The notes under the pieces: model-generated
What the model was told of the DNA's origin: nothing
The model's database searches: none
Seen by the model: the letters and a program-made list of their open reading frames with translations, nothing else
Assembly (NCBI GenBank): GCA_016871355.1
Contig: VFZC01000014.1
Span: 1-61,528 of the forward strand
Direction: 5' to 3'
Origin: Actinomycetota bacterium
GTDB lineage: Bacteria > Actinomycetota > Acidimicrobiia > Acidimicrobiales > Ilumatobacteraceae
DNA length: 61,528 bases
Made by a program: the position numbers and the translations under genes
In this document: one piece after another, positions 1 to 61,528 of the stretch
How positions within the stretch are numbered: position 1 is the stretch's first letter
Layout of the letters: the number at the start of each line of letters is the position of its first letter

Positions 1-2
1 TC

Positions 3-2813
3 CGCCGGCACTTCACCGCGCCCGGACAACACCCGTACGACCAGGTGGTCTGGGAGAAGCGCGACGCCCGAATCTCCAACTGGAAGGACGGCTCGGTCGC
101 CTTCGAGCAGCTCGGGGTCGAGTTCCCGGTCACCTGGTCGCTCAACGCCACCAACATCGTGGCTCAGAAGTACTTCCGCGGCACCCCCGGCACCCCGGAG
201 CGCGAGTCGTCGCTGCGCCAAGTGATCGACCGCGTGGCCGACACCATCACCCAGTGGGGCCGTGAGGGCGGCTACTTCGTCGACGAGGCCGAGGCGGCAG
301 CCTTCTGTGACGAGTTGAAGTTCATCCTCGTGACCCAGCGCGCGGCCTTCAACAGCCCGGTGTGGTTCAACATCGGTGTGAAGGGCGTGCCCCAGCAGGC
401 CAGCGCCTGCTTCATCTTGTCGGTCGACGACACGATGGACGGCATCCTCAACTGGTACCGCGAAGAAGGCGTGATCTTCAAGGGTGGTTCGGGTTCGGGT
501 ATCAACCTGTCGAAGATCCGCTCGAGTGTCGAACTCCTCAACGGTGGTGGCACCGCCTCGGGTCCGGTGTCGTTCATGCGTGGTGCCGACGCGTCGGCGG
601 GCACCATCAAGTCGGGCGGCAAGACCCGCCGCGCCGCCAAGATGGTCATTCTCAACGTCGACCATCCCGATGTCGAAGAGTTCATCTGGTGCAAGGCCAA
701 GGAAGAGAAGAAGGCCCGCGTGTTGCGCGATGCCGGCTTCGACATGGACCTCGATGGTTCCGACTCGTTCAGTATCCAGTACCAGAACGCCAACAACTCG
801 GTGCGCATCACCGACGACTTCATGCAGGCGGTCGTCGACGACGAGGACTGGAACTACCGCGCCGTCATCACCGGTGAGCCGGTGCGCACCGTGCGCGCGC
901 GCGACTTGTGGCGTCAGATCGCCTTGGCCTCGTGGGAATGCGCCGACCCCGGTCTGCAGTTCGACACCACCATCAACAAGTGGCACACCGCGCACGCGAC
1001 CGGCCGGATCAACGGCTCGAACCCGTGCTCGGAGTACATGCACATCGACAACTCGGCGTGCAACCTCGCATCGATCAACCTGCTGAAGTACCTCGGCGAG
1101 AATGGCGATTTCGACATCGAGGCCTACAAGCACACGATCGAGACGGTGTTCACCGCTCAGGAGATCCTCGTCGGTCGGGCCGATTACCCCACCGAGAAGA
1201 TCGGTGAGAACAGCCGCAAGTTCCGTCAGCTCGGACTCGGCTACGCCAACCTCGGTGCTCTGCTCATGGCGCTCGGTTTGCCGTACGACTCGGCGCAGGG
1301 TCGCGCGTGGGCCGGTGCGCTCACCAGCCTCATGACCGGCCACGCCTACGCCACCAGCGCGCGCACGGCCAGCCGCATGGGTCCGTTCGCTGGCTTCGTC
1401 GAGAACGAGCGCTACATGCTCAACGTGCTGCGCATGCACCGTGACGCCAGCTACCAGATCGAAGGTGCCGATGCGGTTCCGGCCGCTCTCGTGCGCGCGG
1501 GTCAGGAAGCCTGGGAGTCGGCCGTTCGCGACGGCGAGGAGTACGGCGTACGCAACAGCCAGGCGTCGGTTCTCGCACCCACCGGCACCATCGGTCTGAT
1601 GATGGACTGCGACACCACGGGCATCGAGCCCGACCTCGGTCTCGTCAAGATGAAGAAGTTGGTCGGCGGCGGCACGATGGTCATCGTCAACCAGACCATC
1701 CCGATGGCTCTCAGCAAGTTGGGTTACGACGCCAAGCAGGTCGACGACATCATCGCCTACATCGACACCGAGAAGTCGATTCTCGGAGCGCCGCACCTCA
1801 AGGCCGAGCATGTGGCCGTGTTCGCCTGCTCGATGGGCGACAACACCATCCACTACGAGGGTCACGTGCGCATGATGGGAGCGACCCAGCCGTTCCTGTC
1901 GGGCGCCATCTCCAAGACGGTCAACATGCCGGAAGAGGCTTCGGTCGAAGACGTGGAGGCTCTCCACCTCTTGTCGTGGCAGTTGGGTCTGAAGGCCGTG
2001 GCGATCTATCGCGACAACTGCAAGGTCGCGCAGCCGCTGTCCACCGCCAAGAAGGACGACGACAAGGCTGATGCGTCGGCGGCGTCGGCGGCACCGCAGG
2101 CGGCCGCTCAGGTGATCGAGAAGATCGTCGAGCGGGTCGTGCAGAAGCCGGTGCGCCAGAAGTTGCCCCGCAGCCGTCGCGGCCGCACGTTCGAGTTCCG
2201 CGTCGCCGACTGCAAGGGTTTCGCGACCATCGGCGAGTACGAAGACGGCCGCCCCGGTGAAGTGTTCCTCACGGTGTCGAAGCAGGGCTCCACGCTCTCG
2301 GGCATCATGGACGCTTTCGCCAAGAGCATCTCGTACGGTCTGCAGTACGGCGTGCCGTTGCGCGCGTTCGTCGAAGCGTTCGTCAACATGCGCTTCGAGC
2401 CCGCCGGCATGACCGACGACCCCGACATCCGGTTCGCGTCGTCCATCATGGACTACCTGTTCCGTCGTCTGGCTCTCGAGTACATGACCTACGACGAGCG
2501 TCAGGAACTCGGGATCTTCTCGGTCGACGAGCGTCTGCAGCCCACTCTCCCCGGCGTCGAAGAATCAGCCGTCGAGACCTTCAACGGCAGCGAAGTCGCC
2601 GCCGATCCGAAGAGCATCCCGTCGGTCGAAGAACTCGTCACTCAGATGGAGATGGGCATCGCCCCGCCGGCTCCGATCAGTGATCACTCCGGTGAGATCG
2701 GCCGCAACAAGCACTCCGATGCGCCGATGTGCATGCAGTGCGGTGTGCAGATGATGCGTGCTGGTTCGTGCCACGCGTGTCCGTCGTGCGGTAGCACTTC
2801 GGGTTGCTCCTGA
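3..2813 (+). CDS. nrdJ: Vitamin B12-dependent ribonucleoside-diphosphate reductase, class II (5' partial)
   Basis: Reduces ribonucleotides to deoxyribonucleotides using adenosylcobalamin as radical source; cytosolic. The frame is open from base 3, and the residues RRHFTAPGQHPYDQVV read directly into the later GTG at 45, so the true start lies just outside the window. About 936 residues are visible. Recognisable stretches are FNSPVWFN, GGSGSGINLSKIRSS, the substrate-loop NPCSEYMH and QASVLAPTGTIG, all typical of the NrdJ barrel. A low-complexity Ala/Lys/Asp linker near 2060-2110 precedes a C-terminal domain with GRPGEVFLTVSKQGSTLSG. The protein ends in a Cys-rich zinc-ribbon tail (CMQCG, CHACPSCG), known in this family to re-reduce the active site. 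It is followed by a strong hairpin. Confidence 0.97.
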   Translation, partial: RRHFTAPGQHPYDQVVWEKRDARISNWKDGSVAFEQLGVEFPVTWSLNATNIVAQKYFRGTPGTPERESSLRQVIDRVADTITQWGREGGYFVDEAEAAAFCDELKFILVTQRAAFNSPVWFNIGVKGVPQQASACFILSVDDTMDGILNWYREEGVIFKGGSGSGINLSKIRSSVELLNGGGTASGPVSFMRGADASAGTIKSGGKTRRAAKMVILNVDHPDVEEFIWCKAKEEKKARVLRDAGFDMDLDGSDSFSIQYQNANNSVRITDDFMQAVVDDEDWNYRAVITGEPVRTVRARDLWRQIALASWECADPGLQFDTTINKWHTAHATGRINGSNPCSEYMHIDNSACNLASINLLKYLGENGDFDIEAYKHTIETVFTAQEILVGRADYPTEKIGENSRKFRQLGLGYANLGALLMALGLPYDSAQGRAWAGALTSLMTGHAYATSARTASRMGPFAGFVENERYMLNVLRMHRDASYQIEGADAVPAALVRAGQEAWESAVRDGEEYGVRNSQASVLAPTGTIGLMMDCDTTGIEPDLGLVKMKKLVGGGTMVIVNQTIPMALSKLGYDAKQVDDIIAYIDTEKSILGAPHLKAEHVAVFACSMGDNTIHYEGHVRMMGATQPFLSGAISKTVNMPEEASVEDVEALHLLSWQLGLKAVAIYRDNCKVAQPLSTAKKDDDKADASAASAAPQAAAQVIEKIVERVVQKPVRQKLPRSRRGRTFEFRVADCKGFATIGEYEDGRPGEVFLTVSKQGSTLSGIMDAFAKSISYGLQYGVPLRAFVEAFVNMRFEPAGMTDDPDIRFASSIMDYLFRRLALEYMTYDERQELGIFSVDERLQPTLPGVEESAVETFNGSEVAADPKSIPSVEELVTQMEMGIAPPAPISDHSGEIGRNKHSDAPMCMQCGVQMMRAGSCHACPSCGSTSGCS

Positions 2814-2825
2814 TTCGGTTCTGAT

Positions 2826-2879
2826 TCGGTCACCTCGACCTGGCGACGATCCACGTCGACGTCAGGTCGAGGTGACCGA
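2826..2879 (+). terminator. Stem-loop terminator after nrdJ
   Basis: Perfect 17-bp inverted repeat with arms 2826-2842 and 2863-2879 and a 20-nt loop, starting 13 nt after the nrdJ stop codon. It lacks a clear T-tract, as is usual in high-GC actinomycetes. Confidence 0.7.
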
Positions 2880-2916
2880 CAGCGGGTCGTGCGATGACGA
2901 TGTACCGTCAGTGAGC

Positions 2917-3699
2917 ATGTCGGCACTACACATCGAGCGGCAGGGTCACGTCGTGGTTCTTTCGAACACTGACGCGCCGCGCAACCGGATGACCTTCGAG
3001 TACATGGACGAGCTCGAGGTCGCCGTGACCGACCTGCGTCACGATCCTGACGTTCGGGCTGTCGTGCTCACTGCATCGGGTAACGAGCATTTCTCGGTGG
3101 GTATGGACCTCAAGCAGCTCACATCGGGTGCCGCGGCGCGAGGTGGGTTCGAGGCGGTGCTCGACCAACGGCTACGGGTTCTGGAGATGATCGAGCAACT
3201 CGACAAGCCGGTGGTGGTCACCATGTTCGGCTACTGCCTGGGTGGCGGTCTCGAACTCCCACTCGCGTGCCACTTCCGGCTCGCCGCCACGGAGGGTGCC
3301 CGCATCGGCCTCCCGGAGCTCGACCTCGGCACGGTGCCCGCGTGGGGAGGAACGGCGCGGCTCACTCGCACCGTCGGACGTGCGCAGGCCCTCGACATGA
3401 TCCTGCGCGCGAGGAAGATCGACGGGCCGACCGCGCTGGCGATTGGCCTCGTCCATGAACTGCACCCCGTCGCCGAACTGAAACAACGAGCCGTCGAGCT
3501 CGCTCACGAACTTGCTGCACAACCGCCGATCGCCGTGGCAGGTGTGCTGAAGGCAGTCGTCGGTGCCGAACACGCGTCCCTCGAGGATGCGCTCCGCATC
3601 GAGCGCGAGGCGGTCCGGCGATGCAGTGGAACGGCCGACCAGCGCGAAGGGATGCGGGCGTTCCTCGAAAAGCGTCGTCCGAACTTCGAAGGTCGCTGA
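2917..3699 (+). CDS. Enoyl-CoA hydratase/isomerase family protein
   Basis: Crotonase-fold protein of 260 residues, expected to act on an acyl-CoA in fatty-acid or related beta-oxidation. Family marks are the N-terminal strand HVVVLSNTDAPRN, the oxyanion-hole region HFSVGMDLKQL, GYCLGGGLELPLACHFRLA and the PELDLGTVPAWGGTARLTR segment. The Glu of PELDLG sits where the hydratase catalytic acid is found. The ATG at 2917 is preferred because a TACCGT -10 box (2903-2908) lies 8 nt upstream, which fits a leaderless transcript; a GTG at 2911 is in frame. Precise substrate is unknown. Confidence 0.9.
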   Translation: MSALHIERQGHVVVLSNTDAPRNRMTFEYMDELEVAVTDLRHDPDVRAVVLTASGNEHFSVGMDLKQLTSGAAARGGFEAVLDQRLRVLEMIEQLDKPVVVTMFGYCLGGGLELPLACHFRLAATEGARIGLPELDLGTVPAWGGTARLTRTVGRAQALDMILRARKIDGPTALAIGLVHELHPVAELKQRAVELAHELAAQPPIAVAGVLKAVVGAEHASLEDALRIEREAVRRCSGTADQREGMRAFLEKRRPNFEGR

Positions 3700-3865
3700 T
3701 ACGGGAACGAACCCCGCTCACGGCGCAGAAGTGGCTTCCGATGGTACGGAATCCTCATGGATTCGTTCGCTTCGTTCTGGATCAACACTCATCGGGCCCG
3801 CAACCTGTCGAGTTATCTCGACCGATACGACAACGGGATGATCTGCTCCGGTTCATAATGGATCG

Positions 3866-4276
3866 ATGAAACCGGACGACGACCTCGTCACGTCCCGCGG
3901 TCTGACCGTTCCGGCCTCGGCCCTCGAGTGGGTGTTCACTCGATCGGCCGGGGCCGGCGGCCAGAACGTCAACAAGGTGTCCACCAAGGTCGTATTGCGA
4001 GTAGCGCGCGACCACATCCGGGGTCGGGCCGTTCTCCTCGAGCGCATTGCCGAGGCTCTGCCCGAGACGATCACCGTGAGTTCGCAAACGAGTCGCAGCC
4101 AGTGGCGCAACCGCCAGTTGTGTCTGGCTCGACTGGCCGAACGCATCGACGACGCCGCCGCCCCGCCGGCGCCGTCGCGTCGCGCCACCAAGCCCAGTCG
4201 TGGATCGGTCCAGCGCCGTCTCGACTCGAAGAAGAAACACTCCGAGAAGAAGGCCGGTCGCCGCACCGAGTGGTGA
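3866..4276 (+). CDS. arfB: Alternative ribosome-rescue factor / peptidyl-tRNA hydrolase (ArfB/YaeJ family)
   Basis: 136 residues. The family hydrolyses peptidyl-tRNA on stalled ribosomes independently of tmRNA. The catalytic GGQ motif is visible at residues 31-33 in SAGAGGQNVNKVSTK, the strongest diagnostic. The C-terminus is a Lys/Arg-rich tail (SKKKHSEKKAGRR-type composition), which in ArfB inserts into the empty mRNA entry channel. The domain is shorter than release factors RF1/RF2 and lacks their codon-recognition domain. A CATAAT -10 box at 3854-3859 ends 6 nt before the ATG, suggesting a leaderless mRNA. The stop overlaps a possible GTG start of the next gene. Confidence 0.93.
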   Translation: MKPDDDLVTSRGLTVPASALEWVFTRSAGAGGQNVNKVSTKVVLRVARDHIRGRAVLLERIAEALPETITVSSQTSRSQWRNRQLCLARLAERIDDAAAPPAPSRRATKPSRGSVQRRLDSKKKHSEKKAGRRTEW

Positions 4277-4296
4277 GAGGCGACTACCGTCGCGTC

Positions 4297-4749
4297 GTGC
4301 CGCGAAAGTCGCCGTTCACCTCCGACCGCCTCCTGAAGACCATCAACTCGTTCCACTCGTTCGTGTTGCGAGTCACCCGCGGCCGTATCGGTTGGTCGGC
4401 CGACGGAATGCCGGTGCTCCGCCTCACGACGATTGGCCGTCGGTCGGGGCAACCACGAACTGTGCTGCTGAGTTCACCGCTGCAGTTCGGTGACGAGTGG
4501 ATCGTGGTGGGTTCGAAGGGCGGGGGAGAGCGTCACGCCGATTGGTTCGTGAACCTGCGCGCCAATCCTCGCGTGACCGTCGAGACCAAGAAGTACGGCT
4601 CGCGCGATGTCACGGCTCGTATCGCGTCACCCGACGACAAAGCCGTCTGGTGGCCGCAAGCCGTGGCCACGTTCAAGCACTACGGCGAGTTCCAGTCGCG
4701 CACCACCCGCGACATTCCGATGGTGGTTCTGAAGGTCTCGGGCGACTGA
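4297..4749 (+). CDS. F420-type nitroreductase family deazaflavin-dependent oxidoreductase (Ddn-like)
   Basis: About 150 residues of the split beta-barrel family PF04075, whose characterised members use cofactor F420H2 to reduce quinones or other small molecules. Hallmarks are TTIGRRSGQPRTVLLSSP and WFVNLRANPRVTVETK. I chose GTG 4297. An in-frame GTG at 4273 overlaps the arfB stop in a GTGA arrangement and would add eight residues, so the start is unsettled. Co-directional and probably cotranscribed with arfB. The substrate cannot be told from sequence. Confidence 0.85.
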   Translation: MPRKSPFTSDRLLKTINSFHSFVLRVTRGRIGWSADGMPVLRLTTIGRRSGQPRTVLLSSPLQFGDEWIVVGSKGGGERHADWFVNLRANPRVTVETKKYGSRDVTARIASPDDKAVWWPQAVATFKHYGEFQSRTTRDIPMVVLKVSGD

Positions 4750-4755
4750 GAACCG

Positions 4756-5958
4756 TCAGTTACGCGGGACCTTGGTCCACGGGAGGTCTTTGTCCACGCG
4801 GGGTTCGCCGGGCAGGCCGAGAACTTGCTCGCCCAGAATGTTGCGCATGATCTCGCTGGTGCCACCCTCGATCGAGTTGGCACGAGCGCGCAGGAACGAA
4901 TGGCGTACACCGCCCTCGGCACCGTCGACCGAGAGATCTTCAGGCCTCCGGAACGTGTAATCGAAGCCGATGAGGCCATCGGCACCGAGCAATGCCACCG
5001 ACAACTCGGTGATCTTCTTGTTGAGCTCGGCCATCATCAACTTGGCGATTGAGCCCTCCGGGCCCGGATTGCCGGCCTTGGCCGCCTGCGATGCGCGCAA
5101 GTTGGTGAGCCGAAGTGCCTCGCTCTTGCACCACAGCCGTAGCAAGTCGTCGCGGTGGGCCTGGCCGTGAACGTCTTGCTTGTCCTTGTAAATCTTGATC
5201 GCCTCGTCGATCGGGCCACGGCGACGAGCGGTTCCTCCACCGCTACCGCCGATCGCGGTGCGCTCGTTCATGAGCGTGGTGAGCGCCACGCGCCACCCTT
5301 CGCCCACTTGGCCGATGCGGTGGATGTCGGGCACGCGCGCATCGGTCATGTAGACCTCGTTGAACTCAGCCTCACCGGTGATCTGACGCAGCGGACGAAC
5401 CTCGACTCCGGGTGCGCGCATGTCGAGTGCGAAGTAGGTCATGCCTTTGTGCTTGGGCTGATCGGGATCGGTACGGGTGACGAGCATTCCCCAGTCGCCG
5501 AGGTGGGCCAGCGTGTTCCAGACCTTTTGACCGTTCACCACCCATTCGTCACCGTCGCGCACCGCTTTGGTGCCGAGGCCCGCGAAGTCGGAACCCGCGC
5601 CCGGTTCGCTGAACAACTGGCACCAGCGTTCCTCGCCGGTGAACATCGGCCGCAGGAAGCGCTGCTTGGCCTCATCGGAGCCGTGCGTGACGATGGTGGG
5701 TCCGGCCAACGCGATGAAGAAGGTAGACGGGTCCTGCGGTTGAGCGCCGGCCTTGCGCAAACGCTCCTCCACGATCTTGTTCAACTCGGGGCGCACACCC
5801 AGACCGCCGTGGCCTTCGGGGAAGTGGACCCAGGCGAGTCCGGCGTCGAAGCGGTGGCCGCGGAAGGCGACGTTGTCCATCGCCTTCGGGTCGTGGTTCG
5901 ACAGGAGTGAGTCGAGGGCGGATTCGACCCGGGCCAGTTCGCGATCGGTGGTGCTCAT
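4756..5958 (-). CDS. Acyl-CoA dehydrogenase family protein
   Basis: FAD-dependent acyl-CoA dehydrogenase (mycobacterial FadE type), 400 residues, expected to introduce the alpha-beta double bond of an acyl-CoA. Signatures are QLFSEPGAGSDFAGLGT, NGQKVWNTLAH, the FAD-domain segment KLMMAELNKK and the C-terminal IEGGTSEIMRNILGEQVLG, where the catalytic Glu of many family members lies. The ATG at 5958 (MSTTDREL) begins the conserved part; the frame stays open upstream to 6129, but that stretch is unrelated and runs into the boundary repeat at 6033. It converges on the F420-type reductase with only 6 nt between stops. Confidence 0.93.
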   Translation of the reverse strand: MSTTDRELARVESALDSLLSNHDPKAMDNVAFRGHRFDAGLAWVHFPEGHGGLGVRPELNKIVEERLRKAGAQPQDPSTFFIALAGPTIVTHGSDEAKQRFLRPMFTGEERWCQLFSEPGAGSDFAGLGTKAVRDGDEWVVNGQKVWNTLAHLGDWGMLVTRTDPDQPKHKGMTYFALDMRAPGVEVRPLRQITGEAEFNEVYMTDARVPDIHRIGQVGEGWRVALTTLMNERTAIGGSGGGTARRRGPIDEAIKIYKDKQDVHGQAHRDDLLRLWCKSEALRLTNLRASQAAKAGNPGPEGSIAKLMMAELNKKITELSVALLGADGLIGFDYTFRRPEDLSVDGAEGGVRHSFLRARANSIEGGTSEIMRNILGEQVLGLPGEPRVDKDLPWTKVPRN

Positions 5959-6032
5959 GCGAGCAGTCTTCCATTCGGCCAGCGGGTCGCCGAAACGGAG
6001 GCCGCGCGACGGGGGGACGCCGAACCAAGAGC

Positions 6033-6060
6033 GAAACTCGCCCAAAGTGCCGAACCGACC
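6033..6060 (+). repeat. Boundary repeat, copy 1
   Basis: The core CGCCCAAAGTGCCGAACC plus GACC (to 6060) matches copy 2 (11683-11716) in the same orientation with one mismatch over about 22 nt, and with a 1-nt indel over about 28 nt. It lies exactly where the low-GC zinc island begins. Confidence 0.7.
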
Positions 6061-6110
6061 GACATTTGAGGTCAGTTCCCTGTTTCTCGAAGCACTCGGT
6101 GGCAGGAAAA

Positions 6111-6151
6111 CTCGGATCAATCCATCCAAACTTCAGACAGATTGATCCGAG
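6111..6151. repeat. 12-bp perfect inverted repeat (possible terminator or operator)
   Basis: Arms CTCGGATCAATC (6111-6122) and GATTGATCCGAG (6140-6151) are separated by 17 nt. It lies downstream of the leftward cobW operon but 277 nt beyond its last stop. It may terminate that transcript or be an island-end element. Confidence 0.45.
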
Positions 6152-6427
6152 CCTCTAGCGCATCCACGGGCAGGGGTCATCTTCCGCTATCACAATCTCG
6201 GGTTTTCAATCGCCTATGCGGCGCGAGGTGGCGCGGTTTGCGCCGGCAACGTTCGTCGTCGATACAGCATCAACGATTGGTGATTGCGAATCATGAACAT
6301 CATCATCAGATCAATCCACTGATGCGTCTGGTTGAGGGGGCGAGCGCGCTCAACTCAGGAGAGCCAAGCGAATGTGTACGGATGTGTTCGCCGTAGACAT
6401 CACTGGCCTTCATCACCTCCCACGTGG

Positions 6428-6646
6428 TCACAGACAGGAGCGCGCGAACGCCACCGCCTGATCAATGATCTCGGGCGATACCACTCGCCCCGGAGGCGAC
6501 ACCAATCGGGTGCTTGGATTGACGTGAAATTCTCCTTGGCGGCTTCTCACGAATACATCACCGTTGACAAGCAATGTCAGTTCAAAGGCAACCTGACCGT
6601 GGCAGTCGACGATTGTTGCGCGGTTCAGGTAGTCATCAAGATTCAC
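6428..6646 (-). CDS. Small conserved-looking protein of unknown function, last gene of the zinc operon
   Basis: 72 residues, GTG start at 6646 overlapping the 3' end of the ferredoxin gene by 11 nt, which indicates translational coupling. The sequence looks like a compact folded domain: MNLDDYLNRATIVDCHGQ, then alternating hydrophobic strands (VAFELTLLVNGDVFVRS) and a C-terminal helix (SPEIIDQAVAFARSCL). It contains two cysteines and two histidines. I do not recognise a family. Placement in a probable Zur-controlled operon suggests a role in zinc starvation. Confidence 0.6.
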   Translation of the reverse strand: MNLDDYLNRATIVDCHGQVAFELTLLVNGDVFVRSRQGEFHVNPSTRLVSPPGRVVSPEIIDQAVAFARSCL

Positions 6647-7043
6647 GAACAGGAATCACCTTCAGGTTGCATCGATTCTCAACTTCTACAGCAGAATCCG
6701 ATGGGGCGAATTGATATGGGAGAAGGCCGCGGGGGATTTGCCCGTGAGCCCCAGCCCGAACGAAGGCCAGTAGTGCTCCGTGGGCGACATCATCAGCAAG
6801 TCCACCAAACCAGAGTTTTCCGTGTTGCCGTGTGCGGAGCACGACGACGTTGGAATGACTACACGCGTCGAGACACTTCACTCGATGGACCTTGCCCCCG
6901 ATATCAGCGACAGCCGCCCTGAGATCAGACTCCTGTTGATCATGGTCGAAATCGGGGTGCTTTCGGTCGGTACCGCAACAACAGTCCCGACAGAGCAGCA
7001 CCGAGAGAGAAGATGACCGCGAGTGTCGATTCTTGTCGGACAA
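6636..7043 (-). CDS. (2Fe-2S) ferredoxin domain-containing protein (thioredoxin-like ferredoxin)
   Basis: 135 residues from a TTG start 2 nt after the WD40 stop codon. The thioredoxin-like [2Fe-2S] ferredoxin pattern is present: LCRDCCCGTDRKHP (Cys18, 21-23) followed by KCLDACSHSNVVVLR (Cys57, Cys61), spaced as in Aquifex-type/NuoE-like ferredoxins. The rest (WFGGLADDVAHGALLAFV) matches the actinobacterial version of the family. It probably carries electrons in the cytosol; the partner is unknown. It sits third in a leftward operon led by the CobW GTPase. An in-frame GTG near 7001 would shorten the N-terminus but keep all cluster ligands. Confidence 0.8.
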   Translation of the reverse strand: MSDKNRHSRSSSLSVLLCRDCCCGTDRKHPDFDHDQQESDLRAAVADIGGKVHRVKCLDACSHSNVVVLRTRQHGKLWFGGLADDVAHGALLAFVRAGAHGQIPRGLLPYQFAPSDSAVEVENRCNLKVIPVRES

Positions 7044-7045
7044 AC

Positions 7046-8065
7046 CTACTGCCCCGGCTCTTCATCGAATGAGATGGAAACGACTTCGCCGGTGGATGTT
7101 CCACACACCATGCGTAGCTCAGTCGGTGACCACCTCATGGAACTGAATACGTGCTGTGTCCGATGCGACTGGATGAGAGAGTTGCCCGACTTCACCGGAC
7201 GCCACAGGCGTGCCGAACCATCGGTAGCGACCGAACCAAGCAAGTCCGGATGAGTCGGCACATACCCGAGGCCCACAATCCGACTGGAGTGCCCGAGCAT
7301 TCCGATCGGTTTACTGCCTTTCGGGCCCTTACCCGAGAAATCCCACTCTGAGATCTCGTTCATCGCGGCGTTGGCCAAGCGAAGAGAGTTCCGACTCCAC
7401 GCGATCAGCAGAACCTTGGTGGAGAAACCGGTCATCTGCAGTTCGGAGCCGTTAGCCACCTTCCAGACGTGCAAAGACGCATCCTGATTCCCTGTCACCA
7501 CCCACTTCCCGTCGGACGACGCCGCGACGACCAACGGCGCGCCCTTCCACGGGAAGGTTTTCACCGGCTTCGCGGATCCCTGAAAGATCGCCACACCTCC
7601 GTAATGGCCAGCGAAGAGACGGCGACCGTCCTCACTCCAGGTGACGCACTCAACCGACGCTGGGAGCTCCTCGTGCTGAACCGCCTTCATTCCATTGGCA
7701 AGAAGACGAACCACGCACCGTCCGATACCGGCAGCCACCTCGTCGCCGTCCGTCCTCCAGGCCAGGTCGGTGGCCCACCCTCTGTGCTGGGCCTCGGCGA
7801 CCATCGATCCGGCGAGATCCCATATTCTCAGAGCTCCGTCGACTCCGCAGCTCGCCACGAACTGCCCCGAGGGGCTCCACTTGGCGCGCACGACGTCACC
7901 GTCGTGCGCTTCAAACATCCGAACGTCCCCGTCAACATCTGCGATACAAACGTGACCGGACACCGACCCAGCAACGGTGTGCCGGCCGTCGGGCGACACA
8001 TCGACGCCATGGACGTAGTCGGGAAGGACCGCCAAAACCCGCTCGGTCACCGACATTGGTGTCAT
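7046..8065 (-). CDS. WD40-repeat beta-propeller protein
   Basis: About 339 residues made of WD40-type repeats: VDVSPDGRHTVAGSVSGHV, AKWSPSGQFVASCGVDG-LRIWDL, VVAASSDGKWVVTGNQDASLHVW and VATDGSARLWRPV show the GH...W-D pattern of a seven-bladed propeller. No signal peptide or membrane segment is visible, so it is likely a cytosolic scaffold. The start at 8065 overlaps the cobW stop as TGATG; an ATG at 8080 is also in frame. WD40 proteins are not standard members of zinc-uptake loci, so its tight coupling to cobW and the ferredoxin gene is unusual. Function unknown. Confidence 0.87.
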   Translation of the reverse strand: MTPMSVTERVLAVLPDYVHGVDVSPDGRHTVAGSVSGHVCIADVDGDVRMFEAHDGDVVRAKWSPSGQFVASCGVDGALRIWDLAGSMVAEAQHRGWATDLAWRTDGDEVAAGIGRCVVRLLANGMKAVQHEELPASVECVTWSEDGRRLFAGHYGGVAIFQGSAKPVKTFPWKGAPLVVAASSDGKWVVTGNQDASLHVWKVANGSELQMTGFSTKVLLIAWSRNSLRLANAAMNEISEWDFSGKGPKGSKPIGMLGHSSRIVGLGYVPTHPDLLGSVATDGSARLWRPVKSGNSLIQSHRTQHVFSSMRWSPTELRMVCGTSTGEVVSISFDEEPGQ

Positions 8066-9054
8066 CAGCGCACCAGACACTTGCGGAACCTTTGGGTGAT
8101 CTCGTCACGATCGAGATTGCGACCGATGAAGATCATCTTGTTCACTCGGTCCTCTTTCTCACCCCAGGCTCGATCGGGTTGACCGTCGAACAACATGTGC
8201 ACACCCTGGAAGACGAAGCGATTGTCGGAGCCAAATACGTTGAGGATTCCCTTCATTCGGAAGATGTCGACTCCCTTTTCACCAAGGAGCCATCCGAGCC
8301 AGTCGTTGATCTTCTCCACATCGACTTGTCCAGCCTCTTCGATACCCACCGAGACGATCGACTGGTCATGGACGTGCTCTGAATCGTCGAGGAATGTCGG
8401 CTCCACTTCGAGTACACGTTGAAGATCAAACGCTCCCACGTTCAGCACCCAATCAAGGTCCACCTTGCTCATGTGAGTGCGAACGACCGAGGCCGACGCG
8501 TTGATCGACCGCAAGTGACCCTCGACCTCGACAAGCTCCTCCTCCGAGGCCAGATCGGTCTTGTTCAGAAGAATTCGGTCGGCGAAAGCGATCTGCTCGA
8601 GTGCTTCGTTTTCCACCCCATCCGCCTTCTCTTCGAAGAGATGCATGGATAGGTGTTTTGCATCGACAACGGTGACGATCGCGTCGAGACGCAATTGAGA
8701 GCGGATCTCATCGTCGACGAAAAATGTTTGGGCCACGGGAGCTGGATCCGCCAGTCCGGTGGTCTCTACGAGGATGTAGTCGAACCTGTCGCGACGCTTC
8801 ATCAGCGTGCCGAGAATCCGGATGAGGTCGCCACGAACGGTGCAGCAGATGCAACCGTTGTTCATCTCGAAAATTTCCTCCTCGGCATCAATGATCAACG
8901 CGTCGTCGACGCCCACCTCGCCGAACTCGTTCTCGATGACTGCGATTCGTTTCCCGTGGTTCTCGCTCAGGATGTAGTTGACGAGCGTGGTTTTCCCACT
9001 GCCCAAGAAACCGGTCACGACCGTGACCGGCACTTTGCTGTCGGACGTCGACAT
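8065..9054 (-). CDS. CobW/COG0523 family GTP-dependent zinc metallochaperone
   Basis: 329-residue G3E GTPase. Walker A is GFLGSGKTTLVNY near the N-terminus. The metal-binding GCICC motif is in MNNGCICCTVRGDL, the Walker B/switch region follows as ETTGLADPAPV, and the base-specificity motif is NKTD. The C-terminal CobW_C domain ends in FIGRNLDRDEI. Family members (ZNG1, YjiA, ZigA) deliver zinc to client proteins under zinc limitation. A good Shine-Dalgarno (GGAGGG) supports ATG 9054 over an in-frame ATG at 9081, which abuts the Zur-like box. First gene of the leftward operon; divergent from the importer. Confidence 0.93.
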   Translation of the reverse strand: MSTSDSKVPVTVVTGFLGSGKTTLVNYILSENHGKRIAVIENEFGEVGVDDALIIDAEEEIFEMNNGCICCTVRGDLIRILGTLMKRRDRFDYILVETTGLADPAPVAQTFFVDDEIRSQLRLDAIVTVVDAKHLSMHLFEEKADGVENEALEQIAFADRILLNKTDLASEEELVEVEGHLRSINASASVVRTHMSKVDLDWVLNVGAFDLQRVLEVEPTFLDDSEHVHDQSIVSVGIEEAGQVDVEKINDWLGWLLGEKGVDIFRMKGILNVFGSDNRFVFQGVHMLFDGQPDRAWGEKEDRVNKMIFIGRNLDRDEITQRFRKCLVR

Positions 9055-9085
9055 GAAACCCTCCGAATGAAGTTCGCTCATAATG

Positions 9086-9100
9086 TGAGAATCATTCTCA
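9086..9100. promoter_or_regulatory. Zur-like operator in the cobW/znuA divergent promoter
   Basis: TGAGAATCATTCTCA is a perfect 15-bp palindrome resembling known Zur boxes (TGAAAATNATTTTCA type). It is centred 39 nt from the cobW start and 28 nt from the znuA start, so one repressor could control both transcription units. Which Fur-family protein binds cannot be read from sequence. Confidence 0.8.
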
Positions 9101-9120
9101 TTATTGATAACATACCAGAC

Positions 9121-10092
9121 ATGAACCAACCAACTAAGCCCTGGCTGACGGGACTTTCGCTCGTCGGCGCTCTCTTTCTGTCCTCGTGCGCGAGTTCGAC
9201 GACATCGTCCTCGACTGGTGTCGCACCAGTAGAGCGGCCGAAACTCTCGATCGCTGCATCCTTCTACCCGATCGAGGAAATTGTCCGGTCCGTGGCCGGG
9301 GATTCGGTCGACGTGTTCGGCCTCACCCCACCCGGTGAAGGCGCCCACGACCTCGAACTGACCGCCAGCCAGGTGACCAGACTGGAAACGGCCGACATCG
9401 TCTTCTACATCGGCGATGGTTTCCAGCCGGGCGTCGAGAAGGTTCTCTCCTCCTTGCCGTCCACAACCAAGAAGGTGGACCTCCTCCAGGAACTCACCGT
9501 TGTCGATGTCATCCCGCAATTGGAGGGCACCGAAGGTGAGACCGACGGAGAGGTTCTCGCTTCCGGAAAGGATCCTCACGTATGGCTGGACCCGGCCAAC
9601 ATGGCGACGATGACGCGCTCGGTCGCGTCCGTCCTTTCGTCGGCCGCGGGTCTCGATGCCGACGCGATCGGTGCTGCGGCCAATGCCTACGTGAGCGAGC
9701 TCGAGACGCTCGGGGCCGAGTTCGACGCCGGCCTCGCCAACTGCCAGAGCCGGGTTCTCGTCACCTCACACCGTGCGTTCGAGTACCTGGCCCAGCGCAC
9801 CAATCTTCAACAGGTAGCGATTGCGGGGGTGAACCCCGATGAAGAGCCGTCTGCCAAGTCCCTCGAGGCGATCGCCAAGTTTGCGGCCGCGAACAACGTT
9901 TCGACAATCTTCTTCGAGACCCTCTTGCCGCCCGATCTGGCCAACGTCATCGCGAACGAGATCGGAGCCACAACCGACCTCCTCGACCCGATCGAAGGCT
10001 TCAGCCAAGAAGACCTGGACGAGGGGGCTTCGTACGTTGTGGCACAGCGATCCAATTTGGAACGACTGCGTCAAGGTTTGGAGTGCTCCTGA
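9121..10092 (+). CDS. znuA: Zinc ABC transporter substrate-binding lipoprotein (ZnuA/TroA family)
   Basis: 323 residues. A lipoprotein signal ends in the lipobox LSSC (MNQPTKPWLTG then a hydrophobic stretch), so the protein is membrane-anchored outside the cell. Cluster A-I metal-binding residues are visible: His in GEGAHDLELTA, His in DPHVWLDPAN, His in VTSHRAFEYLA and an acidic residue in FFETLLPPDL. The loop that is His-rich in ZnuA is instead acidic here (QLEGTEGETDGEV), which is less usual. Start ATG 9121 lies next to the Zur-like palindrome; no clear ribosome site. The ATPase gene begins immediately after the stop. Confidence 0.93.
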   Translation: MNQPTKPWLTGLSLVGALFLSSCASSTTSSSTGVAPVERPKLSIAASFYPIEEIVRSVAGDSVDVFGLTPPGEGAHDLELTASQVTRLETADIVFYIGDGFQPGVEKVLSSLPSTTKKVDLLQELTVVDVIPQLEGTEGETDGEVLASGKDPHVWLDPANMATMTRSVASVLSSAAGLDADAIGAAANAYVSELETLGAEFDAGLANCQSRVLVTSHRAFEYLAQRTNLQQVAIAGVNPDEEPSAKSLEAIAKFAAANNVSTIFFETLLPPDLANVIANEIGATTDLLDPIEGFSQEDLDEGASYVVAQRSNLERLRQGLECS

Positions 10093-10824
10093 ATGAAGCA
10101 CTCCTCGGATCCCCCGTCCGGACCCGTGTTGGCCGTCGCACACCTCAGCGTCTCGTACGAATCGACTCGTGCTCTGGACGACATCAGCTTCGAAATCGGA
10201 GAGGGTGAGGTTGTTGCTCTCATCGGCGCCAACGGCGCCGGCAAGTCGAGCCTCTTGAAGGCTCTCGCGGGACAGATCCGACACACTGGTGATGTCGTCA
10301 TTGGCGGCCAACACTGTCACCACCTCGATCGACAAGTCATCGGATACATACCCCAGGCGCCTTCGGTGAACTACTCGTTTCCCATACGAGTGCGCGACGT
10401 CGTCCTCGGGGGACGCCGTCGTTTCGGTCGGGTTGGGCTTCGCCCTGACCCGACCGATGTTGTGGCCGTTGAATCCTGCCTCGGCCAGGTCGGCCTAGCC
10501 GACTTGGCCGACCGACCGCTCTCGAAGCTGTCGGGAGGCCAGCAACAACGGGTGTTGTTGGCCCGAGCCCTGGCTCAGGAGGCCAGCATTTTGCTTCTCG
10601 ACGAGGCCGCAGCCGGCGTCGATGAGCGGCGCGCCGATGCCCTCATCGACACGTTCGACATACTGGCCGACCGTGGAAAGTCAGTGCTGATCTCCAGCCA
10701 CAACCTTGCGTTCGTCAAGCGTCGCTTCGCCCGATGTATCGGCATCAACACCACTCTTCTCGTCGATGGGAATCCCCGTGAAGTACTGGATACGGACGCA
10801 CTCACCAATCTGTTGAGCAAATGA
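10093..10824 (+). CDS. znuC: Zinc ABC transporter ATP-binding protein
   Basis: 243-residue nucleotide-binding subunit. Walker A is GANGAGKSSLL, signature LSGGQQQRVLLARAL, Walker B ILLLDEAAAGVD, and the switch histidine lies in VLISSHNLAF. Its ATG directly follows the znuA stop codon and its end overlaps the permease start by 4 nt (ATGA), so the three genes form one operon. It energises zinc (possibly manganese) import through the adjacent permease. Confidence 0.94.
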   Translation: MKHSSDPPSGPVLAVAHLSVSYESTRALDDISFEIGEGEVVALIGANGAGKSSLLKALAGQIRHTGDVVIGGQHCHHLDRQVIGYIPQAPSVNYSFPIRVRDVVLGGRRRFGRVGLRPDPTDVVAVESCLGQVGLADLADRPLSKLSGGQQQRVLLARALAQEASILLLDEAAAGVDERRADALIDTFDILADRGKSVLISSHNLAFVKRRFARCIGINTTLLVDGNPREVLDTDALTNLLSK

Positions 10825-11687
10825 TCGATTTTCTCGTCGACCCGTTCGCTTCCAGCTTCACCCAACGCGCTGCCCTGGTCAGCCTCCTCGTCGCGCTCCT
10901 GGCTCCCTCGATTGGGGTCTGGATCATCCACCGTCAGCTCTCGTACATGGCCGACGCAATGTCACATTCGACCCTGGTGGGAGTTGCACTCACCTTCGCG
11001 TGGTTCGGACGGGGAGCGATTCTGATCGGTGCGCTCGCTGCCGGACTGACGGTCACTCTGATCATCGCCTACTTCACCCAAAAGTCGACGTTGCCTCGTG
11101 ACGCTGTGATCGCAGTTGTCGCCTCGGGCTTCTTCGCGTCCGGAATCATCGCGCTGGGCCGAGTCGATACCAACATTTCTCTCAATCACTTGCTGTTCGG
11201 CCAACTTCTCACGGTCACCTCAACCGACCTAAAAATCACTCTGGTGCTCGTTGTCATCGTGCTCGCATACGTCACGAGCAACTTTCGGGATCTCACCTTC
11301 GTCACGCTCGATCCATTGCACGCCCGACAAGTGGGCATAGCCGTCGGTCGCCAGACCAATGTGGTCTTGGTTCTCATTGCGATGAGCGTCGTGGTCTGCA
11401 TCAGCACGGTCGGAATCGTGTTGACCGTCTCGTTGCTCATCGGGCCCGCACTTTCCGCACGTCTGGTCACGTCGACGATCGCACAACAAGTGCTGGCCGG
11501 AACCGGGCTGGCGCTGTTCCAAGTGTTCACCGGCTTCGTGATCTCATACCATCTCGATATGGCCCCCGGCCCCACTATTGCTGTCCTCGGCACGGCCATC
11601 TTCTTGCTGACCCACCTGGCGGCCTCACTGATCCGCTCTGACCTCCGGACGGCCCGTCATCCACGGCGTTGGCCGGTCAAGCCGTAA
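10821..11687 (+). CDS. znuB: Zinc ABC transporter permease (ABC-3 family)
   Basis: 288-residue integral membrane protein with about eight hydrophobic segments. The family segments RQLSYMADAMSHSTLVGVAL near the N-terminus and VLTVSLLIGPALSARLV are characteristic of ABC-3 (ZnuB/MntB) permeases. Starts inside the ATPase stop codon. The last codons and TAA stop lie at the beginning of boundary repeat copy 2, so the island ends precisely with this gene. Confidence 0.94.
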   Translation: MIDFLVDPFASSFTQRAALVSLLVALLAPSIGVWIIHRQLSYMADAMSHSTLVGVALTFAWFGRGAILIGALAAGLTVTLIIAYFTQKSTLPRDAVIAVVASGFFASGIIALGRVDTNISLNHLLFGQLLTVTSTDLKITLVLVVIVLAYVTSNFRDLTFVTLDPLHARQVGIAVGRQTNVVLVLIAMSVVVCISTVGIVLTVSLLIGPALSARLVTSTIAQQVLAGTGLALFQVFTGFVISYHLDMAPGPTIAVLGTAIFLLTHLAASLIRSDLRTARHPRRWPVKP

Positions 11688-12291
11688 CTGAAACCGCCCA
11701 AAGCGCCGAACCGACCAATTCGAGCACAAGGTCGCCGACGACGTAGTCACGCATCACCTTCTCGCCGTCCCAGAGCGCCGAGGCAGCCGGAAGCGGAATC
11801 GTCAAGCTGTCGTTGTTCAATTGTCCGTGCAGAGCATTCGACCAGCGCACCAAAGTGGTCTGGGTCTCGTCAGCGCCGAGGAAATCACCCGTGTAGGGGT
11901 TGACATATGCCGATCGACCACTGTCCAGACCAAAGACAGTCGACGCACCCGAGTCACGGGGCGGTGTCATCGACACGATCGGGTCCTCGGGCAGATTGGT
12001 TTCAACCGTTGCCGCCTGTTCGTCGAACGACACCACGGTTGATCCCCGATCCACTCGACGCAGTTCGGATTGAAACCCGTCCTGGATCGGCTGGGTGTAC
12101 GGGATCACCAACCCAGTAATCGCAAACATGACGAGGAACGGCGCAACGATGATTCCGGAGTAGAAGTGGACTCGCCAAAGGTTTCTCCATCGTTCGCTGG
12201 AGGCAGCCTGCTGTCGTTCGTACTTTTCGATCTCTTCCTCAGTCACAGAAAACTGGTCGGAGAAGGTTCCTCGAGAGTTCCCGCGGCTCAA
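11677..12291 (-). pseudogene. Truncated PepSY-associated transmembrane protein
   Basis: 204 residues. The family usually exceeds 400 residues with four membrane segments. Here only the N-terminal cytoplasmic part (EEEIEKYERQQAASSERWRN), TM1 (FYSGIIVAPFLVMFAITGL) and the first PepSY-like periplasmic part (SAYVNPYTGDFLGAD) remain. The expected second membrane helix is cut off after DLVLELVG, exactly where repeat copy 2 begins; the final residues SALWAVSVTA are encoded by the repeat. The frame begins with a weak TTG at 12291, next to repeat copy 3. Family members are linked to iron or siderophore reduction. Probably a non-functional remnant. Confidence 0.7.
11683..11716 (+). repeat. Boundary repeat, copy 2
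   Basis: CGTAACTGAAACCGCCCAAA continuing to GACC at 11716. It overlaps the 3' ends of both the znuB gene and the truncated PepSY gene. It matches copy 1 over its right two thirds and copy 3 over its left two thirds. Confidence 0.7.
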
Positions 12292-12305
12292 CGGACATCC
12301 TGACT

Positions 12306-12330
12306 CCGTAACCGAAACCGCCGAAGCGCG
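12306..12330 (+). repeat. Boundary repeat, copy 3 (diverged)
   Basis: CCGTAACCGAAACCGCCGAA continuing to GCGCG. It differs from copy 2 by one substitution and a short deletion over about 23 nt. It lies just upstream of the truncated PepSY frame. A small hairpin (12345-12350 / 12361-12366) follows. Confidence 0.5.
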
Positions 12331-12408
12331 TGACTGGAGGAATCCCTTGACGCTGCCCCATCAAGGCCTGCGGGCTTTCCCTCCGCCTCCCCGCACGACG
12401 GGTTCGGC

Positions 12409-13227
12409 TCAGCCGCCCATGTTCAGGATGCGGGCATCGAAATAGAACGTCGTGACACCGGATTCGATACTGATGGCGGCCGGATGCACCGAGCTGCGCC
12501 ACAACAGGTCGATGGTGTCACCCGGACCGGCCGACCACCACACGATGAACCAGGGCTGAGGCGAGCCGTCGTTGGTGGCCGACCACACGAACGAGCGAAA
12601 GCAATCGGAGGGCATGATCGTGGCGGTGGCGACGGCAACGTCGAGGTAATCGACGAAGTCGCCGGGGGTCACGTCGTACGATGCCGTGACTTGCGTCGAC
12701 CAGTCGAAAATGTCGGTGCCAAGCCTGCGCATGGTCGACAGGAACGTGCCCCAGTCGCCGAGCCAGGCGGTTTCGAAGCGCTCGCCAGAGCAACCGTGAG
12801 TACGGACGACGACACGAATGTCTTCACGCGCGGTGAAGGGGACCTCGACGGACGGAGGATTGCTCATCGGATCGGCGACGAACGGCTGAACCTGGATCGA
12901 CGACAGTTCGCCGCTGGCGTCGAAGAACACCTCGTCGAGAACGTACGCGCCGTCGGGGAGTGGCTCTCCCGCGCTCGGTGTGGGCGACAGCGGACCGGTG
13001 CGTGATCCCGCATGGCTCCACTCGGGGTAGTCGGTCGTTTCGGTCCAACCTGGTTCGAGTGGAGCGATCGCAATGCTGGTGCCAGGGACCGTGTCGAGCA
13101 CATTGTCGAGCACCGTGTCGAGCACGGTGTCAGGGACCGTGTCGTCACCGCCACCGCAGGCAACCAACACAGCGACCATGCACATGAGGGTCAGCGAGGC
13201 CGTCGAGAGGGTGCGATGGTGATTCAC
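12409..13227 (-). CDS. Secreted lipoprotein of unknown function with a tandem-repeat linker
   Basis: 272 residues starting at GTG 13227. The signal peptide ends in the lipobox VLVACGGG, so it should be a lipid-anchored extracellular protein. Directly after the lipid anchor comes a tandem repeat of four residues, DTV(P/L), five times, matching a 12-nt DNA repeat. The mature part has no family I recognise; it is rich in Trp and acidic residues, with two cysteines (HGCSGE and SDCFRS) that could form a disulfide. A TAGAAC -10 box (13235-13240, minus strand) sits 7 nt before the start, indicating a leaderless mRNA. Confidence 0.8.
   Translation of the reverse strand: MNHHRTLSTASLTLMCMVAVLVACGGGDDTVPDTVLDTVLDNVLDTVPGTSIAIAPLEPGWTETTDYPEWSHAGSRTGPLSPTPSAGEPLPDGAYVLDEVFFDASGELSSIQVQPFVADPMSNPPSVEVPFTAREDIRVVVRTHGCSGERFETAWLGDWGTFLSTMRRLGTDIFDWSTQVTASYDVTPGDFVDYLDVAVATATIMPSDCFRSFVWSATNDGSPQPWFIVWWSAGPGDTIDLLWRSSVHPAAISIESGVTTFYFDARILNMGG
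13084..13143 (-). repeat. 12-bp tandem repeat, five units, within the lipoprotein gene
   Basis: Units at 13084-13095, 13096-13107, 13108-13119, 13120-13131 and 13132-13143, all ending in GTC on the plus strand and differing by 1-4 bases. They encode a repeated Asp-(Thr/Asn)-Val-(Pro/Leu) linker. Unit number could vary between strains without breaking frame. Confidence 0.85.
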
Positions 13228-13237
13228 ACCCGTTGTT

Positions 13238-14350
13238 CTAGCCGAGATCGTCCGCGACCGCGGGATGCACCACGCGACCGCTCTCCACGTTGACGGCTCC
13301 GACCAATTCGCCATGGACCGACAACGCCGCCGACCACCCGCTGGCCAGTGCGCGAACGTAGGGGAGAGTCGCCGCCGTGAGCGCGGCCGTCGACGAACGC
13401 GGAACGGCCGCGGGCATGTTCGGCGTGGCCGACACGCGCACGCGACCCATGAGCCGCACTGGATCGGCGTGTGACGTGAGCTGAACTCCCTCCACGCAAC
13501 CACCTTGATCGATCGCGATGTCGACGACCACCGATCCTTCCGGCATCAGGTCGAGAACCTTCTTCGTGATGACGATCGGCGCCTTGTGGCCCGGTGCGAG
13601 TACTGCGCCCACCATCACCTCGGTGATCGGAGCCAGTTCTTCGATCGCTTGCGGTGTCGACACGATCGCGCGAGCGAGCGGTCCGCAGTCACGAGCAACG
13701 GCTTGTGCCCGTTCGATGGCGAGGTCGGCGACGATCACTTCGGCGCCCATTCCGGCCGCCACTTCGGCGGCGTGTCGTCCGGACACACCGGCTCCGATCA
13801 CGAGCACCGTGGTCGGCTCGACACCGGGCAAACCGCCCATCAACATGCCGCGCCCACCGTTGCGTGCCTCGAGATACGACGCCGCGATCTGGGTGGCCAG
13901 GCGCCCGGCGACCATGCTCATGGGGGCCAACAACGGAAACGTGCGATCGATCTCCACCGACTCGTACGCGATGGCCCGACACCCCGATGCGCACAGCGCC
14001 TCCGCCACGTCGGGTGCGGCGGCGAGATGGAGGTAGGTGAAGAGGGTGTGATGCGCGCGGAACTTGCCGAACTCGGCTGGCTGCGGCTCCTTCACATGCA
14101 GCAGGAGAGTGGCTTCGGCGAACACCGCGTCGGCGGTCGGAGCGATCCGTGCACCGGCTGCGCTGTATTCGTCGTCCTTGAATCCCGATCCGAGCCCGGC
14201 ACCCGCCTCCACGATGACGGTGCGTCCGTCGGCAACCAGCGCGGCGGCACCCTTGGGAGTGAGCGAAACGCGCCGCTCGTGTTCCTTCACTTCTTTCAGA
14301 ACGCCGACGACTTGTGCTGACTCCCACACCGACGATGCTTCGTGTGACAT
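13238..14350 (-). CDS. ald: Alanine dehydrogenase
   Basis: 370 residues. NAD-dependent interconversion of L-alanine and pyruvate plus ammonia. N-terminal substrate domain: GVLKEVKEHERRVSLTP with the conserved Arg and Lys, and LLHVKEPQPAEF. The Rossmann NAD domain has VLVIGAGVSGRHAAEVAAGMGA. Downstream family marks are VGAVLAPGHKAPIVIT and VVVDIAIDQGGCVEG. Length matches the family (about 370). ATG 14350 is preceded by a strong Shine-Dalgarno (GGAAGGAG). It may be partly a related lysine/NAD(P) transhydrogenase-type protein, but the motif set fits Ald best. Confidence 0.93.
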   Translation of the reverse strand: MSHEASSVWESAQVVGVLKEVKEHERRVSLTPKGAAALVADGRTVIVEAGAGLGSGFKDDEYSAAGARIAPTADAVFAEATLLLHVKEPQPAEFGKFRAHHTLFTYLHLAAAPDVAEALCASGCRAIAYESVEIDRTFPLLAPMSMVAGRLATQIAASYLEARNGGRGMLMGGLPGVEPTTVLVIGAGVSGRHAAEVAAGMGAEVIVADLAIERAQAVARDCGPLARAIVSTPQAIEELAPITEVMVGAVLAPGHKAPIVITKKVLDLMPEGSVVVDIAIDQGGCVEGVQLTSHADPVRLMGRVRVSATPNMPAAVPRSSTAALTAATLPYVRALASGWSAALSVHGELVGAVNVESGRVVHPAVADDLG

Positions 14351-14459
14351 GCCGACTCCTTCCGCCTCGTGTCTTCAGTCAACCAATCGTCGAGGGTTCC
14401 GGTTCGTGGTCTTTCGTCCCATCCTCACTCTGCAACACCCCCTGCGTACTGTCGAACGC

Positions 14460-15806
14460 ATGTACGAAGACCTCCAACGACTTCGTGAGCGGATCGCTCT
14501 CGATGATCGAACGGTCGATGAGCGGTTCGCGGGCATCGTCGCCGGGGTCGAACCCATCGATCAGATCACGGGCACGCTTCGCAGCATGGTCGATTCGGCG
14601 CTCGGGCACGATCACCGCCACCTGGGCGACACCCTCGGTTCTCTCGAACGCGTGTCGCGGGCGGTCGAGGCCGCCGTCCTTCACATCCTCGATGATGCCG
14701 AACGACGCGGCGAACATCGTGCCGACGGACATCTATCCCTCACCGGCTGGCTCGGCTCGGTCACACGCACGTCGCCCTCCGAGCGGCGGGCGCGCAGGCA
14801 GTCGCTCCGACTCGTGCGACTGGCACCTGAATTCGGTTCAGCCCTCGCGAGGGGCCACGTACCCGTTGCCTCGTTGCGTCAGTTGGCCACGGCGTTGTCA
14901 CCCCGGACCGAGCACGCAGTGGCACCGTTGGCCCCGTCGCTACTCGAAGCTATGCAGACGCTTCCGGTGGCCGACTTCGCCCGCGTCGTCAAGCGCTGGG
15001 AACAACTCGCCGACGCCGACGGTGTCGAGTGGATCCACGACATCGTTCATAAACAACGCCACGCTCATCTCTCCCAGGTGGGCGACGAAGTCGTCCTCAG
15101 CGGCTCGTTCGGACAGGCCCAAGCGGCCGTCATGCGCGAGGTCTGGGACCAGTTCACCCAGGCCGAGTTCGCCGCCGATGTTGACGAAGCGCGCCGGAAC
15201 GGTGTTGCCGAACCGATCGGTGCCGATCTCTCTCGCACTCATGCCCAGCGGCGCGCCGACGCCTTGTATGCGGTGTTCCTGGCGGCGGCCTCCTCATCGG
15301 GCCGAACACCGAGACCGTTGGTCAACATCCTCGTCGACGCCACCACGTTCGAACAGGCGGTCGGACGAGCACTCGGCGCACGCGTCGACACGGCCCTCGA
15401 TCCCGAGCGCTTTGCCCACTACACGTGCCACACGACCAACGGTCACTCGCTCTCGGCAGCCGACGTGGTGCGGGCCGCTTTGGTGGGCCACGTACGCGCG
15501 GTCGTTCGTGACTCTCGTGGACGCGTGGTGCACCTCGGACGCCGTCGTCGACTGTTCGCCGGGGCCTCGCGTGAAGCCGTGTGGATCCAAGGCGCGCAGT
15601 GCCATTGGCCGGGTTGCGGAGCCGATCACTGTCAGGTCGACCACATCGAATCGTGGCGCGAGTCGGGTGAAACCAGTCCGGCCAATGGTCTGGCGCTGTG
15701 CGGTCGACACAACCGATGGAAAGAACGTGGTTATCTCGTGACCGTCGACGCCCTCGGGCGGGCGGTCGTTCACCGACCCGACGGGTCGCGTATCGATCCC
15801 GTCTAG
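14460..15806 (+). CDS. DUF222 / HNH endonuclease domain-containing protein
   Basis: 448 residues. N-terminal alpha-helical DUF222 region (about residues 20-330, with LTGWLGSVTRTSPSERRARR) followed by a C-terminal HNH nuclease: CHWPGCGADHCQVDHIESW and NGLALCGRHNRWKERG give the zinc cysteines, the DH of the active site, the Asn and the final His. The family is very common and multicopy in high-GC actinomycetes; its biological role is unsettled. ATG 14460 is preceded by a possible TACTGT -10 box. It converges on the next gene with a 4-nt overlap of stops. Confidence 0.9.
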   Translation: MYEDLQRLRERIALDDRTVDERFAGIVAGVEPIDQITGTLRSMVDSALGHDHRHLGDTLGSLERVSRAVEAAVLHILDDAERRGEHRADGHLSLTGWLGSVTRTSPSERRARRQSLRLVRLAPEFGSALARGHVPVASLRQLATALSPRTEHAVAPLAPSLLEAMQTLPVADFARVVKRWEQLADADGVEWIHDIVHKQRHAHLSQVGDEVVLSGSFGQAQAAVMREVWDQFTQAEFAADVDEARRNGVAEPIGADLSRTHAQRRADALYAVFLAAASSSGRTPRPLVNILVDATTFEQAVGRALGARVDTALDPERFAHYTCHTTNGHSLSAADVVRAALVGHVRAVVRDSRGRVVHLGRRRRLFAGASREAVWIQGAQCHWPGCGADHCQVDHIESWRESGETSPANGLALCGRHNRWKERGYLVTVDALGRAVVHRPDGSRIDPV

Positions 15807-16765
15807 TTCTGGGTGAAGCGCAGGGCCCCGCGGGCGTGGACCCGATCCATGAAATCGGGCAAGTACGCGAGGGTCGGATTCTCGCGCACCATCTCGTCGA
15901 GAATCACTGCGTCGTCGCCCACCAACACGCGCCATTCGTCGTTCTTCACAGCGTCCAGGATGATCGTGGCCGCCTGTTCGGCCGAGGTGGGAGCATTGTC
16001 GCGGAACGCTTCACCCTGGGCCTGGATGCCGAGACGCAAGTCCTCGTCGCTCGCACCACTCACGTCGATACCCGACTTCAGTAGACGCGCCCGCAACTGC
16101 GCGATCTGCTCCTCGGTCATCTCCTTGGGGTCGCCACCCAACAACTTGCGCGAGTTGATGGCGATCGACGTTCCGATGTGCCCGGGCATCACGAGTGTGG
16201 CCTTGAGGTGCGGAGCATTGATCCGGAAGTCGGTGATGAGCGCTTCGGTGAACCCCTTCACGGCGAACTTGGCCGAGCTGTAGGCCGTGTGGGGAATGTT
16301 CGGTCCGAGCGACGCCCAGAAACCGTTCACCGAACTGGTGTTGATCACGTGTCCGATGTCGGCCTTGAGAAGAAGCGGCAGGAACGCGCGGGTGTTGTAG
16401 TACACGCCGTACCAACACACTCCGAACGTCTTCTCCCATTGCGCACGTTCGTCGTCGACGATGCTCCCTCCGCCTCCGATACCAGCGTTGTTGAAGAGCA
16501 GGTTCACGTGATCGCGCCATCCGGCCACCACATCGCGGAAGGCGAGCACTTCGGCCTCCACCGACACATCGGCGACGTGGCTCAGAACGCGACCGGGATT
16601 GCCGGCACACAAAGCCGAGGTCTCGACCATGTTGTCTTCGATGACGTCGCACATCGCGACGTCACAGCCATCGGCGGTGAGCTGACGAACGAGTTCGCGT
16701 CCCATGCCGGTGCCACCCCCGGTGACCACGGCGACACGACCGGAGAATCCTGAGGCGAAGCGCAT
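15803..16765 (-). CDS. SDR family oxidoreductase
   Basis: 320-residue short-chain dehydrogenase. The NAD(P)-binding motif is VTGGGTGMGREL, NNAGIGGGG marks the central strand, INTSSVNGFWA holds the active-site Ser, and TAYSSAKFAVKGF holds the Tyr-x3-Lys pair. It is longer than the classical 250 residues, with an extra C-terminal segment that resembles actinobacterial SDRs acting on steroids or long-chain alcohols; substrate unknown. A TAGGGT -10 box (16772-16777, minus strand) lies 6 nt upstream of the ATG, so the mRNA is probably leaderless. Confidence 0.92.
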   Translation of the reverse strand: MRFASGFSGRVAVVTGGGTGMGRELVRQLTADGCDVAMCDVIEDNMVETSALCAGNPGRVLSHVADVSVEAEVLAFRDVVAGWRDHVNLLFNNAGIGGGGSIVDDERAQWEKTFGVCWYGVYYNTRAFLPLLLKADIGHVINTSSVNGFWASLGPNIPHTAYSSAKFAVKGFTEALITDFRINAPHLKATLVMPGHIGTSIAINSRKLLGGDPKEMTEEQIAQLRARLLKSGIDVSGASDEDLRLGIQAQGEAFRDNAPTSAEQAATIILDAVKNDEWRVLVGDDAVILDEMVRENPTLAYLPDFMDRVHARGALRFTQN

Positions 16766-16803
16766 GGGAAAACCCTAGTCGGAGGGAGTTTTCGGGAAAT
16801 CCC

Positions 16804-16832
16804 TCAAGGCTCACCGGGGGAGACCCGATACC
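16804..16832 (+). promoter_or_regulatory. Sigma-28 (FliA/WhiG)-like promoter, leaderless
   Basis: TCAA (16804-16807), 16-nt spacer, then CCCGATACC (16824-16832). Resembles the TAAA-N15-GCCGATAA consensus of FliA/WhiG sigma factors. The GTG start follows 6 nt later, so transcription would begin at or next to the start codon. The same element with the same spacing lies upstream of the LysM hydrolase gene at 44831, and GGAGTTTTC precedes both. Confidence 0.65.
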
Positions 16833-16838
16833 TCCGGC

Positions 16839-18629
16839 GTGAATTCCCAACGACCGGTCCGTTTCGCACCATTCGTGGTGCTCGTCGCCCTGGTGGCCTA
16901 TGTGGCCATCGTCGTGGCGATGATGACCGGGGAATCGGTCGCCCGTGCGGCGGCCGTGGGCGACGTCGCGAACAACACTCCGTGGGTGTTGCCGTCGATG
17001 CCGCCCAAGTGCGCGGCGCAGCAGATCACGACCGGCAACGTCGGTGGCTGCGTCATCAGTGATTACGGCACCCCCGATTCGAAGGGGTGGGGAACCCCGC
17101 CGTTCCCGTATAGCGCTCCCGGTTCCGAGCGTCTGGCCGGCTGGAAGTGGCTCGGCTGGTCGTACAACAAGTCGGAGGCACTCACCGCCTGGGAAGGGGC
17201 CATGACGGTGAACGCCGTTGCGTTCGGCCGTATTCGCAAGGAACAGTTGCGCGCTCCGCAGGAATCTTTCTATTTGTTCCGTGGTTTCTTGGGTGAGATC
17301 CAGGATGCGGGCTATCGCATCAACGATGCGATGGCCTACAACTTCCGCTGCACGTCGAACACGCGCAAGGACTGCTCTGGTCTCGACGCCCGCTCATTGT
17401 CGTTCCACTCGTGGGGTCTCGCCGTCGACATCAACGTGGTGGCCAATCCCGAAGTTCGCTACTACCCCGATCCGGCCGTTGGCGGATCGGCCTGTGCGAC
17501 GCCGATGAAGACCGATCTCCCGCAGTGGGTCGTGCAGACCGCCGAGAAGTGGGGTTTGTTGTGGGGTGGTTACGGCTGGAACGGTGGCTGCGCCACTCCG
17601 TCAGCCAACAAGTCGAGCATTCTGCGCGACCCGATGCACTTCGAGTTTCGTGGCACACCCGAGCAGGCCGTGGCCATCGCTCGCTTCAACGGAGTCTCGA
17701 TCGACGATCCGACCATCGTCACCAACGCCACCGGCAAGAACGTGAGTCGTGTGTTCGGTGACGATCGATTCGGTTCGGCCGCGGCTGCGGCTGCGTTCTG
17801 GTCGACGGCCAACACGGTCTTCGTCGCCAATGGCAATTCGTTCCCCGACTCGCTGGCCGCCGGTGTGGCCGCGGCTGGGCTCAACGTTCCCCTTCTTCTC
17901 GTCACTCAGACGACCGTCCCCGAGGCGACCAAGGCTCAACTCACCCGCCTCAAGCCGAAGTCGATCGTCGTCGCAGGTGGTCCGGCCTCGGTGTCGGATG
18001 ACGTTCTGTCTCAGCTTCGTTCGATCACTCGTGTTCGCCCCACCCGTCTGGCCGGTGACGATCGCTATGTGACGGCCGAGATGCTCACTCGCGCCGCGTG
18101 GTTCAACGGCAAGTCGTCGACGGTGTGGGTGGCCAGTGGTCGCGACTTCCAGGATCCGCTGATCGCTTCGGCCGCGGCCGCTCGGTACGGCCAGCCTTTC
18201 GTTCTGGTGGACGGTCAGGGAACTCTGAACCCCGTGCAACGTGATCTCCTCACCACGCTCGGTGTGTCGAACGTGAATCTGGTGGCCGCACCGGGAACGA
18301 TCGCTCCCACGATGTTGGCCGACCTCTCGGGCCTCGGCGCCGTCACGTCGTACCAAGCGTGGGACGTGGCCGAACGTTCGGCTTCGGTGTGGTCGTCGTT
18401 GCCGCACAGCACCGACATCGCCCTGGCGACCAGTTTGAACTTTCCCGACGCACTGTCGGCCGTGCCGTTCTCCAAGCGTGGATCCGGCGCGCCGCTGTTG
18501 TTGGTGCCCGGTTCGTGCGTTCCGAGTGTCACGTTCAGCACCATCACCCGACTGGCGTCGTCGAACGTGACGCTCTTCGGGGGACCGGCCGCCCTGGCCG
18601 CTCCGGTCGAAACCCTCTCGCTGTGCTGA
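16839..18629 (+). CDS. Exported peptidoglycan peptidase (M15/VanY-like) with cell wall-binding repeat 2 domains
   Basis: 596 residues, GTG start. The N-terminal membrane/signal segment (VLVALVAYVAIVVAMM) is followed by a peptidase M15-type domain, about residues 60-285. The zinc ligands are in SFHSWGLAVDIN (His and Asp) and DPMHFEF (His), typical of D-Ala-D-Ala carboxypeptidases or L-Ala-D-Glu peptidases. The rest consists of about three CWB2 (PF04122) repeats, with motifs RVFGDDRFGSAAAAA, VFVANGNSFPDSLAAG, VVAGGPASVSDDV and RLAGDDRYVTAEML. These domains anchor proteins non-covalently to the cell wall. It probably remodels the wall, possibly linked to motility or differentiation because of its sigma-28-like promoter. 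Confidence 0.88.
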   Translation: MNSQRPVRFAPFVVLVALVAYVAIVVAMMTGESVARAAAVGDVANNTPWVLPSMPPKCAAQQITTGNVGGCVISDYGTPDSKGWGTPPFPYSAPGSERLAGWKWLGWSYNKSEALTAWEGAMTVNAVAFGRIRKEQLRAPQESFYLFRGFLGEIQDAGYRINDAMAYNFRCTSNTRKDCSGLDARSLSFHSWGLAVDINVVANPEVRYYPDPAVGGSACATPMKTDLPQWVVQTAEKWGLLWGGYGWNGGCATPSANKSSILRDPMHFEFRGTPEQAVAIARFNGVSIDDPTIVTNATGKNVSRVFGDDRFGSAAAAAAFWSTANTVFVANGNSFPDSLAAGVAAAGLNVPLLLVTQTTVPEATKAQLTRLKPKSIVVAGGPASVSDDVLSQLRSITRVRPTRLAGDDRYVTAEMLTRAAWFNGKSSTVWVASGRDFQDPLIASAAAARYGQPFVLVDGQGTLNPVQRDLLTTLGVSNVNLVAAPGTIAPTMLADLSGLGAVTSYQAWDVAERSASVWSSLPHSTDIALATSLNFPDALSAVPFSKRGSGAPLLLVPGSCVPSVTFSTITRLASSNVTLFGGPAALAAPVETLSLC

Positions 18630-18642
18630 AATCGGTCACGCG

Positions 18643-19413
18643 ATGCGCGTGATGACCTGGAACATCTGGTGGCAGTTCGGACCGTACACCGAACGCCAAC
18701 CGGCGATCAGCCAGGTGCTGACTTCGGAAAGCCCCGATGTCGTGCTCTTGCAAGAAGTGTCGAGGGACGACGAACAGGCTCAGCGACTCGCGTCCGAACT
18801 CGGGTATCACGTCGCGCTCACCCAGGATCGTTGGCCCATGGCCAACGCGATCCTGTCGCGCTGGCCACTCTCGCGCATCGAGCAGGTGTCGCTGCCAGGT
18901 CTCGACGGTGCCGACGGACCGCGACGACTACTCACCGCGGTGGCCGCCACTCCGTGGGGTGAGTGGCCGTTCGGCTGTACACACCTGTCGCATCGATTCG
19001 ACGAGTCGGATGTGCGCGTCACCCAGGTCGACGTGATCGCCGATCACCTTCGCGAACTGCGTGGTGATCCGGCCCACGACCGTCCGGTGATCGTCGGCGG
19101 AGACTTCAACGCCGTGCCCGACTCCGACGAGATCAGGCGACTCACCGGTCGAACCGCGGTCCGTCATCGCAATCTGGTCTTCAACGACGTGTGGGAACAA
19201 TGCGGCGACGGCACCGGACACACGTGGAGTGGTGCCAATCCGTATCAAGTCGACGCCAACTGGCCGAATCGACGAATCGACTACTTGTTCGTCACCTGGC
19301 CGCGTCCGAAACCGGCGGGCCATCCGAAGCGATCGTGGTTGGCCGGTGTGGACGCCGTGAACGGAGTGCAGCCGAGCGACCACTATGCGGTCGTGGCCGA
19401 TTTCGTCGTCTAA
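18643..19413 (+). CDS. Endonuclease/exonuclease/phosphatase family protein
   Basis: 256 residues. Metal-dependent phosphoesterase fold: RVMTWNIWW (Asn), VVLLQEVSRDD (Glu), VIVGGDFNAVPDSDEI (Asp and Asn) and PSDHYAVVADF (Asp-His at the C-terminus). No signal peptide is visible. The family includes nucleases and sphingomyelinase or inositol phosphatases, so the substrate is unknown. It follows the cell-wall peptidase by 13 nt and may be cotranscribed with it. Confidence 0.88.
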   Translation: MRVMTWNIWWQFGPYTERQPAISQVLTSESPDVVLLQEVSRDDEQAQRLASELGYHVALTQDRWPMANAILSRWPLSRIEQVSLPGLDGADGPRRLLTAVAATPWGEWPFGCTHLSHRFDESDVRVTQVDVIADHLRELRGDPAHDRPVIVGGDFNAVPDSDEIRRLTGRTAVRHRNLVFNDVWEQCGDGTGHTWSGANPYQVDANWPNRRIDYLFVTWPRPKPAGHPKRSWLAGVDAVNGVQPSDHYAVVADFVV

Positions 19414-19425
19414 GTTGGCCCGTCG

Positions 19426-20028
19426 GTGGCGACGCTGCGATTCAGTTTCGGAACGATGGGCTCGGGTAAGAGCACCCTCGCGTTGCAGATCCATCACAAC
19501 TTGTCGTCCCGCGATCGATGTGGCTTGCTCCTCACCAAACTCGATCGCGACGGAACCCAGGTCACCAGTCGTCTCGGTGTGTCAGCCCCGGCCATCGAGG
19601 TCACACCCGAGCTCGACGTGTTCTCGTTGGCCCGCGACCGCATGCCGCTCGACTTCGTGGTCTGCGACGAGACCCAGTTCTACACCGTCGATCAATGCGA
19701 CCAGTTGGCGCGGATCGTCGACGAATTGGCCGTCGACGTCTACGCCTTCGGTCTCATCACCGACTTTCGCGGCCTGCTGTTCGACGGAACGCGCCGCATG
19801 CTCGAGGTGGCCGACGAGCGGGTGGAGATGCAGGTGGAGGCGCGCTGCTGGTGCGGGTCACGGGCCACTCACAACGCACGTGTGGTCAACGGCGTCGTGG
19901 TGTACGAGGGCGAAACGGTCGTGGTGGGCGACACCGAAGATGCGCCGTCAGAACCGCTCTTCGGCGACGTGGTGCGTTACGAACTTCTGTGCCGCCGGCA
20001 CTACCTGGCCGGCGAGATGAACGACTAG
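19426..20028 (+). CDS. tdk: Thymidine kinase (type II)
   Basis: 200 residues, GTG start. Phosphorylates thymidine in pyrimidine salvage. The P-loop is GTMGSGKSTLALQI, the Walker B/lasso-proximal motif is VVCDETQFYT, and a C-terminal zinc-binding lasso is suggested by RCWCGSRATHNAR and LLCRRHY (four Cys/His ligands). Length fits the family. A TAAGTT -10-like box lies at 19411-19416. Stops of tdk and the P450 gene overlap by 4 nt. Confidence 0.92.
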   Translation: MATLRFSFGTMGSGKSTLALQIHHNLSSRDRCGLLLTKLDRDGTQVTSRLGVSAPAIEVTPELDVFSLARDRMPLDFVVCDETQFYTVDQCDQLARIVDELAVDVYAFGLITDFRGLLFDGTRRMLEVADERVEMQVEARCWCGSRATHNARVVNGVVVYEGETVVVGDTEDAPSEPLFGDVVRYELLCRRHYLAGEMND

Positions 20029-21290
20029 CCCCAGGCGCACGGCATGCGCTTGATGCCGTTGATGAACGCGCTCTGCAGGTAGGCTGGTTCGCCGGTGATG
20101 CGCATGTTCGGCATGCGACGTCGGATCTCGTCGAACATCACCGCGATCTCACGACGGGCCAGATTGGCACCGAGACAGAAGTGCGGTCCGCCGGCACCGA
20201 AACCCACTTGAGCCGGGGTCACTGCGCGAGTCACATCGAACTTGAACGGGTCCGGGAACACGCGCTCGTCGCGGTTGCCCGAGGAGTAGAACATCACGAC
20301 CTTGTCGCCGGCCTTGAGTTTCTGGCCGCCGACCTCGGTGTCCTCGGTCGCGGTACGACGGAAGTGAATGACCGGAGTGGCGTAGCGGACGATCTCTTCG
20401 ACCGCGGTCTTGGTGTGCGGGTCGAAGTTGTCGAACCAGATCTTCTTCTGGTCGGGGTTGTTGGTGAGCAGTCGCATGCCGTGGCTGATGGCATTGCGCG
20501 TGGTCTCGTTGCCGGCCACCACGAGGAGAATGAAGAACGAACCGAACTCCTGAGCCGTGAGACGTTCGCCGTCGACGACAGCGTTCATCATCGCCGACGT
20601 CACGTCGTCCTGCGGGTTCTTCACCCGGTCCTCGCCCAGTGCTTGGGCGTACATGAACATCTCGAGGGCCACGGTCATGAGCTCTTCATAGGAGCCCACG
20701 AACTCGGGGTCGCCCACGCCGAGGATCACGTTGGTCCAGTGGAAGATCTTCTTGTGGTCTTCTTCCGGAATGCCCATCATGTCGCAGATGATGGCGAGGG
20801 GGAGCGGGGAGGCGACTTCCTCGACGAAGTCGCACTCGGCCTTCGGAAACCGCACCAGAAGATCGTCGACGAGCTTGGTGGCGCGCACGCGGACCTGCTC
20901 CTCCACGCGGGTGATCTCCTTGGGCGTGAAGCCGCGCGACACGATGTTCCGGAGACGGAAGTGCTTGGGGTCGTCCATGTTGATCATCGACCCGAAGAAC
21001 TCGTTCATCTCCTGCGGAAGGTCACCGATGTTCGATCCCTTGCCGCTGCTGAAGAGTTGCGGATTGCGGCTGATGTGCCAGATGTCGTCGTGACGCGTGA
21101 TGGCGCGGTAACCCGGCCCGGGTGGGAAAGGAGCCCCCTCGATCACTCGCTCTTCGAAGAACGCGAACGGGGCCTCATCACGCAGGGTCTTGAACGCTCC
21201 ATCGCGATACGCACGGTCCTTCAACCAGAACTCTTCATCGGAGAGATCGATCTCGTCGAGAGGGACCTTGGGAAGTTCGTACACGCTCAT
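20025..21290 (-). CDS. Cytochrome P450 (steroid-type, CYP125/CYP142-like)
   Basis: 421 residues. The I-helix oxygen-activation motif is VVAGNETTRNAISHGM, the K-helix ExxR is in AVEEIVRYATPV, and the haem loop is FGAGGPHFCLGANLARRE with the axial Cys. The AGNETTRN...HGM pattern and the ATPVxxFRRTA segment resemble mycobacterial CYP125/CYP142, which oxidise the cholesterol side chain; substrate assignment is an inference. Soluble, needing ferredoxin partners not present nearby. A TACCGT -10 box (21298-21303, minus) lies 7 nt before the ATG, indicating a leaderless transcript. Confidence 0.93.
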   Translation of the reverse strand: MSVYELPKVPLDEIDLSDEEFWLKDRAYRDGAFKTLRDEAPFAFFEERVIEGAPFPPGPGYRAITRHDDIWHISRNPQLFSSGKGSNIGDLPQEMNEFFGSMINMDDPKHFRLRNIVSRGFTPKEITRVEEQVRVRATKLVDDLLVRFPKAECDFVEEVASPLPLAIICDMMGIPEEDHKKIFHWTNVILGVGDPEFVGSYEELMTVALEMFMYAQALGEDRVKNPQDDVTSAMMNAVVDGERLTAQEFGSFFILLVVAGNETTRNAISHGMRLLTNNPDQKKIWFDNFDPHTKTAVEEIVRYATPVIHFRRTATEDTEVGGQKLKAGDKVVMFYSSGNRDERVFPDPFKFDVTRAVTPAQVGFGAGGPHFCLGANLARREIAVMFDEIRRRMPNMRITGEPAYLQSAFINGIKRMPCAWG

Positions 21291-21316
21291 TCACGAGACG
21301 GTAGTGGGGAAGGTGA

Positions 21317-21673
<357 letters not shown>

Positions 21674-21700
21674 TCGAGAGTCAGTGTACGAGTGCGTGCG

Positions 21701-22495
21701 TCACTCGCCGTCGAGATATTCGTACACCATCGAATTGAGACTGGGAGTCTCGAGATTCACCGTGGTGCGCGAACCCGCAGGTCCGAGCGTGACTTGCACG
21801 GGTGCGAGCGTTCCGAAGGCGCTCGGAACCGCGTAGAAGAGTGACGCGTCTCCCTCTTCACGCCATTTCGCGTCGACGGCCAGACCCTGGGACGACACGA
21901 GGCGTGACGGGTTGAGAACCGCACCGAGTGTGGCGGCGTGGCGAACCTCTTGCTCGCCGATTCCCATGGCGGCGCCGCGCAACGCTTTGTCGCGCATCAT
22001 CGGCACGTAGAACTGATAGGTGGCACCGGCGAGTGTCTCGAGTGCGTACGCGAGGGCCAGCACGTCACCGGTGGGGTCGTCGGATTCGGCGATCAGACCG
22101 AGCGCGGGTTCGACGTAGATCGACTGCAAGCGCGGGTTCGGATCGGTGAACGCTTGGCCGCCGGCTGCTTCGGTGAGCGAGGCCGTGGCGGCGGCGTGTT
22201 CCTTGTGATCGGCTTGGAAGCGCGATGCGAGTTTGGCGGCGTCCCCCGACAAGTACCCGGCATCTTTGGCTGCTTCGTACACGAAGATCGCGTTGTACTC
22301 GAGCGACGTGGCGGTGCGCAGCAAAGTCACGTCGGTGATCTCGGCGGTGGGCAAATTGGCCGGATCGGGTGCGAGACCGACGCGAGCGATGCCCGACTTC
22401 GAACTTCCACCACAGGCGGAGACGAGTGCACCGAGCGACACGGTGGCACCACCCGCGAGCAGGAAACGACGGCGGGAGAGATTCTGCATGTCCAT
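21701..22495 (-). CDS. Tat-exported ferritin-like domain lipoprotein
   Basis: 264 residues. The N-terminus has a twin-arginine signal (LSRRRFLLAGG) ending in a lipobox-like SAC, so the protein is probably exported folded and lipid-anchored. The mature part is a four-helix ferritin-like domain (PF13668-type) with Glu and His residues of a possible diiron site: LEYNAIFVYEAA, DHKEHAAATASL, ALETLAGATYQFY and GEQEVRHAATLG. Starts 2 nt after the stop of the preceding ferritin-like gene, so the two form an operon. Role unknown; perhaps extracytoplasmic iron or peroxide handling. Confidence 0.85.
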   Translation of the reverse strand: MDMQNLSRRRFLLAGGATVSLGALVSACGGSSKSGIARVGLAPDPANLPTAEITDVTLLRTATSLEYNAIFVYEAAKDAGYLSGDAAKLASRFQADHKEHAAATASLTEAAGGQAFTDPNPRLQSIYVEPALGLIAESDDPTGDVLALAYALETLAGATYQFYVPMMRDKALRGAAMGIGEQEVRHAATLGAVLNPSRLVSSQGLAVDAKWREEGDASLFYAVPSAFGTLAPVQVTLGPAGSRTTVNLETPSLNSMVYEYLDGE

Positions 22496-22497
22496 CG

Positions 22498-22995
22498 TCA
22501 GGCCTCCGGGGTCAGCGCGACGATGTCGGCGGGGGTGGTGAGGAAGGCATCGGCATCGGAGACCGGGGAGAGTCCGGCGATGACGGCCAGGGCCGCGGCG
22601 TGGCGAGCTTCCGCGCTCACGATCGATGCGACGAGAGCGGAGCCCTCCGTGCCGTCGAGTGCCGACACGAGCGAGAGGTGAGTGGCCACCAACGTGTTCT
22701 CGAGTTCCCAGGCCGATATGGCGAACGAGTCGTCGTTCAGGAACGCGTTACGGCTGGCGACGAAGAGCGAGTCGAGACGAGCCTGCGGAGCACTGCGACC
22801 GATGAGCGCCGAGATGGCCTGGCTGGCCGCATCGTGGTGAGCAGCGATGCAGGCGACACTGGCCGTGTGCTCGCCACCCACGCCGCTGTCGGCGGCGGCG
22901 GCGAACAGGTCGCGTGCCGCCAGTTCGGCCTGCTGGGCGAAGGCCAGCAACTCGATGTCGGCCGGGGTGGGCCGACGCGGGGGCATTGTCGTCAC
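22498..22995 (-). CDS. Ferritin-like (DUF4439-type) protein
   Basis: 165 residues from GTG 22995, which has a Shine-Dalgarno (AAAGGA) 7 nt upstream; an ATG three codons later is possible. A four-helix bundle is suggested: LAFAQQAELAARDLFAAAA, HHDAASQAISALIG, AISAWELENTLVATHL and VSAEARHAAALAVIAG, with Glu/His at positions expected of ferritin-like folds. No signal peptide, unlike its downstream partner. It could be a cytosolic counterpart of the exported protein. Function unknown. Confidence 0.8.
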   Translation of the reverse strand: MTTMPPRRPTPADIELLAFAQQAELAARDLFAAAADSGVGGEHTASVACIAAHHDAASQAISALIGRSAPQARLDSLFVASRNAFLNDDSFAISAWELENTLVATHLSLVSALDGTEGSALVASIVSAEARHAAALAVIAGLSPVSDADAFLTTPADIVALTPEA

Positions 22996-23034
22996 TGCGG
23001 TTCCTTTCGGGAGGTCCAAAGAACGGGCGTCAGC

Positions 23035-24507
23035 CTAGAAGTCGAGGGCCGAGAGGGCAGGTATCCAACCGGTCGAACGGGTCACAGCCTCGGCCCAGCG
23101 AGCCCGGATGTCGGCGCGCTCGACGGCCGGGTCGGGTTCGATCACGGCCTGCGGCCGCCAGGCGGCGGCCACGTCGTCGAGTCCGGCCCAGGTGCCCACG
23201 GCCAGGCCGGCCAGAAACGCGGCGCCGAGCGTGGTGGCTTCGGTGACCGGGGAGACCGCGACCGGACGGCCGATCGCCGTGGCCAAGGCGGCCACGAACG
23301 TGGGGTTGCGGCTCATTCCGCCGTCGATGCGCAACTCGTCGACCTCGAGCGTGGGGTGATCGGCCAGTGCGGCGTCGAGGAGATCGGCCCCACGATGCGC
23401 AACCCCTTCCAGCACGGCGCGGACCACATGAGCGCGGGTCGATCCGCGCGTGAGGCCGAGCAACGCTCCGCGGGCGCCGTAGTCCCAGTGGGGTGTGGCC
23501 ATACCGAGCAGGGCCGGCACGAAGTACACGTCGTCGCTCGACGCGACCGAGCTGGCGATCGCGTGACTCTCCTCGGCCGAACCGATGAGGCCCATGTCGT
23601 CGCGCAACCACTCCACGCAACTGCCGGCCGACAACATGATCGATTCGGCTCCCCACGACATCGCGTCGCCGATGCTCCAGGCCACGATCGGAAAGGTTCC
23701 GTGTGCGGTGCGTTCAGGCGACACCGGCGCGTGCTGACCGGTCAACAAGTCGAGCATGCCGCCGGTACCGAACGTGCACTTGGCCATGCCGGGTCGCACG
23801 CAGGACTGACCAATCAACGAACCCTGCTGATCACCGACGAGTGCGGTGATCGGCGGTGCGCCGGGCAAAGCATGTGCGCGACCGACCTCTCCCGACGTCG
23901 ACACGATCGTCGGCAACATCACCGGATCGATTCCCATCGCGGCCAGCGCCCGCACGTTCCAGTACGGTGGACCTTGATGCATCGTGGCCAACCCGGTCAC
24001 GGCGGCGTTCGAATGATCGGTGACATGGAGTCGTGACTGGCCCGACAACGTCCAGGCGATCCACGAGTCGACGGTTCCGAGGCACAACTCCGATCGATCA
24101 CGACCCGCTGCGTACGTCTCGAGCAACCACTTCGCTTTGGTGGCCGATTGATTCGGGGCGAGCGCGAGTGCGTGTTCAGCCTTGGCCACCATGCAGTCGC
24201 CCACGGTTCGCAGGTCCTGCCAGCCGAGGGCCGGACCGAGCGGGCGACCACTCAAGCGTTCCCACACGATCGTGGATGCGCGTTGGTTGGTGATGCCGAC
24301 CGCATGAACAGGACCGGCCTCGTCGAGCGCGGCGCGAGAGACCTCGAGAACCAAGTCGGCCATGCGCGCGGCATCGAATTCGACCAACCCGGCGAAGGGT
24401 GTGTCGGGTGCGAACGCGCGGTAATGCAGAGCGTCGATGGTGGCATCGGGTCGCACGACGGCGGCGCGCAAACCGCTCGTGCCGACATCGATCACGAGAA
24501 TCGACAC
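23035..24507 (-). CDS. glpK: FGGY-family carbohydrate kinase, glycerol kinase-like
   Basis: 490 residues. Two ATPase-actin-fold domains: the N-terminal phosphate-1 motif is LVIDVGTSGLRAAVV, then GITNQRASTIVWER (glycerol-kinase-like NQR), the DQQGSLIGQ segment and the C-terminal adenosine motif DGGMSRNPTFVAALA. It would phosphorylate glycerol to sn-glycerol-3-phosphate in the cytosol. Last gene of a four-gene leftward operon with glpD, an AGPS-like oxidase and a small membrane protein, which supports glycerol as substrate over other sugars. It starts 1 nt after the preceding stop. Confidence 0.88.
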   Translation of the reverse strand: MSILVIDVGTSGLRAAVVRPDATIDALHYRAFAPDTPFAGLVEFDAARMADLVLEVSRAALDEAGPVHAVGITNQRASTIVWERLSGRPLGPALGWQDLRTVGDCMVAKAEHALALAPNQSATKAKWLLETYAAGRDRSELCLGTVDSWIAWTLSGQSRLHVTDHSNAAVTGLATMHQGPPYWNVRALAAMGIDPVMLPTIVSTSGEVGRAHALPGAPPITALVGDQQGSLIGQSCVRPGMAKCTFGTGGMLDLLTGQHAPVSPERTAHGTFPIVAWSIGDAMSWGAESIMLSAGSCVEWLRDDMGLIGSAEESHAIASSVASSDDVYFVPALLGMATPHWDYGARGALLGLTRGSTRAHVVRAVLEGVAHRGADLLDAALADHPTLEVDELRIDGGMSRNPTFVAALATAIGRPVAVSPVTEATTLGAAFLAGLAVGTWAGLDDVAAAWRPQAVIEPDPAVERADIRARWAEAVTRSTGWIPALSALDF

Positions 24508-24508
24508 G

Positions 24509-24913
24509 TCAGGCTCCGGCTCGTCGTGTCATCGATCCGGCCAGGCCGCCGAGAACTCCCATCACCACGGCCACGGTGAGGTTGAACAGGACTCCGCTCC
24601 AACGAACGTCGCCACCGCGCGCGAGTTTGACGATCACCAACACCGTCTGCGGGACGATGTAGGCGACCGAGGCCGTGACGATGCCGTGCGACAGCGGCGT
24701 GCCTTTGCTCTGGTGACGAGCCGCGACGCCGGCCCCGAGGAAGAAACCCACGGCCGCACCGAACGACAACAGCACCGCGATGGTCGCGCGGCCACCCTGC
24801 GGATCGCCGTCGCCGGCCACGAGTCGAGCCGCAACCGACAGCGGTACGGCGAACGTGAGTGACACCGATGCGCCGGCGCGCAGCGCCTGACGATCCCATC
24901 GCGATTCGCTCAT
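24509..24913 (-). CDS. Small multi-spanning membrane protein of unknown function in the glp operon
   Basis: 134 residues with about four hydrophobic segments (ASVSLTFAVPLSVAARLV, TIAVLLSFGAAVGFFLGAGV, GIVTASVAYIVPQTVLVIV, GVLFNLTVAVVMGVLGGLA). Start overlaps the upstream oxidase stop by 4 nt (ATGA), and its stop is 1 nt before the kinase start, so it is translationally locked into the operon. I do not recognise a family. A glycerol or lipid-related membrane role is an inference from position only. Confidence 0.8.
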   Translation of the reverse strand: MSESRWDRQALRAGASVSLTFAVPLSVAARLVAGDGDPQGGRATIAVLLSFGAAVGFFLGAGVAARHQSKGTPLSHGIVTASVAYIVPQTVLVIVKLARGGDVRWSGVLFNLTVAVVMGVLGGLAGSMTRRAGA

Positions 24914-26403
24914 GTGTTCGTTTCCGTTTCGAATCGGTCGGGAAGGCCCATCTTCCCGGGGTTGAGAATGCCATGCGGGTCGAGAGCGTTCTTGATCGCG
25001 CCCACGACATCGAGTGCCGACCCCAACGCTTCGGCGACGAATCGGGCCCGGTTGAGGCCGACGCCGTGATGGTGGCTGAGGTTGCCGCCCGCATTCAGGA
25101 TGGCGCGCGTGCCGGCCTCCCAGAGAGCGTTGTACGTGCGCTCGAATTCGTCGGCCGGCGGGCTGGCCGCGAACGTGAAGTAGAGGCACGCGCCATCGGT
25201 GTAACTGTGCGAGAGATGACACGTCGCCGATCGCGCATGCTCGACGGCAAGGAGTGCCGATGTGGCGGCATCGAAGATGGTCGGCAACCGCGACCACGCT
25301 CCGGTGATCTCCATCGTGTCGACGACGAATCCCTTGCGAGTGAGCGCTTGTAGCGCGCTGGTGTCGTTGCGGTGGTGCAGCCACTTCTCCACCGGTTCGA
25401 CGTCGCGGGGCAAGCATCCGGTCGTGGCCAGACATTCTTCGTCGACCACCGACATGGTGGCCGACACCGAGGCCACATCACCTTCGTCGAGGACGAGCAG
25501 CACGCACACGTCTCCGTCTCCACCTTGACCGCGTTTGCTTTCGGGGCCGTCGTACAGACGCAGAACGGCGGGAGTCGCTCCGCGTTGCATGATGCGCCGA
25601 CAGGCGTCGAGACCCGAAGCGAAGTCGCCGAATCCGTACACCGCGCGTCGCTCACACACCGCCGCGGGGTGAAGACGCAACCACGCGCGCGTGATGATGC
25701 CGAGCGTGCCTTCGCTACCCACGAACACCTGGTTGAGATCGGGGCCGGCGGCGGCGCGCGGTGCACCACCGGTGCGGATCACGCGACCGTCGGCGAGAAC
25801 CACTTCGAGTCCGACGACCATGTCTTCGATCTTCCCGTAACGAGTGGAGTACTGGCCGGCGCCACGACAGGCCAGCCAGCCGCCCACGGTCGAGATGTCG
25901 AAACTCTGCGGGTAATGACCGAGTGTCAGACCGAGTGGCGCCAGATGAGCTTCGAGGTCGGGGCCGAACGTGCCCGGGAGAACTTCGGCCACCAAGGAGA
26001 TGTCGTCGACCGAGACGACCCCGTGCATCGCCGACAGATCGAGGAGCACACCGCCGTGCAGCGGAATGGACGCGCCGCACACGCCGCTGCGACCACCGGC
26101 CGCGGTCACGGGAATGTGCTCGGCGTGACAGATCGCGAGGATGGCGCTCACTTGTTCGGTCGTGGTCGGTCGACTCAACACGGCCGCAGATTGCGGAACG
26201 AATCCGTCGAGAGCCCACCGCATGGCCAGTGGCCACCAGTCGCGACTCGCATCGGCAATCGCTTCGGAGTCGGCCGCTGTCGTGAGAGTGGGGGCGATCG
26301 CCGCGAGACGCTCGGCCACCTCGCCCGCCACTGCGACGGCCTTCGTCGTCAGCCGCGGAGTATGCGGAGCGACCAGTTCGATCGGGGGAGTGGGTTCACG
26401 CAT
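24910..26403 (-). CDS. FAD-binding oxidase, alkylglycerone-phosphate synthase-like
   Basis: About 497 residues from ATG 26403, overlapping the glpD end by 8 nt. A PCMH-type FAD domain (SRPTTTEQVSAILAICHAEH, AAGGRSGVCGASIPLHGGV, the PGTFGPDLEAHLA and STVGGWLACRGAGQYSTRYG segments) is followed by the FAD-oxidase C domain (GVGLNRARFVAEALG, LDPHGILNPGKMGLP). This architecture matches eukaryotic AGPS, which makes ether-lipid precursors, and mycobacterial flavoproteins near glpD. The catalytic Tyr region and His-rich stretch (LSHHHGVGL) are visible. Bacterial members may act on glycerolipids or as D-2-hydroxyacid dehydrogenases; substrate uncertain. Confidence 0.85.
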   Translation of the reverse strand: MREPTPPIELVAPHTPRLTTKAVAVAGEVAERLAAIAPTLTTAADSEAIADASRDWWPLAMRWALDGFVPQSAAVLSRPTTTEQVSAILAICHAEHIPVTAAGGRSGVCGASIPLHGGVLLDLSAMHGVVSVDDISLVAEVLPGTFGPDLEAHLAPLGLTLGHYPQSFDISTVGGWLACRGAGQYSTRYGKIEDMVVGLEVVLADGRVIRTGGAPRAAAGPDLNQVFVGSEGTLGIITRAWLRLHPAAVCERRAVYGFGDFASGLDACRRIMQRGATPAVLRLYDGPESKRGQGGDGDVCVLLVLDEGDVASVSATMSVVDEECLATTGCLPRDVEPVEKWLHHRNDTSALQALTRKGFVVDTMEITGAWSRLPTIFDAATSALLAVEHARSATCHLSHSYTDGACLYFTFAASPPADEFERTYNALWEAGTRAILNAGGNLSHHHGVGLNRARFVAEALGSALDVVGAIKNALDPHGILNPGKMGLPDRFETETNT

Positions 26404-27895
26404 ACGACTCGACCTCCCGGCGACAGATGCGATCGAAGGATTCGACTTCGAGATCGACACGCGTGGCGTCCCAACCGAGGAGTGGGGCGATCAGTTCGGC
26501 CGTCGAACGGGCCGCGCGACGGGCACCTTCGCGATCGAACAAGAGCGCCCGCGTGCGCCGCGACAACACGTCGTCGAGTGTGGTGGCCATTTCGTGCCTC
26601 ACCGCGTACACCGCTTCGGCTCGGGTGTACGGCAGACCGTCCACCAGGGGGAGACCCAACGACGAATCGGCTGCCACGAGAGCGGCGAGTTCGCGATCGC
26701 GTTGGCGACCACTGATCCCCAGTCGCTTGGTGCGGCACTTGTCGTTGCGCCCGAGTCGCTCGACCACTAGGTCGACGGTTTCTTCCGCCATGTGTCGGTA
26801 GGTGGTCAATTTTCCGCCGTTCACCGTGATCACACCGTTCGCACCTTCTTTGATGAGATGGCGACGCGACAAGTCGGCCGTGCGACCGTCGGCGTCGCCG
26901 GTGACGAGCGGACGAAGGCCGGCCCACGTCCCGGTGATGTCGGACTCCGACAAACCAGTGGTGACGGACGCGTTGAGTGCGCGTAACACGTACTCGATGT
27001 CGGCCTTGGTGCACTGCGGATCGTCGAGCGGACCCTCGTAGTCAGTGTCGGTGGTGCCGACGTACGTGTGCGTGAACGTTCCGTCGGGACGCGGACCCCA
27101 CGGCACCACGAAGAGACTGCGTTTGTCCTTCGGTACCGGAATCACCACGGCAATCGTGTTGCGCACCTTGTCCCACGGAACCGTGATGTGAATTCCCTTG
27201 GCCGGGCGCGTGGGGACCTCGGTGTTCCACACGCCGGTCGCGTCCACGATCACCCGCGCGCGCACCGCAAAGTTGCGATCGTCGAACGAAACCGAACCAT
27301 TCGTGTACGTGCAACGATTCACGAGAACGGCACCGTGTTCGGCGGCGGTTCGCGCCAGGCTGATGCACAGTCGAGCATCGTCGGCTTGCGCGTCGTAGTA
27401 CACGTACGCCGAAGCGAGTCGTTGAGTCGGCATAGTCGGCATGTAGGCGGCGGCCCGCTTCTTGCGCAGTCGTCGGTGCAGCCGTCCGATGCGCACACCG
27501 CCGGTCGCGTCGTACATCCAGAGCGCCGAGCCGAGAGCCCGCGCGATCTTCTTCGACACGACTCCATCCTTGGTGAGGATCGGGATCATGAAGGGGAGGA
27601 CCGACACGAGATGCGGCGCGTTGCGGATGAGGCGCTGCCGTTCGTGCAACGCCTCGTACACGAGGCGCACATCGCCCTGTTGCAAGTAACGCAGTCCGCC
27701 GTGGATGAGTTTCGAACTCTTCGACGACGTACCGTTGGCGAAATCGCCCTTGTCCACCAGTGCGGTGCGCAGGCCACGACGGGCCGCGTCGACCGCGACA
27801 CCGAGACCAGTGACCCCACCACCCACCACGAGGAGGTCGAACTCGCCCTGCTCGAGGGCGGCCACCATCGCGGAGCGTTCGAACGGGTGACCCAC
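26396..27895 (-). CDS. glpD: Aerobic glycerol-3-phosphate dehydrogenase
   Basis: 499 residues, GTG start. FAD-dependent, membrane-associated oxidation of glycerol-3-phosphate to dihydroxyacetone phosphate feeding the quinone pool. FAD motif LLVVGGGVTGLGVAVDAARRG, the family signature SSKSSKLIHGGLRYLQ, the GTTDTDYEGPL segment and the DAO_C domain at the C-terminus (LPYTRAEAVYAVRHEMATTLDDVL). First gene of the leftward operon. A TACGGT -10 box (27902-27907, minus) lies 6 nt before the GTG: leaderless. Its promoter region is shared with the divergent fur gene. Confidence 0.95.
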   Translation of the reverse strand: MGHPFERSAMVAALEQGEFDLLVVGGGVTGLGVAVDAARRGLRTALVDKGDFANGTSSKSSKLIHGGLRYLQQGDVRLVYEALHERQRLIRNAPHLVSVLPFMIPILTKDGVVSKKIARALGSALWMYDATGGVRIGRLHRRLRKKRAAAYMPTMPTQRLASAYVYYDAQADDARLCISLARTAAEHGAVLVNRCTYTNGSVSFDDRNFAVRARVIVDATGVWNTEVPTRPAKGIHITVPWDKVRNTIAVVIPVPKDKRSLFVVPWGPRPDGTFTHTYVGTTDTDYEGPLDDPQCTKADIEYVLRALNASVTTGLSESDITGTWAGLRPLVTGDADGRTADLSRRHLIKEGANGVITVNGGKLTTYRHMAEETVDLVVERLGRNDKCRTKRLGISGRQRDRELAALVAADSSLGLPLVDGLPYTRAEAVYAVRHEMATTLDDVLSRRTRALLFDREGARRAARSTAELIAPLLGWDATRVDLEVESFDRICRREVESYA

Positions 27896-27951
27896 GCCGC
27901 CACCGTAGCGGGTGGTCTGACCAGGCCTTTTACGAGACGCTTTTCACAGTC

Positions 27952-27997
27952 TGCGAATCTGCACGTCTTGAAGATTGGCACGGTGCGCACGTACCGT
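27952..27997 (+). promoter_or_regulatory. fur promoter with overlapping inverted repeat (possible operator)
   Basis: -35 TTGAAG (27968-27973), 18-nt spacer, -10 TACCGT (27992-27997), 6 nt before the fur ATG (leaderless). An inverted repeat TGCGAATCT / AGATTGGCA (27952-27960 / 27972-27980, 8 of 9 positions pairing) overlaps the -35 and could be an autoregulatory operator. It does not match classical Fur or PerR boxes. Confidence 0.45.
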
Positions 27998-28003
27998 GTC
28001 GGC

Positions 28004-28426
28004 ATGCGTTCACCGGCCGACCTGACCGAAGCCTTCCGGGCTCACGGCCTGAAGGTCACGCCCCAGCGCCAGTTGCTCTTCCGCCTGATGCACGGCAACG
28101 AATGCCACCCCACGGCCGAATCGCTCTTCCAGACGGCCAGTGAGCAGATGCCGGGCATCTCGTTGCGCACCGTGTACCAGACCCTCAACGATCTGGCGAC
28201 GATGGGCGAACTGCGGTCGCTCGATCTCGGCACCGGTGCGGTGCGATTCGACCCGAACATCGACGACCACCACCATGTGGTCTGCGATCGTTGCAGTGAC
28301 GTCCGCGATGTGTACGTCTCGGGTTCCGACGCACTGTCCATTCAAGGTCTCGACGGGTTCGCCGTGTCCAACACGTCGATCCTGTTCAACGGTCTCTGCC
28401 CGCGGTGCGCCGCGGACAGCGAGTAA
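28004..28426 (+). CDS. Fur-family metal/peroxide-responsive repressor
   Basis: 140 residues. Winged helix: [15 protein letters not shown] and [18 protein letters not shown]. Metal-binding and dimerisation part: [21 protein letters not shown] holds the His-rich regulatory site and the first CxxC, and [14 protein letters not shown] holds the second CxxC of the structural zinc site. Adjacency to a rubrerythrin operon suggests a PerR-like peroxide sensor rather than iron-sensing Fur; Zur cannot be excluded since a Zur-like box lies 19 kb away. The ATG is leaderless after TACCGT. Confidence 0.9.
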
Positions 28427-28464
28427 CACCCATCCAACCCACCAACTGCACAAGGAGTCATGTC

Positions 28465-28878
<414 letters not shown>

Positions 28879-28893
28879 TCGATCCTGATCGCA

Positions 28894-28928
28894 TCGGGCC
28901 CTTCGTCGCTTGGTGACGGGGGGCCCGA
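28894..28928 (+). terminator. Stem-loop between rubrerythrin and the Fe-S protein gene
   Basis: Arms TCGGGCCC (28894-28901) and GGGCCCGA (28921-28928), 19-nt loop, no T-tract. Could partly terminate or protect the rubrerythrin mRNA, giving higher expression of the first gene than of the downstream pair. Confidence 0.5.
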
Positions 28929-28945
28929 GGCAGGAGTATCTCACC

Positions 28946-30247
28946 ATGACCATCACGTACGATCCGAACCACCCGAGGTACTTGGACGAAAAAGACGTCC
29001 GTGATGAACTGACCCGCGTCTACGACCTGTGCCACGGTTGCCGCCTGTGCTTCAAGTACTGCACCGCGTTCCCCACTCTGTTCGACTTCGTCGATCGCCA
29101 CGACGATCAGGACGCCGGCAAGATGACGCCGGCCCAACAGGATCAGGTCATCGACGAGTGCTTCCAATGCAAGCTCTGTTACATCAACTGCCCGTACATC
29201 CCGGGTCAGAGCGAATGGGAGCTCGACTTCCCGCGCCTCATGTTGCGCGCCGACGCCATGCGGCATCACAACAAGCAGATCACCGTGCGTGATCGTCTGA
29301 CCACCGACGTGATGGGGCGAACCGATCTGCTCGGCATGGTCGCCACCGCCACTCCGGTCATGAACAAGATGATGGGCGCCAAGAACGGTTCGCTCGTGCG
29401 CAAAGTCATCGAAAAGACCGCCGGAGTCTCGAGCCAGCGTCTGCTTCCTCCGTTCGCCCGCCAGCGCTTCACCACCTGGTTCAAGCGCCGCCCCAAGTTG
29501 CGTCTCGGCAAGCGTCAGGGTCGCGTCGCGGTGTACCCCACCTGCCTCGTCGAGTACCAGGCCCCCGAGATCGGTCAAGACCTCGTGAAGGTGTACGAGC
29601 GCAATGGCGTCGAGTGCACCTTGGCCGACACCACGAAGTGCTGCGGTGCGCCGTTCTTGCACAGCGGCGACATCGATCAGTTCAAAAAGGTCGCCGCCGA
29701 GAACGTGAAGGCTCTGGCCGAAAGTGTTCGCAAGGGCAACGACATCGTCGTTCCGCAGCCCACGTGCGGCTACGTCCTGAAGAAGGACTATGTCGATTAC
29801 ATCGGCGGACCCGACGCCACGTTGGTCTCCGAGCACACATTCGACGCGGCCGAGTACCTCGTGAATCTGCACAAGGGTGAAGGCACGTCGCTCGACACAG
29901 AGTTCAACGGCGACGTTCCCGAAACCATCACGTATCACACGCCGTGTCACCTGCGGGCTCAGAACATCGGTCTGAAGAGCCGCGACCTCATGAAGCTCAC
30001 CGGCGCCAAGATCAAGTTGGTGCAGCAGTGCTCGGGCATCGACGGCATGTGGGGTCTGCGGGCCGAGAACGCCGAACTCTCCATCCCCATCGCCAAGAAG
30101 TTGGGCGACGAAATCATCAAGGCGGGCGGCGACGTCGTCACCGGCGACTGCCACCTGGCCAACACAGCCATCAACGAACAGACGGGCCGCGAACCATTGC
30201 ACCCCCTGCAAGTGGTCGCGCGGGCCTACGGAATCCCCCAGGAGTAA
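28946..30247 (+). CDS. Heterodisulfide-reductase-like Fe-S protein with CCG domains (GlpC/HdrD type)
   Basis: 433 residues. Two 4Fe-4S motifs near the N-terminus, [17 protein letters not shown] and [16 protein letters not shown], then two cysteine-rich CCG domains, with [11 protein letters not shown] in the first and the CHLRAQNIG and [10 protein letters not shown] segments in the second. Family members pass electrons to or from quinones or disulfides. Operon with rubrerythrin upstream and DUF3501 downstream (3 nt gap), a trio I know from many bacteria and associate with oxidative stress. It may be the electron donor to the rubrerythrin, which lacks its own rubredoxin; that is inference. RBS CAGGAG at 28931-28936. 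Confidence 0.9.
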
Positions 30248-30250
30248 TCC

Positions 30251-30835
30251 ATGAAACTCACCCTCGACGACATCCTCGACGTGCGCGCGTACGAGCGCGA
30301 GCGTGACGCCTACCGAAGCCGCATCATCGACCTGAAGTCGCGTCGGCGCTTGCCACTCGGCACGTTCATCTCGCTCATCTTCGAGAACCGCGAGACCATT
30401 CGTTCGCAGATCCAGGAGATGGCGCGGGCCGAGCAACTCACCACCGACGAAGAGATCCAGATCGAGCTCGACATCTACAACTCGTTGATCCCGGGCTCGG
30501 GCCGGCTGTGCGCGACGTTGTTCATCGAACTCACCAGTGACGACTCGATGCGCGAGTGGCTGCCGCGTCTGGTGGGCATCGAGCGCTCGTTGGTGCTGCG
30601 CCTCGCCGATGGTCGCGAGATTCGTTCGTACCCCGAGGCTCAGCACGAGTCGCAGCTCACCCGCGCCGACATCACCTCGGCGGTCCACTATCTGCACTTC
30701 GACGTGTCGCCCGAGCAAGCGACTGCGCTCGAGGCCGGTGGGGCCACCTTGGTGTGCGATCACCCGGCCTATCGTGAGGAGATCGCGTTGAGCAGGGTGA
30801 ACGTCACCGAATTGCTCTCTGACCTTCGCAACTGA
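30251..30835 (+). CDS. DUF3501 family protein
   Basis: 194 residues, recognised as DUF3501 from the LTLDDILDVRAYERERDAYR start and SLIFENRETIRSQIQEMARA, together with its usual place after rubrerythrin and the CCG Fe-S protein. Mostly alpha/beta, no membrane segments, only two cysteines. The family has no established biochemical function. It starts 3 nt after the Fe-S protein stop. Confidence 0.85.
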   Translation: MKLTLDDILDVRAYERERDAYRSRIIDLKSRRRLPLGTFISLIFENRETIRSQIQEMARAEQLTTDEEIQIELDIYNSLIPGSGRLCATLFIELTSDDSMREWLPRLVGIERSLVLRLADGREIRSYPEAQHESQLTRADITSAVHYLHFDVSPEQATALEAGGATLVCDHPAYREEIALSRVNVTELLSDLRN

Positions 30836-30838
30836 CCC

Positions 30839-30868
30839 TTTACAACGTCGCCGACCCGGTCCTAGGGT
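30839..30868 (+). promoter_or_regulatory. Candidate whiB promoter
   Basis: TTTACA (30839-30844), 18-nt spacer, TAGGGT (30863-30868), beginning 4 nt after the DUF3501 stop. A short palindrome TTGCCCC/GGGGCAA (30868-30883) overlaps the -10 and the expected transcription start. Confidence 0.45.
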
Positions 30869-30886
30869 TGCCCCTGGGGGCAAGTC

Positions 30887-31117
30887 ATGGACGTCGTGTG
30901 GCGCGAATTGGGGGCATGTCGGGGTCTCGATCCCGAGGTGTTCTTTCCGGAGACCGAGGAAGACGCGGTCGTCGCCAAGGACATCTGCCTCACCTGCGAC
31001 GTTCGCATCGCCTGCCTCGAACACGCGCTGAACAGCCGCGAGAAGGTCGGTGTGTGGGGCGGGACCACCGAGCGCGAGCGTCGGCGGATCATTCGCCAGC
31101 GGCGACGCACGGCTTAG
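30887..31117 (+). CDS. WhiB-family iron-sulfur transcriptional regulator
   Basis: 76 residues. Four conserved cysteines hold an oxygen- and nitric-oxide-sensitive 4Fe-4S cluster: GACRG, then the DICLTCDVRIACLEHAL spacing (Cx2Cx5C). The GVWGGTTERERR turn and a basic C-terminal helix (RRIIRQRRR) are the sigma-factor and DNA interaction parts. Limited to actinobacteria and their phages, so it supports the phylum assignment. WhiB proteins act by binding the primary sigma factor; the targets here are unknown. Lies directly behind the rubrerythrin operon. Confidence 0.95.
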   Translation: MDVVWRELGACRGLDPEVFFPETEEDAVVAKDICLTCDVRIACLEHALNSREKVGVWGGTTERERRRIIRQRRRTA

Positions 31118-31146
31118 AGCTCGAGCATCGCCCGTAGCCTGACGGG

Positions 31147-32190
31147 GTGAATCCTGCGCTCGTCGACATCGGTGGTTGGCCGTCGATCGTCACGCGACTG
31201 CTCGATCGCGAGGATCTGCCGGCGGCCCACGCGCGTGCGGCCATGGCCACGATCTTGGCCGGTGATGCGACGCCGGCGCAGTTGATCGGGTTCATCATCG
31301 CGTTGCGTGCCAAGGGCGAAACTCCCGAAGAACTGTCGGGTCTCCTCGACGCCGTTCTCGATGCGGCTGAAATCGTTCCGCTGTCCGACGAACTGCGCGA
31401 TCGTGCGGTCGACATCGTCGGGACGGGTGGAGATCGCAGTCATTCCGTAAACGTGAGCACGATGTCGGCACTCGTCGTGGCCGGTGCCGGTGTGCCGGTG
31501 TGCAAGCACGGTGCGCGTGCGTCGTCGTCGAAGTGCGGAACCGCCGATGTGCTCGAAGCTCTCGGTGTCGCCGTCGAAGTGGGCCCTGATGTGGTGTTGA
31601 AGTGCGTCGAGGAAGCCGGAATGGGTTTTTGTCTCGCGCCGCGTTATCACCCGGCTTTCCGGTTCGCCGCCGCGGCTCGTCGTGAAGTGGGCGTGCCCAC
31701 GGTTTTCAACCTGCTCGGACCCATGGCCAACCCGGGTCGGGTGCGCCGGCAACTGATCGGTGTGGCCAATCCGCAGGTGGCCGAGCGCATGCTCGCATCG
31801 CTCCGATTGCATGGCTCGATTTCGTCGTGGGTCGTTCACGGCGGCGGACTCGATGAACTCACGACCACCGGAACCTCCACGGTGCTGTCGTTGCGTGACA
31901 GCCAGGTGCGTTCGTTCACGGTCGATCCGGTGGCACTCGGATTGGCTCCGGCCATTCCCGACGAACTCCAAGGCGGCACACCCGACGTCAATGCCGAAGC
32001 AGTCCGCCGTGTCCTCGCCGGTGATCACGGTGCGCATCGCAACATCGTCGTGTTGAACGCCGCGGCCGGTCTGGTCGTCGCCGACCGTGCGTCCGATCTG
32101 GCCGAAGGAATCGAACGGGCCGCCGAGTCGATCGACTCCGGTGCGGCCGCGCGGGTGCTCCAACGTCTCGTCGAGGTCTCCAACCGTTGA
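31147..32190 (+). CDS. trpD: Anthranilate phosphoribosyltransferase
   Basis: 347 residues, GTG start. Transfers phosphoribose from PRPP to anthranilate in tryptophan synthesis. Motifs: VDIVGTGGDRSHSVNVST (PRPP binding), VCKHGARASSSKCGTADVLEALG, GFCLAPRYHPAF and FNLLGPMANPGR. Stand-alone rather than in a trp operon. A TAGCCT -10 box (31135-31140) lies 6 nt before the GTG, so the mRNA is leaderless. The stop overlaps the TTG start of thrB. Confidence 0.96.
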   Translation: MNPALVDIGGWPSIVTRLLDREDLPAAHARAAMATILAGDATPAQLIGFIIALRAKGETPEELSGLLDAVLDAAEIVPLSDELRDRAVDIVGTGGDRSHSVNVSTMSALVVAGAGVPVCKHGARASSSKCGTADVLEALGVAVEVGPDVVLKCVEEAGMGFCLAPRYHPAFRFAAAARREVGVPTVFNLLGPMANPGRVRRQLIGVANPQVAERMLASLRLHGSISSWVVHGGGLDELTTTGTSTVLSLRDSQVRSFTVDPVALGLAPAIPDELQGGTPDVNAEAVRRVLAGDHGAHRNIVVLNAAAGLVVADRASDLAEGIERAAESIDSGAAARVLQRLVEVSNR

Positions 32191-33008
32191 GAGTGTCGGT
32201 GCCGGCGTCCTCGGCGAATCTCGGAGCCGGATTCGACGTGCTCGGAATGGCGCTCACCATTCCGGCCGAACTCGGCATCGTCGACGGTGACGTTCCGGAG
32301 AAGGCCGAAATCGCCCGCGGTGCTCACCCGGCCGCCACGGCGTTCAGCTCGGCGGGAGGACGTGGCCAGGTCTGGGTGCGTACGAGTATTCCGTCGGGTC
32401 GCGGTCTCGGATTTTCCGGAGCCGTGCGCGTGGGAGCCATCGCGTTGGCGTTGCAGCAGTCGACGTCCGATGACGTTCTCGTCTCGCGCCGTCAGGAGAT
32501 CTTCGAACGAGCCGCCGTGCTCGAAGGCCACGGTGACAACGTGGCCGCCAGCACGTTCGGTGGGGTCGTGGTGGTGGCCGACGGTTCCGTGGGCCGCGTG
32601 CCGGTGGCGGTCGATCCGGCCATGGTGGTGTGGGTGCCGCCATTCAAGACGAACACGTCCAACAGTCGATCCACTCTGTCGTCGTCGGTGTCGCGGGTCG
32701 ATGCGGTGTTCAACATCGGACGGTCCTCGTTGTTCGTGGCGGCCCTGGCCAGCGGTGACGTGACGTTGCTCCGTGAAGCCACGAGAGATCGCTTGCATCA
32801 AGACGCTCGATTGGCGGCCGCTACGGCCAGCCGTGATGCACTCCAGGCAGCGCTGGCCACACCCGCGTGGGCGGCCTGGTTGTCGGGGTCGGGTCCGACC
32901 GTCGCGGTGATGTGTGATCGAACCGATGCCGAGCTCGTCAGCGCAGCATGGCCGAAAGGTCGTTCCATGATCGTGAGTATCGACCAGGTCGGGGCGCACT
33001 GGCTGTGA
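32187..33008 (+). CDS. thrB: Homoserine kinase
   Basis: 273-residue GHMP kinase converting homoserine to O-phosphohomoserine for threonine. Motif 1 is PASSANLGAGFDVLG, the ATP loop is IPSGRGLGFSGAVR, and motif 3 is AWLSGSGPTVAVM. TTG 32187 overlaps the trpD stop; a GTG two codons later (32193) is also possible. No threonine synthase or homoserine dehydrogenase gene is adjacent. It overlaps the 3' end of the opposing nuclease gene by 71 nt. Confidence 0.92.
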   Translation: MRVSVPASSANLGAGFDVLGMALTIPAELGIVDGDVPEKAEIARGAHPAATAFSSAGGRGQVWVRTSIPSGRGLGFSGAVRVGAIALALQQSTSDDVLVSRRQEIFERAAVLEGHGDNVAASTFGGVVVVADGSVGRVPVAVDPAMVVWVPPFKTNTSNSRSTLSSSVSRVDAVFNIGRSSLFVAALASGDVTLLREATRDRLHQDARLAAATASRDALQAALATPAWAAWLSGSGPTVAVMCDRTDAELVSAAWPKGRSMIVSIDQVGAHWL

Positions 33009-34683
33009 GGTCGAGCCGACGCAATGTCGGCAGGCCACGAACCGACAGCGCCCATTCACCCGAACACTCGTCGATCATCACGTCGTCGGCGGTTTCGAGA
33101 TGGCGGGCCACGCACATCACTTCATCGGCCACGTGACGGGGTAGTGGAACGTCGAGATCCGTTGGCTCGGGTGCGGTCAGGTGTTCGTCGAGTCCGAGCG
33201 GTGCATCGAACGACGAGAAGAAGCGGTCGTCGTGGCGAATGGCCGAGAGCACGCCGCCGTCGAACACGATGTGCGCGTCACCGAGTCGGACGGTGAGCAC
33301 GTCGGCGCGACGCAACGCGTCGATCGATCGCTGCCGTTGGAGCGCGGTGAGGAGAGCCTGGGCGCGGTCGCGCATCTCGGCGGCCTCTTCGAATCGTTGG
33401 TTGGCGGCCAGGTTCACGATGCGTTCGTGCAACATGTCGATGAGTGCGTCGGGTGACTCGGTGAGAGCCGACACGATGAATGCGACGATCTTGCGGTATT
33501 CGTCGCGATCGGCCTGACCCGAACACGGACACTGGGCCACGCCGAGTTGAGCGGCCGAGCACACCGGTGCATCGGGAGGGGCGACGTATTTGCGCCCCAT
33601 GCGAACGGTGCAGCGACGCAGCGGCATCACCGATTCGATCGCTTCGATCACCAGCCGGGCCGAAGTGCGCGTGGTGAACGGACCGAGATGCAAACCGCTC
33701 TTGGCCGGATTCTTCGACACCACCAGGCGGGGCCATTCCTCGTCGGTGGTGAGACGCACGTAGCAGTAACGATCGACGTTGGTACCGGCTCGGTTGTAGT
33801 GCGGAAGCAGACGTCCGATGAGGCGGAGTTCGAGCACGGCGGCCACGAGTGGGTGTGGAGTCGGAATGCAGTGGATCGAATGCGTCTGGCGCAGCATCGA
33901 GCCGATCTTGCGACGCGACTCGGCGGTGCCGAAGTAACTCCGCACGCGCTGACGAACGTTGCTGGCCTTGCCCACGTACAGCGGCTTGCCCGACGCATCG
34001 GCGAACACGTACACACCCGAGGAGCGCGGCAGGTCTTCGGTGAGGCGCAGTTTGGCGGCCAACGGGTGGGTCTCGAGGCGGGGGAGGCCGATGAGGTCGT
34101 CGAGGCCCATGACTCCGAAGCCCGAGGCGCGTTCGATGAGGAAGTGCAAGAGGTCGGCCGTGGCCAACGCGTCGTCGAGTGCGCGGTGACAGGGCTGGTG
34201 CGCGAGGCGAAGGCGTGACGCGAGGGTGCCGAGTTTGCAGTCGGGCACTTCGTCGCGCACCAGGCGACGGGCGAGTGGCACCGTGTCGATCACGCGATTG
34301 GTGAGCGGTTCGCGATCGGCGGTGATGAGTGCGGCGTTCACGAAGCCGATGTCGAAGCGCGCGTTGTGGGCGACGAGGACCGAATCGCCGATGAACTCGA
34401 CGAGCGACGGCAACACGGCCTCGATGCGCGGCGCGGGTAGCACCATGGCCTCGCTGATGCCGGTGAGGATCGTGATGTACGGAGGAATGGCGACGCCCGG
34501 ATTGACGAGGGTCTGAAACGTGCCGAGGCATTCGCCGCCGCGATACTTCACCGCACCGATCTCGGTGATTCGATCGACACCGGCCGAACCGCCGGTGGTT
34601 TCGAGGTCGAGGATGCAGAAGGTGACGTCGGACAGTGGTGTTCCGATCTCGTCGAACGACTTCTGTTGCTGCCCCGGGGCCAT
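32938..34683 (-). CDS. DEDDh exonuclease fused to a GIY-YIG (UvrC-type) nuclease domain
   Basis: 581 residues. N-terminal DnaQ-like exonuclease: FCILDLETTGG (DxE), VLVAHNARFDIGF and the HRALDDALATADLL end (H...D). Middle GIY-YIG nuclease: GVYVFADASGKPLYVGKASNVRQRVRSYF-type core as in UvrC. A UVR-like helix (IVNLAANQRFEEAAEMRDRA) follows, as in UvrB/UvrC. The combination is known from actinobacteria (for example mycobacterial Rv2191-type proteins) and is presumably DNA repair. ATG 34683 opens the conserved region; the frame stays open to 34764. A LexA-type box lies upstream. Confidence 0.9.
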   Translation of the reverse strand: MAPGQQQKSFDEIGTPLSDVTFCILDLETTGGSAGVDRITEIGAVKYRGGECLGTFQTLVNPGVAIPPYITILTGISEAMVLPAPRIEAVLPSLVEFIGDSVLVAHNARFDIGFVNAALITADREPLTNRVIDTVPLARRLVRDEVPDCKLGTLASRLRLAHQPCHRALDDALATADLLHFLIERASGFGVMGLDDLIGLPRLETHPLAAKLRLTEDLPRSSGVYVFADASGKPLYVGKASNVRQRVRSYFGTAESRRKIGSMLRQTHSIHCIPTPHPLVAAVLELRLIGRLLPHYNRAGTNVDRYCYVRLTTDEEWPRLVVSKNPAKSGLHLGPFTTRTSARLVIEAIESVMPLRRCTVRMGRKYVAPPDAPVCSAAQLGVAQCPCSGQADRDEYRKIVAFIVSALTESPDALIDMLHERIVNLAANQRFEEAAEMRDRAQALLTALQRQRSIDALRRADVLTVRLGDAHIVFDGGVLSAIRHDDRFFSSFDAPLGLDEHLTAPEPTDLDVPLPRHVADEVMCVARHLETADDVMIDECSGEWALSVRGLPTLRRLDLTASAPRPGRYSRSWNDLSAMLR

Positions 34684-34697
34684 TCGCCGAGTGTCCC

Positions 34698-34711
34698 CGA
34701 ACAGGTGTTCT
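34698..34711. promoter_or_regulatory. LexA/SOS box in the nuclease/metallo-hydrolase divergent promoter
   Basis: CGAACAGGTGTTCT matches the Gram-positive/actinobacterial SOS consensus CGAAC-N4-GTTCG at 13 of 14 informative positions. It starts 15 nt upstream of the nuclease ATG and overlaps a possible minus-strand TAGAAC -10 (34707-34712). Confidence 0.75.
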
Positions 34712-34737
34712 ATGTCAAGCACCATTACGCTCGCCCC

Positions 34738-35679
34738 GTGACGAACTACGAGGTCGGCGTGCACGAACTGGGCGATGGCTGTCTGGCCTACCTGCAGCCC
34801 GACGGCAGTTGGGGGTTGAGCAACGCCGGGCTGGTGGTGGGTGACGGTGCGTCGTTACTCGTCGACACCCTGTTCGACCTGCGGCTTACTCGGCAGATGC
34901 TCGATTCGCTCGCACCGTTCACGCGCACCTCGCCCATTCGCTCGTTGGTCAACACCCATGCCAATGGCGACCACTGCTACGGCAATCAACTGGTCGACGG
35001 AGCCGAGATCATTTCGTCGACGACGGCCGCCCACGAGATGACCGAGGTTCCGCCGGCGATGCTGGCCGCGCTCAATGCGGCACCGGGTGAAGTGGGTGAA
35101 CTGTTCCGGAGTTTCTTCGGCGCGTTCGAGTTCTCCGGTATCGACATGCGCTTCCCCGACCGCACCTTCGACGGGCGCCTCGAAATCGAAGTGGGTGGAC
35201 GGATCGTCGAACTCATCGAGGTCGGTCCGGCGCACACGCGCGGTGACGTGATCGCGTACGTGCCCGACGCGCGCACCGTGTACACCGGCGACATCTTGTT
35301 CATCGGCGGTACGCCGATCGTGTGGGCCGGCCCACTGTTCAATTGGGTCGCCGCCTGCGACTTGATGCTCGGCATGGACATCGACACGGTGGTGCCCGGA
35401 CACGGTCCGCTCACCGACAAGGGTGGCATCGTCGAAGTGCGCGACTACCTCGCCTTCGTCGACAGCGAAGCGTCTGCGCGCTGTGCGGCTGGCGTCGATG
35501 CGTTCGAAGCGGCCCGCGACATCGCCCGCGCGATGGACGTGCCGTACTCGTCGTGGGGCGAGTTCGGTCGAATCGCGGTGAACGTGGAAACCGTGTACCG
35601 ATCGGTCGACCCGACGCACTCGACACCCGATGTGGTCGAGCAGTTCAGGCGGATGGCTGCGATCGAGCGCGTGTTCTGA
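34738..35679 (+). CDS. Metallo-beta-lactamase-fold hydrolase
   Basis: 313 residues, GTG start. Zinc-binding HxHxDH-type motif in NTHANGDHCYGNQL, further metal ligands in GPAHTRGDVIAYVPD and TGDILFIGG, and GHGPL near the C-terminal part. Unusual in having THANGDH rather than THxHxDH, as in SoxH-like or alkyl-sulfatase-related subgroups. A TACGCT -10 box (34726-34731) is 6 nt before the GTG. Substrate unknown; could be a glyoxalase-like or lactone hydrolase. Confidence 0.88.
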   Translation: MTNYEVGVHELGDGCLAYLQPDGSWGLSNAGLVVGDGASLLVDTLFDLRLTRQMLDSLAPFTRTSPIRSLVNTHANGDHCYGNQLVDGAEIISSTTAAHEMTEVPPAMLAALNAAPGEVGELFRSFFGAFEFSGIDMRFPDRTFDGRLEIEVGGRIVELIEVGPAHTRGDVIAYVPDARTVYTGDILFIGGTPIVWAGPLFNWVAACDLMLGMDIDTVVPGHGPLTDKGGIVEVRDYLAFVDSEASARCAAGVDAFEAARDIARAMDVPYSSWGEFGRIAVNVETVYRSVDPTHSTPDVVEQFRRMAAIERVF

Positions 35680-36373
35680 TCGAACGCCGCACCGCGAGCA
35701 CCCAGCCCACCGCCACGCACACCGCGAAGATGATCCATTGGATCGCGTACGACAAGTGAGATCCCTCGCTGAGTTCGGGCAGCGGCACCGACTGCAGCGT
35801 CGGATCATCGGCGGGAGCGGAGGCCTGGGCGAGGAGTGCGACCGACAGGAGTTCGGGCTCGACCTGAGCGCCCAGACGATCGAGATCGAGCCGGAACATC
35901 TCGGCGAGTTCGCCGTCGGCCTCTCGGGCTTGGCCCGAACGTCGCTGTTCGCTGCCGCGCAGAATTCCGCCCACGGTGACGGTTCCCGATGGTGCGGGCG
36001 GGGGAGTCTGGTCGAGTGCAGCGAACCCGCGGTTGATCGCGATGGCGCGACCATCGTCGAGGAGCAATGGCGTGACCACGTTCAGGCCGGCGCGACCGCC
36101 TTGCGAACGATTGAGAATCAAGATCTGTTCGTCGGGGAGGTAGGTGCCGGTGGCCGTGGCCGCGCGCCAGGCCAACGCCGACGGATCGGCGTCGTCAAGT
36201 GTTCGGACGTCGACGGGCTCAAGCGTCGATCGACTCCGAACATCGGCGTTGAAGTCCTGTCGCTGGTGGAGACGGTCGAACTGCCAAGCCGACAAGAAGG
36301 CCATCCCGATGATCCCGGCCAGGCACAGCAGATGGAAACCGATCCAACGGGGGCGGAGCAGGAACCGGTACAC
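35645..36373 (-). CDS. SURF1 family cytochrome-oxidase assembly protein
   Basis: 242 residues from GTG 36373 (VYRFLLRPRWIGFH); the frame is open further upstream. Two membrane helices bracket an exposed domain: WIGFHLLCLAGIIGMAFLSAWQ at the N-terminus and LSYAIQWIIFAVCVAVGWVLAV at the C-terminus, the classical SURF1 plan. The DNA-conserved motifs are the WRAATATGTYLPDEQ region and INRGFAALD. It aids insertion of haem a into cytochrome c oxidase. Overlaps the preceding hydrolase gene tail to tail by 35 nt. Confidence 0.9.
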   Translation of the reverse strand: MYRFLLRPRWIGFHLLCLAGIIGMAFLSAWQFDRLHQRQDFNADVRSRSTLEPVDVRTLDDADPSALAWRAATATGTYLPDEQILILNRSQGGRAGLNVVTPLLLDDGRAIAINRGFAALDQTPPPAPSGTVTVGGILRGSEQRRSGQAREADGELAEMFRLDLDRLGAQVEPELLSVALLAQASAPADDPTLQSVPLPELSEGSHLSYAIQWIIFAVCVAVGWVLAVRRSIRTRARSQPSA

Positions 36374-36419
36374 GTCGAGAACTGTATGTGGCCTGATCCG
36401 TATGTGGCACTCTGATGAA

Positions 36420-36911
36420 ATGTCGCTTCCCGATTTCCACATCCCGCACGCGGAGAAGATCGAGTGGATGATCGAGACGAACGGTTGGGCCCTCGAGCCG
36501 GTGGGCGCCGATCTCGAAGCGCATTCGCCCCGGCCGGGCTATTCGTACACGATCGGCTTTCCCGAGAAGTTCGGCTTTCCCGAAGTGGTGATCTTCGGTC
36601 TCACGCCCGTCGCGACCAAGGGCATCCTCGATCTGGTGGCTCAGCAGTTGTCGGCCGGGGTCGAGATTCCGCTCGATGCACCGATCGTGGGTCTGCTCGA
36701 CAACGAACTGCGCTGCGTGTTCGCGTCGGTCGATCTCGACGAGTGGGCGTCGTACTTCGCGACGGGTATCGCCTGGCATCGGGGTGACGCTTTTCGCGTG
36801 GTTCAAATGCTGTGGCCCGATCGGCAGGGATGGTTGCCGTACGAAGACGGTTTCGACCATCGCGTTCGTTCGGCTCAGCCGATGATCGGTCGCGAACCGC
36901 TGGCACACTGA
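36420..36911 (+). CDS. DUF4262-like protein
   Basis: 163 residues. YSYTIGFPEKFGFPEVVIFGL and the AWHRGDAFRVVQMLWPDRQGWLP segment match the DUF4262 family, found singly in many actinobacteria. Soluble, no cysteines of note, function unknown. Its start is 47 nt from the SURF1 start in a divergent layout. Confidence 0.8.
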   Translation: MSLPDFHIPHAEKIEWMIETNGWALEPVGADLEAHSPRPGYSYTIGFPEKFGFPEVVIFGLTPVATKGILDLVAQQLSAGVEIPLDAPIVGLLDNELRCVFASVDLDEWASYFATGIAWHRGDAFRVVQMLWPDRQGWLPYEDGFDHRVRSAQPMIGREPLAH

Positions 36912-36915
36912 CGCT

Positions 36916-37296
36916 GTGGAACCTCTACTCATCTACGACGGCGACTGCGCGTTCTGCTCGAGCTCGGTCCGTTTCATCGAGCGGCGAGTGAAGCGACATC
37001 CGCGGCTCGAGCCGTGGCAGCGTCTCGACCTCGACGCGTTGGGTCTCACGGTCGAACAGTGCCAGGCCGCGGTGCAGTGGGTGGGGGCCGACGGCCTGAC
37101 GGCATCGGGTCACGAGGCGGTCGGTCGCCTCCTGGTGCACGCCGGTGGCGCCTGGGGCCTGGTGGGTCGAACGATTCTCGCCCCGGGGGTTCGCTCCGTG
37201 GCCAAGGTGACGTATTCGTGGGTCGCCCGCAACCGCCATCGGCTGCCCGGTGGGACGCCCGAGTGCAGTCTTCCGTCAGCCGACAGGCAGAATTAG
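36916..37296 (+). CDS. DCC-family thiol-disulfide oxidoreductase (DUF393)
   Basis: 126 residues, GTG start 4 nt after the DUF4262 stop. The diagnostic DGDCAFCSSSVRFI near the N-terminus gives the DxxCxxC thioredoxin-like site, and the rest fits the family (WVGADGLTASGHEAVGRLL). The redox partner is unknown. Probably cotranscribed with the DUF4262 gene, or has its own promoter (CACACT 36904-36909, 6 nt upstream). Confidence 0.88.
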   Translation: MEPLLIYDGDCAFCSSSVRFIERRVKRHPRLEPWQRLDLDALGLTVEQCQAAVQWVGADGLTASGHEAVGRLLVHAGGAWGLVGRTILAPGVRSVAKVTYSWVARNRHRLPGGTPECSLPSADRQN

Positions 37297-37299
37297 CCC

Positions 37300-38946
37300 G
37301 TGAGCGCACCGAGCCCGAATCCCCGCCTGGAATGGCAGAAGGCCTTCGGGGAGTCGCGTCTGCGCGACGCTCCGTTCCAGACCATGTCGGGCATTCCGCT
37401 CGAACCGGTGTACGGCCCCGACGACGGCGAGTTCCCTGGTGCGTATCCGTACACCCGCGGACCGTACGCGTCGATGTATCGCTCGAAATTGTGGACCATG
37501 CGCATGTTCGCCGGGTTCGGAACCGCGATCGACACCAACTTGCGTTTCAAGGAGATCATTCGCGCGGGTGGTGACGGATTGTCGACGGCGTTCGACATGC
37601 CCACCCTTCTCGGTCTCGACTCCGACGACCCGATGGCTCTCGGTGAGGTCGGACGCTGCGGCGTGGCCATCGACACGCTCGCCGACATGCGCGACTTGTT
37701 CTCGGGTATCGACCTCGGCAACATCACCACGTCGATGACGATCAACTCGCCGGCCGCCGTGCTACTCGCGATGTTCGTGGCCCAGGCCGAGTCGGCGGGT
37801 GTTCCGCGCGCCAAGTTGGGCGGCACCCTTCAGAACGACATCTTGAAGGAGTTCCAGGCGCAGAAGGAGTTCGTCTTTCCCCCGCGCCAGTCGATGCGTC
37901 TCGTGCGCGACACCGTGGCGTTCACCGCGGCCGAGATGCCGCGTTGGCACTCCATTTCGATCTCCGGCTATCACATTCGCGAAGCCGGTTCGACGGCGGC
38001 CGAAGAACTGGCGTTCACACTCGGCAATGGCTTCGCCTACGTCGAGTTGGCGCGCCAGGCCGGATTGCCGGTCGACGCGTTCGCGCCGCGACTGTCGTTC
38101 TTCTTCAACGCCCACATCGACTTCTTCGAAGAGATCGCCAAGTACCGCGCGGCTCGTCGGATCTGGGCCCGCTGGATGAGGGAGCGCTACGGCGCCACCA
38201 GCGAACGCTCGATGCAGTTGCGTTTCCACACGCAGACCGCCGGCGTGTCTCTCACCGCGCAGCAGCCCGAGGTCAACCTCATCCGAACCGCGATCGAAGC
38301 CCTGGCCGGAGTTCTGGGCGGCACGCAGTCGCTGCACACCAACTCGATGGACGAAGCCCTGGCTCTGCCCACCGAGAAGGCCGCCCGCCTCGCTCTGCGC
38401 ACACAACAGGTCATCGCCTACGAAACCAATGTGGCGCACGTGGCCGATCCGTTGGGCGGTTCACACTTCGTCGAAACCCTCACCGACGAGATGGAAGCGC
38501 GGGCCGAAGAGATCTTCGCGCGCATCGACGAGATGGGACGCGGTTCGATGCTCGAGGGTTGCATCACCGGTATCGAAGAGAACTGGTTCCAGGGCCGTAT
38601 CGCCGATTCGGCCTACGAACTCGAGCGCGCCTTCAACCGCGGCGAGCGCATCATCGTGGGTGTCAACCGTTTCCTCGAAGGCAACGAAGAGGATTCGCTC
38701 GACATCTTGAAGATCACCAACGAGGACGAGGCCAAGCAGCGCCAGCGCCTCGGTCAGGTGAAGCACGAACGCAACGAGCCCGCCGTGCTCGACGCGCTCG
38801 ATCGACTGGCCAAGGACGCCGTCGATCCGGAAGTGAACTTGATGCCGGCTCTCATCGATGCGTCCAACGTGTTCGCGACCGTCGGCGAGATGATGACCAC
38901 CATGGCCGGAGTCTTCGGCCGCCACGTCGAAGTGCCCACCATCTGA
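37300..38946 (+). CDS. Methylmalonyl-CoA mutase-type large (substrate-binding) subunit
   Basis: 548 residues, lacking the C-terminal B12 domain, which is encoded by the next gene. TIM-barrel marks: YPYTRGPYASMYRSKLWTMR, TAFDMPTLLGLDSDDP, GGTLQNDILKEFQAQKEF and SISISGYHIREAGSTA. Tyr60 and Arg200 (in SMRLV) align, from memory, with Tyr89 and Arg207 that bind the carboxylate in methylmalonyl-CoA mutase, while isobutyryl-CoA mutases carry Phe and Gln there; His225 matches the conserved catalytic His. The substrate is therefore most likely methylmalonyl-CoA. CAGAAT (37288-37293) is a -10 box 6 nt before the GTG. Stop overlaps the small subunit start. Confidence 0.9.
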   Translation: MSAPSPNPRLEWQKAFGESRLRDAPFQTMSGIPLEPVYGPDDGEFPGAYPYTRGPYASMYRSKLWTMRMFAGFGTAIDTNLRFKEIIRAGGDGLSTAFDMPTLLGLDSDDPMALGEVGRCGVAIDTLADMRDLFSGIDLGNITTSMTINSPAAVLLAMFVAQAESAGVPRAKLGGTLQNDILKEFQAQKEFVFPPRQSMRLVRDTVAFTAAEMPRWHSISISGYHIREAGSTAAEELAFTLGNGFAYVELARQAGLPVDAFAPRLSFFFNAHIDFFEEIAKYRAARRIWARWMRERYGATSERSMQLRFHTQTAGVSLTAQQPEVNLIRTAIEALAGVLGGTQSLHTNSMDEALALPTEKAARLALRTQQVIAYETNVAHVADPLGGSHFVETLTDEMEARAEEIFARIDEMGRGSMLEGCITGIEENWFQGRIADSAYELERAFNRGERIIVGVNRFLEGNEEDSLDILKITNEDEAKQRQRLGQVKHERNEPAVLDALDRLAKDAVDPEVNLMPALIDASNVFATVGEMMTTMAGVFGRHVEVPTI

Positions 38947-39356
38947 TGGCTGCCATCCGTGTTCTCGTCGCCAAGGTCGGTCTCGACGGTCACGATCGAG
39001 GAGTGAAGGTGGTGGCGCGACTCCTGCGCGACGCCGGACTCGAAGTGATCTACACCGGCTTGTTCCAGACACCTGAGACCGTGGCGGCCGCGGCGGTCGA
39101 CGAAGACGTCGACGTGATCGGCCTCTCCATGTTGTCGGGCGCCCACATGACACTCGCTCCGCTCGTGGTGCAAGCCGTACGCGCTCGCAACTCCGACATT
39201 CCGGTCGTGGTGGGCGGGATCATTCCCAACCAGGACGTAACCGAACTTCTCGAAGCGGGTGTCGCGGCCTGTCTCGGACCGGGTGCGCCGGCCGAAGAAG
39301 TGGTTCAGACCGTGATCACTGCAGCCCGTGGAGAGCGCCGCCGTCAAGCGGTATAG
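38946..39356 (+). CDS. Cobalamin-binding small subunit of acyl-CoA mutase
   Basis: 136 residues. Rossmann-like B12 domain with the base-off signature KVGLDGHDRGVKVV (DxHxxG, residues 14-19), VIGLSMLSGAHM (SxL) and VVVGGIIPNQDV (GG). It binds adenosylcobalamin for the split mutase. The ATG overlaps the large-subunit stop as TGATG, so the two are translationally coupled in near 1:1 ratio. The 3' end overlaps the opposing SDR gene by 41 nt. Confidence 0.95.
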   Translation: MAAIRVLVAKVGLDGHDRGVKVVARLLRDAGLEVIYTGLFQTPETVAAAAVDEDVDVIGLSMLSGAHMTLAPLVVQAVRARNSDIPVVVGGIIPNQDVTELLEAGVAACLGPGAPAEEVVQTVITAARGERRRQAV

Positions 39357-40065
39357 CCACGCCCGTCACGAACTTGGCGTGCTCCGAACACACGAATGCG
39401 GCCACGTGACCGAAGTCGTCGGGGTCGCCGAGCTTGCCGGCCGGAACCGTCTTGGCCACGGCGTCGAGGTCACCGTAGAGCGACGACACTCGATCGGTTG
39501 CGTGCAATCCGGGTTGTAACGAGTTGACCGTGATGCCATCGCCGGCCACTTCGCGCGCCAAGGTCTTCAGGAAACCGGTGAGGCCGGCGCGAGCGGTGTT
39601 CGACAGGATGAGTCGATCGATGGGTTCGCGCACCGACGATGACGTGATGGCGAGAATGCGTCCCCACTTCTGCTTCTGCATGGCGGGTACGACTGCTTTG
39701 CACATCGCGACCGTCGACACCAGGTTGAGCCGCAAGGCGGCGTCGTACGACTCGACGGGCGTGGATGCGAAGTTGCCCGGGGGAGGGCCACCGGCGTTGG
39801 CGATCAGGATGTCGACGCCACCGACGAGTTCGTTGGTGCGAGCGACGACTGCGTCGACTTGGGCGAGGTCGGACACATCGGCCACCACGGCGTGAACCGT
39901 TGTTCCCGCCGGAAACGTGGCGAGCGCACGGTCGAGTTTCTCCTGTGAGCGCGCAGCGATGACGACGTGCACACCGTCGGCGGCCAGAGCACGCGCGGTC
40001 GACAGGCCGAGACCACTCGATGCGCCGGTGACGAGGGCGCGCCGGCCCGCGATTCCGAGGTCCAT
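39316..40065 (-). CDS. SDR family oxidoreductase
   Basis: 249 residues, classical short-chain dehydrogenase: ALVTGASSGLGLSTARAL (TGxxxGxG), LIANAGGPPPGNF, ILAITSSSVREPID (Ser), and a catalytic Tyr-equivalent region LSNTARAGLTGFLKTLARE. Here the usual YxxxK appears as NTARAGL, so the catalytic Tyr/Lys pair is not obvious; this resembles the YgfF/3-oxoacyl-reductase-like 'SDR with NxxA' subgroup. Ends with EHAKFVTGVAIPLDGG. Last gene of a probable leftward operon. Substrate unknown. Confidence 0.85.
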   Translation of the reverse strand: MDLGIAGRRALVTGASSGLGLSTARALAADGVHVVIAARSQEKLDRALATFPAGTTVHAVVADVSDLAQVDAVVARTNELVGGVDILIANAGGPPPGNFASTPVESYDAALRLNLVSTVAMCKAVVPAMQKQKWGRILAITSSSVREPIDRLILSNTARAGLTGFLKTLAREVAGDGITVNSLQPGLHATDRVSSLYGDLDAVAKTVPAGKLGDPDDFGHVAAFVCSEHAKFVTGVAIPLDGGALHGLQ

Positions 40066-40072
40066 GCTGCGG

Positions 40073-40369
40073 TCAGTCGATCTCGTACTGGATGGCGGCC
40101 CGCTCGGAGATGTAATCGGCGGTGTGGGCGGCGATGAACGCCTTGTGATCGGGGTGATCGCGGTACACGAGATAGTCGTCGAGATTGGTGAAGTCGGCGA
40201 CGACGCCGAAGTCGAAGGTGCCCGGGTTCACGCCCAGGTTCGAGCCGAATCGATAGTTCTTGATCTGGGGGATCTTGGCCGGCAGTTCGGACAGACCGCG
40301 CTTGGTGGCTTCGACGTGATCGGCGCCGACACCATCCTTCCAACGGAACAGAACGATGTGGCGAATCAT
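40073..40369 (-). CDS. Dabb-family (stress-responsive alpha/beta-barrel) protein
   Basis: 98 residues. MIRHIVLFRWKDG, the central YRFGSNLGVNPGTFDFGVVADF and YLVYRDHPDHKAFIA match the dimeric Dabb ferredoxin-like barrel. Members include stress-induced proteins and polyketide or olivetolic-acid cyclases; function here is unknown. 7 nt gaps on both sides link it to the lipoprotein upstream and the SDR downstream. Confidence 0.88.
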   Translation of the reverse strand: MIRHIVLFRWKDGVGADHVEATKRGLSELPAKIPQIKNYRFGSNLGVNPGTFDFGVVADFTNLDDYLVYRDHPDHKAFIAAHTADYISERAAIQYEID

Positions 40370-40376
40370 GTGAACC

Positions 40377-41555
40377 TCAGATGTCGATGGACCAGATGGC
40401 CGGCGCGCCGGCTTCATCAGAGTAGACGACCACCAACGTGCGTCCTCCGTCCGTGCCCTGACCACTCCATGTGGAGACTGCGGCGAGCAGACAGTCGTAG
40501 TCGCCGGCGTCGTAGTCGTGGAGTCCGATGTCGATCGGTCCGGGGGTGAAGGCGAACGGCAACGCGGTGGTTCCGCCGATGAGGAGACCTTCTTGAGTGG
40601 AGTCGGACGTCGTGAGGCAAGCGCCAGCGCCGGGCACGGCAGCGTTCATCGAGGCTCCGGTGAAGTTGGCGACGGTCACCACGTGCTGACCCGGGGTCGC
40701 ATCCTTGATGGCGTTGCTCCACGTGTCGTCCTCGGAGTCGAACCAGAACGTGGTGGACGTCGGTCCGCCCTCCACGTCGGCGAAGGACGAGAGGTCGGGA
40801 TGAAGAAGGATGAGACGACGTGGACCGTAGGTGTCGCCGTCGCTCACCAATTCACTAGCGAGGTTCGTCTCGCTGTACGAATCGATGGTCGCTGTTCCGG
40901 CCGGGACGACGACGACGTAACCCGGCATGGGTGGGTTGACGCTCACCGACTCGCCGAAAGCGAGACCTTTGACGATTTCGTATTCGTTCACGAACCCATT
41001 GGTCGTGGTCGCGTAGACGTCGACAGGACCGTTGCTCGCATCGAGGTTCACCACTTCGACCGCCACCGGGCCGGGTTCGAAGTCGCCGGCACCACCGTCG
41101 ATGTTGGTGGGGGCGGTGGCGGTCACTGCATCGAGGTCGAGTCCGCACTCGGTGAGGATGTATTGGTTCATGCGCTCGGCTGGTTCGGCGATGGAGAAGC
41201 CGATGGCGAGCATCTGGCCCATCATCGCCTCGGGGTCGGACGGATCACTTTCCGAGATGAACTTCACGATCTGGCCGTAGGCCTCGACCACGTCCTCGAC
41301 ATCGGTCTTGATTTCCTTCGGCGCCGACTTCTCGAGATCGGACAACGCCGATTCGATGGGTGCGAGTTGCGATTGGAGATCGTCGGGTTGGGTCGCTTCG
41401 TTGATGACCGAGTTGAGCGCGGCGAATTGATTGGCGGCCGAGCAGAAATCACCCGAACCGCTGCCGCTCTCGGAGAATCCGCTGTCACCGTCGCCACCGC
41501 CTCCGCACGCGACGAGGAGAATTGACGACAGGACGAGTGGAATCAGGCGACGCAT
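40377..41555 (-). CDS. Secreted lipoprotein of unknown function
   Basis: 392 residues. Signal peptide MRRLIPLVLSSILLVACGGG with the lipobox LVAC; then a Gly/Ser-rich linker. N-terminal half is helical (about residues 35-140, SAANQFAALNSVINEATQPD onward), C-terminal half is beta-rich (PVDVYATTTNGF, YGPRRLILLHPDL) and resembles a DUF4397-like surface domain. TACTGT (41563-41568, minus) is a -10 box 7 nt before the ATG. The product should be anchored outside the membrane. Confidence 0.8.
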   Translation of the reverse strand: MRRLIPLVLSSILLVACGGGGDGDSGFSESGSGSGDFCSAANQFAALNSVINEATQPDDLQSQLAPIESALSDLEKSAPKEIKTDVEDVVEAYGQIVKFISESDPSDPEAMMGQMLAIGFSIAEPAERMNQYILTECGLDLDAVTATAPTNIDGGAGDFEPGPVAVEVVNLDASNGPVDVYATTTNGFVNEYEIVKGLAFGESVSVNPPMPGYVVVVPAGTATIDSYSETNLASELVSDGDTYGPRRLILLHPDLSSFADVEGGPTSTTFWFDSEDDTWSNAIKDATPGQHVVTVANFTGASMNAAVPGAGACLTTSDSTQEGLLIGGTTALPFAFTPGPIDIGLHDYDAGDYDCLLAAVSTWSGQGTDGGRTLVVVYSDEAGAPAIWSIDI

Positions 41556-41590
41556 GGAGCCGACAGTACTGCGACGGCCGGCTCGGTGAA

Positions 41591-42526
41591 TCAGATCGAG
41601 TTCAAGATCGTGTGAAGACGAGAGTCGGCGCCGGGACGCGCACCGATGTGTTCGATCACCCAGGCCGAGACGCGGGTGGCGTGGTGAGCGGCATCGATCG
41701 ACGAACCGTGCTTCAGGTAATGAGCCAAAAACGCTCCGGCGAAGGAGTCGCCCGCTCCGGTGGCGTCGACGAGGCGATTGGTGGCGGGTGGAACTCGGAC
41801 TGCGTCGGTGCCGTCGTAAACGAGGGCGCCGTCGGCATCCAGTTTGAGCACGACCAGCGCATCGGGGAACAATTTCGTGAGGCCGTCGGCGATCTCGTCG
41901 GGATCGTCGGCGCCGGTGAGCACCTGGCCCTCTTCCTTGTTGGGCAACACGATGTCGATGTCGAGGTCGCTGCAGGTGTCGAGGAAGTTCGACACACCCA
42001 TTTCTTGAATCATTTGGAACGAGCCCGGGTCGAACGAAATGGTCGCGCCGTTCTCGTGCGCCCAACGCGCCGCCTTGCGAGCGGCCGAGCGCGGTGGGTT
42101 GGTGAAGAACGACCAGGCGGTGAGATGGAGGTGTCGACACGAGCCGATCACGTCGAGCGGCAATTCGGACGGCATCAAATAGAAGTCGGCACCGTGTCCC
42201 GACACCATCGATCGTTGGCCGGTGTGATCGACGAACACGGCGACCGATCCGGTGGAGTGGGCTTCGGTTTCGACGAAGTGCGCCTCGACCTTCTCGCGCT
42301 GTAGGTCTTCGACCGCGAGCTGACCGAAACGATCACGACCGATCTTGCCGACGAACGACGTGGGGAGGTGGTTACGGCTGGCCCATACGGCGACGTTGGC
42401 GGCGCTGCCCCCGGGCGTGAGCATGACTTCACCGAACGTGTCACCGCCACGAAGTAGTTCGTTGTTCGTGCGGATCAACACGTCCCACGCGAAGTCGCCG
42501 AGAACGCACAGGTCGGTCACACGCAT
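41591..42526 (-). CDS. PfkB-family carbohydrate kinase
   Basis: 311 residues. Ribokinase fold: N-terminal LCVLGDFAWDVLIR, the di-glycine motif LTPGGSAANVAVWASR, GKIGRDRFGQL, and the catalytic anion-hole DATGAGDSFAGAFLAHYL near the C-terminus. It phosphorylates a sugar or nucleoside; which one is unclear. ATG 42526 is annotated, but a TACCGT -10 box (42528-42533, minus) lies 1 nt before it and 7 nt before an in-frame GTG at 42520, so the leaderless start may be the GTG, giving VTDLCVLG. Only 18 nt separate it from the divergent transporter gene. Confidence 0.92.
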   Translation of the reverse strand: MRVTDLCVLGDFAWDVLIRTNNELLRGGDTFGEVMLTPGGSAANVAVWASRNHLPTSFVGKIGRDRFGQLAVEDLQREKVEAHFVETEAHSTGSVAVFVDHTGQRSMVSGHGADFYLMPSELPLDVIGSCRHLHLTAWSFFTNPPRSAARKAARWAHENGATISFDPGSFQMIQEMGVSNFLDTCSDLDIDIVLPNKEEGQVLTGADDPDEIADGLTKLFPDALVVLKLDADGALVYDGTDAVRVPPATNRLVDATGAGDSFAGAFLAHYLKHGSSIDAAHHATRVSAWVIEHIGARPGADSRLHTILNSI

Positions 42527-42544
42527 CACGGTATCGGCGGTCGA

Positions 42545-43063
42545 ATGAGACCGATGTCGTCGGGTCGCAGTTCGTTGGTCGTCCCGGCCGTGGCCTCGGT
42601 GTGGATCATCTGGGGTTCCACGTACTTGGGCATCGAGATCGGGCTCGAGACGCTGCCACCGTTCTTCATGCAGGGTTCGCGGTTCGTGCTGGCCTCGGTG
42701 CTCGTGCTGGCCTGGTTGAAGTGGCGTGGCACGCCGTGGCCGACCTGGCGACAAACCCGCAACGCGTCGGTCATCGGCGACATGTTGCTCATCGGTGGTC
42801 TGGGGCTCGTGGCGCTGGCCGTTCTCTACCTGGTGACGTTCGGCTCGATCATCGCCTTCACCGCCTTCACGTATCTGATCGCCACCGTTCGACCTCCGTT
42901 GGCCATGAGTCACGCGTACGTGAATCCACTGATTGCGGTGGTGCTCGGCGTGTTGTTCGCCGACGAATCGGTGTCGAGCAACATGGCCGTGGCGCTCCCG
43001 GTGATCTTGGTTGGGGTCGCGATCGTCACCAACGCGTCCCGGTTGGTACAGTCGGACACGTGA
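42545..43063 (+). pseudogene. EamA/DMT-family transporter with a large internal deletion
   Basis: 172 residues where about 290-300 are expected. The first part (WGSTYLGIEIGLETLPPFF, GSRFVLASVLVLAWLKW) matches the N-terminus of YedA-type drug/metabolite transporters. After IGGLGLVALA (codon end near 42820) it jumps in frame to VLYLVTFGSIIAFTAFTYL and SHAYVNPLIAVVLGVLFADES, which belong near the end of the second EamA repeat. So about 120 residues are missing and the product would have about five instead of ten helices. Reading frame and codon use remain intact. It could be decaying, or a minimal half-size transporter. Its stop overlaps the GTG of the selenoprotein gene (GTGA). Confidence 0.75.
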
Positions 43064-43593
43064 AGCGGTTCGCAGTTCTGGTGTGCCTCACAGCGATGGC
43101 GGTGTCGTGCGGCGGCGAGAGTGCCGACGCGCCGGCCGTCGCCGTCGAGCCAACCACGGCCGAATCGAACACGGCCGAACCAAACACAGTCGAATCAATC
43201 GCGCCAGCGTCGGCGCCCGCGGCCCCGGCGGGTCTCGTGTCGCGAGACGATGTGGTGATCACGGCGCCCACCGTGCTGTGGTTCTGGGCTCCTGGTTGAG
43301 GCAGTTGCAACGCTGAAGCGCCCTCGGTCGAGGCCGCATTCCAACAGTATGGATCACAGGTCCAGTTCGTCGGTGTGGCCTGGGCCGGATCCACCGAGTC
43401 GATGCTCGAGTTCATCGATCGCCACGACCTGTCGTTCGCGAACATCGAGGACAGTGATGGGCAGGTGTTCGGCGAGTACGGCGTGCCGTATCAGCCGGCC
43501 TGGGTGTTCCTCGCGGCTGACGGAACCCTCACGCGCGTGCAGGGCTCGCTCGACGGCGAACGCTTGGCTGAATACATCGCCGAGATCACCTGA
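43060..43593 (+). CDS. Selenocysteine-containing thioredoxin-fold lipoprotein (MPT53/TlpA/DsbE-like), UGSC active site
   Basis: 177 residues if the in-frame TGA at 43297-43299 is read as selenocysteine. A lipoprotein signal with lipobox AVSC (Cys17) is followed by an Ala/Thr/Glu/Pro linker (residues 18-60). The thioredoxin strand VLWFWAPG then leads into Sec80-Gly-Ser-Cys83, and downstream come APSVEAAF, FVGVAWAGSTESMLEFI and the cis-proline segment YGVPYQPAWVF. The downstream frame continues with normal high-GC coding character to TGA 43593. In the Cys homologue MPT53 the site is WCPFC, so Sec replaces the first, attacking Cys. A SECIS-like hairpin follows. It would be an extracytoplasmic disulfide oxidoreductase. 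Without recoding, only a 79-residue fragment without an active site is made. Confidence 0.85.
43318..43337 (+). promoter_or_regulatory. Bacterial SECIS-like hairpin downstream of UGA
   Basis: Stem 43318-43325 with 43330-43337: seven pairs and one C/C mismatch, closing the loop GGUC (43326-43329). 18 nt separate the UGA from the stem and 26 nt from the loop. Bacterial SECIS elements sit in the coding region right after the UGA and have a small apical loop beginning with G residues bound by SelB; E. coli fdhF has GGUCU. Confidence 0.75.
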
Positions 43594-43607
43594 CTAACCT
43601 CCGTCCC

Positions 43608-44765
43608 ATGGGGGAGACGCCGGTGCACGTTCCGACACGTGGTTCGCTACCGGCTCGTGTCGGGGCCGGTGTTCAGTCGGTTCCCGACCATGGTCCGTCG
43701 GTGATGGACGCCTCGGTGTACCGCGATCCCGTTCGTTTCGAACTCGAACGAACCAAGGTACTCACGTCGCATTGGTTGTTGGCCGGTCGATCCGAACAGG
43801 TGCGCGAGCCGGGTGACTGGCTCACGTACGAAGGTCACGGCGAATCGATCGTCATCACGCGTCAACCCGACGGCGCGCTGGCCGCGTTTCACAACGTGTG
43901 TCAGCACCGCGGGCCCGCCTTCGTGACGGCGATGACCGGCTGTGCGGCGCGACGCTTCACGTGTCCGTACCACGGATGGGTGTACGACACGACGGGACGT
44001 GTGGTCGGAGTACCCGAGCGAGAGGACTTCGATCCGGCTCATCTCGACGGGTTGCGCGCACCGGCCGTGGCCGCCGACGAATGGGGTGGTTGGGTCTGGA
44101 TCAACCTGGCCGGACCGGACGCGGCGACACCGCTGCTCGATGCCCTCGGCGCCGACATCGTGAGTGATCTCGGCGCGTTCCGCATGGAAGACATGGTCCT
44201 GCACGAAGTGCTCGAGTTCGACGTGCCGGTCAACTACAAGGCTGTCGTCGACGGCTTCAACGAGATCTACCACGTGACCGAGTTGCATCACGTTCCGCCG
44301 GAATTCACCAAAGCCGCCCGCTGTGCGTCGTTCCACATCGTGGGTGACAACTACATGTGCTTCGTGCCCAAGCCCGAACATCTGGCCGAACTCGAGTCGG
44401 TCGACTACGACCATCATCAGTACGCGATCTGCCATTACGTGGTGTTCCCGAACACAGTCTTCAATTGCAACCCCGAACACATCCAGGTGTTCCAGCCGAT
44501 TCCCATCGGTGTCGACCGCACGCGTTTTCTCTGCTGGGAGATCGTGTACGCGGGTGATCAGAACGATCCGCAGTACGCGAAGTACTGGAAGAAGACCATG
44601 CTCCACTGGGCCGGTTTGAAGCACGTGGTGGGGGAGGACATCGGCATCTACGAGCAGATGGCCCGCACCAAGAACTCGAGCGGGTTCAGGCAGCAGGTGC
44701 TCTCGGAGCGCGAATGCAAGATCGCGCACTATCACGAGAACATGGATCGCAAGATCCGAATCTGA
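43608..44765 (+). CDS. Rieske non-haem iron oxygenase, alpha subunit
   Basis: 385 residues. Rieske [2Fe-2S] motif: NVCQHRGPAFV and FTCPYHGWVYD (CxH...CxxH). The catalytic mononuclear iron site is in DGFNEIYHVTELHHV (Asp/His/His) with the downstream Asp. Family members hydroxylate aromatic or aliphatic rings, including steroids and carnitine-type compounds; the small subunit and reductase are not adjacent, so the class may be homomeric. TAACCT (43595-43600) is a -10 box 7 nt before the ATG. Confidence 0.93.
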   Translation: MGETPVHVPTRGSLPARVGAGVQSVPDHGPSVMDASVYRDPVRFELERTKVLTSHWLLAGRSEQVREPGDWLTYEGHGESIVITRQPDGALAAFHNVCQHRGPAFVTAMTGCAARRFTCPYHGWVYDTTGRVVGVPEREDFDPAHLDGLRAPAVAADEWGGWVWINLAGPDAATPLLDALGADIVSDLGAFRMEDMVLHEVLEFDVPVNYKAVVDGFNEIYHVTELHHVPPEFTKAARCASFHIVGDNYMCFVPKPEHLAELESVDYDHHQYAICHYVVFPNTVFNCNPEHIQVFQPIPIGVDRTRFLCWEIVYAGDQNDPQYAKYWKKTMLHWAGLKHVVGEDIGIYEQMARTKNSSGFRQQVLSERECKIAHYHENMDRKIRI

Positions 44766-44795
44766 CCTGCTCACACCTCTTTTTCGGAGTTTTCC

Positions 44796-44824
44796 TCAAG
44801 GCCTGACGCGGGGGGTTCGATACC
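44796..44824 (+). promoter_or_regulatory. Sigma-28 (FliA/WhiG)-like promoter, leaderless
   Basis: TCAA (44796-44799), 16-nt spacer, TTCGATACC (44816-44824), then 6 nt to GTG 44831. Same spacing, same 6-nt gap and the same upstream GGAGTTTTC as the promoter at 16804. Confidence 0.65.
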
Positions 44825-44830
44825 CATCCC

Positions 44831-45688
44831 GTGAAACGGATGGCCACGATCGTCGTCGGAGCGGTGCTCGCTCTGGGCGTGTTCGCATCGCCGGCCTCGG
44901 CCAACTCGAACAAGCCGTCGATCGGCTACGTCGTGAAGGCGGGCGATTCGCTCAGTCGTATCGCGTCGAAGGCTGGAGTGTCGCTCGATGCGCTGCTGGC
45001 CGTCAACGGTTTCAAGCGTTCGACCGTGATTCTTCCCGGCCAGACGATCGCGCTTCCCGACGCGGCCCAAGCGGTGGCTGCTCAGTCCGTGGCTGTGCAG
45101 TCGGGTGCCATCGGCGACTCGTACACGGTGAAGGCGGGCGATTCGTTGAGCCGCATCGCGTCGAAGGCTGGCGTGTCGCTCGATGCGCTGTTGGCCGCCA
45201 ACGGCTTCCAGCGCACTTCGGTGATCGTCCCCGGTCAGACCATCGCCTTGTCGGCTGGTGCGTCGGTGGCGTCAGCGTCGGCGACGTCGGCTCCGGCGGT
45301 GCCCAAGCCGTCGCGCGTCGACCGGGTCGTCGAGTTCGCTCGTGCCCAGGTGGGCAAGCCGTACCAGTTCGGATCGGCTGGTCCCCATGCGTACGACTGC
45401 TCGGGTCTCGTGCGGGCCGCCTTCAAGCAGATCGGGATCGATCTTTCGCACCAGAGCCTCCTCCAGTCGCAGCGTGGTGTCGCGGTCGACTGGGTGAACG
45501 ACGAGGTTCGCGCCGGCGATCTGGTGTTCACGTTCTCGACGAGGAACCCCACTCAGATCAGTCACGTGGGTATCGCGATCAGCGCCACCGAGTGGATTGA
45601 AGCTCCGTTCACGGGTGCCGCCGTTCGCATCACGCGTCTGCCGAGCGATTCGCGCATCCAGGCCGTGCAGCGCATCGTCAACGACTGA
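44831..45688 (+). CDS. Exported LysM-NlpC/P60 peptidoglycan endopeptidase
   Basis: 285 residues. Signal peptide (VVGAVLALGVFASPASA), two LysM domains (each starting VVKAGDSLSRIASKAGVSLD / TVKAGDSLSRIASKAGVSLD), an Ala/Ser-rich linker, and a C-terminal NlpC/P60 domain with catalytic Cys in YDCSGLVRAAFKQ and His in ISHVGIAIS. It should bind and cleave peptidoglycan outside the membrane. The two LysM copies are almost identical at DNA level (44932-45020 and 45127-45215), pointing to a recent duplication. Leaderless, with a sigma-28-like promoter. Confidence 0.93.
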   Translation: MKRMATIVVGAVLALGVFASPASANSNKPSIGYVVKAGDSLSRIASKAGVSLDALLAVNGFKRSTVILPGQTIALPDAAQAVAAQSVAVQSGAIGDSYTVKAGDSLSRIASKAGVSLDALLAANGFQRTSVIVPGQTIALSAGASVASASATSAPAVPKPSRVDRVVEFARAQVGKPYQFGSAGPHAYDCSGLVRAAFKQIGIDLSHQSLLQSQRGVAVDWVNDEVRAGDLVFTFSTRNPTQISHVGIAISATEWIEAPFTGAAVRITRLPSDSRIQAVQRIVND

Positions 45689-45726
45689 CCGATCAGGCGC
45701 TCCGCCGGGTCGCCTAGGCTTCGGCG

Positions 45727-46497
45727 ATGAACTTCACGAATCTGCGTCTCGACGTCGACGGCCGCGTCGCGCACCTCACGTTCGCCCGACCTCGTCGACT
45801 CAACGCGTTGTCGAAGGACTTGCTGCGTGAAGTCGTGAGCGCCTGCGACGAAGTGAATCGACACGGGGACGTTCGGGTGATGGTGGTGAGTGGCGAAGGC
45901 AGCTCGTTCTCGGCCGGCTTCGATCTGAGTGACTTCGCGTCGAGTGACGCGAGCCCGCGCGAGAGCGCCGACCTCGGCCGTCTGGCCACCGAGGCCCTGA
46001 CGAATGTTCGGCCACTCACGATCGCTGCCATCTCGGGCAATTGTGTCGGCGGCGGATTGGTGCTGGCCGGTGCGTGCGACTTGCGCGTGGCCGCCAGTGA
46101 TGTTCGCTTCTCGATTCCCGAGGTCGATCTCGGAATTCCTCTGGCGTGGGGTGGAATTCCGCGCCTGGTGCGCGAGATCGGCCCGGCTCTCACCAAGGAA
46201 CTCGTCTTGACCTGTCGGCCATTCGGTGCCGACGAGGCCAAGAGCATCGGCTTCCTCAACGAAGTGGTCGCGCCCGAGCGCGTGATCGAGCGTGCGAACG
46301 AACTGGCTCGATCACTGGCCGACAAACCTCAGTACGCGCTCACCGTCACCAAGCAGCAGGTGAACGCGGTGTTGGAAGAGATGGCCGGAACCGGTCGGAA
46401 CACCACCGACGCCGAGGTGCTGGTGTTCGCCATGCACGATCCCGAGAGTCGCGAGGCGAGTCGCCGCTACTTGGAGGCACGCGCTCGGCCCCGTTGA
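45727..46497 (+). CDS. Enoyl-CoA hydratase/isomerase family protein
   Basis: 256-residue crotonase-fold protein. VSGEGSSFSAGFDLSDF forms the oxyanion hole, AISGNCVGGGLVLAGACDLR and PEVDLGIPLAWGGIPRLVRE are family marks. It is a second paralogue of the 2917 gene. TAGGCT (45715-45720) lies 6 nt before the ATG, so the mRNA is leaderless. Substrate unknown. Confidence 0.9.
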   Translation: MNFTNLRLDVDGRVAHLTFARPRRLNALSKDLLREVVSACDEVNRHGDVRVMVVSGEGSSFSAGFDLSDFASSDASPRESADLGRLATEALTNVRPLTIAAISGNCVGGGLVLAGACDLRVAASDVRFSIPEVDLGIPLAWGGIPRLVREIGPALTKELVLTCRPFGADEAKSIGFLNEVVAPERVIERANELARSLADKPQYALTVTKQQVNAVLEEMAGTGRNTTDAEVLVFAMHDPESREASRRYLEARARPR

Positions 46498-46563
46498 GTC
46501 GTGCCGTAACCCCTAATGTGATCCCAGGGTGAGGCGTCGGGGGACGCCCGAACGGGGAGAGTC

Positions 46564-48324
46564 GTGTTCGATTACGTGGTCAAGGGTGGAACGATCGTCG
46601 ACGGCACCGGGTCGACCCCGCACGCGGGTGATGTCGCGGTACGAGACGGACGCATCGTCGAAGTCGGTGGCTCCATCACCGGAGCGGCCCGCGAGGTGAT
46701 CGACGCCGATGGTGCATTGGTGACGCCGGGTTGGGTCGATGTGCACACCCACTACGACGGCCAAGTGAGCTGGGACGACGTCATGGATCCGTCGGCCGGC
46801 AACGGCGCGACCACCATCGTGATGGGCAACTGCGGTGTCGGATTCGCACCGGTTCGTCCGGGCAGCGAAAAGGCGCTCATCGAACTGATGGAAGGTGTCG
46901 AAGACATTCCCGGCACCGCGCTCTACGAAGGAATCGAGTGGGGTCGGTGGGAAAGCTTCAACGACTACATGGACTACATCGGTTCGCGTCGCTACTCACT
47001 CGACATCGGAGCCCAGCTCGCCCATGGTGCCTTGCGCTACTACGTGATGGGCGAGCGAGGTGCGCGCAACGAAGACGCGACCGCTGACGACCTGGTGGCC
47101 ATGTCGAAGATCGTGACCGACTCGTTGCGCGCCGGAGCCCTGGGGTTCACCACATCGCGCACCATCGGTCACCGCGCACTCGATGGCTCGCCGGTGCCGG
47201 GAACGTTCGCGCCAGCCGAGGAGATCGCCGCACTTGCCGACGCGATGGCCGCGGCCGGACGCGGCGTGTTCGAAATGATTCCGGCCGGAACCGTGGGCAA
47301 GTTGGAAGGACTCGGCGGCGAACGCACCACCCCGCACGACGAGCATGCGTTGATGGCCGAGTTCTCGCGCCGTAGTGGCCGTCCGGTCACCTTCACGCTC
47401 GTGCAGTCGCCCGACTATCCGCCCGACACCTGGCGCGAACTCCTCGACGCCACCGTGACGGCCAATCGTTCGGGCGCTCGTCTCAACCCGCAGGTGTCGT
47501 CGCGACCCATCGGGTTGGTGTCCGGACTCTCGGGCTATCACGCGTTCCTGCGTCGACCCACGTACATGAAGTTGGCCTCGCTGCCGCTCGATCAACGAGT
47601 GCGTGAGATGGCCAAGCCGGAGATCAAGGCGGCGATCTTGTCGGAGTCGGATGTTCCCGTCGAGCGCCCGGGTTCGATGGCCACCACGTACCGCCTCTTC
47701 CAGATGGCGGCGCCGTTCCTGTATCCGCTCGACAATCCGGTCGACTACGAGCCGACACCCGATCGCATGCTCGGCGCCTTGGCCACGGCACAAGGCGACG
47801 ACGTGTTGAGCGTTCTGTACGACCACCTCATCAGCGACGGTGGTCATTCGATGTGCGCGCTCATGGGTGGAGCCGATGTGCACCAGCGCATGGAAGTGTT
47901 GCGCGAGATGCTCGTTCATTCCGAGACGGTCACGGGCCTGTCGGACGCGGGTGCGCACGTGACGCTCATCTGTGACGCCACGATGCCCACCACACAACTC
48001 ACGTTCTGGGCCCGCGATCGCCACCAGGGTGAGCGCATTCCGATCGAGTTCCTCGTGCACAAGCAGACCGCGCGCAACGCCGACCTCTACGGACTGTCCG
48101 ATCGTGGCCGTCTGGTGCCGGGTCTGCGCGCCGACCTCAACGTGATCGACTTCGACAACCTCACGGTGGCTCCGCCGCGCGGTTTCGACGACTTGCCCGC
48201 TGGTGGTACGCGCCTCATCCAGCCGGTACGTGGTTATCTCGCCACGATGGTGAAGGGCCGTGTGACGCGTCGCCACGACGCCGATACGGGCGAGCGTCCC
48301 GGCACCCTGGTGCGAGGTCTCTGA
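46564..48324 (+). CDS. N-acyl-D-amino-acid deacylase (D-aminoacylase)-like amidohydrolase
   Basis: 586 residues, GTG start. Amidohydrolase fold: [20 protein letters not shown] at the N-terminal beta sandwich, metal-binding [36 protein letters not shown], and the Asp in [15 protein letters not shown]. The length and the repeated 'NCGVGFAPV' mark place it in the D-aminoacylase/N-acyl-D-glutamate deacylase group, which releases amino acids from N-acyl-D-amino acids. A paralogue sits at 50000. Probably starts an operon with the SnoaL-like gene (1 nt gap). Confidence 0.88.
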
Positions 48325-48325
48325 C

Positions 48326-49189
48326 ATGAACGCGCACGAGATGATGGAAGCGCTCACCGACTCGAGCCTCAGTCGTGAGCAAGGCATTCAGCGCATGATC
48401 GACTTCATGGCGCCGCAAGGGTCGCGTTACTACGACGCGATCTACGGATCGTTCTTCGGTCGCGACGCGATCGCGGCCTGGTTGGTTCCGACGATGGCCG
48501 AGATCGCGTTCATCGAGTTCCGCCCCACTCAACCTGCGGTTCTGCTCGACGACGGCGAAGGTGGCACGTCGCTCGACGAATGGCAGATGTTCGCGGGCGA
48601 CATGCCCTTGTCGAAGGGTGTGAGTGTGCGTCGCTATCGCGACGGGTTCATCACCTGGGCGTGCGACGTGTACGACACCGGCCCGTTCCGCCAGCCTGGT
48701 CCGAACGGCGAAGTCGCACCGCTGCCACCGGCACCGTCGCTCGACGGCTGGGAGCGTTGGGTCGGAACTCCGGTGACGGCGGCTCGCGACGTCGATTTCG
48801 ACAAGGACTGCGATCAGTTCCACCCCACCGACTCCATCTACATCGATCCGATCTTCGGCGAGTTCCGAGGGCAGGCCCGCATTCGCGAGTGGATGGTCGA
48901 CGTGATGCCCAAGTGCGGGAACATCGAGTTTTCGCCCGTGGGCCCCGAGCTCAACGACGGCAGCACGTATGTGCAGGAGTGGGTGCAGATGGCCGCGCTG
49001 CCGAGCGGCGAACGAGTGCCCATGACTCGCGGAACCAGTGTGCGCCGCTATCGCGACGGTTGGACAGTGTACGCGGCGGACTACTTCGACACGGCGACCG
49101 TGATGACTCCCACCGTCATGAAGGCGAGCATCGAATGCGGGTCGACCATCGGCGTGGACGACATCATGAAGTGGCGCGCGGTCAGCTGA
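48326..49189 (+). CDS. Protein with two SnoaL/NTF2-like domains
   Basis: 287 residues made of two related halves (about 20-125 and 155-275), each with a SnoaL-like cone fold: YYDAIYGSFFGRDAIAAWLV with KGVSVRRYRDGFITWACD, and IYIDPIFGEFRGQARIREWM with RGTSVRRYRDGWTVYAAD. The matching RRYRDG motifs show an internal duplication. Such domains act as ligand-binding or hydroxylase/isomerase units. Function unknown; 1 nt after the deacylase gene. Confidence 0.8.
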   Translation: MNAHEMMEALTDSSLSREQGIQRMIDFMAPQGSRYYDAIYGSFFGRDAIAAWLVPTMAEIAFIEFRPTQPAVLLDDGEGGTSLDEWQMFAGDMPLSKGVSVRRYRDGFITWACDVYDTGPFRQPGPNGEVAPLPPAPSLDGWERWVGTPVTAARDVDFDKDCDQFHPTDSIYIDPIFGEFRGQARIREWMVDVMPKCGNIEFSPVGPELNDGSTYVQEWVQMAALPSGERVPMTRGTSVRRYRDGWTVYAADYFDTATVMTPTVMKASIECGSTIGVDDIMKWRAVS

Positions 49190-49949
49190 ACTCGCGCAGG
49201 CGCACCGACAAGCAGGTGACGCATCCTTCCAACTTGATGTACTCCGAGATGTCGACGCAGATCGGCTCGTAGCCGAGGTCGCGGAAGATCTGGGCACTCC
49301 GCGGTGCATCGGCGGCCATCAGCAAGCGTTTGCCGTCGATGAGCACCACGTGGGCGCCCGATTCCTCGGGCATCGACAGGTACGTCGGGAACACCGACGA
49401 ATCGTCGACCGCGGGTTCCCAACCGACGACGGTTCCGTCGGGGAGAGCAGTGACCGCCGACTTGAGGTGGAGAACTTTGGTGACGGGCACGGCGATGACC
49501 CGGGCTCCCATGGGTTCGACGATGGCGGCGAATTGATCGATGCCGGCTTGATTGGTGCGACCACCCCGACCGACGTAGATGGTGTCGCCGATCTTCAGCA
49601 CGTCGCCGCCGTCCATGGTGCCGGGGGCTTCGATGCGCGCGATGCGGCAGCCGAGTTCGCGGACGATCGGTTCGACCGCATCGATCTCGGGCTTGCGGGT
49701 GTCGTCACCCGGGCGGGTGATGATCGCCACGTCGCGGTACATGACCACCGCGTCCTCCACGAACACGCAGTCGGGGCACGAGTCGAGGGTCGGAACCTCG
49801 CGAACGGCCCAACCCGCGTCGCGCAGGACGTTCACGTACGACTCCCACTGCCGACGGGCCAGGTCGATGTCGACGGGTCGGCGTTCGAGGTGGGTGAGAA
49901 CCCCATCGGCGAGTCGTGAACTCGTTCGGCGAACCAGCGCTACGGTCAT
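49182..49949 (-). CDS. Dimethylarginine dimethylaminohydrolase (DDAH)-like amidinohydrolase
   Basis: 255 residues. Penteins: the substrate-binding CVFVEDAVVMYRDVAIIT, the catalytic His region KVLHLKSAVTAL, and nucleophile Cys near the C-terminus in LEGCVTCLSVRLREF. Hydrolyses methylated arginine or a related guanidino compound. TAGGCT (49956-49961, minus) lies 6 nt before the ATG (leaderless). Its stop overlaps the SnoaL-like gene tail to tail by 8 nt. Confidence 0.9.
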   Translation of the reverse strand: MTVALVRRTSSRLADGVLTHLERRPVDIDLARRQWESYVNVLRDAGWAVREVPTLDSCPDCVFVEDAVVMYRDVAIITRPGDDTRKPEIDAVEPIVRELGCRIARIEAPGTMDGGDVLKIGDTIYVGRGGRTNQAGIDQFAAIVEPMGARVIAVPVTKVLHLKSAVTALPDGTVVGWEPAVDDSSVFPTYLSMPEESGAHVVLIDGKRLLMAADAPRSAQIFRDLGYEPICVDISEYIKLEGCVTCLSVRLREFS

Positions 49950-49999
49950 TCGGCGAGCCTAGGTCGCTCCTAGAATTCACTCGAGGACAAGGGGGAAGC

Positions 50000-51682
50000 A
50001 TGGCCCACGATCTGATCATTCGCGGTGGAACGGTCATCGACGGAACGGGAGCGGCTGGCGTTCGCGCCGATGTCGCGGTCGACGGCGATCGCATCACGGC
50101 CATCGGCGATCTGACCGCTGACACGGCCAAGCAGGAGATCGATGCGAGCGGCAAGGTCGTCACACCGGGCTTCGTCGACCTGCACACACATCTCGATGCT
50201 CAGGTGGCGTGGGATCCGTACATGACGTCGTCGTCGTGGCACGGCGTGACCACCGTTCTCACGGGTAACTGCGGTGTCACGTTCGCACCGGTCGCGCAGA
50301 GTTCGAAGTCGTATCTCGCCGAACTCATGGAGAGTGTCGAAGACATTCCGCGCGAAGCGATCCTCAACGGTTTGCCGTGGGACTGGGAGACCTTCCCGCA
50401 GTATCTCGACTCGGTGCAGCGTTTGCGTCCGGCTCTCAACGTGGTGGGTCTGCTCGGGCATTGTGCCGTCCGCTACCACGTCATGGGCGATCGCTCGATG
50501 GCCGAAGATGCCGTGGCGACACCTGACGAGTTGGCTCAGATGCGAGACATCGCCGCCGAAGCCATCGCCGGTGGCGCCGTCGGTTTCTCCACGTCACGCA
50601 TCCTCGCGCACGTCGTGCCCGACGGCCGCAAGGTCCCCGGAACGTACGCGCCCATCGACGAATACCTGGCCGTCGCCGACGGCATGAATGAAGGCGGCGG
50701 CGGGCTGTTCCAGGCCGTGCTCGACTTCGAGACAAAGTTCCAGCACGAGATCGACTTGTTGCGGGCCATGGCGCGCCGCGGTGGTCGAGTTCTCTTCTCG
50801 GGTGGTGTCGGCAACGGAAACGCCGATGCCGCCGGTTTCTGGAACGGAATGCTGGCCGACATTCGAGCCAATGACGGCGACATCACCGCCATTTCCATGA
50901 CGCGTCCCAGCGGAAGTTTGATGGGCCTGTATCAGGTGCCGCCGGTCGGAAGTTCGCGTTGGCGTGCCGTCATGTCGTTGCCCACTCTCGACGACCGACT
51001 CGCCGCGCTGGCCGATGCGTCCACTCGTGCCGAGTTGATCGAAGAGGGCAAGGCCCGCGGCACGTGGTACGACCCGCAGTACATCCACCCGCTCGGACAG
51101 GGCGCGGTTCCCGAGTACGACGTGGAAGGTGGCGAATCGCTGGCCGACATCGCGGCGCGGGTCGGCAAGCACCCGGTCGAAGTGATCGTTGAGCGTCTGC
51201 TCGAGTCGCAGGGTCGCGAATTGTTCAACGTGTGGTTCTTCAACCGCAATCGCGCCAACATCGGAGAGTTCTTGAAACTCGATGCGGTCGTGCCGGGTCT
51301 CGGCGATGCTGGTGCGCACGCCGGTCAGATCTGTGATGCCGATGCCCCCACGCACTACCTGGCGTACTGGGCGCGTGATCGCAAGATCGCCACACTTCCC
51401 GATGCCGTGAGCCGACTCACGTCGAAGCCGGCCGCGGTGCTCGGGCTCATCGATCGGGGAACTGTACGAACCGGCGCTTTCGCCGATCTCAACGTGTTCG
51501 ATCCGGATGCACTGCAGGTGGGTTACCCCGAGTACGTCAACGACTTCCCGAACGGCAAGGGTCGTTTGCGGGTCGGTGCCACCGGCTACGCGGCCACTCT
51601 CGTGAGCGGTGAAGTGGTCACGGAGAACGGCGTGAACACTGGGGCCCGTCCGGGACGAGTCGTGCGCGAATTCGCCCGCTGA
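50000..51682 (+). CDS. N-acyl-D-amino-acid deacylase (D-aminoacylase)-like amidohydrolase, second copy
   Basis: 560 residues. IRGGTVIDGTGAAGVRADVAV, VDLHTHLDAQ, NCGVTFAPVAQSS and GLGDAGAHAGQICDAD parallel the 46564 gene, so the two are paralogues. A good Shine-Dalgarno (GGGGGAAG, 8 nt upstream) and a TAGAAT -10 box (49971-49976) support ATG 50000. It diverges from the DDAH-like gene. Substrate specificity is not readable. Confidence 0.88.
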   Translation: MAHDLIIRGGTVIDGTGAAGVRADVAVDGDRITAIGDLTADTAKQEIDASGKVVTPGFVDLHTHLDAQVAWDPYMTSSSWHGVTTVLTGNCGVTFAPVAQSSKSYLAELMESVEDIPREAILNGLPWDWETFPQYLDSVQRLRPALNVVGLLGHCAVRYHVMGDRSMAEDAVATPDELAQMRDIAAEAIAGGAVGFSTSRILAHVVPDGRKVPGTYAPIDEYLAVADGMNEGGGGLFQAVLDFETKFQHEIDLLRAMARRGGRVLFSGGVGNGNADAAGFWNGMLADIRANDGDITAISMTRPSGSLMGLYQVPPVGSSRWRAVMSLPTLDDRLAALADASTRAELIEEGKARGTWYDPQYIHPLGQGAVPEYDVEGGESLADIAARVGKHPVEVIVERLLESQGRELFNVWFFNRNRANIGEFLKLDAVVPGLGDAGAHAGQICDADAPTHYLAYWARDRKIATLPDAVSRLTSKPAAVLGLIDRGTVRTGAFADLNVFDPDALQVGYPEYVNDFPNGKGRLRVGATGYAATLVSGEVVTENGVNTGARPGRVVREFAR

Positions 51683-52729
51683 TCAGCCGACGACGTCGGC
51701 GTGATGCGCCGCGACCAAGTCGGGATACGAACGCTTGTAGTAGTTCCAGAGCTGTTCACCGAACAAAGCGACTGACGTGCTCTTGGTGCCCGACGCGCCC
51801 GAGAGGAGTTCTTCGCGCTTGGCCATGAACCCAGCCTCGCGATGACGCGGGCTGGCGGCCACGGCGTCGACGAACTGTGAGCCCAGTTCGAGCGGCGCGA
51901 GGCTGGCGCGCAGGTCGGGTCCGTGAAAGTAAGCCGACGAGAACCGCGGTTGATCGGCGACCACTCGGTGCTTGGTGGCCACGAGGTAGTTGCCGGTCAT
52001 CGACTGCAACATTTCGCCGAGGTTGACGACGATGGCATCGTTGCGCGGCGGAACGTCGATCCACTCACCGTCGGGATTGAGTGCCTGAAGTCCGCCCACG
52101 CCGTGCTGCAAGAGCAGCGTGAGGAATCCGGCATCGTTGTGGCCGTTGACGCCGGCTTCGCCTGCTGGTGTCGTCGGATACGAGATCAACTTCACCAACG
52201 AGTACGGACGCTCGCCGAAGCGATCACGGAACGTCGTGGCCGGCAAACCGAGTCCCCGAGCCAGAACCGCCATGAGTTCGTTGGCGAGATCACCCATCGA
52301 TCCGAAGAACTCGATGACCGTGTCGCGGAAACCAGGGAGCACCGACTCCGGAAGCCACTGATTGGGTCCGTCGATGCGGAGATAGGCCGGTTGGACCTCG
52401 GCAGGGTAGGGCGGGTTCTCCGACGAGAGATCGAGTTGTTCGCGGTGGTCGATCTTGTTGTCGGTCAGTTCGGAGCCGATGTCTTCCCAGCCGCGGAAGA
52501 AGGGCGAGTTGACCTTGGCGATCCGCTGTTTGACATCACGCGGGAGAGCGAAGAACGAACGCAACAGAGTGAAGTAGCGATCGAGAAACACCCGGTCGAT
52601 CCCGTGGTCGACCAGGGTGAAGAAACCGACCTCGTGGCAGACGCGCACGAGATCACGAGCGGCGGAATCGGCGTCGCCGCGACGCCACGACGCCGCGGAG
52701 ATCTCGGGAATCTCGGTGAACACCGCCAT
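51683..52729 (-). CDS. Isopenicillin N synthase-family Fe(II)/2-oxoglutarate-dependent oxygenase
   Basis: 348 residues. Double-stranded beta-helix oxygenase: iron ligands in GVNGHNDAGFLTLLLQ (HxD) and ATKHRVVADQ (His), and the 2OG/substrate-binding RFS. N-terminal VCHEVGFFTLVDHGI marks the DIOX_N region. Could hydroxylate, desaturate or demethylate a small molecule. Its ATG is just upstream of tRNA-Gly. Convergent with the second deacylase gene (stops adjacent). Confidence 0.93.
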   Translation of the reverse strand: MAVFTEIPEISAASWRRGDADSAARDLVRVCHEVGFFTLVDHGIDRVFLDRYFTLLRSFFALPRDVKQRIAKVNSPFFRGWEDIGSELTDNKIDHREQLDLSSENPPYPAEVQPAYLRIDGPNQWLPESVLPGFRDTVIEFFGSMGDLANELMAVLARGLGLPATTFRDRFGERPYSLVKLISYPTTPAGEAGVNGHNDAGFLTLLLQHGVGGLQALNPDGEWIDVPPRNDAIVVNLGEMLQSMTGNYLVATKHRVVADQPRFSSAYFHGPDLRASLAPLELGSQFVDAVAASPRHREAGFMAKREELLSGASGTKSTSVALFGEQLWNYYKRSYPDLVAAHHADVVG

Positions 52730-52733
52730 GGGG

Positions 52734-52805
<72 letters not shown>

Positions 52806-52814
52806 AAGGGAAGC

Positions 52815-53426
52815 TCATGTTAGCGAGCCGGACCTCCGACGAGCACGGGCGATCAGCACCACCAGGCCGACCGCGATGAGCGCGATCACTCCGTACTGGA
52901 TGTAGTCACCCCAGTGCCCCGCCTTCTTCCATTGGTCGCCCAGACCCCAGCCGATCGAGATCCAGATCGTGTTCCACACGAGCGAACCGAACGCGGTCAG
53001 TGCCGTGAAACGCCCGAGCGGCATCTTGTCGGCCCCGGCTGGTATCGACACCACCGACCGGACCACCGGCACGAGTCGGCCGAACAGAACCACGAGAGTT
53101 CCGTGGCGCTCGAACCACTGGAACCCTGTGTGCACGTCGGACTTCTTCAAACCGACGAACCGTCCGATTCCGGCGAGGAACGCCTCGAGTCGGTCTTCGT
53201 TGAGAAGACGACCGACCCCGTAGAGGAAGTAGGCGCCCACCACCGATCCGATCGTGGCGAACACGATCGCTCCCACGAATCCGAATCGGGTCTCGCTCAC
53301 GTTGAAGCCGGTGAGCAGCAAGACGAGTTCGGACGGGATGGGCGGGAAGATGTTCTCGAGCGCCACCAGTGCCGCCACGCCGAGGAGTCCGATCGCATCG
53401 ATGAAGTCAGCGGCCCAATCGATCAT
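52815..53426 (-). CDS. DedA family membrane protein
   Basis: 203 residues with about five hydrophobic segments. FGRLVPVVRSVVSIPAGADKMPL and the FTALTAFGSLVWNTIWISIG region match the SNARE-associated/DedA family; the ENIFPPIPSE motif near the N-terminus is the conserved acidic/proline loop. Likely a lipid-translocation or proton-linked role in the inner membrane. TAGGCT (53434-53439, minus) lies 7 nt before the ATG. Confidence 0.93.
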   Translation of the reverse strand: MIDWAADFIDAIGLLGVAALVALENIFPPIPSELVLLLTGFNVSETRFGFVGAIVFATIGSVVGAYFLYGVGRLLNEDRLEAFLAGIGRFVGLKKSDVHTGFQWFERHGTLVVLFGRLVPVVRSVVSIPAGADKMPLGRFTALTAFGSLVWNTIWISIGWGLGDQWKKAGHWGDYIQYGVIALIAVGLVVLIARARRRSGSLT

Positions 53427-53452
53427 CGTGTCGAGCCTAGATGTTCGAGGGT

Positions 53453-54400
53453 TCAGTACCGGTTGACGGTCGACTTGAACTTGCCCATGAGGTGTGGTCC
53501 GGCCGCGATGGGCGAGTGGCGCGCCGTTTCACCAGTGGCGAGACACGTCGGGAGGCATTCGATCACCGCGTCCCAATTGGCATTGTGGAAGAAAGCAATC
53601 GACTGCCGTCGACCGGCGGGGATCGTGACCCGATGCAACGTCGATCGCCAGCGGTCGTTGGTCCAGCGCTCCATCGCATCGCCCAGGTTCACCACCAGCG
53701 AACCACTTGGTGGATCGACGTCGACCCACTCGTCATCCGAACGACGCACTTGGAGGCCTGGTTGATCGGGATCGGTTTCGAGGATGGTGAGAGTGCCGTA
53801 GTCGGTATGAGCACTCGCACCCCACTGACCGTCGGCGATCGCGACGGACGAATCGGTGGCACCGGGGTAATCGAGGGCCCGCATCGCGCTCGTGTGGCGG
53901 TCGATCATCGTGTCGAAGTAGTGGCCGGGTAAGTGAAGCGACTCGGCCATGAGTGACAACAGGCGTGCGGCGAGTTGGCTCAGCGCGGAGTAGCGAGCGG
54001 TCCACGATTCATGAAGCGCGGGAAGTTCGTCGGGCCACAAATTGGGCGACCAGGCGAATTCCTCGTCGGGATCGGTGATGTCGTGCGCCGGCTTCGTCAC
54101 CGGGCCAATCGCGAACGACTGCTTGCGATCGGGTGGTGCGGCGTCTCCGAGCGATCGGGCCAGCGTTTCGCCCGACAAAGGCGAGTAGCCGTACGGATAA
54201 CCCGCGTAGGGCATGGCGACTCGCATCCGCGCCGCTAGTGGAAGATCGAAGAAGTCGCGGGCCGCTCGCCACGACGCGCGAAGCACCGAATCAGGCACCC
54301 CGTGGCCCGTCACACAGAAGAACCCGATCTCTTCGCAGGCTCGGGCGATCGAATCGGCTGAGCCCGAACGCGACACGTCGATCACGGGAATCCCGCTCAT
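53453..54400 (-). CDS. Isopenicillin N synthase-family Fe(II)/2-oxoglutarate-dependent oxygenase, second copy
   Basis: 315 residues. Iron ligands in GASAHTDYGTLTILETD (HxD) and STLHRVTIPAG (His) with RQS for 2OG/substrate; the N-terminal region is AC-EEIGFFCVTGHGVPDSV. It is a paralogue of the 51683 gene, separated by tRNA-Gly and dedA. TAAGGT (54407-54412, minus) is a -10 box 6 nt before the ATG. Confidence 0.93.
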   Translation of the reverse strand: MSGIPVIDVSRSGSADSIARACEEIGFFCVTGHGVPDSVLRASWRAARDFFDLPLAARMRVAMPYAGYPYGYSPLSGETLARSLGDAAPPDRKQSFAIGPVTKPAHDITDPDEEFAWSPNLWPDELPALHESWTARYSALSQLAARLLSLMAESLHLPGHYFDTMIDRHTSAMRALDYPGATDSSVAIADGQWGASAHTDYGTLTILETDPDQPGLQVRRSDDEWVDVDPPSGSLVVNLGDAMERWTNDRWRSTLHRVTIPAGRRQSIAFFHNANWDAVIECLPTCLATGETARHSPIAAGPHLMGKFKSTVNRY

Positions 54401-54437
54401 GGTTCGACCTTAGATCGGGGACTATCGTCGACCAGGC

Positions 54438-56171
54438 GTGTTGAAGCGGTTGCTATCCGAGTCGTTGAAGCCCTTCCGAAGGGTTCTCGCGGTGGTCGTC
54501 GTCTTCCAGGCCATCCAAGCGGTGGCGGGTCTCTTGCTCCCGACTCTGAACGCCGACATCATCGACAAGGGTGTCGCGCGAGGCGACACCGGATACATCG
54601 GTCGTCTCGGACTGGTGATGCTCGGAGTATCGCTGATCCAGGTGTTGTTCTCGGTCCTGGCCGTGCGATGGGGAGCGCGTATCGCGATGGCTTTCGGTCG
54701 TGACCTCCGCGCGTCGCTCTTTCACCAGGTGAACTCGTTCTCGGCTCGCGAACTCAATTCATTCGGGTCCCCGTCTCTGATCACCCGCATCACGAACGAC
54801 GTCCAACAGGTTCAGATGCTGGTCTTGATGACCTGCACCATGCTGCTCGCCGCGCCGTTCACGGCGGTGGCCGGCGTGGCTTTGGCCATTCACGAAGACG
54901 CGGGTCTGTCGTGGATCATCGTGGTCGCGATTCCGGTGGTCGTGTTCTTGCTCGCCAACATCATCGGGCGCATGGTGCCCAACTTCCGAGTGATGCAGGA
55001 AAAGGTCGACCGCATCAACGAGATCCTCCGCGAGCAGCTCACCGGCATCCGGGTCGTGCGCGCTTTCGTTCGCGAGCCCGAGGAGATCGAACGCTTCCGA
55101 ACCGCCAATTCATCGCTGACCACCACGGCCCTGCGGGGTGGACGACTTCAGGGCTTGATGTTCCCGACGGTCACACTCGTGGTCAACGCGTCGTGTGTCG
55201 CAGTGGTGTGGGTCGGTGCGTATCGAGTGGAAGATGGCTCGACCCAGATCGGGTCGCTGCTCGCGTTTCTCACCTACCTCATCCAGATTTTGATGGCGGT
55301 GCTGATGTCGACGTTCATGGCTGCTCTGTGGCCACGAGCCTCGGCGAGCGCCGAGCGCATCGTGGAAGTTCTCGAGACTCGGACTTCGGTGGTGATTTCG
55401 CCGAATGCTCGCACGACCGTCGACGAGCGGGCCACGCTCGAGTTCCGTCACGTCGGCTTCAGCTATCCCGGCGCCGCCGAACCCGTGTTGCGCGACGTGT
55501 CGTTCCGCGTCGGGCCGGGGGAGACGCTTGCCATCATCGGTAGCACGGGTTCGGGAAAGACGACCCTCGTCAACTTGATCCCTCGCCTCGTCGACGCGAC
55601 GGCCGGCACGGTGTCGGTGGATGGTGTCGATGTTCGCGACCTCGCACCCGAAGTGATCTGGTCACGGGTCGGACTCGTTCCTCAGAAGCCGTTCCTCTTC
55701 TCGGGCACGGTCGCGTCGAACCTCCGATACGGGAAGACCGACGCCACCGAGGCCGAGATGTGGGAAGCGCTCGACGTCGCGCAAGCGGCCGACTTCGTGG
55801 CACAGATGCCAGGCGGGCTCGAGGCACCGATCACGCAGGGTGGGGCCAACGTGTCGGGCGGCCAGCGCCAGCGACTGTCGATCGCCCGCGCGGTGATTCG
55901 CCGTCCCGAGTTCTACGTGTTCGACGACGCGTTCTCGGCCCTCGATCTCGCCACCGACGCGCGGTTGCGGGCCGCACTCGCGCCGATCACTCGTGACTCG
56001 GTGATGATCGTGGTCGCCCAGCGTGTTTCCACGATTCGTCAGGCCGACCACATCCTGGTTCTCGAAGACGGCGACGTGATGGGACTCGGAAGTCACGACG
56101 AACTTCTCACTTCCTGTCCGACGTACCAAGAGATCGTTCAGTCGCAGTACAGCGAGGAGGGCGCGGCATGA
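54438..56171 (+). CDS. ABC exporter subunit, heterodimeric type, degenerate catalytic site
   Basis: 577 residues: six-helix transmembrane domain (residues about 1-310) plus NBD. Walker A GSTGSGKTT (about 366), signature VSGGQRQRLSIARAV (about 471), and a Walker B FDDAFSALD with Asp in place of the catalytic Glu, so this site is non-hydrolytic. That matches the asymmetric TM287/288- or Rv1272c/Rv1273c-type exporters, in which one NBD site is degenerate. GTG start; stop overlaps the partner's ATG (ATGA). Likely exports lipids or drugs. Confidence 0.93.
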   Translation: MLKRLLSESLKPFRRVLAVVVVFQAIQAVAGLLLPTLNADIIDKGVARGDTGYIGRLGLVMLGVSLIQVLFSVLAVRWGARIAMAFGRDLRASLFHQVNSFSARELNSFGSPSLITRITNDVQQVQMLVLMTCTMLLAAPFTAVAGVALAIHEDAGLSWIIVVAIPVVVFLLANIIGRMVPNFRVMQEKVDRINEILREQLTGIRVVRAFVREPEEIERFRTANSSLTTTALRGGRLQGLMFPTVTLVVNASCVAVVWVGAYRVEDGSTQIGSLLAFLTYLIQILMAVLMSTFMAALWPRASASAERIVEVLETRTSVVISPNARTTVDERATLEFRHVGFSYPGAAEPVLRDVSFRVGPGETLAIIGSTGSGKTTLVNLIPRLVDATAGTVSVDGVDVRDLAPEVIWSRVGLVPQKPFLFSGTVASNLRYGKTDATEAEMWEALDVAQAADFVAQMPGGLEAPITQGGANVSGGQRQRLSIARAVIRRPEFYVFDDAFSALDLATDARLRAALAPITRDSVMIVVAQRVSTIRQADHILVLEDGDVMGLGSHDELLTSCPTYQEIVQSQYSEEGAA

Positions 56172-58009
56172 ATCAGCCCCGCGGTGCCTCGGTGACCGAG
56201 ATGCGGACCGGGCGTTTCCATTCGGTCGGAATTCCCACCGAGAAGTCGAAGGACTTCGGGGGGACGTCGCGTCGTCTCGCGCGTCGACTCGGTCGCGACG
56301 GAACCGTGGTCATCGTCATCATGGTTCTTGCCGTCATCAGCGTGACGCTGGTGGTGCTCGGGCCGCGCATCCTCGGGCGCGCGACCGACATCGTGTTCGA
56401 GGGGCTGTTCTCCGACGGAATCGACTTCGGGCGGTTGCACCGGACCCTTGGTCTGGCTCTGGCCGTGTACGTCGGCTCGTACCTCCTCGGCTACCTCCAG
56501 GCCTTCTTGCTGGCCGGAGTGGTGCAACGCACCATGTTCAGACTACGACGTGACGTCGAGACGAAGATTCACTCGTTGCCGCTCTCGTACGTCGATCAGA
56601 ACTCACGTGGCGATCTGCTGAGCCGAGTCACCAACGACATCGACAACATTTCTCAGAGCCTTCAGCAGTCGCTCAGCCAGTTGCTCACGTCGGTGCTCAC
56701 CATCATCGGTGTTCTAATCATGATGTTCGACGTCTCGTTCCTGCTCGCTCTCATCGCACTGGCCGTGATCCCCATCTCGCTCTTCGCGACCAAGAGCATC
56801 GCCAAGCGGTCACGGGCAAAATTCATGGCGCAGTGGTCGAAGACCGGCCAGGTGAACGGAATCATCGAAGAGACCTTCACGGGACACGCGATCGTCAAGG
56901 CGTTCGGACAGCAAGCCGACGTGGAGGCTCGATTCGCGATGACCAACCAGGATCTGTTCGAAGCCGCCGACGGCGCTCAGTTCATGTCGGGGTCCATCCA
57001 GCCCGTGATGATGTTCCTCGGCAACCTCAATTACGTGGCCATCGCCGTGATCGGCGGGATGCGAGTCACGTCGGGCGCTCTGAGTTTGGGCGACATCCAA
57101 GCGTTCGCGCAGTATTCGCGCCAGTTCACGGTGCCGCTCACCACGACGGCGTCGATGTTCAACGTTCTGCAGTCGGGTGTGGCGTCGGCCGAGCGCGTGT
57201 TCGAACTACTCGACGCGACCGAACAGACTGCTGAACGGGGAGAAGCACCGGCGGAACCCACGCGAGGCGACATCCGATTCGAGAGAGTTTCGTTCTCGTA
57301 CTCGCCCGAGCGACCGCTGATCAGCAACTTGTCGTTCGAAGCACGTCCGGGTGAAACCGTGGCGATCGTCGGACCCACCGGGGCTGGCAAGACCACGCTC
57401 GTGAATCTCCTGATGCGCTTCTACGAACTCGATGCCGGGCGCATCGTGCTCGACGGTCGCGACATCGCGGCGATCCCGCGTTCGGCTCTGCGTTCGCAGA
57501 TCGGCATGGTGTTGCAGGACACCTGGCTCTTCAACGGCACCATTCGTGAGAACCTTGCCTTCGGAAATCCGCAGGCGACGGAAGAGCAGATCTTGGCGGC
57601 GGCCAAAGCCACGTACGTCGACCGCTTCGTTCACTCGTTGCCCGCCGGGTACGACACGGTTCTCGATGGCGAAGGCGCCGCGGTGAGCGCGGGGGAGAAG
57701 CAGCTCCTCACCATCGCTCGTGCGTTCCTGGCCGATCCGGCCATCTTGATCCTGGACGAGGCGACCAGTTCGGTCGACACTCGTACCGAGGTCCTCATTC
57801 AGAAGGCGATGTCGGCATTGCGCCGCGACCGAACGAGTTTCGTGATCGCCCACCGACTCTCGACCATTCGTGACGCGACCGTCATCTTGGTGATGGAAAA
57901 TGGGGCGATCGTCGAGCAGGGATCACACGACGAACTTCTCCGGGCCAAAGGCGCGTACCACCGTCTGTATCAGTCGCAGTTCACTGGTGCGGCGACTGAC
58001 CTCGGCTGA
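56168..58009 (+). CDS. ABC exporter subunit, heterodimeric partner with canonical Walker B
   Basis: 613 residues, slightly longer N-terminus than its partner. TMD about 40-360, NBD with Walker A GPTGAGKTTLVNLLMRF (about 401), a modified signature VSAGEKQLLTIARAF (about 504) and Walker B ILILDEATSSVD with the catalytic Glu. The signature is the degenerate-looking one while the Glu is intact, complementary to the first subunit. Together the two form one active exporter. Confidence 0.93.
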   Translation: MNQPRGASVTEMRTGRFHSVGIPTEKSKDFGGTSRRLARRLGRDGTVVIVIMVLAVISVTLVVLGPRILGRATDIVFEGLFSDGIDFGRLHRTLGLALAVYVGSYLLGYLQAFLLAGVVQRTMFRLRRDVETKIHSLPLSYVDQNSRGDLLSRVTNDIDNISQSLQQSLSQLLTSVLTIIGVLIMMFDVSFLLALIALAVIPISLFATKSIAKRSRAKFMAQWSKTGQVNGIIEETFTGHAIVKAFGQQADVEARFAMTNQDLFEAADGAQFMSGSIQPVMMFLGNLNYVAIAVIGGMRVTSGALSLGDIQAFAQYSRQFTVPLTTTASMFNVLQSGVASAERVFELLDATEQTAERGEAPAEPTRGDIRFERVSFSYSPERPLISNLSFEARPGETVAIVGPTGAGKTTLVNLLMRFYELDAGRIVLDGRDIAAIPRSALRSQIGMVLQDTWLFNGTIRENLAFGNPQATEEQILAAAKATYVDRFVHSLPAGYDTVLDGEGAAVSAGEKQLLTIARAFLADPAILILDEATSSVDTRTEVLIQKAMSALRRDRTSFVIAHRLSTIRDATVILVMENGAIVEQGSHDELLRAKGAYHRLYQSQFTGAATDLG

Positions 58010-58010
58010 G

Positions 58011-58496
58011 TCAGCCGAGCAGTTGTTCGATGGCGCCGACGATCGCGGGATCGTCGGGTGCGACCATCGGGCTGAAACGGGCGACGATGCGACCATCACC
58101 GGCCACGAGGAACTTCTCGAAGTTCCAGCGGATGTCACCTGATGTTCCCTCGGCGTCGGCCACCTGGGTGAGTTCGCCGTAGATCGGGTGGCGTCCGTCG
58201 CCGTTCACGTCGATCTTCTCCGTCAGGGGAAACGTGACGCCGTAGGTGACCGAGCAGAACGTGGCGATCTCGTCGGGTGAACCGGGCTCCTGGCCCGCGA
58301 ACTGGTTGCACGGAACTCCGACCACGCTCAAACCCTGGGCGCCGTAGCGCTTCTGGAGGTCTTCGAGTCCGGTGTACTGCGGAGTCAGTCCGCACTTACT
58401 CGCCACGTTGACCACGAGGTACGCCTTGGCGCCGTACGAACCGAGAGTCGAGGGCGAACCGTCGAGGCGATGAATCGGAAGATCGAGAATACTCAT
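58011..58496 (-). CDS. Glutathione peroxidase-family thiol peroxidase, Cys type
   Basis: 161 residues. NVASKCGLTPQYTGLEDL carries the peroxidatic Cys (not Sec), GVPCNQFAGQEPG holds the resolving/Gln part, and the catalytic Trp-Asn in IRWNFEKFLV. Bacterial members usually use thioredoxin rather than glutathione. Note that the Cys-type site contrasts with the Sec-type lipoprotein at 43060. ATG 58496; upstream 38 nt later is tRNA-Pro. Confidence 0.93.
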   Translation of the reverse strand: MSILDLPIHRLDGSPSTLGSYGAKAYLVVNVASKCGLTPQYTGLEDLQKRYGAQGLSVVGVPCNQFAGQEPGSPDEIATFCSVTYGVTFPLTEKIDVNGDGRHPIYGELTQVADAEGTSGDIRWNFEKFLVAGDGRIVARFSPMVAPDDPAIVGAIEQLLG

Positions 58497-58533
58497 GGAC
58501 GAACCCTGCCACAGCACGGCTCGTCGTCGAGAG

Positions 58534-58605
58534 TCGGGGAGGGGGGATTTGAACCCCCGACCTCCTGCACCCAAAGCAGGAACGCTACCACTGCGCCACT
58601 CCCCG
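58534..58605 (-). tRNA. tRNA-Pro (anticodon TGG)
   Basis: 72 nt. Acceptor CGGGGAG (58599-58605) pairs with 58535-58541; anticodon stem CCTGC/GCAGG with loop TTTGGGT, anticodon TGG at 58571-58573; T-loop GGTTCAAATCC. CCA not encoded. Confidence 0.97.
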
Positions 58606-58646
58606 GTCCCCGAGATGCTACCTGCCACTCCCTTACGATCGAGAGC

Positions 58647-60212
58647 GTGACCGCTGTCGTCGTGGTGATCGTCGTGTGGGCGTCGTCACTCGTGGTCATC
58701 GCCCGCCTGGTTCGTCGTCGTTCGATGCAGGAGAAGAAGCGGCGCGACACCGTGATTCGTGCTCTCGTCGAAACGTCACCCGGTGTGGCCTTGGTCTTCG
58801 ACGCGAAGCGACGTGTGGTGGCCGCCAACGACGAGATTCGTCGTCATTCGGGAGGGTCTCCGAGCGGTCGTTCGGTGGTCGAAGCATTGGGTGTGGCCGA
58901 CGATTCGGTGGCGGTCAAAGTTCTCGACGACGTCATGTCGACAGTCCTCGGGGGGAACACGTCATCAGCCGAACTGCCCGATGAAGAAGACGATGGTTCG
59001 ATGCGCATCCTCGAGATCGAGGGCCGACCGCTGGAAGGTGGGCAGGGCTTCCTGCAAGTGAGCGACGCAACCGAGCGACGTGAACGGGCCATGCGATCGG
59101 CTCAGTCGGAGCGCATGGAGGCCCTCGGTGCACTGGCGGGTGGTCTCGCTCACGACTTCAACAACCTGTTGTTCGTCACCCTTGGCAACTTGCAGTTGAT
59201 GGCCACCAATGACGTCGTGATCAACGACGAGAAGTTGTCGAAGTTCGTGTCGCGCTCGGTGTCGGCGGTCGAGCGTGGCGCCGAGATCACGAAGTCGTTG
59301 CTCGCGGTCGCGCGGAGTCAGCCGCTGGAGGAGAGCGCGGTCTCCTTGGCCGATCTGGTGAAGGGAATTCTTCCACTGGTCCGACAGGCCTTGGGTGCGG
59401 GTCGCACGGTGGCGGTCGACATTCCCGATCAGTCGGTGCAACTGATGCTCGATGCGGGTCGGCTGTCGTCGTGCATCTTGAACCTTGCGTTCAATGCGCG
59501 CGACGCCATGGGCCCCAACGGCACTCTGACGATCGCAGCCCAACGCGTCGACGAACTCGACCCATCGTGGGGACTGGCGGGGTCGTTCATTCGACTGTCG
59601 ATCACCGACGACGGATCGGGGATGAGCGAAGAGGTCGTGGCGCGGGCCTTCGAACCCTTCTTCACCACCAAGAAGCCGGGCAGTGGTACTGGTCTCGGAT
59701 TGGCGACCGTGTACGCGTTCGCGCGCCAAACCGGCGGCACCGCCACTCTCAGTACTCGACTCGGTGCGGGCACCACGGTGTCGCTCGTTCTTCCCGTCCA
59801 CGATCCGTCCGCTGCCGAGGCAGCGAGCGCCCCCCGTCGGCGCGCCGGACGACGTGTGGTGGTGGCGGACGACGAACAGTCTCTGGCCGAACTCGTCGCG
59901 TCGTGGCTCATCGACGTCGGAGTCGATGTGCGATTCGCGACGTCGCCCAAGGCGGCGCTCGAACTCGTCGAGGAGTTCGCACCCGACGTCTTGGTCTCCG
60001 ACGCGAACTTCGGAGAAGAGATCGACGGGATCGAGTTGGCGAAGTTGGCCACGGCGATCCAGCCCGATCTGGCGGTGATCTTCATGACCGGGTACAGCTC
60101 GAGTATGCGCACTCTGCAAGAACTCGGCGAGCGGACTCTGGCCAAACCCTTCTCGCGTGACGACCTGTACGGTGCGCTGATGCCGTATCTCGCCGAGGCC
60201 ACCGATGTCTGA
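58647..60212 (+). CDS. Hybrid sensor histidine kinase with C-terminal receiver domain
   Basis: 521 residues, GTG start after a TACGAT -10 box (58634-58639, 7 nt gap). One N-terminal membrane helix (residues 1-20), PAS-like domain (about 40-145, VETSPGVALVFDAKRRVVAA), HisKA with phospho-acceptor His in LAGGLAHDFNNLLF (about 168), HATPase (LNLAFNARDAMG, DDGSGMSEEVV, GSGTGLGLATVYAFA), then a receiver domain (about 402-520: VVVADDEQS, acceptor Asp in VLVSDANFG, Thr/Lys in FMTGYSS and LAKPFS). Signal is unknown. Overlaps the next gene by 8 nt. Confidence 0.92.
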   Translation: MTAVVVVIVVWASSLVVIARLVRRRSMQEKKRRDTVIRALVETSPGVALVFDAKRRVVAANDEIRRHSGGSPSGRSVVEALGVADDSVAVKVLDDVMSTVLGGNTSSAELPDEEDDGSMRILEIEGRPLEGGQGFLQVSDATERRERAMRSAQSERMEALGALAGGLAHDFNNLLFVTLGNLQLMATNDVVINDEKLSKFVSRSVSAVERGAEITKSLLAVARSQPLEESAVSLADLVKGILPLVRQALGAGRTVAVDIPDQSVQLMLDAGRLSSCILNLAFNARDAMGPNGTLTIAAQRVDELDPSWGLAGSFIRLSITDDGSGMSEEVVARAFEPFFTTKKPGSGTGLGLATVYAFARQTGGTATLSTRLGAGTTVSLVLPVHDPSAAEAASAPRRRAGRRVVVADDEQSLAELVASWLIDVGVDVRFATSPKAALELVEEFAPDVLVSDANFGEEIDGIELAKLATAIQPDLAVIFMTGYSSSMRTLQELGERTLAKPFSRDDLYGALMPYLAEATDV

Positions 60213-61401
60213 GTCTCCGCGCGTCCTGGTGATCGACGACGAGCCAGCGATCTGCGAACTCATCGAAGCCGTGGCCGAGTCGGCCGGCTTCTCCGTTAGC
60301 ACCGCGAGTTCACCCGCTGAGATCGAAGAGTCCATTCAGGGTCGGTTCGATCTGGTCGTGCTCGACTTGTCTCTCGGTGAACTCGACGGCATCGAAGTGA
60401 TGAGCCGCCTGGGTACTACGCATCGGGGGCTGCCGGTGATTCTCGTGAGTGGGGCCGACGAGACACTCATCACCACGGCCGGTCGCATCGCCGAGATGCA
60501 TCGCCTCCGGGTGATCGCCACGTTCGCCAAGCCCTTCTCGCTCGACCTGCTTCGCTCGGCGATGCTCGAGTGGACGCACGTCGCCAACGAGCGCATCGAT
60601 CCCACTGGTCCGCGCTTGCGCATCGACGACGAGGCGTTGTTCGACCCCGAGTTCATGCACCTCGTGTATCAACCGAAGGTGTCGGTTTCCACTGGTGACG
60701 TCGTGGGCGTGGAAGCACTCGTGCGTTGGCGGCGTCCCGACAAGGGTGACGTGTCGCCCGCGGCCTACGTCGCGTTGGTGGAAGATCTCGGCCGCACATC
60801 CGAATTGCTCGATGCGATCATGACCATGGCCGCCCACGATCGCTTTCGCTACCGCGCCTTGGCGTCCATGCCCGACGTCTCGCTCAACATCTCGGTTCTC
60901 GATCTCGACGACGACGAACTGCCCCGTCGTGCGCAGCGAATTCTCACGGGCACCTCACCGGCCGAGTCGTGGACCTTCGAAGTCACCGAGACCACGCCGA
61001 TTCCCGACCTCACTCCGACGGTTGCGGTTCTCACCCGGTTGCGATTGGCCGGATTCAAGTTGGCCGTCGACGATTTCGGCACCGGAACCAGCAACTACGA
61101 GCGACTTCTGGTGGCGCCGTTCACCGAGTTGAAGATCGATCGCGCCATGGTGAGTCGCCTGGATGCCTCGGCAGCCGAACCCGACGCGATGGTCCGCTCC
61201 GGTGTCGACGTGGGCCATTCGCTCGGACTGCAAGTGGTGGCCGAAGGTGTCGAGACCGTCGAACAGTTCACGCTCATTCGCAGCCTCGGCTGCGACGCGG
61301 TTCAGGGTTACTTCGTGTCGGCACCGGTGAAGCCCGTCCAGATCGACGCGGCCCTCGATCGGTGGGCCGAGAACTTCGAAGTCCTCGGCCTCGACCGCTG
61401 A
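60205..61401 (+). CDS. Response regulator with EAL (c-di-GMP phosphodiesterase) output domain
   Basis: 398 residues. Receiver domain 1-125 (VLVIDDEPAICEL, acceptor Asp in VVLDLSLGELDG, Lys in TFAKPFSLDLL). EAL domain about 150-390: VGVEALVRW (EAL signature), SLNISVLDLDD (Asn), FEVTETT (Glu), AVDDFGTGTSNY (DDFGTG), LKIDRAMV (Lys) and VAEGVETVEQF (Glu). All catalytic and metal-binding residues visible, so it is probably an active phosphodiesterase controlled by the upstream kinase. This is one of the few links to c-di-GMP signalling in the window. Confidence 0.94.
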   Translation: MSESPRVLVIDDEPAICELIEAVAESAGFSVSTASSPAEIEESIQGRFDLVVLDLSLGELDGIEVMSRLGTTHRGLPVILVSGADETLITTAGRIAEMHRLRVIATFAKPFSLDLLRSAMLEWTHVANERIDPTGPRLRIDDEALFDPEFMHLVYQPKVSVSTGDVVGVEALVRWRRPDKGDVSPAAYVALVEDLGRTSELLDAIMTMAAHDRFRYRALASMPDVSLNISVLDLDDDELPRRAQRILTGTSPAESWTFEVTETTPIPDLTPTVAVLTRLRLAGFKLAVDDFGTGTSNYERLLVAPFTELKIDRAMVSRLDASAAEPDAMVRSGVDVGHSLGLQVVAEGVETVEQFTLIRSLGCDAVQGYFVSAPVKPVQIDAALDRWAENFEVLGLDR

Positions 61402-61425
61402 GATCGAGCACGCGAACTGACCGAG

Positions 61426-61527
61426 TCAGCCGCGGCGGGCGATGGCGTCGACGGCGGCCAGCAGACGATCGACGTCGGAGTGTTCGATGTAGCGAACGAT
61501 GCCGGCCCGAACCACGCCACCCGATTC
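61426..61527 (-). CDS. Class V aminotransferase C-terminus (cysteine desulfurase/selenocysteine lyase family), 3' partial view
   Basis: Only the last 33 codons are in the window. ESGGVVRAGIVRYIEHSDV followed by DRLLAAVDAIARRG resembles the C-terminal end of class V PLP aminotransferases, where VRAGxxxYxxxxxVDRLLxAL is typical of cysteine desulfurases and related lyases. The stop is TGA 61426-61428. The PLP lysine and remainder lie outside the window, so enzyme identity is not established. Confidence 0.5.
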   Translation of the reverse strand, partial: ESGGVVRAGIVRYIEHSDVDRLLAAVDAIARRG

Positions 61528-61528
61528 G

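Follow-up and report, generated by a model that had tools for sequence, protein, structure and literature searches.

An in-frame UGA conserved among relatives points to a probably exported MPT53/TlpA-like selenoprotein in an acidimicrobial actinobacterium

Does a TGA that falls at the catalytic position of a thioredoxin-like gene end the protein, or is it read as selenocysteine (Sec)? The question is raised by a locus in the 61,528-nucleotide stretch of DNA analysed here (the window), which is the whole of contig C14 of an Ilumatobacteraceae assembly of 2.2 Mb (85.83% complete, 0.59% contaminated). Direct reading confirmed that a frame opening at GTG 43060 is broken at TGA 43297–43299 and resumes in the same frame until a stop TGA at 43591–43593; the original prediction had counted 98 further codons, and this continuation is real, but the figure includes the stop and the sense codons number 97. 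With the first TGA taken as Sec at codon 80, the gene (43060–43593, forward strand) would encode 177 residues, in a frame common to its homologues. The flanks also read as described, with VLWFWAPG before the UGA, GSCNAEAPSVEAAF after it and then YGVPYQPAWVF. We consider it highly probable that the product is a thiol-disulfide oxidoreductase with a thioredoxin fold, of the MPT53/DsbE (TlpA-like) type, that it is exported and probably anchored by a lipid, and that Sec is the nucleophile of its U-G-S-C motif.

The protein begins with a predicted signal peptide (43060–43110, forward strand) ending in what we take, by eye, to be a lipobox (AVS-C17), whose Cys17, 90% or more invariant in the homologue alignment (A3), would carry the lipid. 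A linker rich in Ala, Pro, Thr, Ser and Glu, with low pLDDT, follows at about residues 18–57 (43111–43230, forward strand) and leads into a thioredoxin-fold domain formed by residues 58–177 (43231–43590, forward strand). An AlphaFold run with 27 sequences gave a mean pLDDT of 83 and a pTM of 0.69, and the averages over blocks of ten residues stay at 50–58 through residue 50, rise to 75 over residues 51–60 and reach 91–98 from residue 61 onward. In this model a helix spanning residues 81–97 begins right after residue 80, which would place the redox motif (43297–43308, forward strand; UGA for Sec80 to TGC for Cys83) at the N-terminus of helix 1, as in MPT53/DsbE-type proteins; their CxxC is present here only as UxxC, with Sec for the first Cys. 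The Pfam domain AhpC-TSA matches at 1.7e-10 when the UGA is read through, in a match that spans the codon, while the part downstream taken separately matches at 8.6e-07 and the part upstream gives no Pfam match. Immediately before the gene lies an EamA-type transporter gene (42545–43063, forward strand; Pfam EamA, 1.2e-15), whose stop overlaps the GTG start in the tetranucleotide GTGA at 43060–43063, and because of this 4-nt overlap the two genes may be translationally coupled.

Among known proteins, the best two by fold (Foldseek) are MPT53 (Mt-DsbE, PDB 1lu4) and DsbF (3ios), which match in sequence at E-values of 1.5e-23 and 3.9e-19, respectively, and share with the window protein the thioredoxin fold, the motif WFWxPx[C/U]xxC, a subsequent EAP and a cis-Pro segment QPA. 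Both carry Cys where the window protein has Sec; in the alignment, U falls on the initial Cys of the MPT53 CxxC, as had been proposed, and a Cys codon stands at the site in 26 of 167 domain hits, so that the locus presents an in-frame UGA aligned with the Cys of homologues, as expected of a selenoprotein gene. ResA, StoA and CcmG, also Cys forms, resemble the window protein in fold (ResA ranking after MPT53 and DsbF) and give weak profile matches; no NCBIfam family reaches its cut-off, with ResA (NF002854) at 49.5 against 170 bits and DsbE (TIGR00385) at 26.7 against 123.15 bits.

ResA, StoA and CcmG oxidoreductases pair with CcdA, and the alternative that survives best grants the selenoprotein and differs on redox direction alone: the protein might act mainly as a CcdA-fed reductant (ResA/CcmG-like) or as an envelope peroxidase, not as a disulfide oxidant or isomerase. 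We give this somewhat less than even chances. ResA is the top-scoring NCBIfam model (4.4e-13, far under its cut-off), the genome has one CcdA-like gene (25.2 bits, slightly short of the cut-off of 27.1) and no VKOR match was found in the assembly, which is 86% complete; however, the CcdA-like gene adjoins a TGA-less paralogue (C3:34858–35304), away from the selenoprotein gene. The reading we favour is a surface thiol-disulfide oxidoreductase to which no redox direction is assigned. In such an enzyme, Sec80 would make mixed selenyl-sulfide bonds with envelope substrates and Cys83 would resolve them, the active site cycling between a reduced pair and a U–S bond, and selenium would lower the pKa and guard against irreversible over-oxidation.

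Sec decoding calls on selA, selB, selC and selD, and all four, which the original prediction had proposed to look for, were found in the same genome: a tRNA-Sec (65.4 bits, cut-off 47) with the anticodon TCA according to ARAGORN, SelB (292.5 bits, cut-off 242.25) with its winged-helix SelB-wing_3 domain, SelA (2.1e-100) adjoining SelB, and SelD (324.2 bits, cut-off 125). SelB carrying Sec-tRNA(UCA) would decode the UGA, recruited by a hairpin with a GGUC loop 18 nt downstream. In a set of 100 genomes, this one included, 97 have a family match and 48 a TGA form, by which we mean a single TGA inside a match scoring at least 75 bits; that this TGA lies at the site was confirmed for the 29 loci that were fetched and for a few others. 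By limits of 58 bits or more for tRNA-Sec, or the model cut-off for selB, 47 of these 48 genomes carry one or the other, and the remaining one (G058) has a selB fragment of 163.5 bits at a contig end; of the 20 genomes with neither by these limits, G058 alone has the TGA form (Fisher p 8e-6, a value that ignores kinship).

Thirty genomes have a tRNA-Sec but lack a TGA form scoring at least 75 bits; some of them have weaker TGA matches, and other selenoproteins presumably keep the machinery in genomes of this kind. G007, from the same genus and 97% complete, has tRNA-Sec and a full-score selB, no TGA form above 75 bits and a single weak family match without TGA; the gene is therefore dispensable, and the genus may have further selenoproteins.

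UGA is reassigned in some bacterial lineages, and in this one it might accordingly be read as an ordinary amino acid (Trp or Arg), without selenium. This we judge very improbable, since the selenoprotein gene and its EamA neighbour both terminate with TGA, the Sec machinery is present and goes with the TGA forms across genomes, and the homologous residue is a catalytic Cys.

Retention of the codon was followed in two sets of loci that overlap in part, some assemblies being common to both. Among 30 fetched loci, including that of the window, the site codon is TGA in 29 and TGC in one; a scan of named records confirmed 124 relatives, and of the best 80 of these 124, 79 have TGA at the site and one has TGC. 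Downstream of the UGA, comparison with the two nearest relatives gave 17 synonymous and 5 non-synonymous changes, and 26 and 7, respectively, while the more distant L024 differs by 35 synonymous and 56 non-synonymous changes (0.545 and 0.268 per site). By this retention and these counts, the TGA at the site is more than a chance occurrence.

The named-record loci were found with peptide patterns; one of them, L166 (match 3001–3537), was missed by the motif, and its site codon was taken from a separate comparison. It keeps the TGA, but Phe stands where the second Cys is expected (UxxF); either an error or altered chemistry may explain this. By their titles, 78 of the best 80 of 124 records are Actinomycetota, one (L102) is only ‘bacterium’ and one (L146) is Acidobacteria. 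In 14 of the 80 (L101, L104 and L105 among them), isolate-species titles (Bifidobacterium breve, Ferrithrix thermotolerans, Acidimicrobium ferrooxidans) stand on metagenome-assembled loci that group with Ilumatobacteraceae-like ones, and these titles are probably wrong. A blastn search of plasmid records gave no match.

The hairpin that had been proposed, with a GGUC loop and a stem beginning 18 nt past the UGA, is present in the sequence at 43318–43337 (forward strand) as GCG-C-CCTC-GGTC-GAGG-C-CGC, that is, 3 bp, a 1x1 C.C mismatch, 4 bp and a tetraloop at 43326–43329, 26 nt after the UGA. Bacterial SECIS elements are hairpins just downstream of the UGA with a G in the apical loop, and both features are seen here. 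Its conservation is upheld by consensus folding, covariation and codon use. Given 29 segments, each 60 nt long, with the Cys locus L044 set aside, RNAalifold returned the same hairpin as its consensus without prompting. In the covariation test (26 distinct rows, 182 cells, 500 shuffles), 98.4% of the cells are paired against 91.7% in shuffles; 10 cells are changed on both sides against 1.5, a count reached by 0 of 500 shuffles, as is the covariation score of 0.225 (0.086 in shuffles), and 2 pairs are changed on both sides against 0.8, which 9 of 500 shuffles reach. Pair 30–45 occurs as CG in 16 rows, as AU, GC and UA in 3 each and otherwise in 1, and pair 33–42 as CG in 25 and UA in 1. Against the hairpin, the count of further pair types is unremarkable, since 215 of 500 shuffles reach it. 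Sliding the 3′ side of the stem leaves 27–58% of cells paired; a slide of +3 columns raises the pairs changed on both sides from 2 to 3, yet these changes involve 4 cells instead of 10, and the paired share is then 56.6%.

In a wider set, GGTC stands at the same place in 91 of 103 distinct Sec windows, and in 2 of the 26 Cys-form loci compared. All four pairs of the inner stem form in 86 of the 91 GGTC windows (80 of them CCTC/GAGG, the others CCGC/GCGG or CTTC/GAAG), and the outer stem is looser, pair 28–47 forming in 69 and pair 30–45 in 76. The hairpin's codons for Ser89-Val90-Glu91 are TCG GTC GAG in 79 of 79 TGA loci, without a single synonymous difference, and all 50 loci that have Pro at residue 88 write it CCC. 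At eleven other conserved positions with codon choice the codon entropy is 0.87–1.85 bits, Gly105, Val106, Ala107 and Gly110 ranging from 1.39 to 1.85 bits. An invariant TCG GTC GAG, where other conserved residues vary their codons, is the kind of constraint on nucleotides that a SECIS element should impose, and it is a stronger sign of one than the covariation counts; since the loci were found by peptide patterns, the search itself, as far as can be told, did not produce the invariance.

A single base separates UGA from TGC and TGT, and Cys forms exist in the family, but a pseudogene or a sequencing error, with a Cys codon turned to nonsense in an otherwise intact gene, is extremely improbable in view of the TGA in 79 of the best 80 of 124 named-record homologues, the synonymous excess downstream relative to the two nearest relatives and the constraint on the hairpin. 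The conserved TGA, the Sec machinery and the hairpin constraint thus give strong support to the selenoprotein reading of this MPT53/TlpA-like gene.

A covariance model of the UGA-hairpin region, run on the genome, found the window site at 4.8e-18 (a member of the training set) and its next match at 0.28. A loose selenoprotein pattern hit 278 places, against 46 in a reversed control, and by eye no convincing second selenoprotein was seen among L052, L053 and L059–L088, a small part of the 278. Nor was a Sec-type formate dehydrogenase seen in the assembled part of the genome, where five molybdopterin-domain hits lie in open frames of 756–1132 codons with no in-frame stop in the matched stretch. 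The EamA gene before and a Rieske oxygenase gene after the selenoprotein gene recur in about 10–13 loci, and upstream clusters in 34–43 loci resemble, by eye, dihydrolipoyl acyltransferase and dihydrolipoamide dehydrogenase; many neighbourhood clusters are shadow reading frames, and we draw no function from the neighbourhood.

Across the phylum, 64 of 396 genomes match at 1e-20, with TGA forms outside the order in the families coded f53, f55, f70, f77, f82, f84 and f95 and Cys forms in f69, whose genomes are taken to be mycobacterial. In f55, four loci retain the GGTC loop on a stem with compensating changes (CCGC/GCGG), unlike a fifth (L198). In f70, f77 and f84, loci (L182, L186, L187, L188, L210, L211 and L212) have another candidate hairpin, CGGGAGGCTCCCG or near it, closer to the UGA, and use the same Sec site as the window's GGTC-hairpin clade. 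From the 167 domain hits, a tree of 92 rows (72 Sec, 20 Cys) was built after short rows and same-state rows more than 85% identical had been dropped. Taken as unrooted, it needs 4 Sec/Cys changes, at least 3 of them forced by starred branches, against a shuffled mean of 18.3; few columns underlie it and several deep forks are weak. The window's clade in this tree comprises 52 rows, of which 51 are Sec and one is Cys, with support 100/97.

Two further observations concern other loci. L204 (about 1419, reverse strand) and L222 (1340 and 3058) form a separate deep thioredoxin-like branch with WFWAPHUPxC, also written with TGA and followed by a possible hairpin TCGAGC...GCTCGA. In one genome (G039:C154:60463–61725), a Cys and a Sec copy of the family (L044 and L173) are adjacent, the Cys copy being without the GGTC hairpin sequence.

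That these forms reflect a phylum-wide radiation of exported MPT53-type selenoproteins, with the window's clade nearly all Sec, the mycobacterial MPT53 (Cys) placed among Sec clades and the SECIS element shifted between clades at a fixed Sec codon, is a tentative proposal to which we give nearly even chances.

The original prediction had called the protein a likely new selenoprotein. It is a new example but not a new kind, because UxxC selenoproteins of the TlpA/thioredoxin-like type are already in print. A 2026 review (PMC13188914) counts 119 prokaryotic selenoprotein families and subfamilies, and its Table 1 includes a ‘Thiol-disulfide isomerase-like protein’ (cd02966, UxxC), traceable to four Sargasso Sea sequences of 2005 (PMC1088965), and a ‘Redoxin family protein’ (UxxC); a Trx-like 1 family with UxxC is given in PMC2398784. 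The cd02966 and Redoxin proteins are like the window protein in having Sec first in the UxxC of a TlpA/redoxin-type domain; the descriptions compared name no Acidimicrobiales host, lipoprotein or hairpin, and the published families may or may not include the window's clade. In the open-access literature, searched by titles and the openings of abstracts, no such protein is described for Acidimicrobiia or as a relative of MPT53, and word searches on the subject in the accessible text of PMC12013277 and PMC9402790 gave no match. As far as these searches reach, what is new is the actinobacterial clade, its near-complete retention of Sec and the way in which hairpins differ in other clades although the Sec site is the same.

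Gene calling with TGA read as a stop would end the product at residue 79, and the catalytic domain would be lost. Selenoproteins are rarely retained by aerobic bacteria, according to the review (PMC13188914), whereas here, in hosts that are presumably aerobic, one envelope redox site keeps Sec in 79 of the best 80 of 124 homologues. The hairpin differences between clades offer a natural series for following how a SECIS element moves within a coding region under both protein and RNA constraint, and the same series bears on which state is derived, Cys in MPT53 or Sec in the window protein. If the phylum-wide radiation is true, the Cys form seen in MPT53 could have descended from an ancestor with Sec, and many actinobacteria of the environment, probably aerobic ones, would have a standing need of selenium for their envelope redox chemistry.
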